From Styela clava (taxonomy: Eukaryota > Chordata > Ascidiacea > Stolidobranchia > Styelidae), in contig NC_135251.1 of the NCBI RefSeq assembly GCF_964204865.1, positions 14,942,001 to 15,006,000 of the forward strand: DNA of 64,000 nt, written 5' to 3'. Below the pieces are notes generated by a model. That model was not told the origin of the DNA and ran no database searches. It worked only from the letters and a program-made list of their open reading frames with translations. Position 1 is the stretch's first letter, and each line of letters begins with the position of its first letter. Positions 1-64,000 of this stretch are shown here, piece after piece. The translations under genes were made by a program, and so were the position numbers.

Positions 1-1439
1 GATTCATTCGCTCTGACCCTATAGTGACACTGCGTGTCCCATTACTAATTAATTAATAACTCTCAAATTATTCGACATAATTCATTATTTATCCAAAATC
101 AATAGGCTTCTGGTCCGAGATATGATGAATGCACATGCAAAATTTGGAGCAGATTCTACCTCGCTTTCGTGAGATATCGCGTCTAACAGACAGACAGACA
201 AACAAATACCTATCAACATACTTACCGATCAAGATCGATAAGTAACAAAGTGTGTAGGTGTAAATGTAATGTGATAAGGTGACGAGAAGGGTCAAAAACC
301 ATAAAAACTACATTGATTTGGCATTGGTGACAATGTGATACAGTGAATCAAGATACATATAAACAAATCAAAACAATGCTGGTAAATTCTGCGCTCCGGC
401 AATTATAAAATCAATTATCAGGAAAACACTAACTGACTAATCACACGTAAACATGTCGGCCCATATAATTAATATATTATAATATGTTTGCAGTGCTTTT
501 CCTACAAAAATATGGAATAAAAAGCACTCGTTGACGTAAAATGGTGATGCCGTAGTTCAATTTCATTGCAAAAATACCACAGTGACAAAAAAATTGTTAC
601 TAAAAAAACAAGCTCCGTAAACAGATTGAAAGTTTCATTACAGTCTATGCACAAACATGGATTCGTGTATTGGGTTCTTTTGTCGTTTTCGATACGTTGA
701 ATTTAAAATCATTGTATCCGTTTCAATGCTTCCAATATTAATATCGAATTTCCAGAACGACCACCATTTCAACAGGTGCAGTGGTCTTTTTGGTGCTTTT
801 GTGAAAAACCTACTGTAATTTTCAAGATTCACTAGTGGACTACTATAAATTTAAAAGAGCCTACATAGCTATAGCCTACAGGCCTACTAGACTTACTATT
901 TCAGTGTCACAAGATTCAATTTACACAACAGCACAAAGAGGATCCAACATAAAATCTATCTGACACATTGATAGATACTGAGATAATGAGTTTAAGCAGG
1001 AAGAAGTGACTAAAAGGCTTGTTTACTTGTTCTGTTCTTTCAAAACCATCATTCCGATTCAAAATGTTTGAGCAAATGCTGATATCTTATTTTAGTGTTG
1101 CCTATTTCAGTATTCGCTATTTCAGGTTTTTAGGAACTACAGGGCTAATTTTTGATTACTGCAACTAAACTAAAACTCCTCCGAAGGCGAACTGAATTTT
1201 TAGTTATTCAATTTATAGCTAAATTCAAGATTCTCAGATAGCAATGCACTAATGTATAAAAATATGCCTAAGTCAGTGAGTGCAGGAGTAACAATGCGTC
1301 TAAATGGCTGTACAAATCTCAATTTTTTGGCACCTTTGACATCTTGCCTATTTTCGAACTACGATTTGGACCTTATGGTTTGCGAAAAAACGAGAGCACG
1401 TGGGTATTAGGTTTCCATTGAGGAAACTTTTTCTTTCAA
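1..1439. other. Gene-free 5' flank
   Basis: AT-rich sequence with only short open frames that lack splice context or recognisable motifs. I see no gene, structured RNA or element with terminal repeats here. The last part probably contains the promoter and transcription start of the TMEM19 gene that follows, but no core promoter motif stands out. Confidence 0.5.
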
Positions 1440-1460
1440 TTTTTTCTCTCTCGTTTACAG
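1440..1460 (+). promoter_or_regulatory. Polypyrimidine tract and 3' splice acceptor before TMEM19
   Basis: A long C/T tract ends in TTTACAG at 1460, about 90 nt upstream of the TMEM19 start codon at 1550. It is a good splice acceptor. It could close a 5'-UTR intron or, if the organism trans-splices a spliced leader as many tunicates do, receive the leader. The sequence alone cannot separate the two. Confidence 0.45.
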
Positions 1461-1549
1461 ATCATTTAGTTCGGATCGTCGTGGTGAGAGGTTCTCTATT
1501 TTGCACATATTCTGCCATTTAAGTGTCTTTCAAAGTTCTTTTAGGGACA

Positions 1550-4500
1550 ATGTCCGATACATCTTCGGGGTTGAAAATTTCTCATTCTTTGATGATATTT
1601 TTTGTTATTGTCTGTACAATTTTTCTGCCAGCAATTCTAGCAATTTGGTTGCTATCACTATCTATCAGAACCCATTATGGTGAGTATTCCATATTTTTCC
1701 TGAACTTGAGTTTTTGGTTGGCCATCAAACAACAAATCATTAAGATCTCATTTAAAATCTTGGTAGTGTAGTCCAATACGGTATCTCTGTATCTAGCAAT
1801 TCTCTGATCAGGTAAATTTAGTCTATATAGACTACAAATATATTTAATCCTGAAATCCTACTTTGTCTATAGTCTGGTATTTGAATCACACCTTCTGATT
1901 CAGTAATAATTTCATAATACACTAATAATGTTTCCTAACCTAAGTTCTGCGGTAGGTATTGTTAGTGTACTATTGCATGTGACTCGATTTTTCATGAGTG
2001 AGTTGTAGTCTACAATTATCATTTTAAGGACTGAAATTCATGATGATCACATGATTTTATTGTTCAGGTGGGATAAATGTTGTCACACCAATGAGATGGT
2101 TGCTTTGCACAGGTTTACCAATATTACTCGCAATTCGGGGTTTACACAAACACAGCTTATCACTTTCTGGTGCTATTGCAGGTAGATATTGTTATTCTGC
2201 TGTTCTATTTCATCCAAATCTTTTAGGCGTTAGACTCGCGTATTGTGTAGAATGCATAAATTCAAGATGAATGGCGAGCTAAAAATTGGATTTTTTTTGA
2301 ACTTCATCATATTTTTTTACTCAATATATCAGAGTTGGCTAAAAGTCACTCAACTCCAAGTCAATTATTTGGTTATTATAATCGGAGTTGGGAGTTAGTT
2401 GAGTACTAGCATTCCATTGAGATGATTTGAGTCTCTGATGAATGGGTACTCAGGTCCAACTTGAGTTGAAACAATGACTCAAAGCTCTCCCAGCACTGCT
2501 AAATATTAAATTCATTTTGTTTTGCTGCAACACAGCTTTATTTGTTGGTTTCACACTGACGATTGCAAACTATTGTTTTATGACTTCAATGATTGTGTTC
2601 TTCTTGACTTCATCAAAGTTGACAAAATTCAAGGCAGATAAAAAGAGAGTGCAGGAGGAAGATTATAAAGTTGGTATGAGTTGAAAATTACAGTAGTCAC
2701 TGGTTCAGTGTTATGCAAATGAGTTACAATATTGTATAATTAGTATTCCTGGTGTTGATACTTGATATCCTCATCGGGCCATATAAATAGAATATTTCGA
2801 TATCACATCTGCATCCAAAAAACAGCATTTTCTATTCATACTCTCTAATCGTCATCACAAATTCACACCTATCTGTATAGGGAGATCATTAAAACTGAAC
2901 GTGTGTTTCAGAATTGGTATTTCCAGAAAACGCAACCCTATGAGTTTGAAATCGGTAAACAATGAATTGAATTTCCAGACAAGCCCCTTGAAATGACTAC
3001 TGCATTATTTTTATCTTGGTTAAATTTTTTATTTAAAAAAGTCAAAGCAATTATAATTAATGAAACAATAATAATATATATACTTGTGATTTGGAATCAA
3101 TGATAGTCATATTCTTTTTGCTGTATGTAGTATGGGTAAATTCCTAAAACAATATGTTTTTTCTCTCACTAAACTAGCCTTTTTTTATCTCTTTATGTAT
3201 TCACAGGAGGGTCACGAAATTGGATTCAGGTTCTTTGCAATGGTGGGTTTCCATCAGCTATGGCAATTCTTTACATGATGGATTATGGGATTGGTGAATC
3301 ACCTATAAAATTCAGCGAACATGGATTCTATGTCAGGTCACAACTTAATCCTTTTCCCCTAACATTCGATTGCTTTGTTTAGCAATATGAGAATCCTATA
3401 TCCTAAACATAAAATTTTAAAGATCAGACAAAAATAAAAGCAATATGATTTGAACTGTTTTTTTTATTTAGCCTTTCTGCTGTTGTAAATAATCTGTGCT
3501 CACTATTTCTGAATCATGGTACCAGGAAACGTTTTAATTCTCAATTTCAATGTATGTGTCATCAATCTTCATTCCTATTAAGATTACTGTAATTTTGCTA
3601 GGGGTATTGATAGAACACCATGGGCACTCAACTTCATGCGAGTGTTAGGATACTACATTTTTAGTTTTAATATCTACACAAAATCATTTGATAACATTTT
3701 GCTACTTTTGAAATATATATTTTAGAATTTAAAAGTTGTAGAATAAATCATTAATGTGTTAATGTTTAAATTCCCATCTTTAATTTCAGTTCATGGCTTT
3801 CAGTCGCTGTGCTCGGCAGCATTTCTTGTGCGTGTGGTGATACCTGGGCATCAGAAGTCGGTTCTGTTATGGGTAATGGAAGTACAATTCTAGTAACTAC
3901 GTGGAAGAAAGTTCCTCCAGGTCAATATAGATATAATATTTGAATACTGTACTTGAAAATGGTTATTAATAAAGTGTTGTTTTAATATATGGCTGTGGTT
4001 CAATCACCTAGGGCTAGTAGTTCCAACCTTTTTAGTGGCATGGGGGCCTTTGCCCGAATATGCATGTGCAAAACTATAAATAAGCCAGTTTATTAACCCA
4101 ATAAGAACAGATGGTGTCTGCTAAAAACATTGATTTTCATCGAACTGCAATCTCAATAACAAGCAATGACAAAAATCCTGCACTCCATAAAATTACAAAT
4201 TGAATAATCCATTGTCGTAAATGAACCTGTTCCTTCATATGAATAAAATCTTCTGTTGTCCTGCAGCCAGACTTTGTCCATGGTTGTCTTTCATTTTGTT
4301 GAGCCCTGGAGGTCAGTGGGCAGTCAGTGAGGTGGTTAGAAAAGCTTTGACCCACCAAGTCTTGACTAATATCTTATTCTCAACTAAATTTTGTCCGGTT
4401 TTATTGCTCATTCAATTTATTACGATAATTTGATTCTAATATTTATCAAGGTACAAATGGAGGAATAACATCAGTTGGTACAGTAGCAAGTGCCTTCGGT

Positions 4501-5222
4501 GGCCTGATAATTGGAATCACATATTATCTAACAATGTACTTGACATGCCCTGTCGAAAGGTAATGATGTTTTCCAATGATATTTAGTGAATTTTTGTTGT
4601 ATCCTACCCTAAGATATTGTTTTTATTATTTGTGAATGTGATGTTAAAATCTGATGTCCATTTTATTAGAAACTACAAGTTTTAAAATGCTTCATCTGCA
4701 TGTGAAATATACCATTTGGAGTTCAGTCAGATAAACAATTCTTTTATTTTCAGCGATGTAAGAAAGTTATTGCATGATAAATGGTACTTAATATTTTTAT
4801 TCCATTTTTAGCCAACAATGGCCCATAATATTCACTGGGATGATATCAGGATTGTTTGGTTCATTTATTGATTCATTATTCGGTGCAACACTGCAGTATT
4901 CAGGTAGGTTTTACACTCTTGTTTCCGGGAAAAGGGAATCTTCGATAGGTTAAATTTGAGCTCCCAACTACCTCACACCTAATATATTAGCGGCATCTTA
5001 TTTTTATTTCAAATTCTTCATGCTTCACTACAGCATCTGTCATATTTTTCATTAGGTTTCAATGACATCACAAAAAAGATATCGAATTCTCCAGGGCAAG
5101 ACGTCAGATGGATTAGTGGGGTTAATATTATGGACAATCATGCTGTTAATGCCATAACTTGCTTCATTTCTGGCTTTACTGCGCCTGTTATATTTAGGAT
5201 CATCTGTCTGGTGTTAACATGA
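1550..5222 (+). CDS. TMEM19: TMEM19, DUF92-family multi-pass membrane protein, 8 exons
   Basis: Exons: 1550-1679, 2068-2181, 2536-2673, 3207-3336, 3790-3920, 4451-4559, 4812-4903, 5056-5222. All introns are GT-AG and the phases agree, giving 336 residues, about the length of vertebrate TMEM19. Family landmarks are in order: a first hydrophobic segment at about residues 12-38, GGSRNWIQVLCNGG, SCACGDTWASEVG, VPPGTNGGITSVGTVAS, SQQWPIIFTGMISGL, FIDSLLGATLQYSG and, near the end, MDNHAVNAITCF. DUF92 proteins are integral membrane proteins; plant and bacterial relatives act in phytyl-phosphate/isoprenoid metabolism, but the animal function is not established. The start is the only in-frame ATG before the first hydrophobic segment and lies after a likely splice acceptor. 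The gene is convergent with GLYCTK. It looks intact. Confidence 0.93.
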
Positions 5223-5537
5223 CAAGGTTAATAATATTGTGCGATCTACGAATTTTATGATGTATTGGCCATCCATTGCACAGATAAGCACTAGTGATTG
5301 ATGCCTCTACAAGTGAGAATTTTGTGAATTGCGACTGCTATTATATTTCTCAGGTCCATCCGACTGTACTATCAAATTAAGTTGATTTACATCTCAAACA
5401 TCAATAATGTGATTTAAATTATATTGCACACTTTATTCATGTACTCAACCGTTAAAATTTGTAAATCCATGACATTTGTAACAAGGTATCCGAATAATTG
5501 CTTAAAAAATGATAGGAATTGTTATTGAGCAATGCCG
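5223..5537. other. Convergent TMEM19/GLYCTK intergenic region
   Basis: This 315-nt gap holds the 3' untranslated regions of both convergent genes. It contains a minus-strand poly(A) signal and, at 5450-5535, a degraded direct copy of the last coding bases of GLYCTK. No other gene is visible. Confidence 0.6.
5432..5437 (-). terminator. AATAAA poly(A) signal of GLYCTK
   Basis: AATAAA on the minus strand about 100 nt downstream of the GLYCTK stop codon. It is the only canonical signal in the gap on that strand. No matching AATAAA is seen on the plus strand for TMEM19. Confidence 0.55.
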
Positions 5538-5657
5538 TTAAAACCGTTGAATCGTTAAAATTTGTAAATCCATGACATTTGTTCCTGTAAGACCAGTTTT
5601 TAACAAGGTATCCGAATAATTGCTTAAAAAATGATAGGAATTGTTATTGAGCAATGC
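5450..5657. repeat. Imperfect tandem duplication of the GLYCTK 3' coding end
   Basis: The segment 5552-5657, which encodes the last part of GLYCTK, recurs as a direct copy at 5450-5535. The outer copy is near-identical but lacks 19 nt (the bases at about 5582-5600). The stop codon (5538-5540) lies between the copies, so the outer copy is in the 3' UTR and the protein is unaffected. Confidence 0.85.
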
Positions 5658-7640
5658 TTTTTCTGCTTGTGCTAAATCAGATGGGTCTGTGATAAAGTTA
5701 GAACTGCTATCAACAAAGGCTCCAGCAGAATCTGTAGGTCCATCCTGGCCATCTGTTCCACCAGAAAGAAAACAGAGATTGTAATCAATGTTTTTATAGT
5801 ACTTGAAAAGGTGAATTGCTGCAGCGAGTACCATTTCCTGGTTTCTACCACCTTTACCAGTTCCATTTACTGTAACTGTAGTTTCACCAGCAGCAATTAT
5901 GCAGATTTTGTGTAGAATTGGGTTGGAGCTAGTTATTGATTGATGTAACTTTCTGGCGAATCTATTGATATTAGATATCCATGGCCAGTTCTTGCTTTCA
6001 TATTTTCTGATAAGATGCTCGTATAGGAATTTAGTGAATTCTTCTTCGGTCTCTAAATGACGCTTTGTAATACATTCTATCACTTTGATCATGAATTCAA
6101 TTAGGAAAACACCGACATCTCTTGCTTCTCCTTCAACGCTTGAGGAAAGAACAAAAGCCATGTATCCCAACGTTTCTGCTTCCTTCAACGATGCGTTCAC
6201 AGCTACAGTATTTGAACCAACGAGGATATTTTGTACATGTTGTAGATCCCCTGGTTTATTTTGAACTGGATTTAGTAGAATCGTTTTTGCATCAGCGGAG
6301 ATATTGTTGTGTAAACCATATTTTTTCATTATTATTCTTGTTTGCTCAACATTGCTTTCCGTGCAAACTGTTGGGCCACTTGCAATTAGGTCTAATGGAT
6401 CTCCAATAATATCTGATAGGATTAAAGCGACCATCTGAAAAATTAAATTAACACTCTTAGTGACCTTAATATTATTTAATATAGATGCCCTCTCGCTCCA
6501 AACAAGCCTCTGCATAAGCAGCCACTTTATTTTAGAGGGGCATAATCTTTCAGTTTTGGCAATATATAGCCGTGAGGTGGTGGGCATGAGATTGAACCAG
6601 AGATTTTAGCCTGCCATCATATTTAAGGCTAAGCTATCCTACTATCCTCTGTAAATTCAATAATAAATATATTATAAGTTGTTTTCTCCTTCATACCTTA
6701 GATGGGTATGCAATTTGTGCTAATCCTCCTCCTTTCACTATAGATAGTGATCTTCGTATTATATTCAACTCTTGGATTGTTGCTCCTTGTTTTGCGAGAA
6801 ATGATGTAACACGCATTTTGTCATCTAGTGTCAATGGCGGAATAGGAGCGCAAAGAAGTGCAGACCCTCCTAATTATAAATTATTTCGATGATATTTCAT
6901 GATTCATGTATGAAGATTAAGGTTTTTATATTGTGCATACCTCCTGACACCAATGTTATAACTATGTCGTCTTTTGTTAAATCCCGTAACATAGCTATTA
7001 TTCTCTGAGTTGCACAAATGCAAGATTCGTCCGGAAGATTGTTAACTGCACCTTCACACATTGAGATTTTTCCATCTTTGTCTGGCAGGAGGAAGCTACA
7101 GAATTGATGAAAAAACATTTGGGTTAATTAATTATTACATGTAAGCCAGTGAAGTAGTTGGAAACAACAAATTATGGATGCTCCTAAATGCAACCACGGT
7201 GCTTATTCCCCATCATCCTACCAACCTTTTTCCTGCCTCTTCCAGAATTTTCGAAGTCCCTGAAGGTACACTGATTATTCCTCTAACCAGATGGTCTCCC
7301 AGCAGCTGTTGAACAGCCCTGCACATTCCTGATACTGCTTTTCCAAATCCAACTATATGCACATTGTGTCGCAAGTCATATGTTTTCGAGCCTAAAATGG
7401 AACCAGCGTTTACAAAGCAAACTGTCAAATCTGCATAGTAATTTAAACAACCGAAATGATTGTTATTTATGTTGTTAATTATGTATGCTGTTTGTTATTA
7501 CCTTATCCTTAACTCTAGCACTTACCAACAGCAAGTGTGTCTCCAAGTCTTTCCAAATTAGAGTGAACCAAAGCAGGGGGCAAAACTGCACCGATGGCAC
7601 TTTTGAAGATCCTTTGTGAAGCTTCTGCAGGCATTCTCAT
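5538..7640 (-). CDS. GLYCTK: D-glycerate 2-kinase (GLYCTK, MOFRL family), 5 exons
   Basis: Exons in coding order: 7526-7640, 7226-7430, 6941-7095, 6697-6869, 5538-6434. They total 1545 nt in consistent phase with GT-AG borders, giving 514 residues, close to the roughly 520 of vertebrate GLYCTK. The enzyme phosphorylates D-glycerate in serine and fructose catabolism. Visible family motifs are VGFGKAVSGM, LVSGGGSALLCAPIPP (about residue 155), KGGGLAQIAYPSK, LSDIIGDPLDLIASGPT, GGRNQEMVLAA, SGGTDGQDGPTDSAGAF (about 440) and the C-terminal TGLTGTNVMD. The start was placed at the first Met of the first recognisable exon because the next residues match the family N-terminus and an upstream in-frame stop is close. 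No clear mitochondrial targeting peptide is seen; a longer N-terminus on another exon cannot be excluded. Confidence 0.92.
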
Positions 7641-8459
7641 TTTGTTATGTATAGCATGAAGTAATAACCTACTTAGTGCATCGCCCCTATTTATTGAATT
7701 TTCAATGGGAAAGTAACTGTGCCCTTCAATATAATGATGTTGTTGTTACATTGTGTAATAAGAACTTATATTACTGGACAGCTTATCTACTACTACATAA
7801 CAATATTTGAACTATCCATGATGATAATTGGTTAAAGTTTTCAGCCAATTCAATTGCAGTCAACGATTAAATTTATATTTCAGCAATAAATACAGATTTT
7901 ATATATTATCAGTGAAACAATGTGAAAATGTAGAAAACCACAATTGCAGACACAAAGATAATGTATCTTATTGACCATGCTCATCGGAAACCATTACATT
8001 TACATAATAATAGAAAAACATCTAAATACCACCAAGCTATAACATAATGCAATCATTCTGAAGAAAAAGGTATAGTGAGTATATATGTGCCACAACAAAA
8101 TAAGGATTCAAACATGCTATCTGTTCTGATTTGCGGCAAGAAAAGGGTTTTCCCATGGGATAAGAAACAAGCTGATTTGGTTGAAGGATGTGGCAAAGTA
8201 CTGGCTAGTCAACATACTTTCCCACTTTTTGAACCAGGCATTCTCAATCGTGAATGAGATAACCAATAACTTGAGCAGTGTTTTCATCACCTGCTAATTG
8301 GCAAATTATAGCTTTTGGATTCCAAAGTTTTATATCTCATGGCATACTAAAGTTCTATTGCATCTCAAATAGTACACTATAAAATGGTTAGTATTGTGTG
8401 GCACCCTGTGGTTATCATTTTAGGCAGAGAAAAGCCCCTATTGCTACTAATGATTTTGG
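7641..8459. other. Intergenic region between GLYCTK and CHMP7
   Basis: About 0.8 kb holding the presumed GLYCTK promoter and 5' UTR on the minus strand and the CHMP7 3' UTR. A short plus-strand open frame at 8075-8257 has no splice context or motif and is taken as chance. Nothing else is recognised. Confidence 0.5.
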
Positions 8460-9863
8460 TCAGCTTGTAAGGCTAATTTTATGAGTATGATTTGTTTGAA
8501 CATTTCTTGTTGTAGTTTCTGTACGGCCAGGTGAATGAGTTGGTGGAATAGGAAGATCAACAATCCCTGGTTCAAGAGTAACCGTTGTCATTTTATTACA
8601 TATATCTTCTAAACCAATGGTATCTTTAGGACCGTTTATTAATGCAGCTAACTCTGTTTCTAAATCATCATCAGAAGTATTTTCACAGGATACTGGGGTA
8701 GAAATAATTTCACTGACTTCGGACTGGTTATCCAAAACATTTGCTACGTCATCCATTGTGCTTTGCACCACATCAAGTGAGAGTCCTTTTGAAGCCTTTT
8801 TATGAGCAGCAACAGCACTCTTATAAGTATCCATAAGCAATTTATCAGTTTTACATTGGTTTAAACTTTCTAACAGCTCTTCAATGTTGTTTAAATTTTG
8901 CTCTTTATTACTGAGTGATATTTCTAGTCTTTTCTTTTTCCGAAGTGCACCCAATGCCATGGTCCGTTGCTTGTTTTTAAGTAACTCCTTTGCTTTCTGA
9001 GTACAACTCTCCATTTCCTGGCAAGTGTTATTAATGGTCTGCTGCAAATGTGTTCTTGTTTCACAGAGCTGTAGTATTCCAATATCAACATCCGAAAATG
9101 GAATTACCTTTTTATTGCCAGGCTTTGCAAACTTGATATACTTCTCGCTCAAAGCAACATTATGATTGTTCTCAGCGGCTTGCTCGCTTATTAATTCATG
9201 TTTAGATTTAATTTCTACAATTCCTTTATTCTTCAGAGTGGCCAGCGTCAAATCCAAACTCTCTGTATCGCATAAAATAGTTTTGGTTATATCCTGTAAT
9301 TGCAAATAAGAAACAACATTCAGAAATTCATGATTATGTTCATTCTTCGAGGCATATTGATGGAATTTTGCCATCACTTCATTGCATTTGTGTTCCAATG
9401 CAGAAACAATAACAAACTGGCCCTTTTTCAGGTCCCGGCCTGATCTAGTTTTAATGGGACTGAGAACTTTATCAGCCATCCACGAAGCAGGTTTTTTAAC
9501 ACACCAATTCAACCCCCATCCTACCCAAGACTGATTAGCATGGATATCATGTGTATATTGTGCAGTTGGAACAATTTCCCCATTTTGGATCATATCATCA
9601 AAAACAGTTTGTAGTCCAAGTGGCCTTTTCCCTTGACGGGTTAAGTTGTTGAACAAGTTATCCCATGAGACATATCCATAAGGTAATTTTGCAGACATAT
9701 CTTGTATCAATTTTTTCCAAAACGCCATCTTGTTGTCCCAGTGATGAGGGTTAACCGATCTATCAGCCGGAAAAGCAGAAAACAAAAAATTCATGCGTTC
9801 ATCATCACCCCAACAATCTGTAAATTCTGATGGATGTGTGTTTGATTGCATCTTGTTATTCAT
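8460..9863 (-). CDS. CHMP7: CHMP7, ESCRT-III subunit, single coding exon
   Basis: An uninterrupted 467-codon frame; vertebrate CHMP7 is about 450 residues. The N-terminal half is the winged-helix (ESCRT-II-like) part; residues about 113-136 form a Trp-rich hydrophobic stretch (WVGWGLNW then KKPASWMADKVL) that fits the known membrane-binding loop. The C-terminal half (about 240-410) is a charged, helical SNF7/ESCRT-III core, with DVDIGILQLCETRTHLQQTI at its start and the acidic DDDLETELAALI helix near its end. The tail has a type-2 MIM-like LPIPP at about 436. CHMP7 nucleates ESCRT-III at the nuclear envelope and endosomes. The coding region has no intron. The ATG at 9863 lies 18 nt after a strong splice acceptor and overlaps the stop of the upstream gene by 8 nt. 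A second Met, codon 5, is an alternative start. Confidence 0.92.
   Translation of the reverse strand: MNNKMQSNTHPSEFTDCWGDDERMNFLFSAFPADRSVNPHHWDNKMAFWKKLIQDMSAKLPYGYVSWDNLFNNLTRQGKRPLGLQTVFDDMIQNGEIVPTAQYTHDIHANQSWVGWGLNWCVKKPASWMADKVLSPIKTRSGRDLKKGQFVIVSALEHKCNEVMAKFHQYASKNEHNHEFLNVVSYLQLQDITKTILCDTESLDLTLATLKNKGIVEIKSKHELISEQAAENNHNVALSEKYIKFAKPGNKKVIPFSDVDIGILQLCETRTHLQQTINNTCQEMESCTQKAKELLKNKQRTMALGALRKKKRLEISLSNKEQNLNNIEELLESLNQCKTDKLLMDTYKSAVAAHKKASKGLSLDVVQSTMDDVANVLDNQSEVSEIISTPVSCENTSDDDLETELAALINGPKDTIGLEDICNKMTTVTLEPGIVDLPIPPTHSPGRTETTTRNVQTNHTHKISLTS
9856..9863 (-). other. 8-nt overlap of two reading frames (stop/start junction)
   Basis: On the minus strand ATGAATAA serves as the CHMP7 start (ATG AAT AA.) and as the final codons of the upstream membrane-protein frame (CAT GAA TAA). 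It sits 18 nt inside an exon whose acceptor (TTCTATTCCAG at 9881-9891) matches the phase of the upstream gene. This layout fits a dicistronic mRNA with reinitiation, or an operon in which the same acceptor also receives a spliced leader for CHMP7. Confidence 0.65.
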
Positions 9864-11972
9864 GTTTTTTCAAATTCTGCCTGGAATAGAAATACCAATT
9901 TTAAATGAATGCATGTCAATGATAAACATTATCTGTGTTATTCTTATCCCAACGATGGTAAAAACCATCTAATACACGTTCCTGGATGGGTCATGGGTCA
10001 CATACCATTGGAAGTTTTATTTCACACCATTTACATGAAAACAAATCCCATAGAAGTATTTCAAAGAGTTGAAAAATGTAGCTTTTTCCTACATTTGTTA
10101 TTTAACACAAAAACAAAATTATTTAAAAGAAGAGATGAATTATATCAATTTTCAAAGCAGGCCATAAGCGCAACAAAAAGCAGTAGTTGCAAGCATACCT
10201 TGAATAACAGTTTAATGTTGTAGCTGAATACCGTGACTTTGACAATTTAGATTCCAGAATCTTACCTGTAAAAAGAGATACAAACGTTAAAACGTTATTT
10301 ATTGGTTTACTTTTCAATAGGGTATAGTTTCCCAATCCAATCGCACATTTGGAACTATCTTGAAATCTCTTTTCGAGCAATGTAAGAATCCCTAATAACA
10401 TTATAACTACCTAATATGTATGCCATATAATATTTATTTGGTCAACTTCACAAATACTTAAACTATTGCTTAGGCCAGGGTTACTCAACTGGCGGACCGC
10501 GGTCCGAATCCGGACCTTTCGACCATTCAATTTGGACCGCGTCTGCTTGTATATTTTGCATTATAAGTATCGTTTCAGATGATTTTGATACAATTTAAAT
10601 ACAAAGCTACCGATGCGCGACATCTGTGTCCATATTTGTGAGCCATTCATTGCTCTTGTATTTAATATTGCATTTGAAGTTTCGTTTATTTAATAAAATA
10701 AATTTTTTGTAATGTCTGGACCCCAGTAATTTTGAAGTTTTCTAAACGGACCTTTGGTGAAAATAGTTGAGTAGCCCTGGCTTAGGCTACAGAATCTGAC
10801 AATAGCAAATAATTCTTACTGTCGGGGGTTAGTAACTTGCTGATTGCATGCCCATTCACTTTCCAAGCAATAAATATTAAAATAATCAACAAAGCAACAA
10901 GGACGAGTTCAATCATCAAAACTTTTATTTGCCAATCCTCAGAATCCCATGCAGTTTTAAGCTGAAAACAAATTTAGAGTTTGCAATTGTATTTAAGCTT
11001 GATGGGATAAGATTTACATATTTATCCCGGGGAAGAGAAAGACAATAAAAAAAGGCTCAATCATATAGCGAACCATGGTCTCTCGTCTGGTAACTGGTTA
11101 CCAGTCAATATCGGGTATGGGATCAGTTAGCCAGTTGTATGTTTTAGATGCACAGACTTGATGGTAGAGGAAGCCATAACTGACCAACGGTTTCATGAAC
11201 CACCCTATGGCAGCGAGGAGTTCAGCAATCCTCATGCACATAATTATCCCTCATAGGATTAAAGCCTGCGAACCCACGCAAGGCGAGCTTATTCCTAACA
11301 CTTAGCATAAAGCGCCACACAGCAAAAACACATCAAAACTATCTTTAATTCATGTTGGAGGAAATCTATTTCAACTTCTAATCATGCTGGCTCCTTGAGA
11401 GTATAAACAATATCGTATCCATTGTATCAGCAAAAATTGCTTGTGTCAAAGCATTTAAATTTAAGAATTGAACTCTGTGACATATCTGAACATAAACGTT
11501 GGATTTCATATAAATAACAGTTAAGTTAGGAAGGGATTGGATTGACTTCCAGATAGAGCTCAATATACTGATATATTTTCATATATCCGTATATAAGGCA
11601 AATAATATTAAATGAAGTGGCTTTCCATCTGCTATTGATTATAGTCCTAGAATATACTCAATATCTCAGAGATTGTACAGAGTTTGTTAAAAATGAGAGG
11701 ACTACTGATTACTACAGTACCGGTAACAGTTGAACTGGAAATACAATTTGCAAGATTCCACTGATTTGCCGAGATTTACAAATGAACTTCTTGCTCAAGT
11801 TTGGAAAAAGACCGATAGGGTGAATATGATAGTCATGTCTGCATGTACAAAAATACTGGCATAATTTAGCCTGTTAACGTACCTCTTTTTTCAGGTTCTC
11901 ATAAGCTGCCGTTACATTGGTCAAAGTCAGTTGAGCATCAGTCTTTTCCCACAAGGAATCAAAATAATTCAT
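9856..11972 (-). CDS. Small single-pass membrane protein upstream of and overlapping CHMP7, 4 exons
   Basis: Exons in coding order: 11883-11972, 10820-10961, 10199-10265, 9856-9880. All borders are GT-AG and phases agree, giving 107 residues. The N-terminus (about 45 residues, with an N-glycosylation sequon NVT) is followed by one strong transmembrane helix (VLMIELVLVALLIILIFIAW, about 50-69) and a basic, Ser-rich tail. The last exon contributes only the end of the tail, and its TAA lies inside the CHMP7 start (the shared 8 nt are ATGAATAA). I do not recognise the protein; one-helix carriers such as SLC51B share the layout but no convincing motif. The open frame extends about 27 codons above the chosen Met without another ATG, so an upstream exon is possible. 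If exon 3 were not spliced, the frame would run about 19 more codons, a possible alternative C-terminus. Confidence 0.68.
10476..10779. mobile_element. 304-bp hAT-type MITE with perfect 8-bp target duplication
   Basis: Terminal inverted repeats CAGGGTTACTCAACT (left) and CAGGGCTACTCAACT (right, reverse complement) differ by one base. GCTTAGGC flanks both ends (10468-10475 and 10780-10787). The CAG start and 8-bp duplication are diagnostic of hAT. It has no coding capacity and lies in intron 2 of the small membrane-protein gene. Confidence 0.93.
11000..11325 (-). repeat. tRNA-derived SINE, copy 1
   Basis: About 320 bp shared with 28070-28385 and, partly, 19890-20012. Read on the minus strand, the head has an A-box-like GCTAAGTGTTAGGA followed by a B-box-like region (GGGTTCGCAGG, here decayed) as in a tRNA. 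The tail ends in short GGAT-rich repeats. It lies in intron 1 of the small membrane-protein gene. Confidence 0.7.
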
Positions 11973-12623
11973 TTTACATACACAAACTGCTGTTAAACTG
12001 TCGCTTCGACACTCTGCGGTTGAATTTAAACCAGTCAACACTGCACACGGAATTATTCTTAAAACCTACCTACTCTTCAAATACGGTATATTTGGATATT
12101 CACAGTTGATTGTTTTACATGGGTAAATCTTGCAGATCTACCTATTCAGGAATGGAATAGTACTGCACCGTGTACCAATGACAGAATGATATGAAAGGCT
12201 AGAAGTTTGTAAGTTGTTGTGCTTGCAGCGGCTAAGTTGCTCTACAGCGCTAGTGGCCTAGTGCAGTAGGAAATCTGTGTTTTCTAGGGAATCTACCAGT
12301 ATGTAATTTATCATGTTCTTCTTACTTTATAACTTCTGTATGGTTGTGTCGTGTGTGTGGGTGCATGTGAGCGAGTGTGAAATATTTCAATTATTTTAGG
12401 TGAGTCAACACGTACCGCTTCTGGCAAAACCTTCCATCTTATAAACATTCTGTACCGGTACGTTTTAAACCTTATCTAAGATTTTGTTTGCTCTCCTGAT
12501 TTCATAATCGGTTTTTATTTATTTATTTTTACCAATCATTTTATTGTTATGCTGATTATGGAGTCGAAATAAACTTATACAGTACAGCAGTACCCGGACC
12601 GCAAGCGAGCCTATACTTATAAA

Positions 12624-12665
12624 GTTATAACATAGCCATTATATAATAATGGCTATGGTTATAAC
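12624..12665. repeat. Near-perfect palindrome (hairpin)
   Basis: Left arm TTATAACATAGCCATTAT and the reverse complement of the right arm (TTATAACCATAGCCATTAT) differ by one base, with a loop of only a few bases. It could be the core of a palindromic MITE or a cruciform-forming site. No flanking target duplication was found. Confidence 0.7.
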
Positions 12666-13170
12666 ACTACTACAAGCAGAGCTGCAGATGTACTTTGGAT
12701 CTCGGATAGGCAATATTGTAAGTGTTAGCGTCATTGGGATAGATTTGTCGTTTGTGTCAGAGCTCAAAATTTACATATTTCATCAACACGTTTTCATTGA
12801 ATTTCTTGTTCTTTTTTAGTTCTCATGTAGTGTATCCATTTGCAATAAAACACATCCATATTGTCTTACGTAAGCTGCTGCTGAACTCAGCAAAAACGGT
12901 GTCGCTCACTCGATAGTCTTTTGCTGAAATATTGTTCGTTTTATTTAATTGCATTTAATTTTCAATTGCACAATGTTTCTCGCACGACAAAAACAAATAT
13001 CTGAATCTGTGATTCGCTCACACCGGGTAAATTGACTTGAGGAGGATCAAATTATGTATACTGGGTCGGAAACCTTTTTGGTCAAGAGAGTCATAAAAGG
13101 TACATATTTTCAATTGCATTTCCGTGTGGGCCATACAGCGTTTTTCTTTCTTCAATCATGTCTTAAATTT

Positions 13171-13618
13171 TTACTTAAAAGTCAACACATTCAATATACA
13201 TTTAATGTGACTTCTGATGCTGCCGCTGAGGGCCTTGAACGACTGCTCACATGCAACACATGTTGAAATCCGCGATACTCCTCGCTTTTTTTTCTCATAG
13301 GCATCTCCGTTGTGCGAAATATTACAAATAAACAGCGCAAACGGACGGATGGCTTTTCTTTGTTGCTTCGTGATGTCACAAAATATGTTCCGGAATCCCT
13401 TAGTTTTGTCACAATTTCTGTCTGGCACTTCTCGCACATAACATAGACAGAGACAGACGCTGAGCGCGTTTCGCAAACGTATTGGCAAATGTTCTGCAAA
13501 TTTGGCTATAACTTTAGTTTGAAACTTGGTAAGGCTAGCCATGGATTACCAGATTTTTCTGGGAGCCACATGTCGTCAAGAAAAGAGCCATATATGACTC
13601 GCGAGCCATGGGTTCCTG
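13171..13618 (-). mobile_element. Probable solo hAT end
   Basis: Read on the minus strand from 13618, the sequence starts CAGTGGTCAGGAACCCATGG and continues with GGCTCGCGAG and GGCTCTTTTC, a style of terminus shared with the hAT at 30210-32234. I could not find the matching opposite end or a target duplication, so the lower limit is arbitrary. Confidence 0.35.
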
Positions 13619-14779
13619 ACCACTGCTATGTATAGACCAACGATTAACATACCGGTATAGACATAGAGGGTCAACATTATCATTCTCTGTGGTCAGACAA
13701 AGCAAATTATTCTTGGGTGTGAAATTGAAAACAATTAGACTTGTTTCTATTAGAAGTACATATATTGCTAGTAATTATACCCCGGGTGGAGTTGTGTGCA
13801 GTCTAACTAAGACTTTCGTCGATGGAATATTTATCAGACCCAGAGAGTGAAAAAAATTGCGGGATGAATATTTAAACATAAATATACACAACCAGTAGTA
13901 CAATTTACCACCACTGTTCCACTTTTCTTTAGTTTACGCCTACAAATTTTTCATTCGCATGCCCCAAGAATCGTTTTTGTATAATCCTGCGTACTAAACC
14001 AAATTATACTATATAACCAAATTTTGCCAACTTGTTATCCGACACAAATCGTTTTTTATTTTACCGGACCAATCTCTATCAAATCAGTGGTTAAAGTTGT
14101 AACTTTCGCCGAGAAATTATTCTTGCTGCAGCAGCATTCTTGGGTTATGCATACGCTTGCGGATCATAAGCAAACCTCTGTGACCTTAAAGCGGGACGCC
14201 TCCAAAGACCATAGCTGTGATTTTTTCAACTCTAAATTTACCGATTTTACATTAGGAGCGTACATTTAAAACCACCCCGACTGTCTTCATTGACAATATT
14301 GTCATCGAGACGTCATGCACTATCTGTCTAATATCGGTTTCAGTTCGAAAAATACAAAAGAATTAACGTTCACTTTAAGCACCCTTTTAGCGTACGGGGC
14401 TTACACGTAACAAATTGTAGCAATTATCCGCTAAGCTAACGAAACAAACAAAACCACGCATCCACCTCCAGTAAGTAGGCTACCGATACGCTACACAGCA
14501 ACAGTATGGAGAACATGCTAATTGGTAATGTTCGTGTATTATGCTAACTGGCTAAACGCCGGAGTGGGACTTTTAGATGACTGGTCGGTACGTCGGATCA
14601 AGACGTTGAAAAGTGGGACTGTACCGCCAAAAACGGGACGTATGGTAAGCCTAAGTAAAGGCATCCTTGGGTTATGCATACGCTTACGGAGGATACGGAT
14701 TATAATCAAAGAGCAAGGAAAGATAGTTTGTATCGCGTAGGTACCTGATTTCCAACGCTACAGTGCATCAATCAAAATT

Positions 14780-15062
14780 CATTATTGGACACGAAATGAA
14801 CCTATGGATTGTTTTGTTATTTTGTTGTTCTTGCTATTTTTTCTTGTTGTTGTTCAAAAATTGCATTTTTTTAACTACTAGACCACTTGCTTTGAAATCT
14901 TCAGTGGTTAAAGATTGTAGTTTTCGCTAGTAGGCTATTGCTTTTACTTATTCCTAAATTTCCTATGAGATCTGATATTTCATCCAAAATTTCGCTGTTT
15001 TAGTTTCATTTATTAATTTTATTTTTCGTGTCCATATATTTGAGCATTGCTCTCTTGTATAC
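14780..15062 (-). repeat. Dispersed repeat family R1 (GGACACG ends), copy
   Basis: Shares ordered blocks with 27690-27960 (opposite orientation) and 43837-44105, and with the right edge of the window at 63960. Signature blocks on the plus strand here are TTATTGGACACG, CTTTGAAATCTTCAGTGG, TAGGCTATT and CGTGTCCATATATTTGAGCA. The ends carry GGACACG in inverted orientation. No coding capacity; class unknown. Confidence 0.65.
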
Positions 15063-15480
15063 ATAATATTATATCAAGTCCAATGACAAAGGAAAGGTTT
15101 GATGGCGTTAGGCGTGAACAGTGGCCGCGTCGATGCACAAGCTCATATGTACCGAATTAATTACAGATTTAGAACCCATTCACACCAACGCAGTGCGTTG
15201 CGTTATATTTTGACGCAGATGCAACGCAATGCGCTGAACTTGTTCACACTGCGTTGCGTTGACGCATGTCAAAAGGTCATATTCCGGGTGCCCGTATTTT
15301 GGATCAGGAACTTGATAGGCATTGTGTTTAAGAGCAGAGTAGGTAAGACAGCTGTTGTTTGGATATAAATTTGAGACGTTTTGGCGATTGTATAATGCCG
15401 TTGTATATCAATGATAGTTATTATTTTCAAAACAATGAAAAATGTACAATGATTTTTATACAGATTGATTAGATATCGGT

Positions 15481-16445
15481 ATGGCAGGTATGGACTTAGA
15501 ACATCTCATAGTTGAGGTCAGAGAAAGGAAGTGTCTTTACGCTGTAAAAGAAGCAGCCTACAGGGATACAATTAAAAAGGGAAAGGCGTGGGAAGAGGTC
15601 GCAGAGGCGTTGGGAAGAAGTGGTAAGAAAATGAGTATGAGCCTAGAATAGTTATCTGTTACTATATTGCATCTAAAACCAATTAGGAAGAAATTAAGTA
15701 AATGCAAGATAACAGAATAAACTTCAAAGTTAATTGCTTTTCAGTGACAGATTGTAAGACCAGATGGAGATCTACAAAGGATAGGTATAGGAAAGAGAAA
15801 AGAAGGGAATCAGAGGCTACGAGGAGTGGGGCAGCAGCAGGGGGATATAGAGCATGGAAGTGCTAAAGTTCCTAGACGAGCACGTCGACTTTCGAACGTA
15901 AGTATTATTTGCTTTCGTAACAAACGCAATAATATTTCTAATCCCTACCCCACAGTATCAACGGTCGCAAATGACTGACTGACTACTCCAGATCTCGGAA
16001 CCCCAAACTATGACCATGTAACTTACTCTTTTCCAAAGAACGTCTTCAAATATTGACGAGGATGTCACTCTTGTGGTGCTCCAAGATGGAAATAATGTCC
16101 AAATGAGTGGTGAAGCTGACAACTTACCTAATATGAACACCAGTTGCACTACATCAGCATCTGATAAAGATGCACTTACAAAAGCGACTGATCTTGACGA
16201 AACTATCATGAGTCTTGTCAACAAAGGTATTTAATTCTAAAACCTTTCCATGAGGCATATTTGTGTCACACAAATGATTTCCAATCTAATAATCATACCT
16301 TTATTTACATACAGAGAGTGATGATGCTGAAAAATTTGCCTTGAGCCTCGTAGATACTCTACGCAGGCTACCAGTACAACGTTTGCAACTTGCGAAAATT
16401 AAAATTCACGAGCTTCTGTACAACATCGAATTTGGGGAAATATAA
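15481..16445 (+). pseudogene. Harbinger MADF-BESS accessory protein gene with a 1-nt frameshift
   Basis: Exons 15481-15622, 15745-15897, 16039-16226 and 16315-16445 have GT-AG borders. Exons 1-2 encode a MADF (Myb/SANT-like) domain: LIVEVRERKCLYAVK, WEEVAEALG, CKTRWRSTKDRYR. Exon 4 encodes a BESS motif (FALSLVDTLRRLPVQRLQLA). In exon 2, just after the codons for AW (about 15853-15862), the frame runs into TAA; removing one missing base would restore the conserved FLDEH-containing end of the domain and the frame of exons 3-4. Total 614 nt, one short of a multiple of three (a 204-residue protein). In this superfamily the MADF/Myb protein helps transposase reach DNA and the nucleus. A sequencing error or strain polymorphism is an alternative to true inactivation. 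Confidence 0.82.
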
Positions 16446-16483
16446 TTTACTTGGAACACATTGTTTTCAATTATTGATTATAT

Positions 16484-16702
16484 GGTAATCCTGAAGTATG
16501 TGAACGAAGATGGCAGACACCGAACTTAGTATGTCTACCAGGTTAGGTTTAGGCAAAATTTTCAGGTACAAATACTAAGGGAGTCGCTTGTCTAGTCCCC
16601 GAACTAAAATAAGGAAAATTGGAATAAATTATGGCCTAAACCTAACCTGGTAAACATACCAGGTTCAGGTGTCCATCTTGGTTCACATCCTTAGGGAGTA
16701 CC
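16484..16702. mobile_element. Palindromic MITE (family M-CCC, copy 1)
   Basis: The two halves are inverted copies: left GAAGATGGCAGACACCG and CCAGGTTAGGTTTAGG, right their complements. The same element is at 42840-43066. This copy is more diverged, and a target duplication is not clear. It separates the convergent Harbinger genes. Confidence 0.75.
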
Positions 16703-16771
16703 AAATATACTAGCATATCAGATTTGTAATATCTCTGCAGTTCAGTAATCATCTATAAAATTGTTAAAAGA

Positions 16772-19180
16772 TCAGCAATGGTGCCATTGCCAGGGCACAG
16801 CACCTTCCCCTGCAAAGTAGTTGGCAAAGGTGTTGCGAACAGATTGTGCGCTCTGTGTTGCACGGCCACCACTCCCGGGTATGTCATGCAGCAGTTGAGT
16901 GGACACTGTAATATTATCGTCAACTGGTGCAGCCCCAGCAACATCTCTTCTCAAAAAATTGTGTAGGCAGCATGTTGCCTTTATGACAGAGTCGATATTG
17001 CTGGGCTTCAATGGTATTGGTCTGTGATAGACTCTCCACTGATTAGCTAAGATGCCAAATGTGCTCTCTACCATTCTTCTTGCCCGCGATAGGCGATAAT
17101 TAAAGATTCTTTTCTCCTGCGAGAGACCATTGCCAGGAAATGGTCTCATCAGATTTTCTTTCAAGGGAAAGGCTTCATCCCCAATGAATACGAACGGAAC
17201 AGTAGGTCCATCCGTTACTGGCAATGGCCTGAAAATAAATTTGCCCTATTTAGCCAGAAATACAAAATGAGGTTTAGGTAGGAGGTTTTTCTGCATAAAC
17301 ATGCTTCATTTTTATGGGTTATTACTAAGTTGTTAAAATAATAAGCCTTTATTACTTAGGTGTAAAGAAAAATCATAGCCTGTTTCGTTATAGAAAAAAA
17401 CATCAGCAGTCATTTTCAAGTCTAGGTGGACTACTAGCTTAAATAACCCACCTTGGTGAGGGTAGACTCAAGGTTCCATTCTGCAGGCGACGGCCAAAAC
17501 ACGAGTTCGCAAATATTCCCCCATCGCTTGCTCTGCCATAGGCGCCAATGTCCACCGCAAGAAATTTATAACTGAAAAATATGAATTTCATTGAATTCTT
17601 GATGGCACTGTTTGGAATAAATGCCCATGTATAATCCACATAATATTGGGAAATAATTGGTTTCTAATTTATTTAGCCATTCATAGAAAGCAACCACAAG
17701 TGGTAAGTTACAAAAATTGTTTACCTATGAATACAAATTAGTGTGATACAAAATCAGGTTTAATATTTACCATGCATCAACGATAGCCAGGAGCACAATG
17801 CTATGCGTTTTTTTGTAATTGTAATACAACGATCCAGCATTGCTAGGACATTTAACAACAACATGCTTTCCATCAATAGCGCCCAAACAGTTTGGAAATT
17901 GCCATTTTTTGTGAAAAACATCGGCAACCTCAGTCCATTCGGAACAACTTGATGGGCATTTGAGGAAATCCCCTCTCAATGCATCCCATATTGCAGAACA
18001 TGTTTCTGAGACAATGTTGCTCACAGTTGATATGCCAAGACGATAGCTGTTAGCTATAGTTCTATAGCTATCGCCAGTAGCTAAGAATCTGAAAAAATGA
18101 AAGATAAAGTAAAGCAATTGACACATTATGTAATAATAAATAACAAAATATGCTCATGTGTGAATGAATTTATAAATAATAGTCTATCATAAAATGGAAA
18201 CATATTTTTATATGCGGCCAATGGCAAACACGAGTGCACATTATTATCAGATACAAGCTGATTACTGTGATGTTTATCCCTGGATATACAAATGTTTGTA
18301 TTTGCTATCTGAATAAGTGTTTCTTAACCTGTTATATCATAGACATAAACTTCTGAATAGCTCATCCATATTTTTGGTTTCACAAAGTGATATAATGAAC
18401 CGCTTTTGCTAACTTATCAGCTAATGTACCTCAATGTTACTGCAATTCTCTCTTCTGGTGGTATCGGCTTCCTGAATGCTGTAGCTTGTTTACTTATAAC
18501 AGGCCCAACTAAAGTTATTAAAATTTGAAAGTCTTCGACTGACATGCGGAGGTAGGTCTCAAAATAGCTTCTCCTCTCCAATCTCATCTCTTTCAAAAGC
18601 CTGTGGTACTCGCCTGTTAACGTTACAATATTCAGATATTACCCGTTAAGGTACCGGTAATCATTCAATATGATATATATTTTCAAACCTCTCAAATACT
18701 ACTTTTTGCACTAAAATGAGCTGTAGACTATCAGTAGAGGGTACCGTAATACTACAGTACTATGATAAGCACTGTCCAGACTGTCAGAACACCTTTCAGC
18801 TTTTTAACTACTGAACTAGATCAAATACCTGAATACTGGAATATGGCACCGGTCTAAAGGGCTAGTATGGTATGTTAACTGTTAAATCTAGAACCATGTA
18901 AGTAGCAAATTCTGTTTATTACAAACGGCTAGAAATACGGTGCAGTCGTATACGTACCGTACCGGTACCCAGGTACGGTACCGTACCGGTACTGGGGTAC
19001 GGTAGGCCTACCTACTGCTGTACTGTGAAAATACTGCAATACTGGTACCGTACCTCTAGTCTCTCTTCTCTGCAAAATAGGATGCACCCACCACCTTCTT
19101 CTTTTGCATCTATTTTTTTTATCCTTGCGTCTTTTCAGCCACAACAGTAATCCCAATTTTTGATGTTTGCTCAAAGCCAT
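16772..19180 (-). CDS. PIF/Harbinger DDE transposase (HARBI1/ALP1-like), 5 exons, intact
   Basis: Exons in coding order: 19054-19180, 18430-18613, 17771-18088, 17452-17571, 16772-17228. All borders are GT-AG, phases agree, and there are no internal stops: 401 residues. The N-terminus has the family RRRWWVHPILQRRETRGEYH and LLKEMRLERRSYFETYLRMS segments. A helix-turn-helix (FLATGDSYRTIANSYRLGIS) follows at 105-124. The catalytic triad is visible: D176 in LGAIDGKHV, D226 in GAYGRASDGGIF and E304 in RRMVESTFGIL. The start is the first Met before the conserved N-terminus; the frame stays open upstream into the terminal-repeat region. The enzyme would cut and paste the surrounding element. All features look functional, unlike its MADF partner. 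Confidence 0.92.
18950..19045. repeat. Cluster of GTACCGGTAC palindromes
   Basis: Within about 95 bp there are repeated overlapping blocks of GTACCGGTAC, GGTACGGTACC and TACCGTAC, inside intron 1 of the Harbinger transposase. Single copies of the same palindrome are scattered over the window (for example about 12460, 26215, 27430, 41175, 48100, 48550, 54777). Confidence 0.7.
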
Positions 19181-19377
19181 CGCCAAACCACAGAACAAAG
19201 CACCGGAACTCAACTCAAATCTCAGACAACGCAGCGCGTCAACGCAAAGGAATGTTTCCTCGAGAATTCGTTGCGTTGACGCAGTGCGCCAAAATGATGC
19301 GTTAACGCAACAACGCAAGTTTACTTAAACAATTAAAGAATAACGCACTGGTGTGAACAGATGTGAATGGGCCCTTA

Positions 19378-21693
19378 TTGAGTGAATCGAGGCGATTAAA
19401 AACTAATGCCCATAACTAAATGACGGTTTCCGTTACATTCTGCAAGACCCTTGGGGATTTACAGCATGGAATCAATAAACCGCTATAATATTCTCATCCC
19501 TATCGATTACTGGAGTCAAACGAGGTGTGGATGGCATTGTACATGCAAATACTCAAAAGCATGATGGTATTGATAGACAATTTTATATCCGAACTAAGCA
19601 AGCATGTTTTGAAAGCTTAGCACGAAACCCCAACCGCCACAACATGTTGCAATCAAACGTTAGCTTGATTAAACATTTTCCATTTGTGTAATTCTTACCT
19701 CTGCGACTATTTTTGCTATAAGATGAAACTCTCCGTTAATGTGCGATGAAAAAAGTTGAGAATCACAGCTCTAGGCGACTCTTGAGCAGTTTCATTCAAT
19801 TCAACACCGACGCAAATATTCTCCGATGTATTATTTAAAACCATAGTCCAAGTCCATGCTTCCGAAAAAAACAAACAATACAGTAAAAAACTAATCCCAT
19901 ACCCGACTTGGAATGGTAACCGGACGAGAGGCCGTGGTTCGCCATATGGATAAGCCGTCTTATCGGCTTTCCTATCCCCGGGATAATTATGTAAATCCTA
20001 TCCTATCCCTATGTTGTGTATTGTAGGTTATGGTTTTTATTCTACGTGTTTACAAAACGAAAAAAAAATAGAATATTTGAAGAAAGAAGAATTTAAAAAA
20101 AAAATAGAGTTTGGGTTATCAGAGTCATCTCCTGTCAATAAACCCACTGAATCCTGAACATTACTGAGAGTAGGTCTTCTTCCATGTTTGGAACGCAGCA
20201 TGTAAAACGACTAAGCACTCACTGAACAGCTTCAGTAGGCTACAGAGCCAAGCAAACCTTCACAAAGCCAAAATATTTCAGTAGTATAAAATATCACATT
20301 TACTGGGAGTATGTATGGTCAAGCGTCTTTTCTTCAAAAACCAAACAACTTTTCGTGACAAGCAAATCTATTGTCAAACGTTTTGTTAATCGGCGATGAA
20401 TAGTTACCATACGAAATTTGATTTTTAATATTGTTTCGCATAAAGCATTTATATCAGCGAGATCAATACAAGGAGCCATTTTGACCGCGCGTATCTTTAA
20501 TACTTGGTTTCTCAAGATGACGCTAATACATGTATCATGATTGTAGCGTCAACAAACTACTTGACCCGAAAACGGTGACGATTAAGTTCTCGGAAATTTT
20601 ATCAGTCAATAAGTATTTTGCAATAACTCATGCCCTACGGCTAGCAACATTAGATGATCCGAAAGTCTTATAATTGTCGGTTTCGAGTCTTCAAATGGCC
20701 GAAACAATCGATGGTAATTTTGTAAAACAAGATAAGGGCGCAACCAGTGTAAAACATCGCAAACGCAACTAAATTGGAAACTTGGTGAAATTTGCTGGTA
20801 GTTCCAAGTTACTACAATCTGAAGTCCCAACATAATTAAATGACACAATTAGATGCATGCTATTATCATTTTAATGAAATGTTACTAGACCAAAAAAAAG
20901 ACACCACTGTGCAGTAATTTCAAATACCATATATATGAGCAAACAGTAAACCAATGATTTACAACAACATTGATGTATATTCTTGGCAAATGAGTGCTTT
21001 CAAGAAATCGTGGAAGTCAGCTATGAATAAACTACCTAAAAGACGTAGTCACTGAACAGTATTGTCGTTTCATTAACACCCTACTGTGTTAGTAGTTATA
21101 GTTGCATTAAATTATTCATAATTGACATCCAAATCTTAATTAATAGCCCACAAGAATAAAACGATAAAATTTGCACTTAGTGATCACCAGCTTACAAGCA
21201 TGGATGTTTATTTACACAGAGTGGAGTGGCCGAAAAAGAAACAGTTTACTTTTCGTACTAAATTCGATCATTTTTCAATTTTTTTCTTGGTTTTTTAATT
21301 ATTCTGGGTAAATTCAAACACACTCAATCCCCTGGTATTATTTGACAATCCTTTCATATACCAATCTGGGAGAAAGAGGGCTAAAACAACTTAAAAAAAT
21401 TAGAGCAGTCCCTGAAAAGGACACACAGAACAAACAAGGTCATCAAAATCTCATCCAGAGATCTATTAATGTGTTTTGAGGGATGGTAAGAACTACTACT
21501 ATTATCTTTGAGGTCAGTTTGGCAAACATGGAAAAAACAAGTCAGAGTTCCGAAAATTCAAGTTAAATGGTTGAAAACTGTCAAAAGTTGGTTTTTGAAA
21601 TTTGTAATATTCTTGATATTTTTTTTATTTTATTTTTCAGTATTTTTTCACCTGGATTTAAGTCGTAAAACCAGGGGCTCAGTAATTTTTTTT
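19378..21693. other. Gene-poor region left of the PABP gene
   Basis: Contains a truncated SINE (19890-20012) and a 59-codon minus-strand frame (Met at 20478, stop at 20300) with a good start context but no homology I recognise. The rest is AT-rich with no visible gene. Confidence 0.45.
19890..20012 (+). repeat. tRNA-derived SINE, 5'-truncated copy
   Basis: Reverse complement of about 28079-28185, ending in the same short tail repeats (ATCCTATCCTATCCC). The tRNA-like head is missing, as expected from truncated reverse transcription. Confidence 0.75.
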
Positions 21694-21699
21694 TTTATT
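21694..21699 (-). terminator. AATAAA poly(A) signal of the PABP gene
   Basis: AATAAA on the minus strand about 90 nt after the PABP stop codon, followed directly by a run of A. The A run could be chance or a short genomic poly(A) tail of a retrocopy. Confidence 0.5.
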
Positions 21700-21789
21700 A
21701 GGATAATTTTTTGTGGGGCAAAAGTAGGATGATTTTTAAAAACGAAACAGTTCACACATAACACCGACGATTATTATCTTTCGAATTTG

Positions 21790-23880
<2,091 letters not shown>

Positions 23881-24855
23881 AAACAAATTGTGACCGGGAA
23901 CCCAGTACACAATAGTTTCTGAAAAAATAAAATGCATGAAATATTCAATGAGTGTTCTTAACGAAGGGAATATGACCATAGATGAAAATATGTTTTTGCA
24001 GTATGCCAATTTCCAATGCAGAACATCATACCGCCTCATAACATTAGAAACAACTTCCACAACTATTTAGGACGTGAACATCCGTATTATGTCTGTAATT
24101 TATATTTCTGTGAATCCTCCCTCTCCTACAAGTATTCCCCTGGACATGTGGCAGACGGCGTCGGATAAATAGTATTTTTCTCATTCGGAACTGTACGTAA
24201 AGCGTGATAAACTCGTCATTATGCGATAATCTGACACAAGACACTAAGTACAACCTAAGGATTGAATCCGCAAATTCAATTCTCAACTGAACACAAGTGA
24301 ATATTAAGTAAAAAAAGCGATGTGATAATATATATATATATACATAATATAGCGGGTAACAAATCGCAAAAATTTCGTGATTTTCGATCAGAAATGTGAA
24401 ATTTTGCTAACGGCGATATCTTAAATATAGCGAAGATAAATTACGGAGATCGCAAAAATTAGAATCAATTCTAATTATAATGAAATGTACTGTTTATGTA
24501 CGCAGATTGTAGTAATTCAGAGCAGTAATACTAATATTTTATCGAAGTCGGCACAACGTCGAGTTTCGTTGAATATGATTAAATTAATAAGGCAAAACAC
24601 TTTTAATGCTTTCGGCCACGGACTGAATATTTGCGCAACAGAAAAAATCATTATCGCTGAAAAAAAACAATTATAACGAATGACGAAATCGCGCGACTGT
24701 TTCAATCAGGATTTCCTTTCCTGGTTTTGAATACAAAATAAAATTTAAGGAAAACATAGTTTGGTGCAAGTTATCTGGCATTTTGAACAAAGTAGAACTG
24801 CTGATTCTTTTTTTTTCAACATCTTATTTGGTAGAAAAGGTGTCATCAAATTTAG
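23881..24855. other. AT-rich intergenic region
   Basis: No gene recognised. Likely holds the PABP promoter on the minus strand. It includes an AT dinucleotide microsatellite at about 24331-24345. Confidence 0.4.
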
Positions 24856-24857
24856 TA

Positions 24858-25798
24858 CCGTAAAAGTGTCTAACTTCGGCCAAAATTATCATATTTTTGT
24901 CAATAATTCAACCATTCATTGTCAAAAAAATTGCTCGGTAAAGCATTCGTGAGGTAATTTACATTCTCTGCAAATTTCGGGTAAATTGGACTATTTTTAC
25001 TCTTGAAATAATCTATTTTTCTTGCCATCTGAGCGTTATTCTTCACTGCCTAACTTCGGACAGTCATTTTCCTCACTGCGTAACCGCGACGCACAAAGAG
25101 AAAAAAAAAAGGCTCCTGATGCGGGTGACGTAGTCACGTCTCAACAGGCTTGTATTGTAAGTCTTTGAAATATTAATATTCTCAACGAATAGCTTTGTTG
25201 ATGTTACGCTGTTATCTTTATTAGTGATAAATTTATATCACACACGTCGAACCCAATTGTAAAGTTTAATCTTCAACTTCATCTTGTTAACTTTGAGATA
25301 TGTCTCTGGATTTATGTTAAAAATTAAATCAATTTTTCACTTTGAGTGAAGAAAATTTACCCAGGCTGTATTCAATCACTGCCATTTTGATTTCAATTCA
25401 ACGAATAATTGTGAAATTAGTATACAGTGCAATATGGACGTTGGAATTTTTCTAGTTTTTCTGTTTTTATAAGTTATCCGATTTTGGACGCCGTCGATTA
25501 ACATATTCTCATTAATGTGATTTTGGCATATATTCACACATGGATCGAACAAAATACAAAAATATTACATTGGAAAGCCGTCTTTGTCTAAACGAAAAAT
25601 GTCAATTTGGCGCCATTATGTCAGTCGTCAAAATTCATTTCCGCAACTCAGTGTGATGTCGTCTCGGAATTGAGCGAATCAACTTTTGACGAAAAAATTA
25701 TTATGTAACATTAAAAAAATTGAGAATAGATGTACATATAACAGCACCACCTATAATAATTATATAGGTTAGACATATAAAGTTAGACACTTTTACGG
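24858..25798. mobile_element. 941-bp Tc1/mariner-type MITE with perfect terminal repeats
   Basis: CCGTAAAAGTGTCTAACTT at the left end occurs as an exact reverse complement at the right end. Both ends are flanked by TA (24856-24857 and 25799-25800), the target duplication of Tc1/mariner/pogo elements. No transposase frame is present. Confidence 0.88.
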
Positions 25799-25800
25799 TA

Positions 25801-27689
25801 ACTGATTAAAATGTACCGGTATTCAAATATTAATAAACTTTGTTGAAATTCATCCATCTTATTAAAAACATCATTCGCCATGATCAGTCTACTTCAGTAT
25901 TGTTTAATTGATTTGCAATAGATTGAGAGATTAGTTTGTAACTTGATGTTTTGTTAAAATGTTGGGGAACCAGTTTCTATACCACGAAACGCCGTGACCA
26001 TACGTCTTATCGTTTTGATGCAGCCATAATTCTGAAAAACATTGATCCTGTGTCATTTAGTTTCTGAACCCAGGAACCCATGGACTGACCTAGTCAAACA
26101 AACATAATTCAGTACCGTACCTTCAGACTATAGCTATAACAGTATAATCTATACTGCAATAAATTCAAGTTAGTCAAACATATCATTGGTTTTACGCTTT
26201 AGCCAAGCAACGGTACCGGTACCAGTACTTCAGTATTTTCCAACTTAGCTTGAATTCTGAAATTTTCATAATTATGGAAATACGGTAACGTTACCGGTAC
26301 CTGAATACTGGAATGGACCAATCCCTAAAATCAATACGTTTTTATACGCCGTCGTAAGGGTATAACATACTGGAATAACCGTTTAGGCCTAATGCTCTGA
26401 GCTGAGCTAATTCCGACAGGAAATAAAGCATCACAATCTGTAACTGTTTTTTTTTTTTCAATTTTCGTAACGGTACCGTATTATTACGCTGGCTACCAGG
26501 TTATAACAGATTGTCGAAAACAGCTAAAGCAACGCATTTAAATGGTACCGTTATATCCTCTACCTCGAACATCCTGTATTTGAATTTTATAAAGCTCATA
26601 ACAAAATTGCTTTCTGTAACACGGATTAACCTGGATAAAAAGAACGAAACGCAACAGATTGCGCCACACACCAGCTTTCTCTGTTTGCGTTTGTCACGTT
26701 TTTGGACGTCACTTCCTGTCGCCCATAAGTTTCTATTTGATGATATAGCTCTATTGCGCTCCTTGTGTTGGAAATAGAGAGAGACAGAGAGAGTTTATTT
26801 CATTTTGTCAAACCAAGAAAACAATTTATGCACACATAAACGAATATCAAAAAAATAGTTTTCGATATATGACTGGGGGGCAACGATACGACCTTTGGGG
26901 GTCATCAGGACAGAGCTTTGCAATTTGCATGTAACAAACTGGGTTACAAATATGCGCTTCAGAATGCTATTTATATATAAGCTTCAGAATGCTATTTATT
27001 CATCTTTCCGTATATCCAAAATCAAAATGCACATACATTCACATAAATGAAAGAGATAGAGAGTGAGATTTATTGCCACAAAAACAAAATGAAATAAATA
27101 TAATGTTATCTTGCATTTATGGATGGGCGGACATGATGAGCATATGGGCGGACCAGACCAAACAATTACCAACTTTCATGACCTTTGACCGATGCTGCCA
27201 GCAACATATTTCGAGGGAACGCTCGTCTAACCACGCCATTACAAACTTCACGGGGTTGCTATATACCTGCTCCGAAAAGCTTTCTGTGTGTAAATGTTGC
27301 TTCAACAGTCTTTTTAATAATATAAATTTAATACTGACCAACTTTTGTTAAGTTGCATGTACAGTACCATCGTCTATTTGTCGGTTGAGTTGAGTACCGA
27401 TACGGTATCGAACCTGGTAGTGGTGCACCCGTACCAGTACTGCAGTACCGTCAGAGGACCGGATATCGTGTTAAACTAGCCCACCGTGTACCTTAAAACA
27501 CTAAAATATTACGAAAAACCTACTTTAGTGCAGCATTTCGCGGATCATTTACCGCCCAACCACATGCAAATACAAAGCAAAATCGCAGCGTTCCCCCCAA
27601 ACAGTGGTTCTGGCAGCAGTCGTCACGCTCTGTTGAGCAGTATAAAAGTCGGTAATTCTTAGACTTCAGATGAGTTTCTGATGTGGAAC
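25801..27689. other. Gene-free AT-rich region
   Basis: Short open frames only. Several GTACCGGTAC-type palindromes (26215, 26295, 27400-27450) and a small direct repeat (AGAATGCTATTTAT at about 26961 and 26986). Nothing else recognised. Confidence 0.4.
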
Positions 27690-27960
27690 AAGTAAGCTAT
27701 GCTCAAATATATGAACACGTCACAAAGTACCGCTATTTTATTATTCTGACACATAAAAAACAAATCTCTAGTTAACAGAAATTTTTGAAATAAATAAAAG
27801 TAATAGCCTTCTGGTGAAAAAATCAATCTTTAACCAATGAAAATTCCAAAGCAATTGGTTCAGTAATCAAAGAGAAAAGCGTTTTTTGTAATCGTTAAAA
27901 TTCTTAAAAAGAGTGCCAGCATAAAATGCAAAACGATCGTCATGTCCACTGACGTGTCAA
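27690..27960 (+). repeat. Dispersed repeat family R1, copy
   Basis: Contains AGCTATGCTCAAATATATG, then AATAGCCTTCTGG, CAAAGCAATTGGTTCAG and AAAACGATC in the order expected from the copies at 14780-15062 and 43837-44105 read in reverse. Confidence 0.65.
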
Positions 27961-28069
27961 CAACAGCGTTTTTTTAGTTGACTAGTGAATTTTCATGACG
28001 AATTCAAAAAAATTGCTGAAATCAGATAAATTTGGTCTGTAAAGTCGCACAGTTTGGTGGAGTCATGTA

Positions 28070-28385
28070 CACTAGGATAGGATTTACATATTTATCCCAT
28101 GGGAGAGGAAAGCCGATAAGACGGCTTATCCATATGGCGAACCACGGCCTCTCGTCCGGTTACCATTCCAAGTCGGGTATGGGATTAGTTATATTGTTTG
28201 TTTTCGGAAGCATGGACTTGGTGGTGGAGGAAGCCGTAACCGACCAGCGGTTACGTGAACCACCCAACGACGGCGAGGAGTCCAGCAATCCTCTCGCACA
28301 TAACCATCCCTGCATGGGATTCGAACCTGCGAACCCACGCAGAGTAAATAAAGGTGCGGTGGCGAGCGTATTCCTATCGTTTCGA
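28070..28385 (-). repeat. tRNA-derived SINE, best-preserved copy
   Basis: Read on the minus strand, the head contains an A-box-like segment and a perfect B box (GGTTCGAATCCC at about 28317-28330). The body is shared with 11000-11325 and the tail ends near TATGTAAATCCTATCC. The open frames across it are a by-product of the SINE. Confidence 0.8.
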
Positions 28386-30648
28386 CCCGCACAGTTTGCT
28401 GAAGCTTTCATTGTTCTGCATTCAAAAGTCATTGCCCGATTTTATTACGTTCTTTAACTGTTTTTGGTGGACGGGCGCGTACCTGTACGTCTTTTAACTT
28501 TGTTTTTAAGTTATGCCTGTCCTCGGCATTTTTATCGTCCGTTGTTTATTGTATTTTTCTTTTGTTGCATAGATACCAAAATAAAATTGATTAATGGAAG
28601 CATAAATATGTTCCGACTCGTTACGGGCATCTCCACTGCCACTTTTGAAGATTTTTTACAAAATAGTTAAGACAAGAAGAAATTTTCCATTGCATAGGCC
28701 TATGTATATGTCAAAATGTTGCTACAAACTGAGCCCGATTTTGTATTTTACTTTAGTTGAAAATTTAAATAGACCTTCCTCTTACTGTCTATATGCTTCG
28801 CCTTGACTTAGGACAAAGCATACAGTATATAAAATATCGGAGAAATTCCGATTAACGAATTTATTACGCTAGTATATAGAATATTTGATAATGTGGCTCG
28901 GTCCAAAGCCTTTAGCCTGTTATTTTTCTGGAAGCATAGACCTTGATTTTATGAAAAACTGTAGCCAATGTAAACAATCCTGCAAAGTCAAAGCTTCCAG
29001 CAATACTTTCGCACCGCATTTACCCACACGTAATTCCAATGTTCGTGGCGAGAAAGCTTCCTTCTCAGCAGACAGATTTGTATTGAATCATATGATGAAA
29101 ATATCTGCTTCATTATTATATTAAAGTCCTACACAATGGCAACTACCGAAAGTCTGTTGCCGCAAAGTAGAATAATCCCCAAAATATTATATACTGTATA
29201 TTTCAACAAGAATCGTTTATTGCAAAACACCATTGTCGCAGAAGTTTTATTCTGTATACTGGCAATTACTGATATATATATATATCTTATATTTCTACGT
29301 GCTACTATTTGTAGTTGAACCGCTAAATATATCGCAAAACTGCTATTTTATACTTAAAATTTAAAGACAATCTTAAAATACACACGTGTAGAAGAAAAAC
29401 AAAAATAGGAAAAAAGAAAACGGAGATTAAAAGGCAATTAAAACAAAAAGTTGTGTCATAACACACCAATATTATATGTGTGAGTCTAAACATTCATAAA
29501 ACGCTCTGAAGTATATTGGAAAATAAAAACGACCCACACAATTTTCATTCCTACATTTTATTATTCTGGGCTGTTATTTGATTCTATGGAAGAGGGACGG
29601 GCGACATTGGATGACTTCCCCGACAATATTACCCGTAGTGAATACAGTCCAAAAAAGAAAAAATGGCCGATAATGCATCCTAACGTACATGCAGCAACTC
29701 CTATACCAGCAGCTAAGCCGGGATTATTCGCCCAATCGAGAATCGAATAAACAGCTGATGTGACCCCAGCGAAATGGAAAATTAACGTTGCTGAGACGTA
29801 GGCGACAGCAAAAGTAAATGGATACACTACGTGGAAAAGTCGCATTGGAAACGCTACTACAAATAATCAATTACACTTAATACTACGTTTATGCCATGGG
29901 TATGGTAACTAAATGTAATAGGAGGATTACTTGAAATGCGGTCCAATACAAAACGGTGACGATATTAAAAGTTTGCGTCGCTGAATGAAAGACCCACATA
30001 AAATCCCGTAGAGCTTTCGTTGATCATGTAGAAACAAACGCAGTCATATCAAATATCTGATTTGTTAAGATTTATTGTTTACAGTAGCAATAATCTCAAC
30101 AGGTTTATTTGCCCAATGAAAAAATAGATCCGGAATGAATTTAATAAAAGGTTAAAACTGAAGTTCCAGTAGCACTGATGTGTAACTCAAATGCAACAAT
30201 GGTTTAAACCAGCAATGGCTAACCTGCGGTTCGCGAGCCGCACGCGGCCCTTGCTCCGGTTCCATGCGGCTCTTTTCGTCTTGGTTATTTTAAGAAAAAA
30301 TAACTTGCAAACTACGATCCATCATGTTTCGATTGAATATATTATGATTCATCGTGAATTCTTTTTTTAAGCAGAAGACACACGAGCGCCTTCATTCGCT
30401 TACTATGCAATTGTCCAGTATTACGTCACAATTACATACCTTGTTGTGCAACGACTGCACTACAACGACTGTCGAAAACGAAGTTCGGCGGAAACGCGCA
30501 ATTCACTATTTGAGTACGCCGTCGACGGATCCATTTAATTCTGTGACGGATTGTTTGATACTCCATCTAGTCTCAGGTGAGGCTGCAACCGAGTTGATGA
30601 TGATATTAATTTATTAGAAAGACCAAATGAAATGCGATTAAAGGGAAA

Positions 30649-30890
30649 GAATCTATTGAGTTATGGAAAAGCATAACAATGGAAAAATACCCCAATACCA
30701 AACGAGCAGCGTATAGGATATTGTCAATGTTTGGGTCAGCATACGCCTGTGAATCTGTGTTTTACGCTCTAAAACACGTGAAATTAAAGCTTTGATCAGT
30801 TTTGACTGACACCCATGTAAAAGAACTGTTTCGATTGGTTACAACGAGATACAAGCGAGCTTCGAAAAGGATTGTCAATCCAGGGAACGC
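30649..30890 (+). pseudogene. hAT transposase C-terminal remnant
   Basis: Reads ESIELWKSITMEKYP, then RILSMFGSAYACESVFYALK, the hAT dimerisation-domain signature, then a stop (TGA near 30793). In the same frame it continues with LTDTHVKELFRL. Everything upstream is too decayed to follow. Confidence 0.75.
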
Positions 30891-31389
30891 CAGAAGTCCC
30901 GCTAGGTAGCAAGCAATCAATCAAATCGTTTCTTATTAGACGTCTAGCTCCAGGCAAACGGGCACAAAAAAAATTTAAAATATATACATGCATTTGCCCA
31001 GAATTGACAGGATGGCCGCGAAATGACTATTCGGTCTACTTGTTAACGGCTACCGTTCAATAGCTGTATTAAATAAAATTTGGGAATCGAACACAAGTGA
31101 ATGCTTTTAGCAATGCTGTGGCCCCTCTATATTACTTTGATGCAATGCTGTTCTAGCAGTTAGACGTTTTCGAAGGAGAATTCAGAGAGGAAGTTGAGTA
31201 TTATAACATGTACTTATAATAAATTTAACTGTAGTTCAATAAAGAAATACTCATACTGATATCTGAGTAGGAAAAAAAACATTTCATAAGTGTAAAGATA
31301 TATCAAATAAATAGAATCATAATCATGTCCATGAGACACTGAAATCATAAAAATACAGAAGCATGAAATAGGGGTAAAGTAATACATGT

Positions 31390-32041
31390 TTATGAAGAGA
31401 ATAAGAAATTGCGTAACTGTTTTTTAAAATTGGGATATGTCAAGTCTTTAATAATGCTGGAAGGTAGATTATTTCCAATCTTTACACCAGTGTATCTAAG
31501 GGTGTCCTGGGCCCGCTTTGATTGACATCTAGGGACAAAAAGGGACCCTTGGGATAATGATCGAGTGTGATGGCTATGTATAAAATACTGAGCTCTGAGC
31601 TGTGAAATAAAAATAGAGGGGTACAACAGTACGAGGTGTAGAACTGGATGATATTCTTACAGTTTCGTTTTGCAAAACTTCTATTCTTCTAGACAATTTG
31701 CTGATAATTGAGTATCCTCACGCAACAAGACCATACTTAAATTAAGTTTGAAAGAGGGAAAAGTATATCATGGGCAGAACTTGTGTGAGAAGAAGCTTGC
31801 AAACTTTACCCAAAATACTAACAGCCCGTGATAATTTTCCAAGCACATCTGTCATATGTTTAGTCCAATTTAGGTTTTCGTCAATATATATTCCTAGGTA
31901 TTTATAAAAGTCTACTTTTTCAAGAGACTGATTGTCAATTGTAATTTGGAAAGCTGTAAATTTCGATTTTTTGTTTCTAGGAATTAGGTGAAATTTTGAC
32001 TTAATTTTGACAATGTTAATCGACAATCTATTACTAGCCAT
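31390..32041 (-). mobile_element. 5'-truncated non-LTR retrotransposon (LINE) fragment
   Basis: Minus-strand translation gives the end of a reverse transcriptase (VDFYKYLGIYIDENLNWTKH, then LGKLSRAVSILGKVCKLL) followed by the C-terminal tail (SKRAQDTLRYTGVKIGNNLP, then YPNFKKQLRNFL). The frame is broken between these parts. Jockey/CR1-like by style. It is inserted in, or carried by, the surrounding hAT. Confidence 0.8.
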
Positions 32042-32949
32042 CCCATCCAGTTAACAATTAATGGCTAGTAAATTTCTTTCACAATCATGTTCGTTTGTGA
32101 CATTTACAATAAACTAGCATTCTAGTAGAGCGGAATAAAGGTATATCTGATGTTCATGTGTGTTCTTGTTTATAATGTGGCTCGCGTAATGGTATGAAAT
32201 GCAGCTCTTGGCTCCGCCTAATTGGCCACCCCTGTTTAAATGAATGAAAACAAAAGCGTTAAAACTTACGTTTTTTAATAGTCGTTCCGTTTTTCTGGTC
32301 AATAAGTCCAACCGTGGCGAGTGCTAGGGATAAAGTGAAGTATATTGTACTAAACGTAAATGCCCACGTAGTGAGGAATAGATACGATGCCGTCAGCCTC
32401 GTTGGATCATATAGACCATAATCAATGTGGTACGCCATCCACCAGCCGAACGGCTGTTGTTCAACTGTATTTAGTATTTAATTATCATTTTGAGGATATA
32501 AATATTGTTCATATACTACAAGCAACCTTCAAAGATTAAATCATACGCGACCCAAAATCGATTTACTTTTAATGGCAAATTCTACTCTAGAATTAGCTGT
32601 AAAGTTGAAATACCACAACTCACTCTCAAAACTTTTGACTTCGACTCGGCTCTTCCAGAAGTAGTAAGCTATTATTCCGACCTCTAGTTCAAAACAATTG
32701 GGAGATTGAATTTGAAACACTCATCCCATCTCCGATATCAAAAAATTCATTTTCTAATTTAAATAACGACCCCGAATCTACAGTTCTGATTCAAACCTAT
32801 TTATAGAGTCTAGTCTAGTCTGGTGTATATATATATATACATTAAATACAACATACCTCAGTCCTATAAAACAAGTCGTTCTCACTTTCGGACATATAAA
32901 AACCAAAGTTACGGAGTTTAAACTGCGAAGAGCAGGTAGGCCTATGCAT

Positions 32950-35031
32950 TATTACGCTTTCTTTCGTGTACACACGTATTATATACAGTTTACTGTATTA
33001 TTTACAGTTTTAACAAAAAAGCAAGATACTATCACCAATTAGGTCTACTGTACTTCAGAAACAAGAGAGGGATGCTCGAAGATGTGGGCATAAAGGTCAA
33101 AACGGAGTAGTACGGGTATGCAGCCTGTCACAGAAGACTAATGGTACCGCACTGTTCACGGCCTCGTCTGCCCATCAAGCACGAGTTCGCAAAATCAAGA
33201 CGGGAGACATTTCCTACGATATCATAAAGGCATTCCATAGAACAATGTGAAATTTACACAACTTTAACTTCATTTTGATTTACAATACGGTAAATAGTCT
33301 ACAGTGCGTGTGAGGTCAGTCCATAAACAAGTGGAACTACAAGAGGAAAATTCCAGATGTTCATACATGTTGCAATTGTCTGTCGCTGGACAAGTCTAAT
33401 CTTGCCTCGCTCTTATATGACTCGCTGCCGCGTTTTAACGGCAGTCATTGTTTATTCTTTGTAAGGATAGCTGTTTTATGTGTTATATTAGTCACGTTAA
33501 CATCTTATTGTTGGGATAATAAATTGCCCGTTTTTCAGTCCTATGTTTTTGAGACATCTGACTGCTGTAACTTTTATTGTAGAATTTGGACGTAATCTAG
33601 AATAGTCTATAAATTTATTGATGTTCTGAATCCTGAACTGAAATTGAAGAATATTTCTGTTTTTTTCTGAAGTTTATTTTGTTATTGCCTGTATTGGTTC
33701 GGGATCAATTTGTGATTAACATTACTTGTGATAACCTGAATATTAATTAGTTTAATTAGTAATTTGAGTAAGCAAGTGCTTTTAATGCATCGCTGTTGTT
33801 TTCCATGATTTATATTTGCATATTTTTATTAAAATTCAGAAAACCTCGTTAACCTCTCGGCCAAACCTCGTGAACCTGCTGGACATTGTTAAGATCCCAT
33901 GCAAACAACGTGAACTGTCTCTCAGGATTTTATTGTGACATATAAATGTCACTGTACAACATTATTGATATTTGTCGCATCGAAGGACACACTGAGGACT
34001 GGGTGTTTTCGAATAGTTTTCCAAGAATCAAAGAACCGAACCGGTACCGAAAAAGCATCCGACTTGTCGCGCGATTTCACTAAATCAAAACGGGAGACCG
34101 CCGCCGCGCCTGGCGGATTAAAATCTATGTTTCCATGAATAAATACGAAATTTCAATTCTTATAGGATTCATAGAAAATTTGAGAAATAAACAAAAATAA
34201 CATCCTTTAATCGACAACAACGATCATTAACCACTGAAGCAATTAGTCCATCAGTTAAACAGGAAAGCGAATTTTTAATAGAAGAGAAATACTACAAGGA
34301 ACTGAAAAAAAGGAACTGAAAAAAAAGAGACGACAACAACATAATAACAAAACAATCTATATGTATACATTGTGTCCAATAACTTCCAAATACGATAGTG
34401 CCAGAGTTTCTTCAACAAACGGTTGTAAAATCAGCTGAGAGAAAGGGTTGCTCACTTAATTACAATTTTAAACATGTCATATGCGCTGACTTTTGGTTGC
34501 TTTGTTTCATGTAGTGAAGAATCATTCAATACTCGCATTGTATTTTGTCGTATGTTGGTGCTATGATGATTGAAAGTGTTCATTTTGATACAAATGCATG
34601 GACATGGCTACAAAATCACAAGAAAACTGTAATATAAAGTGCAAAAAGTAAATATACATTTAGCAAATACAAATATAAAAAAAATATACTGAACGCTTAT
34701 ATATTCGATTTTCATAAATTAATTTCACAATGTGCTGCAATCGCAATGTCTCATTACAGTTTTAAATAGTTTCTTGTAGAATAATTTGAACTAAGGACAA
34801 AGGATTGTTGGAGGATTTACATTTACCAAAATGTAAAACAATGAAATACAATTGGGCAATTATCTATATGATATAAAGAAACAAAGGTTCGTATCCTTAT
34901 TATTCCATCTCAACGTAAAGAGTGGCATCTTCAATAAAATACTCTAATATTCTACTGAAAATAGTAACTTTGTCGATTTTGTGCTAAGAAAATGTTTTTG
35001 TGGAAAATGAGGGGTAATATATAGTCTACAT
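32950..35031. other. Non-coding flank of copy A between pseudogene and large hAT
   Basis: Paralogous in patches to 46130-47590 in copy B. Contains R1-family sequence at about 34200-34390. Short open frames only. No gene recognised. Confidence 0.5.
34200..34390 (+). repeat. Dispersed repeat family R1, diverged copy
   Basis: Blocks ACCACTGAAGCAATTAGTCC, GACAACAACATAATAACAAA and TGTGTCCAATAAC match the order in other R1 copies. The paralogous copy in B is at about 46960-47165. Confidence 0.5.
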
Positions 35032-36721
35032 CAGGGGTGCACAACTCAAATGAGGACAGGTGCCAAATTTTTCCAAATATTCTTGTCGCGTGCCACGCAC
35101 AATCGTTGGTATGACCCTTTTCCCGACCTTTGACCCCGTGAAATCTTCCTATACTTTACCTTTGCAAATTTTTCGGTGCTTATTTTAAGAGTGGTTACGC
35201 GAGTTGGAGCCTGTAAAATGGGATATTTGTTTCAAGCCATCATTCTGATTCATAGCATTCAACAATCTGTTTTTTTAAAAATACCGGTAAAGAATTTTAG
35301 CTTAGTCTATCACAACTATATCTACATCAGTGTTCACTATTAGCGCACTTTTTTGCGAAAATTGCGAAACACTTTCGCAACTTTTTTTAGGGACTGCGAA
35401 ATAGCACTTTTTTCCGATTTTGAAGAGAAAAAGCACTTTTTTCCGATTTTGAATGGAATAAAAATTCAAAGTTAACAAATCCTTTCGAGTATTAAGTTGA
35501 CAAATAAGTAACATACTAGTACTTTTGCAACTCAATTCTGCATATCATAACGATATTTATCGGAATTCTAACCTATGAGATGCAGACAAAGGAGATAAAG
35601 CTTTTGCATTAACGGCAAAATTCTTGTTTATAATATGATTATTATACAAGCACACCGATTCCGCTTCTCCCGCAAAAAACGCTCCCCGGTGTTTGAAACC
35701 AGATGTTGGAATACTAGGCAGTGCGTTTCTTTGAAGGTCATGTGACTATCAATGATATCGATGAATTCAAAATGAATATAAAAGTGTTAGTAACGTGTTA
35801 TAGTCACTTTGGATGAATTGTGACCAAACTGCACGATTTTCAAATCAGACGAAACTTTTAGCAGCATGTCACAGATTTGCAAAATCACCAAATTCACAAA
35901 ATACCATTAAGTGCCATTTTGTTGTAATCACAATGTTGAAAGGACGTGGCATTTTCCGGAATTTTGCGATATTTACACAACTATTCCTCATTGATATGCG
36001 AGGACAGGTGGGCAAAATTCAATATTTTTTTGAATCGAATATTTTTAAGGAGTACCGAATAAACGTGGTGGAAACATTAAAAAATCGGCAATAAAGCCTT
36101 TTTACTGGTTAATTCCGTTGTAATGGCTAATTGTTCTTGTCACCGATCGTTTTGGCGGCGATATCCAGGTTTTGGGTAATCTATATTCCCGCCCTCTCCT
36201 TTTTACAAATATGAATTCTTGTGGGTCGGCGGTCATCAAAGTTTTATATTTCGGGTTTACCCGTTCGTTCACATCGGCAACAGCTGTTGAAGACATTGAG
36301 GACTCAAATTAACATTTGCGTTGGCTTTAATATTACCTATCAAGATTTGTAAATTTACCGTCCCAATTTTATGGGAATGATAATATTATTGTCCATACCG
36401 TGATGCAGATATTTATTAAGACGATAATTAACTTTGTCATGTATTTCTATGGTGATAAACTTCGCAAACCTGAAATTGTGCCAATCCTGAATGTTGATTT
36501 AAAATAGTGATTGAATAATTCGGCAATAAAGGCATTTCTGCGTGGTCATAAGACGAGATGGCGTTAATGAACAGCACTTCTTTTACAGGATATTTTACGT
36601 ATGCGACTTAATGCTAAAAAGATTGGGCTCGAGTGCTTTTTTTTTCGAGTGCTCGAGTGCCTAATAGAGGTCAGGCGCTAATTGTAACTAATTCCCTCAA
36701 GTTTCAACGTGTTTTCAACAA

Positions 36722-37950
36722 AACAATACCCCGGCGATAATTATAGCTAAAATGTTACCTGAGCAATCCACAATTTTATTTATGGAATTTGCAAATTCAC
36801 CAGTTTCTTGACGATTTTGATATTGTCATGCCCTAAGTATTAGTGCAAAAAATACTCCCATTCTTCCGCGGCGGTTTGACGGGTTCTTTATTCTATTCTT
36901 CAGAAAGTTCTGACACGGGGATATAGAATACTGAATCCGGAGGGTTGAATCCCTGTCCACTTACTGGTGATTTTCCGTTTTGAAATGCGTAAAACATTCT
37001 TTATTTTAAATTAAATGACGTTTCGCGGGCTAGAGTTCTCCCCGAAAATGATGTGTTCCAGACGTTAGTTAGACGATAGATAAAACATTAGATTATTAAT
37101 TTTCGTGACGCCCCGTTTTCGAAAATACAAAGTTATATCGCAAAAAAGCGTTATGATACATTTGGAATGAAACATTATTTACCGTTAATTCAGATCATAT
37201 TTTACTCTTCATGACACCCGGTATCCGAAAATACAGTTGTATCTCGAAAAATGTGTTTTGTTACATTTAAAATAAAACATTTTTGCGATTAATTTAGATC
37301 ATATTTTACTTTTCAGGACACCCGTTTTCGAAAATACAAGGTTATATCGCAAAATGTGTTTTGTTACATTTAAAATAAAACATTTTTGCGATTAATTTAG
37401 ATCAAATTTTTCCTTTCACGGCAACCCGTTTCCGAAAATACAAAGTTATATCACAAAAAATGCGTTTTGTTACATTTAAGGTCGTCCCCTAATTAAGGTC
37501 GTCAATGAATCTGTTCCTGTCGTTCAAGCTCGACACACGTTTGGACGAGTGTGGGGGCGGTTTTTTACGATTTTATTATACGATATATTACGATTAAGAT
37601 TTTATGATAGAAGTGAATTTGTCTCAAGATGGTATTTTACGATTCCTGCCCACAGAAAATAAACACGCTGACAGGCTTGGTTATAATTGATATTCGTTAA
37701 ATTTTTTTTTACACTATTAATAAACGCACCACACCAATTGCGACCATATAAATTGCAGTCGCATCGGTATGGACTGTATGTTTTTGGCGCTCTCACATTA
37801 ATAATAATTTTCAACAAAACAATACCCTGACGGTCATTAAAGCTGAATTCGTTACCGAATAATTCACAATTTTATTTACGGAATTTGCAATTTCAAGATC
37901 TCACTTGACGATTTTGATGATGTCATGCCCTAATTATTTCTGCTTAAATG
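36722..37950. repeat. Pair of diverged direct repeats of about 125 bp
   Basis: 36722-36850 and 37810-37945 share AACAAAACAATACCC, CACAATTTTATTTA, GGAATTTGCAA, TGACGATTTTGAT and GTCATGCCCTAA in the same order. They bracket the tandem array, suggesting internal duplication within the inner hAT. Confidence 0.8.
37090..37485. repeat. Tandem array, about four units of 104 bp
   Basis: Units are marked by CCCGTTTTCGAAAATACAA (about 37112, 37218, 37322 and 37424, with variants), each followed by TTATATCGCAAAA, GTTTTGTTACATTTAAAATA and ATTAATTTAGATCATATTTT. Units 2 and 3 are nearly identical; units 1 and 4 are more diverged. Confidence 0.85.
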
Positions 37951-40900
37951 CCCCAAAATACAACAAATGTAATCATTTTCGACGATAACAGGCGCAACAA
38001 TTCGTAAACGAGCCGTTATAACGAAATTCGCGATTGATTTTACCTCTCTCTTGTTTACAATTTTAACATCCCGCCGGCCATGTATGGTCGAATAAAATGT
38101 TCACATATTCGAAACATGACTTGGCCAAGGATGGAAGGGATCACTAAAGAGCTAATAGAAAGTACATACGCGAGGGTATGATATTAATATCGAGAATATT
38201 TGTGAGCATATCACAGGACTGAAATATTTTGCACCCGGCTGTTTGTTTGTTGGCAGAACAACGATACGCTAATGTTAATTGATCGAATACAGGGAAGTAT
38301 TTATTTATCATCTCACTTGCGAACATCGAGGTTTTGGCGGAATTGTACGATCATGTTGTCTTTCTTAAATAATAACTTTTTCAATAAATGTTCATTTTAC
38401 TTTTGCGTCTTTATTATATGTCGGGTTTTCATTTATTTTAAATTCGAAATTGTCCGAAATACTCCCAACAGATGTATAAGTACAATAATATTAGTACTTA
38501 CCAAAGTACTTACCAGGGAAGTTTAATACACACGATGTGTAAAGGGCGTCGTAACTCCCGTTTATTAATTATAAATTATTTTTCATTCTGCCTAAAAATC
38601 AACGACAGCATCTCACGTAACTCTCGCGACCAAATCTCTTTTGTTTTGTATGGCATCGTCTTGGCGATGAATTTATTGCCGACTGAATTTTAATTGTGTT
38701 TTAGGATAAGTTATTTTCTGTTTGTTGGTTTCTAAATTTTACAAACTTGGGTAGCAATTACTATTAATGTGAGATTTGTGCATATGAACGATTGAATATC
38801 GCGACTGGATGTCCGATATCTGAATATGCGTAATTCTCTTTCAACATTAATTTTCAGAATATCAGCGTTCATGTGGTCGAATAAAAATTATTTATCAAAT
38901 GGATTGGTATTTCGAGACACTGTCAAAATTATTTGGGATCCACTATCATATCATTCGTTTATTTTTTTTATTCATGTTTTTCTCAAGAATCACCCTCCTT
39001 ATATTTAGTGTACCTTCGCAAAAGAAAACTCTTTGGTATCATCGTTCCTATTAGTGTAATTGAAATATATGGAAACCTCGCAAGTGGCGTTGTGATGCGA
39101 ATATTTGATACTAGGTCAGCAGCATTACAAAGAGTGCTATTTATGAATGTTGAAAGTACATGACATTACTGAACATTTTGCCAATATATGATGTTTTCTA
39201 CCCGATTTAAACTAACTCGCACGCAAACCAAGGCATGTCGACATTTAAAAATTACTTGTCTTTGGGTAAGCTCTGAAATAGTATAATATAAATGTAAATG
39301 AGGAATTAGGTCACGCTAGCTCACGAAACGGGAGGATTTTCAAAGTGATCTTGTGTAATATTTCGGAGAAAATAGTTTGAAAGGAAAGTAGGTCAACCTA
39401 TCTCCTAAAACAGGGTAGTATCCTGCGTAATATTTCGGAGGGAACGTAGGTTAACCTATCTTTTAAAACAGCGGGTGGCGACTTTCAAAGTGGTTCAAAA
39501 TCAAAAATTAATAATTATCAGATAAGGTTTAGGGATAAATCGAAAAGTTGAATTTCCAGCGCACCTAACCCTAATTAGGCTATTTATATTTGGGGGATTA
39601 TTTTGCACCCTGTAACTAATATGGTTTCCAGCCTGCCTCGTGTCTGTTAGATGGAAGGAGTAACAAATGTGAAAGTCTTTGCTGTTTAGGGAGTAAGCAA
39701 CTGACACCGTGATACATTGCATGAAAGTTTTGTCCGGCGGCAGGTGTTAGCAGATGTTATTTCGTTGCCGATGAATTCGCTTGTTTTGATTAAACATGAA
39801 TTCGCTTAAAGGGAACTCGGTTAACGAAAAGGCTTCTCTATAATTCATAATATTAACCGGAGGAGCGCTTTTTCGAGTATCTATGCCGTTTTAAATGGGT
39901 TATATGAAAGGCTAGGGCACATAACTTGTGAAAATCGGCAAAAGCACTTTCGCACTTTTTTTTTCGACTGCGAAGCACTTTCGCACTCATAATTTGCTTA
40001 GAGTTAACACTGATCTACATTAATTTTCGATTACCGCAAATAAACCGAAACTCCTAAGAAGACAAAGTGATCATTGAATCATTTGATATATATTTACATA
40101 TCCGAAACTCAACTGAAAACTAACGAATAGAATTCAAAAACGCGAAAACGAGGTAATGTTTACGACCACATCTTAAAATCTGTCGAGCGAAAAAAGTGTC
40201 TGAGCGGAAGCGATATTACGTCACTTTATGCATCTTGCTGATTGGCCAATGTCACGAAGTAAACAAGGAAATCTTCTGATTTCGATATAAACGTGATATT
40301 TTAATGTATATCATAAATATTTTTTTACAAAACCGTTCGCGTGCCACGTTCGGGCGTATGGCGTGCCAAATTTGGCACGCGTGCCCCGTGTTGTGCACCC
40401 CTGGTCTACATGAGCGATAAATATTTTTGTTATGCTCACAAAGGAAACAAGAGAGCAAAACTGAAAATGGATACAAAAGCCATAACGAATTTGTATCAAA
40501 TCTTTTACATTACCAGTAGTCTGACCGCGGAACTGCTAATTTTGGGTGTCGCTGCTCGATAACCAGTTTTGGTTCCTCGCGGCCTCCCTTCCCCTGTTGA
40601 AATGTGTGATTATCTTTTTTCTTCGTATTTTGTGTAAAACTGACTTTTTTACTGGTTGGAAATAATAAAATTGACTTGACATGATGCGCAATTTTAATCA
40701 CGACATCACACAAAACTTCATATTGAAAATCCAGGGCGTTTTAAATTTCCGACAAGGAAATTTCCTTTTGTTTCTCTACCTTCCCTATACCTTTGTTTTG
40801 CTTCTGAACATATTTGCTTTTGTTAATTTATTTTTTGATTGAGGAAAATAAACTCCATTTCTGATCATTCTCTTTCATATGAAATCATGTACCTTCAAAA

Positions 40901-41270
40901 GAGATGAACTAAAGACTAGAATAAAAAAGAGGGAAGATATAAATTCCTATAACATACGCAAGGTGAGCAAATTACAAAATTTATAGAAAGTATCGGGTAT
41001 TTCAGAGCTATGATATCATAATATTATCCAAGAAATATATTTGACTGGTAAGATAATGGATTTTGGCGTAAGCCAGCAATGAGGTTGGTTAGCTGTAATT
41101 TCCATATATTTTTTTTACAGAAGTCGAATCAAGTGTTCCTATGACAGTGGTCCAATTCGTCACGTGAACGACGTACCGGTACTTAGCCGATTCTAAGCTC
41201 TGTTTTCTATTTTCATTCACAAATAACCTATCTTTCAAGACTCCGATCCAATTAATTTGCTATTGACAGC

Positions 41271-41423
41271 ACATTTGAACCCATACATTTGCACCTGTAT
41301 ATCCGCGGGTTCAATCTATATGCGGGTGCTAAATTCCTGCAAATTTCCATAGGAGCAATACTATGCAGGTGCAATTGTCGTGGGTTAGGGTTCAAATGCA
41401 CGTAGGTTCAAATGTAATGGAAC
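41271..41423. repeat. Inverted-repeat insertion built of TTTGAACC/TGCAAATG units
   Basis: Left ACATTTGAACC and CATTTGCACC blocks are mirrored on the right as GGTTCAAATGCACG and GGTTCAAATGT. Copy B lacks this stretch at the paralogous position (about 54950), so it is an insertion in A (or a loss from B). The sub-unit resembles the 16-bp minisatellite at 57003-57712. Confidence 0.65.
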
Positions 41424-41579
41424 CATATTCCCATATCCTGTCTGCCCACTTGCCACATTCATTAGCGTTCTTCTTTACGTGCCCGAGCGCATCAGTACCT
41501 CGGGATATGTTTCAACATAGTGAACCAATTCATAGAAACTAGGCTATACATATATTTGAGTATTTAAAACTTGTAGTAC

Positions 41580-41677
41580 CTTCTTTGTTGCAAATGAATT
41601 CGCCGAAATCTTCCTCGTCATATTTTCAATGTAATGCTGAATATGAACTACACCCAAGACATGTTTTCTGTAATTTC
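41580..41677 (-). pseudogene. Relic exon of the O-fucosyltransferase-like gene (copy A of exon 6)
   Basis: Paralogous to exon 6 at 55102-55210. Both splice sites survive, but the exon is 98 nt instead of 109, so the frame is lost, and the catalytic HWR stretch has decayed. The end still reads YDEEDFGEFICNKEG in one frame. Neighbouring exons 5, 7 and 8 are missing from copy A. Confidence 0.85.
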
Positions 41678-42218
41678 CTAAAATTTATTATCTATGATTA
41701 GATATGATATTTAGATGGAGAAGCCCAATAATTCAACAACTGATTAATTAAATCATTTATACCGGGTATAAATAGGATTTTGTTCTTTTTAAGCGTTTGT
41801 TCTGATTTAAATGTGAATTTGATATGAGTTACTGAGCCAATAAGATGTGTTCGCAATATCTATTGATTCATTATATACTATCGAGGAATTTTGAAACTGA
41901 CAGCATAAGAAGACTTTGAACACACATTTTTTAATTACCGTGAACCTATAGGTCGGAAAACAGTTGTGATCATCTGTTGGAGCTTCGGTAAGGTAAACTG
42001 TTCTTTTTGAAATGTTTACCCCTGTTCATTCAAGTTTCCTTCGTTGTTTCACTCAAACGTCTCAAAACTGTAAAAAAGTTAAATATATTAACAATCTAAA
42101 ACAGGATTAAAGAATTTGAAATTATTATTTCACGCGCTTCCGACTACAATTCATAGATAATTTTCATAAACACAAATAAACAGACAATTATTCGTGCGTG
42201 CAAGATTTTTAAACAGTC

Positions 42219-43536
42219 AATTTGATCGCGTATATGTGTGTATACATGTGTTTTTGTCTCCAGAAAAAAAAAGTTTACTTAGGATAATGGAGGATGTACC
42301 AAAACATTAGCAGCCATTGCTTGGTGGAACCTAACTGATGCGAGTGGAAAATAGTACTGCTTTTAAAATAGTGTGACATCCTGCTGTACATTAAATTTTT
42401 CAATAAATTTGGAAAACGACGGTAGAAGGCCTAGGCCTATATATTTCTTCATATAATTAAAGCATAAATATGTTCGGGCATCCTCAATGCCATTTTTCAA
42501 AATGTTTGAAATAGGTAAAACAAATAGCTTTAGATATATATAAAGAAGTAAAAATGTGGAATGATGACCAAGTGAGTTAAAAAGCATGCCTATCCAGCTC
42601 TTCAAAGCAATGTTGAAAGAACATTTGTTGTCAAAATATATATATTAAGATTGGATTTCCTCATGGTATCCATTGTCCCCAACCTAAATTTCAAATGGTC
42701 CTGTGACCATTTATAACCTATGTATTTCATCCTTAATAAAGTGTCTAAATAATTCTTAAAAAAATGTTGTGTATTTTCATTAGTATTGTATAATTTTTAT
42801 TTTACTCAATGTATTTTCATTATTATTATATGTTAAATTGGGGCTCCCGAAGTATGCGAACCAAGATGGCGGACATCGGAATGTAATATGTGTACTAGGT
42901 TAGGGTTAGGCCATAATTTTAGCTATAAATACTACGGGAGGCTCTTGGCTAGTCTTCGACCTGATAATAGGACTAAAATTGGAAAATAATAATCGCCTAA
43001 CCCTAACCTGTTACCCATGTTACGTTGCGATGTCCACCATCTTGGTTCGCATACTTCGGGAGTTCCGTTAAATTTTCATTACCAGCGTCCACAAGCCAGT
43101 CATTTTTGCTCAATCGATATTATGATTGCTTATTTCAGCATTTATACCTTAACTAAGAACTAACTATTTTCAACCAATCTTTACATTTGAAATCCCAGCC
43201 TAGTGTCGCTGAAGTGGGGAATACCCTGATCATCTTATGCTCTCATGGCTTTCTAATATGAACTCAAATATTTAGTAGTCCCCAAATATATTAGTTGATT
43301 GATTTTTTTATACAGTATAAAAGCTATACTCTCGACAAAAAACATTAACTGAACTCCTCGATCTTTTTAATTAGATGCTAGATCCTTGAGTGTCACTGCT
43401 CGATAACCAAATTCCTTGCGACTGTTTGTTTATCTTTTCTCTTCGTATTTTTTCGAAACTATTTTACTGGATGGAAAAAATAAACTTGACTTGATAGGAC
43501 GAAACTACATGATATTTGATAAAAAATTTTACATCT
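42219..43536. other. Spacer between the two duplication copies
   Basis: About 1.3 kb not shared with the duplication. It contains the 227-bp MITE at 42840-43066, and its right end (43390-43490) has a tail (GCTCGATAACCA then TTTTACTGG) that recurs at 40550-40680. No gene. Confidence 0.5.
42840..43066. mobile_element. Palindromic 227-bp MITE (family M-CCC) with 8-bp target duplication
   Basis: The halves are long inverted repeats: CTCCCGAAGTATGCGAACCA, then AAGATGGCGGACATCG, then GGTTAGGGTTAGGC, mirrored at the right end. GTTAAATT flanks both sides (42832-42839 and 43067-43074). A diverged copy lies at 16484-16702. Confidence 0.9.
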
Positions 43537-43836
43537 CGTATATGTCAAAATGTTGCTACAAACTGTGCCCGACTTTGGCTTTTACCGCTTTCGTTCAAAT
43601 AGACTTTGTTATTACTGTATATATTCCTAGCTCAGATTTAGGACAAAGCATATATAAAATCGGGAACAAATTTAGACTATCAAATTTACTATGCTAGTGA
43701 AGGGCATACGATAATGAGGGTTGGGTGTGACAAAATCTGTAGTCAGTTTTTTTTTTTTTGGAAGCACTCTCTAAACTAAAGTCTATTCCCGTAAATACGA
43801 ATAATTAAATAATAATTAATTATTGGACACGTCAGT

Positions 43837-44105
43837 GTACATAACGATCTTTTCAATATTATGTCGTTGTTCTTGTTATTCTTCCCCTTCGTCATGATGG
43901 AATCGCTTTTCTCTTCGAGTACTGGACCAATTGCTTTGAAATTTCCAGTGGGTAAAGATTGATTTTTTTGCTAGAAGGCTATTACTTTTTCCTCTTTCAA
44001 AAATTTCTGTGGACTCCGAGAGATTCGTTTTTTATGTGTCAGAACAAAAAATAGCGACACCTTGTGACGTATCCATATATTTGAGCATAGCTCTCTTGTT
44101 AATTC
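43837..44105 (-). repeat. Dispersed repeat family R1, copy
   Basis: Shares with 14780-15062 the blocks TTGTTCTTGTTATT, TTGCTTTGAAAT, GGTAAAGATTG, AGGCTATTAC and TCCATATATTTGAGCA. It lies near the left end of copy B. Confidence 0.65.
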
Positions 44106-44512
44106 AAATATCAATAAATATATTTATATATATACGGTATATTTCAACCCGAATAGTTTATTGCAAAACATTCTTATTCTCTGTAATTAATGATATTTAT
44201 TTATTATATTTTTACGTGCTACTCTTTGTAGTTGAACCGCTAAATATATCCCAAAACCGCAATTTTATACTCAAAATATAGAGACAATCTTAAAATACAC
44301 ACGTATAGAAGGGAAACTAAAATGAGAAAAATGGAGATTTTGAAAGGCAATTGAAACAAAAACTTATATCATTACACACCTACATTATAATTAATCTAAC
44401 TGAGCATTCATAAAACGCTTTGGAGTATATGTATATAATGGAAAAGGAAAAACTATTGACCCAAAATTTTCATTCCTACTTTTTTTTCTTATTCTGGTCT
44501 GTTTTCCGATAT

Positions 44513-46121
44513 TTATTCTACGGGAGAGGGACGGACGACACTGGATGACTTCCTCGACAATATTAACCGTAGTGAGTACAGTCCAAAAAAGAATGAATGG
44601 CCGATAATGCATCCTAACGTACATCCAGCAACTCCTATACCAGCAGCTAAGCCGGGGTGATTTGCCCAATCGATAAGAGCATAAACAGCTGATGTAACTC
44701 CAGCGAAATGAAAAATCAACGTTGCCGTAAAGTAGGCGACAGAAAAAGTAAATGGATAAACAACGTGGAAAAGACGCATAGGGAAAGCTACTACAAATAC
44801 ATCAATTACACTTAATACTACGTTTATGCCATGAGTATGGTAACTAAATGCAATAGGAGGATTACTTCGAAAGGCGGCCCAATACAAAACGGTGACAATA
44901 ACATTAAAAGTTTGCATCACCGAATGGAAGACCCACATAGAATCTCGTAGAGCTTTTGTTGATTCTGTAGAGACAAAAGTAATGATTACTTAATAAAGTC
45001 AAATTTCTGATTTGTTAAGATTTATTGTTTGCACTAGTAGAATAATATCAGGTTAACACGCGGTAACTTAATTCGAACTTAATATCTTAATTTGCATTAT
45101 AGGGACTCTCGGTGACTGTTTTATGACTTGGGTGTACAAAGATGTGAGAATCCCTGGTCCATCAAGGATCTCGGGACTCGTTTGTACTACTACACTACAA
45201 CTAAACCTGGTAGCAACCGCATGTATATTAGAAACATGATTCGTGGGTCCACTTGGTGTCCAATAGATTGCTAATTAGGCTATAGGGAAAACAGTATAAG
45301 TATACAGGTACAGTATAACACCGAGAACATAAGAAAACATCGTAAATAAAAAAGCCATCTGAAAAAGTGGTGCTGATCCGGTCCGGTTGAAATTGTTTGT
45401 CAGATAAATTTTGCAAATGTCCACAATGAAAATTTGTTTTTAACCAGTGGAACTCAAAATGCAACAAAGGCTTAAACAGATGAAAACAAAAGTTGTGTTA
45501 AAACTTACGTTTTTTAATAGTTGTTCCGTCTTTTTGGTCAATCACTCCAACCATGGCGAGTGCTAGAGCTAAAGTGAAATATATTGTACTGAAGGTAAAT
45601 GCCCACGTAGTAAGAAACAGATAGGTTGTCGTTAGCGTCGTTGGTTCATATATACCAAAATAAATGTGGTACGCCATCCACCAGCCCAATTGGTAGGCCC
45701 ACGTGACGACACGGTAGACCAAAAATATTCTTCTACTCGGATTCCACTAAAAAGCAAAGTTTGTTATCAATATATCTTTTACAAGGAAATATACCCACAA
45801 ATGGCTATGTTTTACTAACTGTTGTTTTACTGTTTTTAGCATTAAATTATCATTTTGAAGATATAGATATTGTGGGAATATTAAAAGTGACATTCAAAAT
45901 TTGAACAATACACGACCCAAAATTGATTTACTTTTAATGGCAAAATCTCCTCCAGAATTCAAATTTATTTTTAGTTGAAATTCCTGAAACATGCCTAGTC
46001 TGGTGTATATACATAGAACACAACATACCTCAGTTCTATAAAACAAGTCGTTCTCACTTTCTGACGTATAAAATCCGAAGTTGCGGAGTTTAAACTGTGA
46101 GGAGCAAGTAGGCCTCTGCAT
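44513..46121 (-). CDS. Rolling stone-like multi-pass membrane protein (copy B, intact), 3 exons
   Basis: Exons in coding order: 46029-46121, 45509-45746, 44513-44964; GT-AG borders, phases agree, 260 residues. The N-terminus is cytosolic-looking (CSSQFKLRNFGFYTSE), then come about six hydrophobic segments: LVYRVVTWAYQLGWWMAY, LTTWAFTFSTIYFTLALALA, a segment with VLYWAAF, then HGINVVLSVIDVFVVAFPMR, VVYPFTFSVAYFTATLIFHF and GVAGCTLGCIIGHSFFFGLY. This topology and the YLFLTTWAF and HGINVVLSVIDVF regions fit the rolling stone (rost) family; Drosophila rost acts in myoblast fusion, but the role here is unknown. The Met is the first in exon 1 and is conserved in the pseudogene twin. It lies 3' of the fucosyltransferase gene on the same strand. 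Confidence 0.82.
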
Positions 46122-47763
46122 AATTGAGCTCTCTTTTCTCTATTAGTTCGTACAAACAAATATTAAATTAGCTTCCCCGTAGTTTCTGCCTTGTCATTTC
46201 TACCAGTTCAGCCATCGACGCTGACAAAATATATGGGGGGCAAATGTTAAAATAAACTCTATATATATTATATTGTTCTCCACGAAAAGAGGCAAGATAT
46301 CACGTTCGTTATTGTGAACACGTTCTCCATTGTAATATAAAATTTTATTTGAATTCATGACATCGGATATATCATGGTATGAGAAAGACCGAATGAAACT
46401 ATAGCTAGGCGATGATAGGCTACATAAATACCACAAAGAAATTGGCTCGTATGATTGATATCCTAATCTTACAACTATATATATATTGTATTGTTCAACG
46501 TTTTACCTAACTTCATGGTATCAATTAGTTTACTGGACGATATCACATTACTTATATCCTTATATTAATACGTTCGCAAGCCTCTCGTCTGAATATCATG
46601 AGCTCAGTTGTTTATCATGTTTTATCATAAAATGATAAAGGAATTTTGAAACTGATTCGTATAGACTAAATGTCATTAACTTACAACAATTTGGTCTACT
46701 CAACTTTAGAAAAAAGACAGGTATGTTCAAATATATGGGCACGAAAGCCAAAACGAAGTGGTACGTGTGCGCAATCTGTCACAGTAGACTACCGGTACCG
46801 CAGTGTTCACAACCTCGCCTGTCCACCAGGCACGAGTTCGCAAAGTCAAAACGGTAGACATTCCTCACAATGTCATGAAACGCATTCCAATGAATAAAAA
46901 TAAACAGCGGAATTTTAGATGAAATGTCATATCTCATTGAGAACATTGGCAAAAATAAAATAGCCTTCTAGAGACAATACCAATCTTTGACCACTGAACA
47001 TTTCAAAGCAATCGGCACATTATTTAAAAAAAAATCGAATTTATTTCATTAAAGAAATATACTTACAAGAAAATGTAAAATAAGAACAACAACAAAATAA
47101 TAACAAAAGTTAATATGTAGCCTAGCCCTAGAGTTCGTGTACAATAACTTCCAAATACATTAGTACCTACGTTTCAACAACAAACGACTGTAAAATCAGC
47201 TGTGATAAAAAGCTGCTCACAGAATTACAATTTTCAACATGTTGATTACGCTGACTTTTCGATATGCGTATTTTATATTGTGAAGATCTGAACATCCGAA
47301 TTTCAATATTTTGATACAAATGCATGACTACAAAATCACAAAAAAACTGTAATATGAAGTACATAAAATAAATACATTTAATAAATACAAAACGCTTTTA
47401 TAAATTAAATATTTTATATATAATTAAATTTACAATATTGCGCAGTCGCAATGTCTTCACAGTTTCTTGTAGAATAATTTGAACATGAGGCGGAATTGTG
47501 ACAGATTTACATTTGCCAAAGAACTTATTATTCTATCTAATCCAGCATCTTCAATAAAATACTCCAGTCTTCTATTGAAAATAGTAACTATTGACATCAA
47601 CAATCTTCAACCACTGGACATTTTGAAGCTATTTATTTAATAGTTAAGAAGTGAGGCGAATTTTTCACATCGACAAGACAAGGTGCACTATACATACAAA
47701 AATAGTTGGGCTTTTGCTCGTGCTGTGTTTTTGACAAGATTCTCTTGTTTCTATCCTTTTTAT
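46122..47763. other. Intergenic region between rolling stone-like and fucosyltransferase-like genes
   Basis: Paralogous in patches to 32950-34970 in copy A. Contains an R1-family block at about 46960-47165. No gene recognised; it likely holds the rolling stone-like promoter and the 3' UTR of the upstream gene. Confidence 0.5.
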
Positions 47764-50700
47764 CTAATTTACTAATACTGGAAGTTTTAGAGCCGCTACA
47801 TCAAATCTTCGCAAAGCATTGTCCGTGTTTGCCAAGTCCCGATTGAGAACTATATTGTCGGACCACGAAGAATAAACTGAACGCAGAAATACCTGTGAAA
47901 ATAATTGATAAGAGTTATCAGTTCTTTTGTGAATTTTTTTACGACAACATGGTATTCATGAATGAAGACGCGCGTTTTCACAACGATTTGTTCAGTTCAT
48001 TCTTGCTCGTAATATTCAATACTTTTGAGAATCGAAGAGGTCACCTAAGTGTTTGGACCACATCCTTAAACCACTAAAAACAAACACTAACAAGTAGTAC
48101 CGGTACGGGTATTCAATCTGACAAATAAGGAATGCCGGTACCGCACTCTTATTAACGACTGACGCGAATGCGGAACCGCTACATGGTTCGCAATTTTGAT
48201 TGACGCCATAGCACAAATAAAACAAATCCAATAGAGCCCACCGAAATTTTTGAAATAAAGAAAATTTCAAAGCAATTGGTAATGTAGTTAATGAGAAAAG
48301 CGATTTATTTACAACAATAAGAAGAAAAATAGCAACAAAAACGATCCATATGTACTTGATAAGAGTTATCAGTTCTTTTGTGAATTCCTTTACGACAACA
48401 TGATATTCATGAATGAAGACGCGCGTTTTTACAACGATCCGTTCAGTTCATTCTTGAACGTAATATTCAATACTTGTGAGAATAAAGAGTCGACCTAAGT
48501 GTTTGGACCGCTACCTTAAACTACTAAAAACAAACACTAACAAGTGGTACCGGTACGGGTATTCAATCTGACAAATCAGGTATGTCGGTACCGCACTCTT
48601 AACGACTAACGCGAATGCGGAACCGCCAATGAGAAAAGCAATTTTTTTTTCATAACAATAAGAAGAAAAATAGCAACAAAAACGATCAATATGTACATTG
48701 AGTGTCCAATAAGTGCCAAGGAACTCACAAACTGTATTTTGGCTTGGTGTGCTTTGATACATTGTTAAGAATCAACTTACCGAACTGCGAGTACATATCT
48801 CCATTTCAACAAGAGCTGAAAAATCGTTGTAATTTTCTCCCAGAAAGGAACAAGCCGTAATAAGTTCTGACTTCTCCACAAAACTTTCCAAATCGACTTG
48901 AGTAACGACTATCAAGTTTTTACTGTAAATTTGTATGTTTGTACGAAAGTTCAGTATTGCGATCACAAATATTCAAACAGGCAAAACAAAAATTGTTTGA
49001 GTTTAATTTAACAATCGGTATAGCATAGTATGAAAATTTTATTTAGACCAAGTCTAAACATGCACGGAAACGGGCGACTTATCTGTACAAACAAAAATTA
49101 CCTGATTAATTCATTTGTAAGATCACGAAGGAAATGAAGGGTTGATTGGGTTTTTGGTGTTGCTATGTATATATGTCGCACGTCACTTTTAGATTTTCCA
49201 TTTACGTATGAAATGTATTCTGTCATTGCTCTTCCCAAAGATTTGGGCAAAATTCTGTTCACTTTTTTGCACATTTCAGCTTGATTCTGATTACCGGTTC
49301 CTTCTAAAATAAATACAACAAAAATATTATGCTCCCCCAATGAGTGGAAGTGTTTACATTATCCACTACCGAATTTAGCATATCGCATTTGAGTGCGTGA
49401 CATAGTGCCTACGTCCTAAATTTACCATTGGGAACACTTTCTGATTATTATAAACGTACAGCACGATGTTGCTTACAACTTGTTGCGCAATGTGGAGAAA
49501 TATACTCTTCTCTTGGATAATATAAAGATAAAGCGGACACGAGGATATGAAGAAAAATCCTAGAAATCGGGTGTTTTTATTTCCAGGATTCCCTTGGTTA
49601 TCAACATAGAAACACAGACATATAATATCACGGGTTTCAAAAGTAAAATATTTCAATAATCTTCAATTTATGCAAATACGTAATTATTAAACGTTGTTGT
49701 TTTCAATTCTTCTGAATTAAATTCAGTTTATTTGCTAATCATCATACAAGGTTTGATCGGGAACATTGCGCATATATCACGTACAACGCTGAAATGCGTT
49801 GTTTATCACGTCACAATGTGCGAAATACCACGACTTCGGTACCAGAAGCAAAATGAATCTCAACACCCCCGTGTTTGACAGTAAATATTTTGCAAAATAT
49901 TGAAGTGACGTTACGGCTGTGAATTTTTCTGAAAAGTAGAAGATATGATCATTTATTATACGAATTCCCGATGCTCTAAGTTGAATTTTAAAGCCAGAAG
50001 TATTTTAGGTAAAATGCCATCATATTCGTATCTCAAAGCTAATAAGCGTTTTCCTGCCCATGTTTCAGCATTAATATCTCTAAAACGGTTGAAGATAGTT
50101 TGTCGCTGTGAATTTTTCCAAGTGGTATCATTCATGGTCTACAATCCGACCAAATCTCATCATCACACGTTTATCCAATATGACAGTAGTAGAGAGAATT
50201 TAGGAAGGTGTTTTTACATTGCAGAATCGCATCACCATTTTTTTTCCGAAATCACATTGCGTTTAGCCAGTGTTTCCCAAACTTTTTTTCTAGCAGCGCC
50301 CCCTTGGACAACTTGTTGGCCAATGAACGCTGAACGCCCCCTGACTAAAAAGATGAAAGATTTTTTTTTCCATATAATATTTAGTCTAATGAGGAGGATG
50401 AGCCTGGTGAAATGCCACCATCCTATTAATAGTCGGTATCATTTTAGTCAGAAACAGTCTTAAGTCTCCTCGTTTGACTATGTCAAGGCGGTTTCTCTTG
50501 TTATCCAGAAGCGCGGTCATGACACTGCACGTACGCTCTACCAAGTATGCGCTGGGAAAGGCAATGAAAAACTTTTTAACGCTATCCCACACGTGAGGAT
50601 ATTTCAACTTAATTTGATTTTGTACCCAGAACGATTGATACGAAACACTGAACTTTGGTTTGAGTTCAAAATCGCTTTGCAGTGTTATAAGTTCCTCCTC

Positions 50701-53700
50701 AAGAATTCCATGTTCAAAAATATTATTGGATAGGTCTATTATCCATGGCGGAATAGCCAATTGAAATACATCCTTGAAACGAACATCACATGTCATTGGG
50801 TAATTCTTGAAGATGCTTTCTGTAATTATCTATGTCACTATTAGGTATGCTCCTGCCACTAGGGTCTATTTGTTCTAGGCTCAAAAATTGAAAAAATTCT
50901 CGCCGAGATAAATTTTGCTCATAAACCACAAGTAGGGCTGGGCATTTTCGAAACACTGGTGTTTCGAAATCGAAACGAAATTTTGCCTTCGAAACGAAAC
51001 GAAACGAAACACACGTTTGTCAAAAACAATAAAACCATTATTACCCATCGAATTTAATGTATAATTGCACATATTTTCAAGAATTAAAACCACAAAAACG
51101 AAGCACTCGAAGCTATATCGAGAGCATGAAACGGTAATGAAAATTCAATGAAGGTTTCTGCTAATGACAAAGCAGTGACCAAATTGCATCAGAATAATCA
51201 TTACGAATTACGTCATTGTTAGAGATAGGGCTCACAAGCAGCATGGATAGCATGGGGCCTCTCAACGTATCAATGCGACCCTGCGCTGATCTTATGTAAT
51301 AATTGGGATCATTTTTTATATTATCCGATGTCACAGAGCCTTGTGATCCAGCCACAATCGAATACTTGACTAATACATTTTAAAAAATATCTTTGAATCT
51401 GAATTCCAAATACATTCTTAACTCCATGAACACAGGAAATTGGCTTTCATGATATTATCGTTGATTGAAATTAGCTACAACTAGGCGCCAGAGAAATGTT
51501 TTAAATTATACAGTAAAATTAACATAAATTCGGATTTTTGTCCAGGAGAACTTTCGTTGTGACTGTTTATCGTCAGCGTGACATCAACATCGTTAAGCTA
51601 AATTCCGCCCCCCACAAATTTTGACTGTTTATTTTGCTTACAACGCGATTATCGTCGTAATCAAATGAGTCGACCCAATTCACAAATTTCCATCCGCCAA
51701 TGACGGAGAGTTAAGACTGAAAATCGTGTTTCATTTTTCTTCAAGTCAGTTCTGATTTAAATATTTCACGTCGACTGTTATGCTTTTATTATTTCTTATG
51801 AATTAATACCGCAAACTTGCACTGAACTATATTATTATTAACGAAGCCAGTGTAACAATAAAATCTGCGATAGATACTAAATGATATTTAAGAGCTAGTT
51901 TATATGGGGCAAATGCAGGAAATGCTCGGTCACTATAGAAACTAAGGATGAAAAAGATTAATTACGACAAAATTTGATTTTAGATTTATTGCCGCAGTAA
52001 CCCAGACTATCTCGACTATGTTGAAATATACGATAATAATTGTAAAATATTTTCATTCAAAAACTCCCACGACATGTTATAAATACTGTATATTCGGATA
52101 TGAAATTCGACTCGGACATCGCTGAATGATATTTTGACCGATTTCAGATTGTTTTTGCTAACACGTCATAATGTCCGTTTCGGAAGTCGAAACAGCGCCG
52201 TTTCGACATATCAGTGTTTCGAAACGTATCGAAACAGTGTTTCGAAACGCCCAGCCCTAACCACAACCCACAAGGTTCAATATTGAATCCAAACACAGCC
52301 GATTTCACTTTTATGTCGTCTCCTTGAAGAGATAAATTCAGTGCATTAAATTTGGAAAATATGTCTGCCAAGTAAGCAATATCATTTTTGACCACTATAA
52401 CATCTTTCGCGAGACTCGGATCGCAAGTTTATCGGAATTCAACAACAGTGTCGAAAAGTGAGTAAAATCGTCTGTCTGCCAAGTAAGCAATATCATTTTT
52501 GACCACTATAACATCTTTCGCGAGACTCGGATCGCAAGTTTATCGGAATTCAACAACAGTGTCGAAAAGTGAGTAAAATCGGGTAAGGCAGTTCCCCTTG
52601 GAAAGCCCTCTATCTTCTATATCAGAGGCCATTTCATCAACTCGTCTCTGTACTGTATTATTGCTCAATGGAATAGACTTGATAATTGTAGAATTCAAAA
52701 CTTCCTTTACTGATGCTAGAATTAATTCTTCACCAATCTTATGCGGTTTGCCCTTTTTGCTATCATCAAAGACAAATTGTAAGTATAAACCATCATCGCT
52801 TTTCTGGGATAAATTAGAAGTCATATTACCAATGGTTTTTCGCTTCTTTAAATTATCCCAGAGTGTACGAAAAATGCAACATTTTCGTCTGCTTCATCCG
52901 GATGAATTTTTGTTAAATGCTGGGAACGCCTGGGCGGTTTCATCGCTTCATTAGAAAAGGTTGTTGCACACAGCAAACACATCGGTTGCGAATCAGAATT
53001 TGGGTTGGTAATGAATCCATATCAGAGGTAACTTGTGCTATATTGCCTACATTTTCGCTTCGGCAAACTCATTGCGATGCTTCAAAATTAATTTTAATAT
53101 ACTGTTCTGATCTAAATCAGTTAAATGGCTTAGATCACTATCTTAGATAACATTAACTTATGCAACACGAATGGTTAAGTAATATCAGGTGGAGCATAAC
53201 ATTGCAAGTGTCGCAACAGGCTAGATCTGAAACTTTGTCGTTTGCCAAGTCAAGTAGCCTAGTTATTCAATGGCCCCAAACGAATAATGAATGGACCAGT
53301 TGGGTCGCAACGTAGAAATGTCCTACCTTGAAACGCGGCAGTAAAATAAAACTGCGAGTTAATTTGAAAATAAACAACAAAACATGCCGGACAGAAGAAG
53401 AAAGACAGCGACGAATGAAGCATTATTATACGGCTGTCATGCGCCAGACTAGTAATATTACGAAACAATGCGGAATGAATAGAAAAAAAAAAGTCATAAG
53501 GTATTACGTCAAATGAGATCCATCACACCAAAATTACGAGAAAACCTGGTCAAACAAATCACATAACTGAAGTAAATGAAACTATATTATGCTTGTTGTC
53601 AGCGCCCCCAATCGCCCAGTTTAATATCCATCGCTCCCCCAATTTGAAGTCAGCGCCCCCTCAATTGTTGCAAACGCCCACTTTGGGAATCGCTGGTTCA

Positions 53701-56700
53701 AGCTGAACTCTGAAGCAACCCACGGCCATCGGTCTCCATAAGACAGGAAAATTTTGCAGACTACGAGTTCCTGCGTTTGACGGTACTTTTACTGGGGCTG
53801 TGCGACATGTGTAATGAGTTTTATATGCGTTCAAACATTTTAGAAATTTTCCAATTTTACGGCAGATGGAATAGTTCACGATGGGTGGTCTCCGTCCTAA
53901 AAGAGTTAATAGCGTTGAGGTATATTTTAATTGATATTTATTGTGTGGTTACTAAGCATACTCTGGATTTACTGATCGGCTAATGGTTTAAATACGTAAA
54001 ATTTGATGCGCTTGTTTTTCATCTATTCTATGTAAACTGCGGGAGAACTGCGTGACCGCACGTTTTGCTTTCGATCATGTCCGCTTTGTTTATTTATTTT
54101 TTGGTTAAGGAAATATAGACCATTTCTGATTATTTACTTTTATAAGATATCATGTAGGCCTACCTATTTTATAAGAAATTATCGGGGATTTCACAGGTAT
54201 GATTGCTAGGACTGGGCATTTTCGAATACCTGATGATTTCAGAATCGTATCGAATATTTTTTCCGAATCGAACTCGAATACTTGGAAGATATAAAATCGT
54301 ATGCAACTTTCTCATTGTATTAGGTCCTCCAGACACATAAATTACTGAAAACATAGAATACATCCCTCGGGCAGATAGCTGAGCCTTCACGTGCAATAAA
54401 AAAACACGTTTTCACCAATACCTCACTATAGAAAAAAGTCACATGATAGAATTGCGTTGAAAAAATATGGCTTCAATAAAAAAAAATTGATAAATTTACT
54501 TCGACCATTGGCGGAAAAAAAAAGATGGCGGTGATTTGAAATTTTGCTCTGAACCGATTCGAATAATTTACCATTCGATTCGAAATACCCAGCCCTAATG
54601 ATGGCATATTATTATTTGAGGAATATTCGATTGATAAGATGATGAATTTTGGGGTGAGCCGGCACTGCGGTTAGTTAGCCATCAGACTTTATTTCCATAT
54701 ATATATTTTACAGAAGTCGAATCAAGTTTTCCTATAGGAATGGTTCAATTCGTGACACTCGTCATGTGAACGACGTACCGGTACTTAGCTGATTCAAGTC
54801 AAATTTATTTTTTCCAACCAGTAAAAAACATGCAAAAATACAAGAGAGCTATGCTCAAATATATGGACACGATTCTAAGCTCAGCTTTTCTATTTTCATT
54901 TACAAATAACCCAACTCTCAATACTACAATCTAATTAATGTGCTATGGTACTGTATAGACAATATTCCCATATCCTGTCTGCCCACTTGCCCCATTTATT
55001 AGCGTTAGTGAGCATAAACCTGTTTACGGGTCCCAGTGCACCAATTTTACAGAAACTTGGCGATACATGTATTCTAAGTATCAATTTAAAACTTGTAATA
55101 CCTTCTTTGTTGCACATGAATTTGCCGAAATCTTCTTTGTCATATCTCCAATGCAGTGCCAAATATGGACTACCACCAAAGACATGTTCCAAAAATGTTT
55201 CAGTAATTTCCTTAAAAATATATTATCTGTCATTAGTTATAATATAATATTTTTATAGAGAAGCCCAATAAATTTACAAATAATATAGTAATGTTAAGAT
55301 TAGTGTCAGCTTGTGTGGTAACGGCGTATATAGCTATAGCGTAGACCGATTTCCATTGGAGAATACGCCTGTTCCACTTGCGCTCCACGTACCCCGATGC
55401 AGCCTTTCGCTCCCTTTTAACGTTAAGAAACGTTTCGACTTTCGATATCAATAAATTTTATATTTCAGTAAAAATATAAATGACTTTGTTATAACAAAAT
55501 CTTACCTAAAAATAAAAACATAAAGTTCTTCCTACCTGTATGTATTTGGGTGGAAGCATATTCTGGAACAACGAATTCACCAACGCCCGTGATGAAATGT
55601 CATCAGTTGATTCAGAAAATAGATGTACGTCACCTATGTTTTCCTTCTGAAACGAAACACCACAAAAGTAAATTTTCTGTTCTGATTTGAATGTGTGCAA
55701 CTACTGCGCCAACTGGATGTTTTCTCAATGCCGATTGGTTCATTGTGTACGTTTGAGGAATTTCGAAATTAATAACATCAGACTTAAAAGTTTAATTTGT
55801 CAATTAACATAAACCTATAGGTCGGTAAACAGTTGTGATCATCTGTTAAAGTTCAGTAAAGCATTTGCTCATTTTGAATACCTCAGTTCATTCAAGTTTC
55901 CTTCGTTATTTCACTGAAGCGTAATAAAAAAGTACAAAAGTTATCTATATTAACAATCTAAATCATGACTAAAATATTGGAAATTAAGTTATTTCTCACG
56001 CTTTCGACTACGATTCATAGACAATTTTCATAAACACAAATAAACAGACAATTGTTCGTGCGTTCACGATTTTTAAACAATCAACAAGCTACAATCGTAT
56101 CATAATGTTTTTGCATGTTAACCTAAATCAAAACATGATAAATTATAAAGGTTTATATATAATAAATAAATTATAAAGGTTTATATAGTTATATATATAT
56201 AACTTAGTTTTGCGTTGGGTGGTGCGGTCTGTACTCTGTATGTCAATGTCATCGCGTATGTGTTTTCCAGATTTTTTTGTCTTCGGAAACGAAAAGTTGA
56301 CTTGGGTTAATGAAGGAACCCCAGTGGTTTTCGAATTGAGATATCAGGATATATCCCGGTTAAAGCGGCATATAAAACGATATTCAAGTATATATTTGGG
56401 CATTGCTCGCTTATCAACTGATTACATTTACCTTCCTCTCACTTAGTATGTTTTTATCAACTCGTAAGGGTGAATTATCAGGTATAAATTTTTTTTAATG
56501 AATTTGAATCTATAATTTTTTTTAGAAATTTTGACGCTTACTAATCACATAAAGTTTAATATTTAGATAATCCTATCCCACTTTCGTCAGTCATTTTCTT
56601 CAAAGAAATAACGAAAACCTAATTGAATTTACGTTGGTGTTTGGTAAATAGAAGTTAGCAATGAAAACTGGTCATAGATAAATTCATCACGTTGGGGTTA

Positions 56701-59700
56701 AATCAATTGTACAAGACAAGGGAGACTTGCTTCAAGCAGGAATGAGAGATAAGAGAAAAATGGAGAGCGAGAAACGACTTCGAGATTGCGAAAGCAGGAT
56801 TTATAGGGAAAAAGTTGTTTACGACACTTGTTTCCATGGTGTCTACCGATGCGGGTTGTTTTTCGTTTGTTTCGCTTGATCTAAGTGGATGAAAACCCAA
56901 ATTAATCGCGTGCGGGTTTGCAGTGAATTCGTCTGCATTACTATTCATATCATTAGAATAATTCGGCGCAAATGACAATAAATCCTTTTTCAATTCAAAG
57001 ACTGGTGTGCATTTGTTTAATTGTTCACGTGTGCAAATGTCAATAGATGCAAACATCCCGAGTACAAATGTTCATGGGCGCAAATGTACGCGCGTGCAGA
57101 TACCCTCGTGTGCAAATGCACGCGGATGCAAATGTATGTGATTTCAAATGTGCGCTGGAACAAATGTTCGTGGGTTCAAATGTACGCGGGTGAAAATGTA
57201 CGTGGGTAGAAATGTACGCGAGTGCAGTTGTACTTGAGTGCAAATGCACGAGGATGCAAATGTATGTGGTTTTAAATGTGCGCGGGTGCAAATGTAAGCG
57301 GGTGCAAATGCATGCTGGTGCAATTGTCTGTAGGTGCAAATGCACGCGGGTTCAAATGCATATGGTTTCAAATGTGCTCGGGTGCAAATGCACGTAGATG
57401 CAAATGTTTACGGGTGCAAATGCACGCGGGTGCAAATGTACGTTGGTGCAAATGTTCGCGTGCGCAAATGCACTGGGTGCAAATGTACATGGTTGCAAAT
57501 GTATGTGGTTTCAAATGTGCGCGGGCGAACATGTTCGAGGGTGCAAATGTACATGGTTGCAAATGTGAATGTATGTAGTTTCAAATGTGCGCGGGTATAT
57601 CCGCCAGTTCAAATGTACATGGGTGCTAATGTCCGTGTGTACAAATTGCAGGTGCGATTGTCTGTGGGTGCAAATGCACGTGGATGTAAATGTACACGGC
57701 TGAAATTGAAATACCGGTAGTTGGTACTGGCAGGATGCCGGTGCGGTGTTATGGCACGATAGGTTGTTGTTTGGAAACAGAAAAATAAATTTTAATGCTC
57801 AAGGATTTATTGGTATAAACTGGACAGTGTACGACCTGCGTTGATAAACTGTAGTTTGAATTACAGCATTAACAAATACCTCATCCTGGGTTCGGCCTTT
57901 AACGTCGCAGTGGTAAGGCAATATTAAAATGATGAAAGTGCTTCTATTTACGTATGATGAGCACACTTCACACAAAGTGTTTGGTTAACAAAATGTAATT
58001 GTTTAAATTCGAGTGTCCTGCTGACAGCACTATATAGGCCTACCGGAATTTCTCGAATGAATCGTGTGGCGTAAGGTGCCCATACTCTGCAACGTTGAAC
58101 TGAAAGTATGGTCGGAAAAATGATCCTACTAAATTTGCTCGTCCTATGTGCATCAATTAATTTGTCGTTTTGTTCTCAGATTATGGGCAATAGTGGAAAA
58201 TTTCAACGGGAAGACAACCCGTCATCCTCTGCAAATAACTATACAGAACTTCAATTAAGAACATTCATCTAATTTTGATATTTCAATAAGTATTTGTATT
58301 GAATTTTTAAAGTTAATGAAGATAAAATATATGCAGTACGTTGACAAATCGTCAGGCAGATGTACAACTGTTATCATCTCGTTAGTTTGGACACGTAATT
58401 AAGTAGCGCTAAGTATTCTCTGAGACCTCTTTGACCTTTCCGAATCGAACCGTCTTGCTGGACTGATTTTGATGAACATGTAATGAAATATCAAAACTTG
58501 CTATACGACTTTGCTTTTGGAAAACATCTTAAACCCATTTTTGTTTTCAGGCGACCTAGGGGGCCTATTCAATTAACTTAGTAAAATGACCAGACAATCA
58601 ACTCGTGACGGGATCTCTTCAAAACGCCATAGCGAAATTTCGTGAATCTCATTCCCGCGAAATATCATTACCGAGTTGACGGTATAACAGTGTATTTAAT
58701 GCATGACGGTTACACACAGTTTTTCGAATCCACGCTCACGCGCACCGTTAAATAAATAAAGATCATTGTCTAATCTTTCATCCGCATCACTTGTCGGCTG
58801 CCACCGCCGCCGTTTGAAGCGGATATTTGCACACTATCGCGTCATAATTGGATTGTAAATTACCTTTTCCAATAACTGTACGAGTGAACGACTACGAGTG
58901 AATCGACTTGGACTGTGGTTAATTTTAATTTATTTTGGTTGCCAAAAAGTTATTGAAAATGTGTTTGTATTAATTTCCACAAGATTTCTTACATAGAATA
59001 CACAAGACACACATCTCTGGAAAATCAAAAACTAAAGAAATTAGCAAAAGACTATGGTATATTAAAAGTTTTATTCTTATATCCGGACTGGACTAATAGC
59101 CCATCCGCTGACTTTCCCAATAGTTTCTACTCTCATACTTGCTCTCGAACATATTGATGTACATATGAAAGTTATCAATTGATCAACAGAATTCCTAGAT
59201 TACTATTAAATGTTAAATAATATACAAATTACTTGATTGGGAGTATGATCCACATTCATCTTTATTTCTCTGAATGGAAACTGATAAATTGCGCACTTCT
59301 CATCCGATTTATATGCCATTCGAATGATACGGCTGTTGTCAGCGTGGGCAGTAAATGGAGCTTTCACTTTGATGTTGGGGGAAAACGGTCCGGATCGATT
59401 GATTATGCCTTTTGACTGAAATAAAAAAAATGTAGAGAGTTTTATACAAAGTTTCAAATCAAATCTTAATTTATATTTACTCCAAACTACCACTAGGAAG
59501 ATGTATGGTATGAACTCAGGTGTGATGACATTTGCAGGTATTGCCTTTTGTTAGCTTTCTTTTTTTATTTTGGTCCCTTGATCAAGCGTTAAAATTATGT
59601 TCTATTAGTTCCCCTACAGTGAAAATGAAAATGGCTCGTAGCAGTCTCATTGCCCACTTTCCCTAGTTCGGTCATTTGTGTTATTTCGTACATAAATTAT

Positions 59701-62143
59701 ATTCAGTGTTGAGTTGCATTAAGCTTCTGATATTATCGAGGCAAATGCGCATGAACTATGGAGCAAAGGAATAAACTTTGCACAAAGGTTCAAGCAGATG
59801 TATTAGGAAATCTTTGCACCTTATTTCAAACTAGTAAATGCGTAGCATATAAATTTATTAACATTTTGTAAAAGTAGAGCTCCTGATAAAAAAAATTCCC
59901 CCGCTTTTGTTGCAGATCACAGCTAAAGACAACAGAGTTCTCGAATCACCAAAACAAGAGTACAACAAATATCCTCATTTGGTACAGCATGCGGTCAAAG
60001 TCAACCAAAGGTTTGAAGTTACGTACAAACTTGCACATTAATGTAGTTTTGTAAACCTAAAATGTGAAATAAATATTCACCCGCAAAACTCACAGATCGT
60101 TGAAGAAACTCTAAATTTAATTCCTTTTCAGCCTGTTTCAGACTTTCAACAGTCCAGTCTCTTGGAGTAGTTGCTTGGAGTACAACATCTACATTCTTTC
60201 CACAGTGTTGGTGATATTTATCTACAGTCACTACAGACATCAGCCTTGACAGTGAGTCGACCTGAAATCTGCATTTTGCATGTACAGATTTTTTAAAAGT
60301 CGGTAAAGTTAAAAACTAATTATCGCATTCGTAGTGAATCGGTTTCAAATAAAAACTAAATTCTTTCAAGCTAAAACGAATAAAACTGATTTTCTCAATA
60401 AAAAAGCACCTGTGACTAGCGTCAATGATGGTTCCCGGGCCAGATTCATCAAGTATGTGCTTGTGGAATAATGGTAATACCAACGTTCGATTCAATAGAA
60501 TTGCCACGTATGCTGCTTGTCTCAATCCCCAGATCTGGTTAGTGGGGCCGTTGTAAAGCAATGGAAGAAGAAATCTTTCAGAATTTAGCTTTATTTGAGG
60601 ATGCTGAAGGTTATTGTTATCAAGGATTTCTGATGAAGACATCCACTCCACACATTCTTCTGCACCAAGACTAGAATAAAATTTTCATAATTATAAGTTT
60701 ACTGTTAGGTTAATTAGCTTAATCATGTTAATCTAGTCAGGTGATAAATGCGTTATACTAATTGCTTGACTATTTTTGAGGTTGAACAATAAATTTTGTT
60801 CTGAGTTGAATAACGAAATATTTGGTGTATATCATGAAATGATAATTTAGTACTATGGTCATTCAATTAACATATGTTTGTTCGTAGTATATACCAGTAC
60901 TAGTAAAATACGCATTTCTGAAGCACTCGCTCACCCAAATCGATTTGCGAAATTATACGCGGTGGAACATTGAAGGGAAAACAGAAAAACAACGGATCCA
61001 ATATTAAACACGTGATAGCAAAAGCTTTCTGAAAATTTCTATTCAACTTCTAAAAAGCGATAGTTACACAGGGAAGTAATTTCTGGTTTCAGCATTAACA
61101 AAAAACGATTTAGAAAACCGAAACATATACTTTGTGGTTTCATAATCATGAAATACAAGAGAGCAACTCCTAAACAAACAGATACGAAAGTTTCGCATTG
61201 GTACAGGTATGGTTTGACCTAAGAGCACGAAGTTTGATGAAACGATCAGCGGCCAACCAATACAAAAGCAATCTGGAAATACGGATTCTTCATTGATTAA
61301 AATGAAACAGCAAAATTCTTAGTGAAAGACTTCGTAGCACAGAGTGACCACAAAAACAGAACCCACAAATGTCTCAGTTACTTTTACGACAAATGAAGTG
61401 AATTCATTAAACACTTGGACTTATGTTTGTGCATGATTGTACCCAAAGGTTTCACGAAAGTTATGTTCACTCTGAAATATCTCCTAAATGACCTGGGTCC
61501 TATTTTTTTGCGATCACCCGTTACTCAGAAGGAAAGCTAGAAAACAGTGAATAAAAGTAATCGCCTACCATAGAAACTTCTTCCATTTTCAAATACTCAA
61601 AATTTGAAAAATCAGTTAGTCCATTAGTTGAGTAGAGAAGCGATATTTACGATAGCAACGATTTGGCGTTAACACCAACAAGAATTTAGCAAAACTATTC
61701 ATATCTCTGTGTCTAGTTACATAAACATTTTCAAAATATGGATAATTGATTCTCTATAAAGTTTTGTTGTATTTCGCTGTCTTACATTGTTTTATAATAA
61801 TCAAACTTTGTACCATAATATATGCAGGTCATTGCTAACGTTCGAAATTATTTGGGTTGAACACAGGGCGAAAAATTATTAAAGGAATTCAAGATGAAAG
61901 TTATAAGTATCAAGCAGTTATATAGCAAAATGCAAAGCACATTTTGAAATTGAATCTAAATAATGGTCATACCCTTACTGAACTTCAACTTTATGTTTAA
62001 TCTTACCTTTTTGCTTCGATGTTTCTTGGGCACAACATATTTGTTGCAACTATATAGAAAATCAATCCAAACATAATAGAAATTACTATTTTTCTCGTTG
62101 ATGGTCCCATAATACCGTGACGAAATTTTCTCAAATCTGCCAT
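47764..62143 (-). CDS. Type II membrane O-fucosyltransferase-like protein, 9 exons
   Basis: Exons in coding order: 62007-62143, 60410-60670, 60094-60268, 59233-59415, 55536-55646, 55102-55210, 49102-49303, 48781-48922, 47764-47892. All are GT-AG with matching phases, giving 482 residues. Residues 1-17 are basic and cytosolic, about 18-37 form a signal anchor (IVISIMFGLIFYIVA), and the rest would be luminal. GDP-fucose O-fucosyltransferase (PF10250) landmarks are NQIWGLRQAAYVAILLNRTL (about 90-109), VDSLSRL, YLALHWRYDKEDFGKF with the conserved Arg of the HxR motif at R311, DVRHIYIATP, and a C-terminal SSWSDNIVLNRD (about 448). Enzymes of this fold fucosylate Ser/Thr of secreted proteins in the ER/Golgi; the substrate here is unknown and it is not clearly POFUT1 or POFUT2. 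Introns 4 and 6 (3.6 and 5.8 kb) are swollen by a minisatellite and transposons. Acceptor choice for exon 3 (60268 rather than 7 nt later) follows phase. Confidence 0.84.
47907..48700. repeat. Tandem duplication, unit about 451 bp
   Basis: 47907-48357 and 48358 to about 48700 are direct copies (GATAAGAGTTATCAGTTC, GAATGAAGACGCGCGTTTT, TAAGTGTTTGGACC, GTACCGGTACGGGTATTCAA, GACGCGAATGCGGAACCGC in order); the second lacks an internal stretch. They lie in the last intron of the fucosyltransferase-like gene. Confidence 0.88.
50933..52259. mobile_element. 1.3 kb hAT-type MITE (family TAGGGCTGGGC) nested in the hAT transposase
   Basis: Both ends begin TAGGGCTGGGC followed by a TTTCGAAAC-like stretch (right end as reverse complement). 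The flanks are ACCACAAG (50925-50932) and ACCACAAC (52260-52267), 7 of 8 identical. Subterminal GAAAC repeats are dense. It splits the transposase frame, so it is younger than the host element. Confidence 0.9.
52362..52582. repeat. Perfect-looking 111-bp tandem duplication
   Basis: 52362-52470 recurs at 52473-52581 with no difference I could find, offset 111 bp. It lies in the transposase pseudogene and must be recent. Confidence 0.92.
54207..54597. mobile_element. 391-bp hAT-type MITE (family TAGGGCTGGGC)
   Basis: Ends TAGGACTGGGCATTTTCGAA and (reverse complement) TAGGGCTGGGTATTTCGAAT. Flanks are ATGATTGC (54199-54206) and ATGATGGC (54598-54605), 7 of 8 identical. Absent from the paralogous position near 41012 in copy A. 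Confidence 0.92.
54802..54877 (+). repeat. R1-family fragment inserted in copy B
   Basis: A stretch with CCAACCAGTAAAAAA and CAAGAGAGCTATGCTC, ending ATATGGACACG, interrupts sequence that is continuous in copy A at about 41190 (ACTTAGCCGATTCTAAGCTC), giving a direct occupied/empty comparison. Confidence 0.75.
56086..57002. other. Intron 4 sequence of the fucosyltransferase-like gene, left of the minisatellite
   Basis: Beyond the duplication boundary. It has short AT-rich repeats at 56140-56205 (AAATTATAAAGGTTTATATA twice). No gene recognised; open frames on both strands look like chance. Confidence 0.5.
57003..57712. repeat. 16-bp minisatellite, about 44 units
   Basis: Consensus unit GGTGCAAATGTACGCG, with frequent variants (TACGTG, CACGCG, TATGTG plus GTTTCAAATG). 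The unit is not a multiple of three, so all frames stay open for long stretches and give Cys- or His-rich mock proteins on both strands. A higher-order pattern (several GTGCAAATG units followed by TATGTGGTTTCAAATGTG) recurs. It lies in intron 4 of the fucosyltransferase-like gene. Confidence 0.93.
57713..59232. other. Intron 4 sequence, right of the minisatellite
   Basis: No gene, element with clear ends or structured RNA recognised. Ordinary AT-rich intron sequence. Confidence 0.5.
60671..62006. other. Intron 1 of the fucosyltransferase-like gene
   Basis: About 1.3 kb. It contains diverged R1-like blocks (61155 ACAAGAGAGCAACTCC; 61600-61650 CAGTTAGTCCATTAGTTGAG). No other feature seen. Confidence 0.4.
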
Positions 62144-63959
62144 ATATTCTAAATACAATCATCAAGTTAATTAAATATGGAAAGAAAAAATATCATTTTT
62201 TTTATATCTTCGTCTTTAGAAAAATTATTTCGTGTCACTTGTTTTTATTCTGCATACGACAAAATATAGCTTGCTCAATTTAGTGTTTGCAATAACCAAA
62301 TAGTTTTTCAAATGAGTTTCTGAACTTCTACTGTTTCGGCTCTCACTGATCTGTATATCAGCTCTATTCATTGAAGATTTTTTGCCTAATTGTCCTGGGA
62401 CTCGTGAGAGAAGCACCAATTACATGATTAAGATAGTTTTCAAATGGATGTGAAAATAATTAAGAAAATTCGACTAGTTCTGCATTCGAAACTAAGTTTA
62501 TTTGAGCATTTTTCAAGCACTTATAATGTAAGCATATTTCGACAGTAGTCATTATTCATTTTGTACATGATATAATATTACCTGATTTAGTATATTGAAT
62601 ACCAAAATATTGTTTGAAATATATATAAAAATAACTTCCCAACCGACTTATGGGCTCTCTGACGTGTAAAGAAACTACTCATTCAAAATTTCTGCCTAAT
62701 TGTGGCAAATAATTATCATAGTTTGCAAATAGATGTAAATGCACCATGGCTATTCTACGTCGTCTAGTTGAATTTAATATCACAACCAATCTAACGAAAC
62801 CGACGGTGTATTTACTCTTGTAGAGTCGGATTGAGAAATAAATAAACGTTTGAAAGCAAAGAGGGTGGAGGGTGAAATTTAAAAAATAAAATTTGTGGAA
62901 GTGTTGGCAAAGATTTCAACTGACTTTTTGATAGTGGCCCGAAATCACCATTATACCAAACCCTCCAGTTTGTTCAGCGTAGCATGCTCCCGCACCTATG
63001 TTTCGTCTCTGTTTTGCTTGCGAATTTTAACGTTAGAGAACATCAGATGAGTAAGAAACAATCTAACTTTACTTAGATGTCATAAACCACCAAATGTGGT
63101 AAACAAAGGTTCCAAATACACGCATATTATTACATAATCTCGATATGAAAACTTGGTGTGTATATACTATGTTAGTATATATATATATATTCATTAGTGT
63201 CATAATATCTGTAGCTGTTATACCTTTGAGAAAAGCGGTATTCGAGAAAAGACGATTTGTAAAAAATAAACAATCCCGCGGAAAAAAGAAAAATTTATTT
63301 ATATATATATTTTCAAAACATTACCATACTCGTCCATAAACACTGAAACAAACTTACAAAGACTAAATGAAACTTCCAAACATTTCTACTATTCAAACCA
63401 CTTTAGTAACATTATGGTTCTGCTGACGAACATATGAAGACTCATACGCCGTAAATACACTCCATGCCGCAAGCCGGATCGCCTGGGGGGTGATGTGATA
63501 ATCAACTACTATAGCCCGCAGTGTTTATTCATTGTCTCTGCGCACGATCCTTGCGTAAAGACTCTCGAATGCCGCCATGCCTTGCCAACCGTCGCGCATG
63601 ATGCATGGTAACTTACGCAACATATAAACAAAGTGATCACACCCTCAAAGGCCCATTGCAAACGCGGAAGAAAAAAAATTATGTTATGATTACAATCAAA
63701 ACTACTATGCGAAACCCTTTTAAAAATGGCTTGATCATAGAGATGGATCATTTGCGGCGAAGAGTAGAAATAGGATGACAACATATGGATCCGAGAATAT
63801 AATTGAGAACAACCCAATCTCTCGTTTTTGAGTTCTTCGGAGCACGCGACACAGGAAGCAGAACTTTCGATAAATGCTTTATCGTTACGACGAATTGCAG
63901 GTTTCAGGAACAGAGTTACTAGCAGAAGTTGACAAGATTTGTTTTTGTTTCTATTTTTA
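62144..63959. other. Upstream flank of the fucosyltransferase-like gene
   Basis: Likely holds its promoter. A 152-codon minus-strand frame at 63509-63967 starts inside or next to an R1 repeat, has no domain I recognise and is left unannotated. A TA microsatellite lies at 63173-63191. Nothing else recognised. Confidence 0.4.
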
Positions 63960-64000
63960 TTGTACACGAAATGTACCTATGGATCGTTTTGTTATTTTGC
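63960..64000 (-). repeat. Dispersed repeat family R1, copy cut by the window edge
   Basis: GTACACGAAATGTACCTATG and TCGTTTTGTTATTTTG match the start of the copy at 14790-14830 almost base for base. Confidence 0.65.

Follow-up and report, generated by a model that had tools for sequence, protein, structure and literature searches.

In the window analyzed here, a stretch of 64,000 nucleotides from Styela clava (contig NC_135251.1, positions 14,942,001 to 15,006,000), a small gene and a CHMP7 gene are arranged on the minus strand in such a way that they have one exon in common (Table 1). According to the original prediction, four exons with GT-AG borders encode a protein of 107 amino acids, and our joining of the exons confirmed this structure: all three introns carry GT...AG borders, and the spliced exons (90 + 142 + 67 + 25 nt, the last including the stop) amount to 324 nt, which correspond to 107 codons plus TAA. 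The structure is more than a chance arrangement, as NCBI lists a product that is 100% identical over its full length, "uncharacterized protein LOC120336690 [Styela clava]"; the public annotation thus evidently modelled 10199-9880 and the other junctions in the same way. The further claims that the last exon of the small gene also holds the entire CHMP7 frame, that CHMP7 has no coding intron and that its ATG stands 18 nt from the acceptor agree with the sequence as well (the A of the ATG is nucleotide 18 of this exon, counted from 9880), and the predicted 8-nt overlap, in which one motif is used as both stop and start, was found between the two frames. An in-frame fusion of the two proteins through an acceptor shifted by 3 or 4 nt was ruled out because stops follow. 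A search of the whole window with Rfam at gathering scores gave 0 matches.

Table 1. Features of the TCTA-like/CHMP7 locus, numbered from the first nucleotide of the window.
Feature	Position	Strand	Details
TCTA-like exon 1, coding part	11883..11972	-	ATG 11972-11970; donor GTACGT; 90 nt
TCTA-like exon 2	10820..10961	-	142 nt; encodes the transmembrane helix; ends in phase 1
TCTA-like exon 3	10199..10265	-	67 nt; donor GTATGC, phase 2
Intron 3	9881..10198	-	318 nt, 39% T; acceptor 17 nt upstream of the CHMP7 ATG
TCTA-like exon 4, coding part	9856..9880	-	25 nt; C-terminal LKKHE-stop; TAA 9858-9856
8-nt overlap ATGAATAA	9856..9863	-	CHMP7 start and TCTA-like stop
CHMP7 frame	8460..9863	-	467 codons, single open frame, intronless

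The small protein was initially regarded as an unrecognized membrane protein of unknown role. Our comparison suggests, in contrast, that it most likely represents a divergent TCTA (PF15128), so that its family can be named, while the role of this family is indeed little known; a 2010 review states that human osteoclast formation needs TCTA for cell fusion (PMC4033988). As the PF15128 score of 21.5 bits (E 2e-4) does not reach the gathering cut-off of 27, we refer to the protein as a divergent homologue rather than as a Pfam member, a homology that is supported by further features. A profile built from 29 TCTAs gave the Styela protein 18.1 bits, compared to 9.3 bits for the best of 1000 shuffled sequences. 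In addition, the protein shows the TCTA feature of a single transmembrane helix that is preceded by conserved L, E, W and D and has W, G and L at its end. The hydropathy of the protein peaks at 3.3 at residues 44-62, and a low-confidence structural model (pLDDT 60.7) places a helix at residues 40-74. When the Styela protein was aligned with nine partners picked from 90 TCTA proteins, 12 columns of the ten-sequence alignment were invariant, and K, H and E at the C-terminus did not vary. Used as sole query, the 107-aa protein matched itself alone among 57 candidates, and a PDB sequence search returned none at E <= 0.1. A match to synaptobrevin (PF00957, E 0.049, 13.9 bits, cut-off 26.4) was rejected as a generic helix match.

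The gene structure also points to TCTA. Counted from the A of the AW motif, intron 2 of the Styela gene follows after 16 residues, in phase 1. For the comparison proteins, intron positions and phases were inferred from the protein sequences: by the same count, residue 16 is the end of the YHRP motif in 85 of 90 TCTAs (77 under a stricter motif, 85 under a looser one), while the other five are without YHRP. The residue that follows is G, D, V, A or E in 78 of these 85 proteins, the outcome expected from a phase-1 intron after G, and for these 78 the presumed place and phase, which would be those of most mammalian TCTAs, match intron 2 of Styela. In the other seven, six marsupials among them, the residue is S and the intron seemingly lies about two codons later. 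The last intron is in phase 2 in Styela (codon split AG/G), and codon enumeration on the exon-skipping isoforms P0051 and P0066 (P0065 behaves alike) suggests the same phase for mammalian TCTA. At the C-terminus, [LIMF]KTH[RK]E terminates 29 of the 90 TCTAs, the remaining 61 having different ends (they are other isoforms or fragments, or their frames run on into introns), and the LKKHE contributed by the short last exon in Styela is similar, although not identical, to the TCTA ending K-T-H-R-E. Because exon 4 does not contribute to the profile score (still 17.9 bits when its residues are omitted) and the Pfam match lies below the cut-off, membership of this exon in TCTA rests on the intron phase, the NCBI model and a short match at the C-terminus. 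Given the likely TCTA homology, the exon shared with CHMP7 is probably the ancestral last exon of TCTA.

The downstream frame was correctly named CHMP7, as supported by a C-terminal Snf7 domain (PF03357, E 1.2e-22, 80.8 bits, cut-off 27.3) and by a Ciona protein, itself named CHMP7-like, with which it shares 36% identity. The CHMP7 winged-helix (PF25239) scored 22.7 bits against a cut-off of 27, and the CHMP7-like proteins of Ciona (21.2) and Phallusia (25.2) likewise remained below it. Six matches were obtained in a PDB sequence search, named SNF7, GH13992p or GH13992p fusion. Patterns derived from the CHMP7 alignment had 18 matches in viral_contigs and 9 in genome_contigs, with 0 relatives by tblastn. 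When relatives were compared as proteins, the CHMP7 start was in the same register in three of eight (P0004, P0005 and P0006), whose first codons would be compatible with a TCTA-frame stop at that position, and out of that register in the other five. In the literature searched, CHMP7 and TCTA were named together in a single match, a breast-cancer signature study.

Taken by itself, such a stop/start layout is nothing unusual: 79 of the 2482 ATGs on both strands of the window (3.2%) share it, with a frame that is open for the six preceding codons. The overlap therefore needs no special explanation, and we dropped it as evidence for coupling. It could nevertheless be read as part of a dicistronic TCTA-CHMP7 mRNA on which ribosomes terminate at the UAA and begin again at the AUG within the overlap. 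Geometrically, an 8-nt overlap suits coupled termination and restart, which favors this explanation, but for animal mRNAs a first frame of 107 codons is a long one to restart after, and the commonness of such overlaps in the window also speaks against it. We assign it only a small probability. Flies are not known to possess a spliced leader. In Drosophila, 18 pairs with overlapping frames are annotated, and 26 of their 36 genes are found on polycistronic transcripts (PMC4528330), which adds some support for restart. These dicistronic genes, most of them on polycistronic transcripts, resemble the Styela locus in that frames of different genes overlap over a short stretch of a few nucleotides (PMC4528330), but differ from the arrangement proposed below in that the second frame needs internal initiation or resumed scanning instead of a spliced leader.

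Within 50 nt upstream of the CHMP7 ATG, the only AGs are those ending at 9881 and 9877, and an acceptor thus stands where a trans-spliced gene would carry one. With modest confidence we favor a single unit in which cis-splicing to 9880 yields the TCTA mRNA and spliced-leader trans-splicing to 9880 yields the CHMP7 mRNA. The locus would then be a tunicate transcription unit of two (perhaps three) genes, whose upstream member, the putative TCTA orthologue, has an old last exon that passes directly into the CHMP7 coding region, itself free of introns. A common promoter upstream of 11972 would give rise to a single pre-mRNA. Cis-splicing of intron 3 (10199 to 9880) would produce an mRNA encoding TCTA with CHMP7 as its 3' part, while joining of a spliced leader at the 9880 acceptor would produce an mRNA encoding CHMP7 alone, with an own leader of 17 nt; for each pre-mRNA the two outcomes would be mutually exclusive. 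No copy of Ciona's spliced leader was present in the window at two or fewer mismatches, a result of little weight, and no literature match paired 'Styela clava' with 'spliced leader'.

The likeness to tunicate operons that was proposed originally is reasonable. One criterion for such operons is that neighboring genes on one strand are separated by less than 100 bp, and here the coding frames even overlap by 8 nt. In Ciona, operons contain gene pairs that directly abut without intergenic DNA (PMC2760879, PMC7986045), and single-exon genes make up 38% inside operons vs 15% outside (PMC2760879). The Styela locus shares with them the common strand, the absence of a spacer, a downstream coding region that is free of introns and an acceptor immediately ahead of the ATG. 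However, the upstream gene in Ciona operons is described as ending at the downstream start, whereas the Styela acceptor is that of the last intron of the upstream gene, the coding frames overlap, and the spliced leader is putative. Trans-splicing in Ciona may also use an acceptor that has a cis partner, as in the TS-1stAS genes, where cis and trans donors compete for one acceptor much as we propose for Styela; yet this is the first acceptor of the gene, both products derive from the same gene and the donors are weak (PMC11155486), while in Styela it is the acceptor of the third intron and the products would be two unrelated proteins. The intron-3 donor GTATGC appears ordinary by eye, which counts against the proposal. 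Nematode SL1-type operons are similar in having adjacent genes and no intercistronic region, but are described as directly adjacent rather than as exon-sharing or frame-overlapping (PMC9258526).

Botryllus schlosseri, which belongs to the same family as Styela, the Styelidae, provides evidence in both directions. That trans-splicing is cited as described in this species (PMC3691228) speaks for the spliced-leader model. The lone close pair studied there gave rare linked transcripts and a second gene without a spliced leader, and the authors favored polymerase read-through (PMC3691228). This result argues against the spliced-leader model and in favor of an own promoter of CHMP7 in or near intron 3, in which case the genes would overlap in the DNA but be transcribed separately. 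The 3' end of the TCTA mRNA would then simply consist of CHMP7 sequence, or occasional read-through would join both. Intron 3 with its 318 nt has room for a start site, and in Drosophila monocistronic transcripts of both genes were supported at 45 of 159 dicistronic loci (PMC4528330). On the other hand, the acceptor is just 17 nt upstream of the CHMP7 ATG, and 5'-full-length ESTs exist for 1158 of 1599 downstream operon genes in Ciona, which the authors found consistent with resolution by trans-splicing (PMC2760879). Overall, we consider separate transcription unlikely. A conventional operon, in which intron 3 is retained and contains the polyadenylation site (AATAAA at 10021) while trans-splicing at 9880 gives the CHMP7 mRNA, seems very improbable. 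Both mRNAs would again come from one precursor, with a TCTA form that has a different, longer tail and a frame ending at 10123. Although this frame is indeed open to 10123 and is followed by AATAAA about 100 nt further on, the signal is unremarkable, since the three introns, 1793 nt in total, contain four AATAAA, and the C-terminal match as well as the NCBI model use exon 4.

Returning to the favored cis/trans unit, its shared acceptor is a variant of two known arrangements, the no-spacer operons of tunicates and the overlapping dicistronic genes of flies. The combination of a shared acceptor with overlapping frames is not described in the portions of PMC2760879, PMC7986045, PMC11155486, PMC3691228, PMC4528330 and PMC1657053 considered here, and may be in print elsewhere. 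Co-transcription may, as predicted, functionally "lock" the TCTA-like gene to nuclear-envelope repair. It is conceivable, but rather doubtful, that a cis/trans switch at one acceptor allows donor competition to set the TCTA:CHMP7 ratio and that this arrangement is common to other tunicates; the three relatives with a CHMP7 start in the Styela register give a hint of the latter. With the present analysis, a protein listed by NCBI as uncharacterized gains a name as a tunicate TCTA-like protein; the function of the TCTA family is little known. If the acceptor is shared as proposed, operon resolution in tunicates would be more than the cutting of a transcript into genes and could force a choice between two unrelated proteins.

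The arrangement set out in the original prediction, in which four minus-strand exons with GT-AG borders encode a 107-residue one-helix membrane protein and its stop overlaps the start of the nuclear-envelope repair gene CHMP7 by 8 nt, is accurate as anatomy. Splicing of the four exons across introns of 921, 554 and 318 nt, all GT-AG, yields a frame of 107 codons plus TAA, whose end shares ATGAATAA (8 nt) with the beginning of the CHMP7 frame. CHMP7 is likewise free of coding introns, as had been claimed, and its ATG is nucleotide 18 of the exon beginning at 9880, with no earlier ATG in that exon. The 107-residue product is identical across all 107 residues to the public record "uncharacterized protein LOC120336690 [Styela clava]", and therefore the same three junctions are used in a public gene model; the absence of an isoform label from the record name suggests that the annotation treats CHMP7 as lying outside this gene. 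The database row for this CHMP7 (P0002) has 463 residues and begins at the second ATG (M5; region 9851-9863), while the first-ATG register is the start in three relatives and the second-ATG register in one (Ciona). The frame overlap per se is unremarkable, since stop/start overlaps are present at 79 of the 2482 ATGs in the window and overlapping frames are also described for fly genes (PMC4528330); the interesting part of the locus is rather the sharing of an exon.

Coordinates of the TCTA-like exons and of the CHMP7 frame
Feature	Positions	Strand	Basis
TCTA-like exon 1	11972-11883	minus	spliced frame
TCTA-like exon 2	10961-10820	minus	spliced frame
TCTA-like exon 3	10265-10199	minus	spliced frame
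TCTA-like exon 4, coding part	9880-9856	minus	spliced frame
CHMP7 frame	9863-8460	minus	single open frame, 467 codons, continuous with the exon beginning at 9880

The membrane protein had been called unrecognised, but its match to PF15128 (TCTA; Pfam E 2e-4, 21.5 bits, under the family cut-off of 27), its intron positions and phases and its C-terminus now make TCTA its likely name. A two-row profile, consisting of the Styela protein and a human TCTA, found 90 other proteins at E <= 1, many of them nameless; among the named ones one is labelled hypothetical and all others bear the TCTA name and are mammalian. Because mammalian TCTA made up half of the query, this search is a source of TCTA sequences and no proof of the link to Styela. 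Against a profile of the 29 of these 90 proteins with a complete C-terminus, from which the Styela row was left out, the Styela protein scored 18.1 bits (top of 1000 shuffles, 9.3) and 17.9 bits without exon 4, which contributes nothing to this score.

The gene structure is a stronger argument for TCTA than the profile score, with the mammalian intron phases deduced from protein sequences rather than from genes. The motif YHRP is found in 85 of the 90 proteins (5 are without it); counted from the A (or T) of AW, its end is at a distance of 16 residues, and TCTA isoforms diverge immediately after it. In 78 of the 85, YHRP is followed by G, D, V, A or E, whose codons all begin with G, as expected of a phase-1 intron behind a G; in the other 7 (six named marsupials and one nameless) an S stands at this position, and the intron apparently falls some two codons further on. 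Intron 2 of Styela is also in phase 1, and its distance from the A of AW is 16 residues as well. The last mammalian intron was placed at phase 2 in a W codon, TG|G, by means of the rodent isoforms P0051 and P0066 (P0065 is alike), in which the middle exon is apparently skipped, and the last Styela intron is in phase 2 as well, AG|G. The last exon encodes 13 residues ending in LKTHRE in mammals versus 7 ending in LKKHE in Styela, and when the Styela protein is aligned with nine of the 90, 12 columns are invariant, including the C-terminal K, H and E. We conclude that the exon which TCTA has in common with CHMP7 is probably the old last exon of TCTA itself. TCTA intron 2 also holds a 304-bp element (10476-10779; region 10468-10787) with terminal inverted repeats CAGGG(T/C)TACTCAACT; it is flanked on either side by the 8-bp direct repeat GCTTAGGC and resembles a non-autonomous hAT-type element.

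The downstream frame contains a Snf7 domain (Pfam, E 1.2e-22). Its score against the CHMP7 winged-helix model stays under the cut-off, and so do the scores of the proteins from Ciona and Phallusia that are named CHMP7-like; identity to the Ciona protein is 36%. Five relatives with 44-51% identity are full or near-full single frames on assembled contigs of 1,859 to 21,538 bases, and since contigs of this kind may be transcripts, the longest (21,538 bases) alone hints at an intronless CHMP7 in another species. The start register equals that of Styela in three of eight relatives (P0004, P0005 and P0006, the last two closely similar to one another), where the first codons are M-N-E, M-T-D and M-T-D, respectively, and a TCTA-frame stop at the same place is possible provided that the second codon has a T in third position; these protein starts are at most compatible with a conserved overlap. 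P0003 and P0008 begin later than Styela CHMP7 and P0009 earlier, P0007 is without its N-terminus, and that of P0010 from Antedon, presumably a crinoid, is shorter. The CHMP7-alignment search of viral and genome contigs found no tunicate DNA beyond the Styela clava assembly.

The gene downstream of CHMP7 has MOFRL and DUF4147 domains and is, we assume, a glycerate kinase. In the region 7640-8460, AATAAA, ATTAAA and AGTAAA are all absent between the CHMP7 stop and an AATAAA at 7695, 55 nt ahead of this gene's likely ATG at 7640; TATAAA occurs at 8334, 7903 and 7877, downstream of the CHMP7 stop, and AGs end at 7687, 7672 and 7669, between the AATAAA and the likely ATG. Read by eye, the final coding stretch of the gene appears duplicated directly past its stop (5460-5660). 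A 667-codon single open frame (21790-23793, minus, stop to stop) with four RRM stretches and an MLLE is presumably a poly(A)-binding-protein-like gene, and between it and TCTA two frames matching DDE_Tnp_4 (16772-18153; E 1.9e-18 and 1.8e-4, the latter under cut-off) are putative transposase pieces. Another ESCRT-III gene, as we take it, is did-2 (CHMP1). In Caenorhabditis briggsae its counterpart is described as part of a possible SL1-type operon, at a distance of 1 bp from the adjacent gene (PMC9258526).

Ciona operons are reported to consist of directly abutted genes, with 1310 candidates by one count and many single-exon genes among them (PMC2760879), and a later analysis gives an intercistronic region in only 44 of 1172 predicted operons (PMC7986045). 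Moreover, an acceptor used in cis in Ciona is described as also taking trans-splicing, in competition (PMC11155486). Combining abutting operons with this competition, we propose that acceptor 9881/9880 may join either TCTA exon 3 in cis or a spliced leader in trans. Cis-splicing would give the TCTA mRNA, in which no junction follows the stop because it sits in the last exon, whereas trans-splicing would give a CHMP7 mRNA whose own leader amounts to 17 nt, and precursor consumed for CHMP7 could not yield the exon-4 form of TCTA. The MOFRL/DUF4147 gene could be a third cistron.

However, the competition described in Ciona concerns the first acceptor and weak first donors (PMC11155486), while the Styela site ends the third intron, whose donor looks ordinary. 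In Botryllus, which by taxonomy look-up belongs to the Styelidae like the ascidian Styela clava, joint transcripts of a close gene pair are rare and the second gene is without a spliced leader in the account given of this pair, whose authors preferred polymerase read-through (PMC3691228). If intron 3 were retained, the outcome would be that of a conventional operon: the TCTA frame stays open to a stop at 10123 and an AATAAA follows at 10021, although AATAAA occurs four times in the TCTA-like introns. Taking the anatomy together with the Ciona and Botryllus papers, as far as these describe such gene pairs, the likeliest reading of the locus is a tunicate operon with a slightly unusual build.
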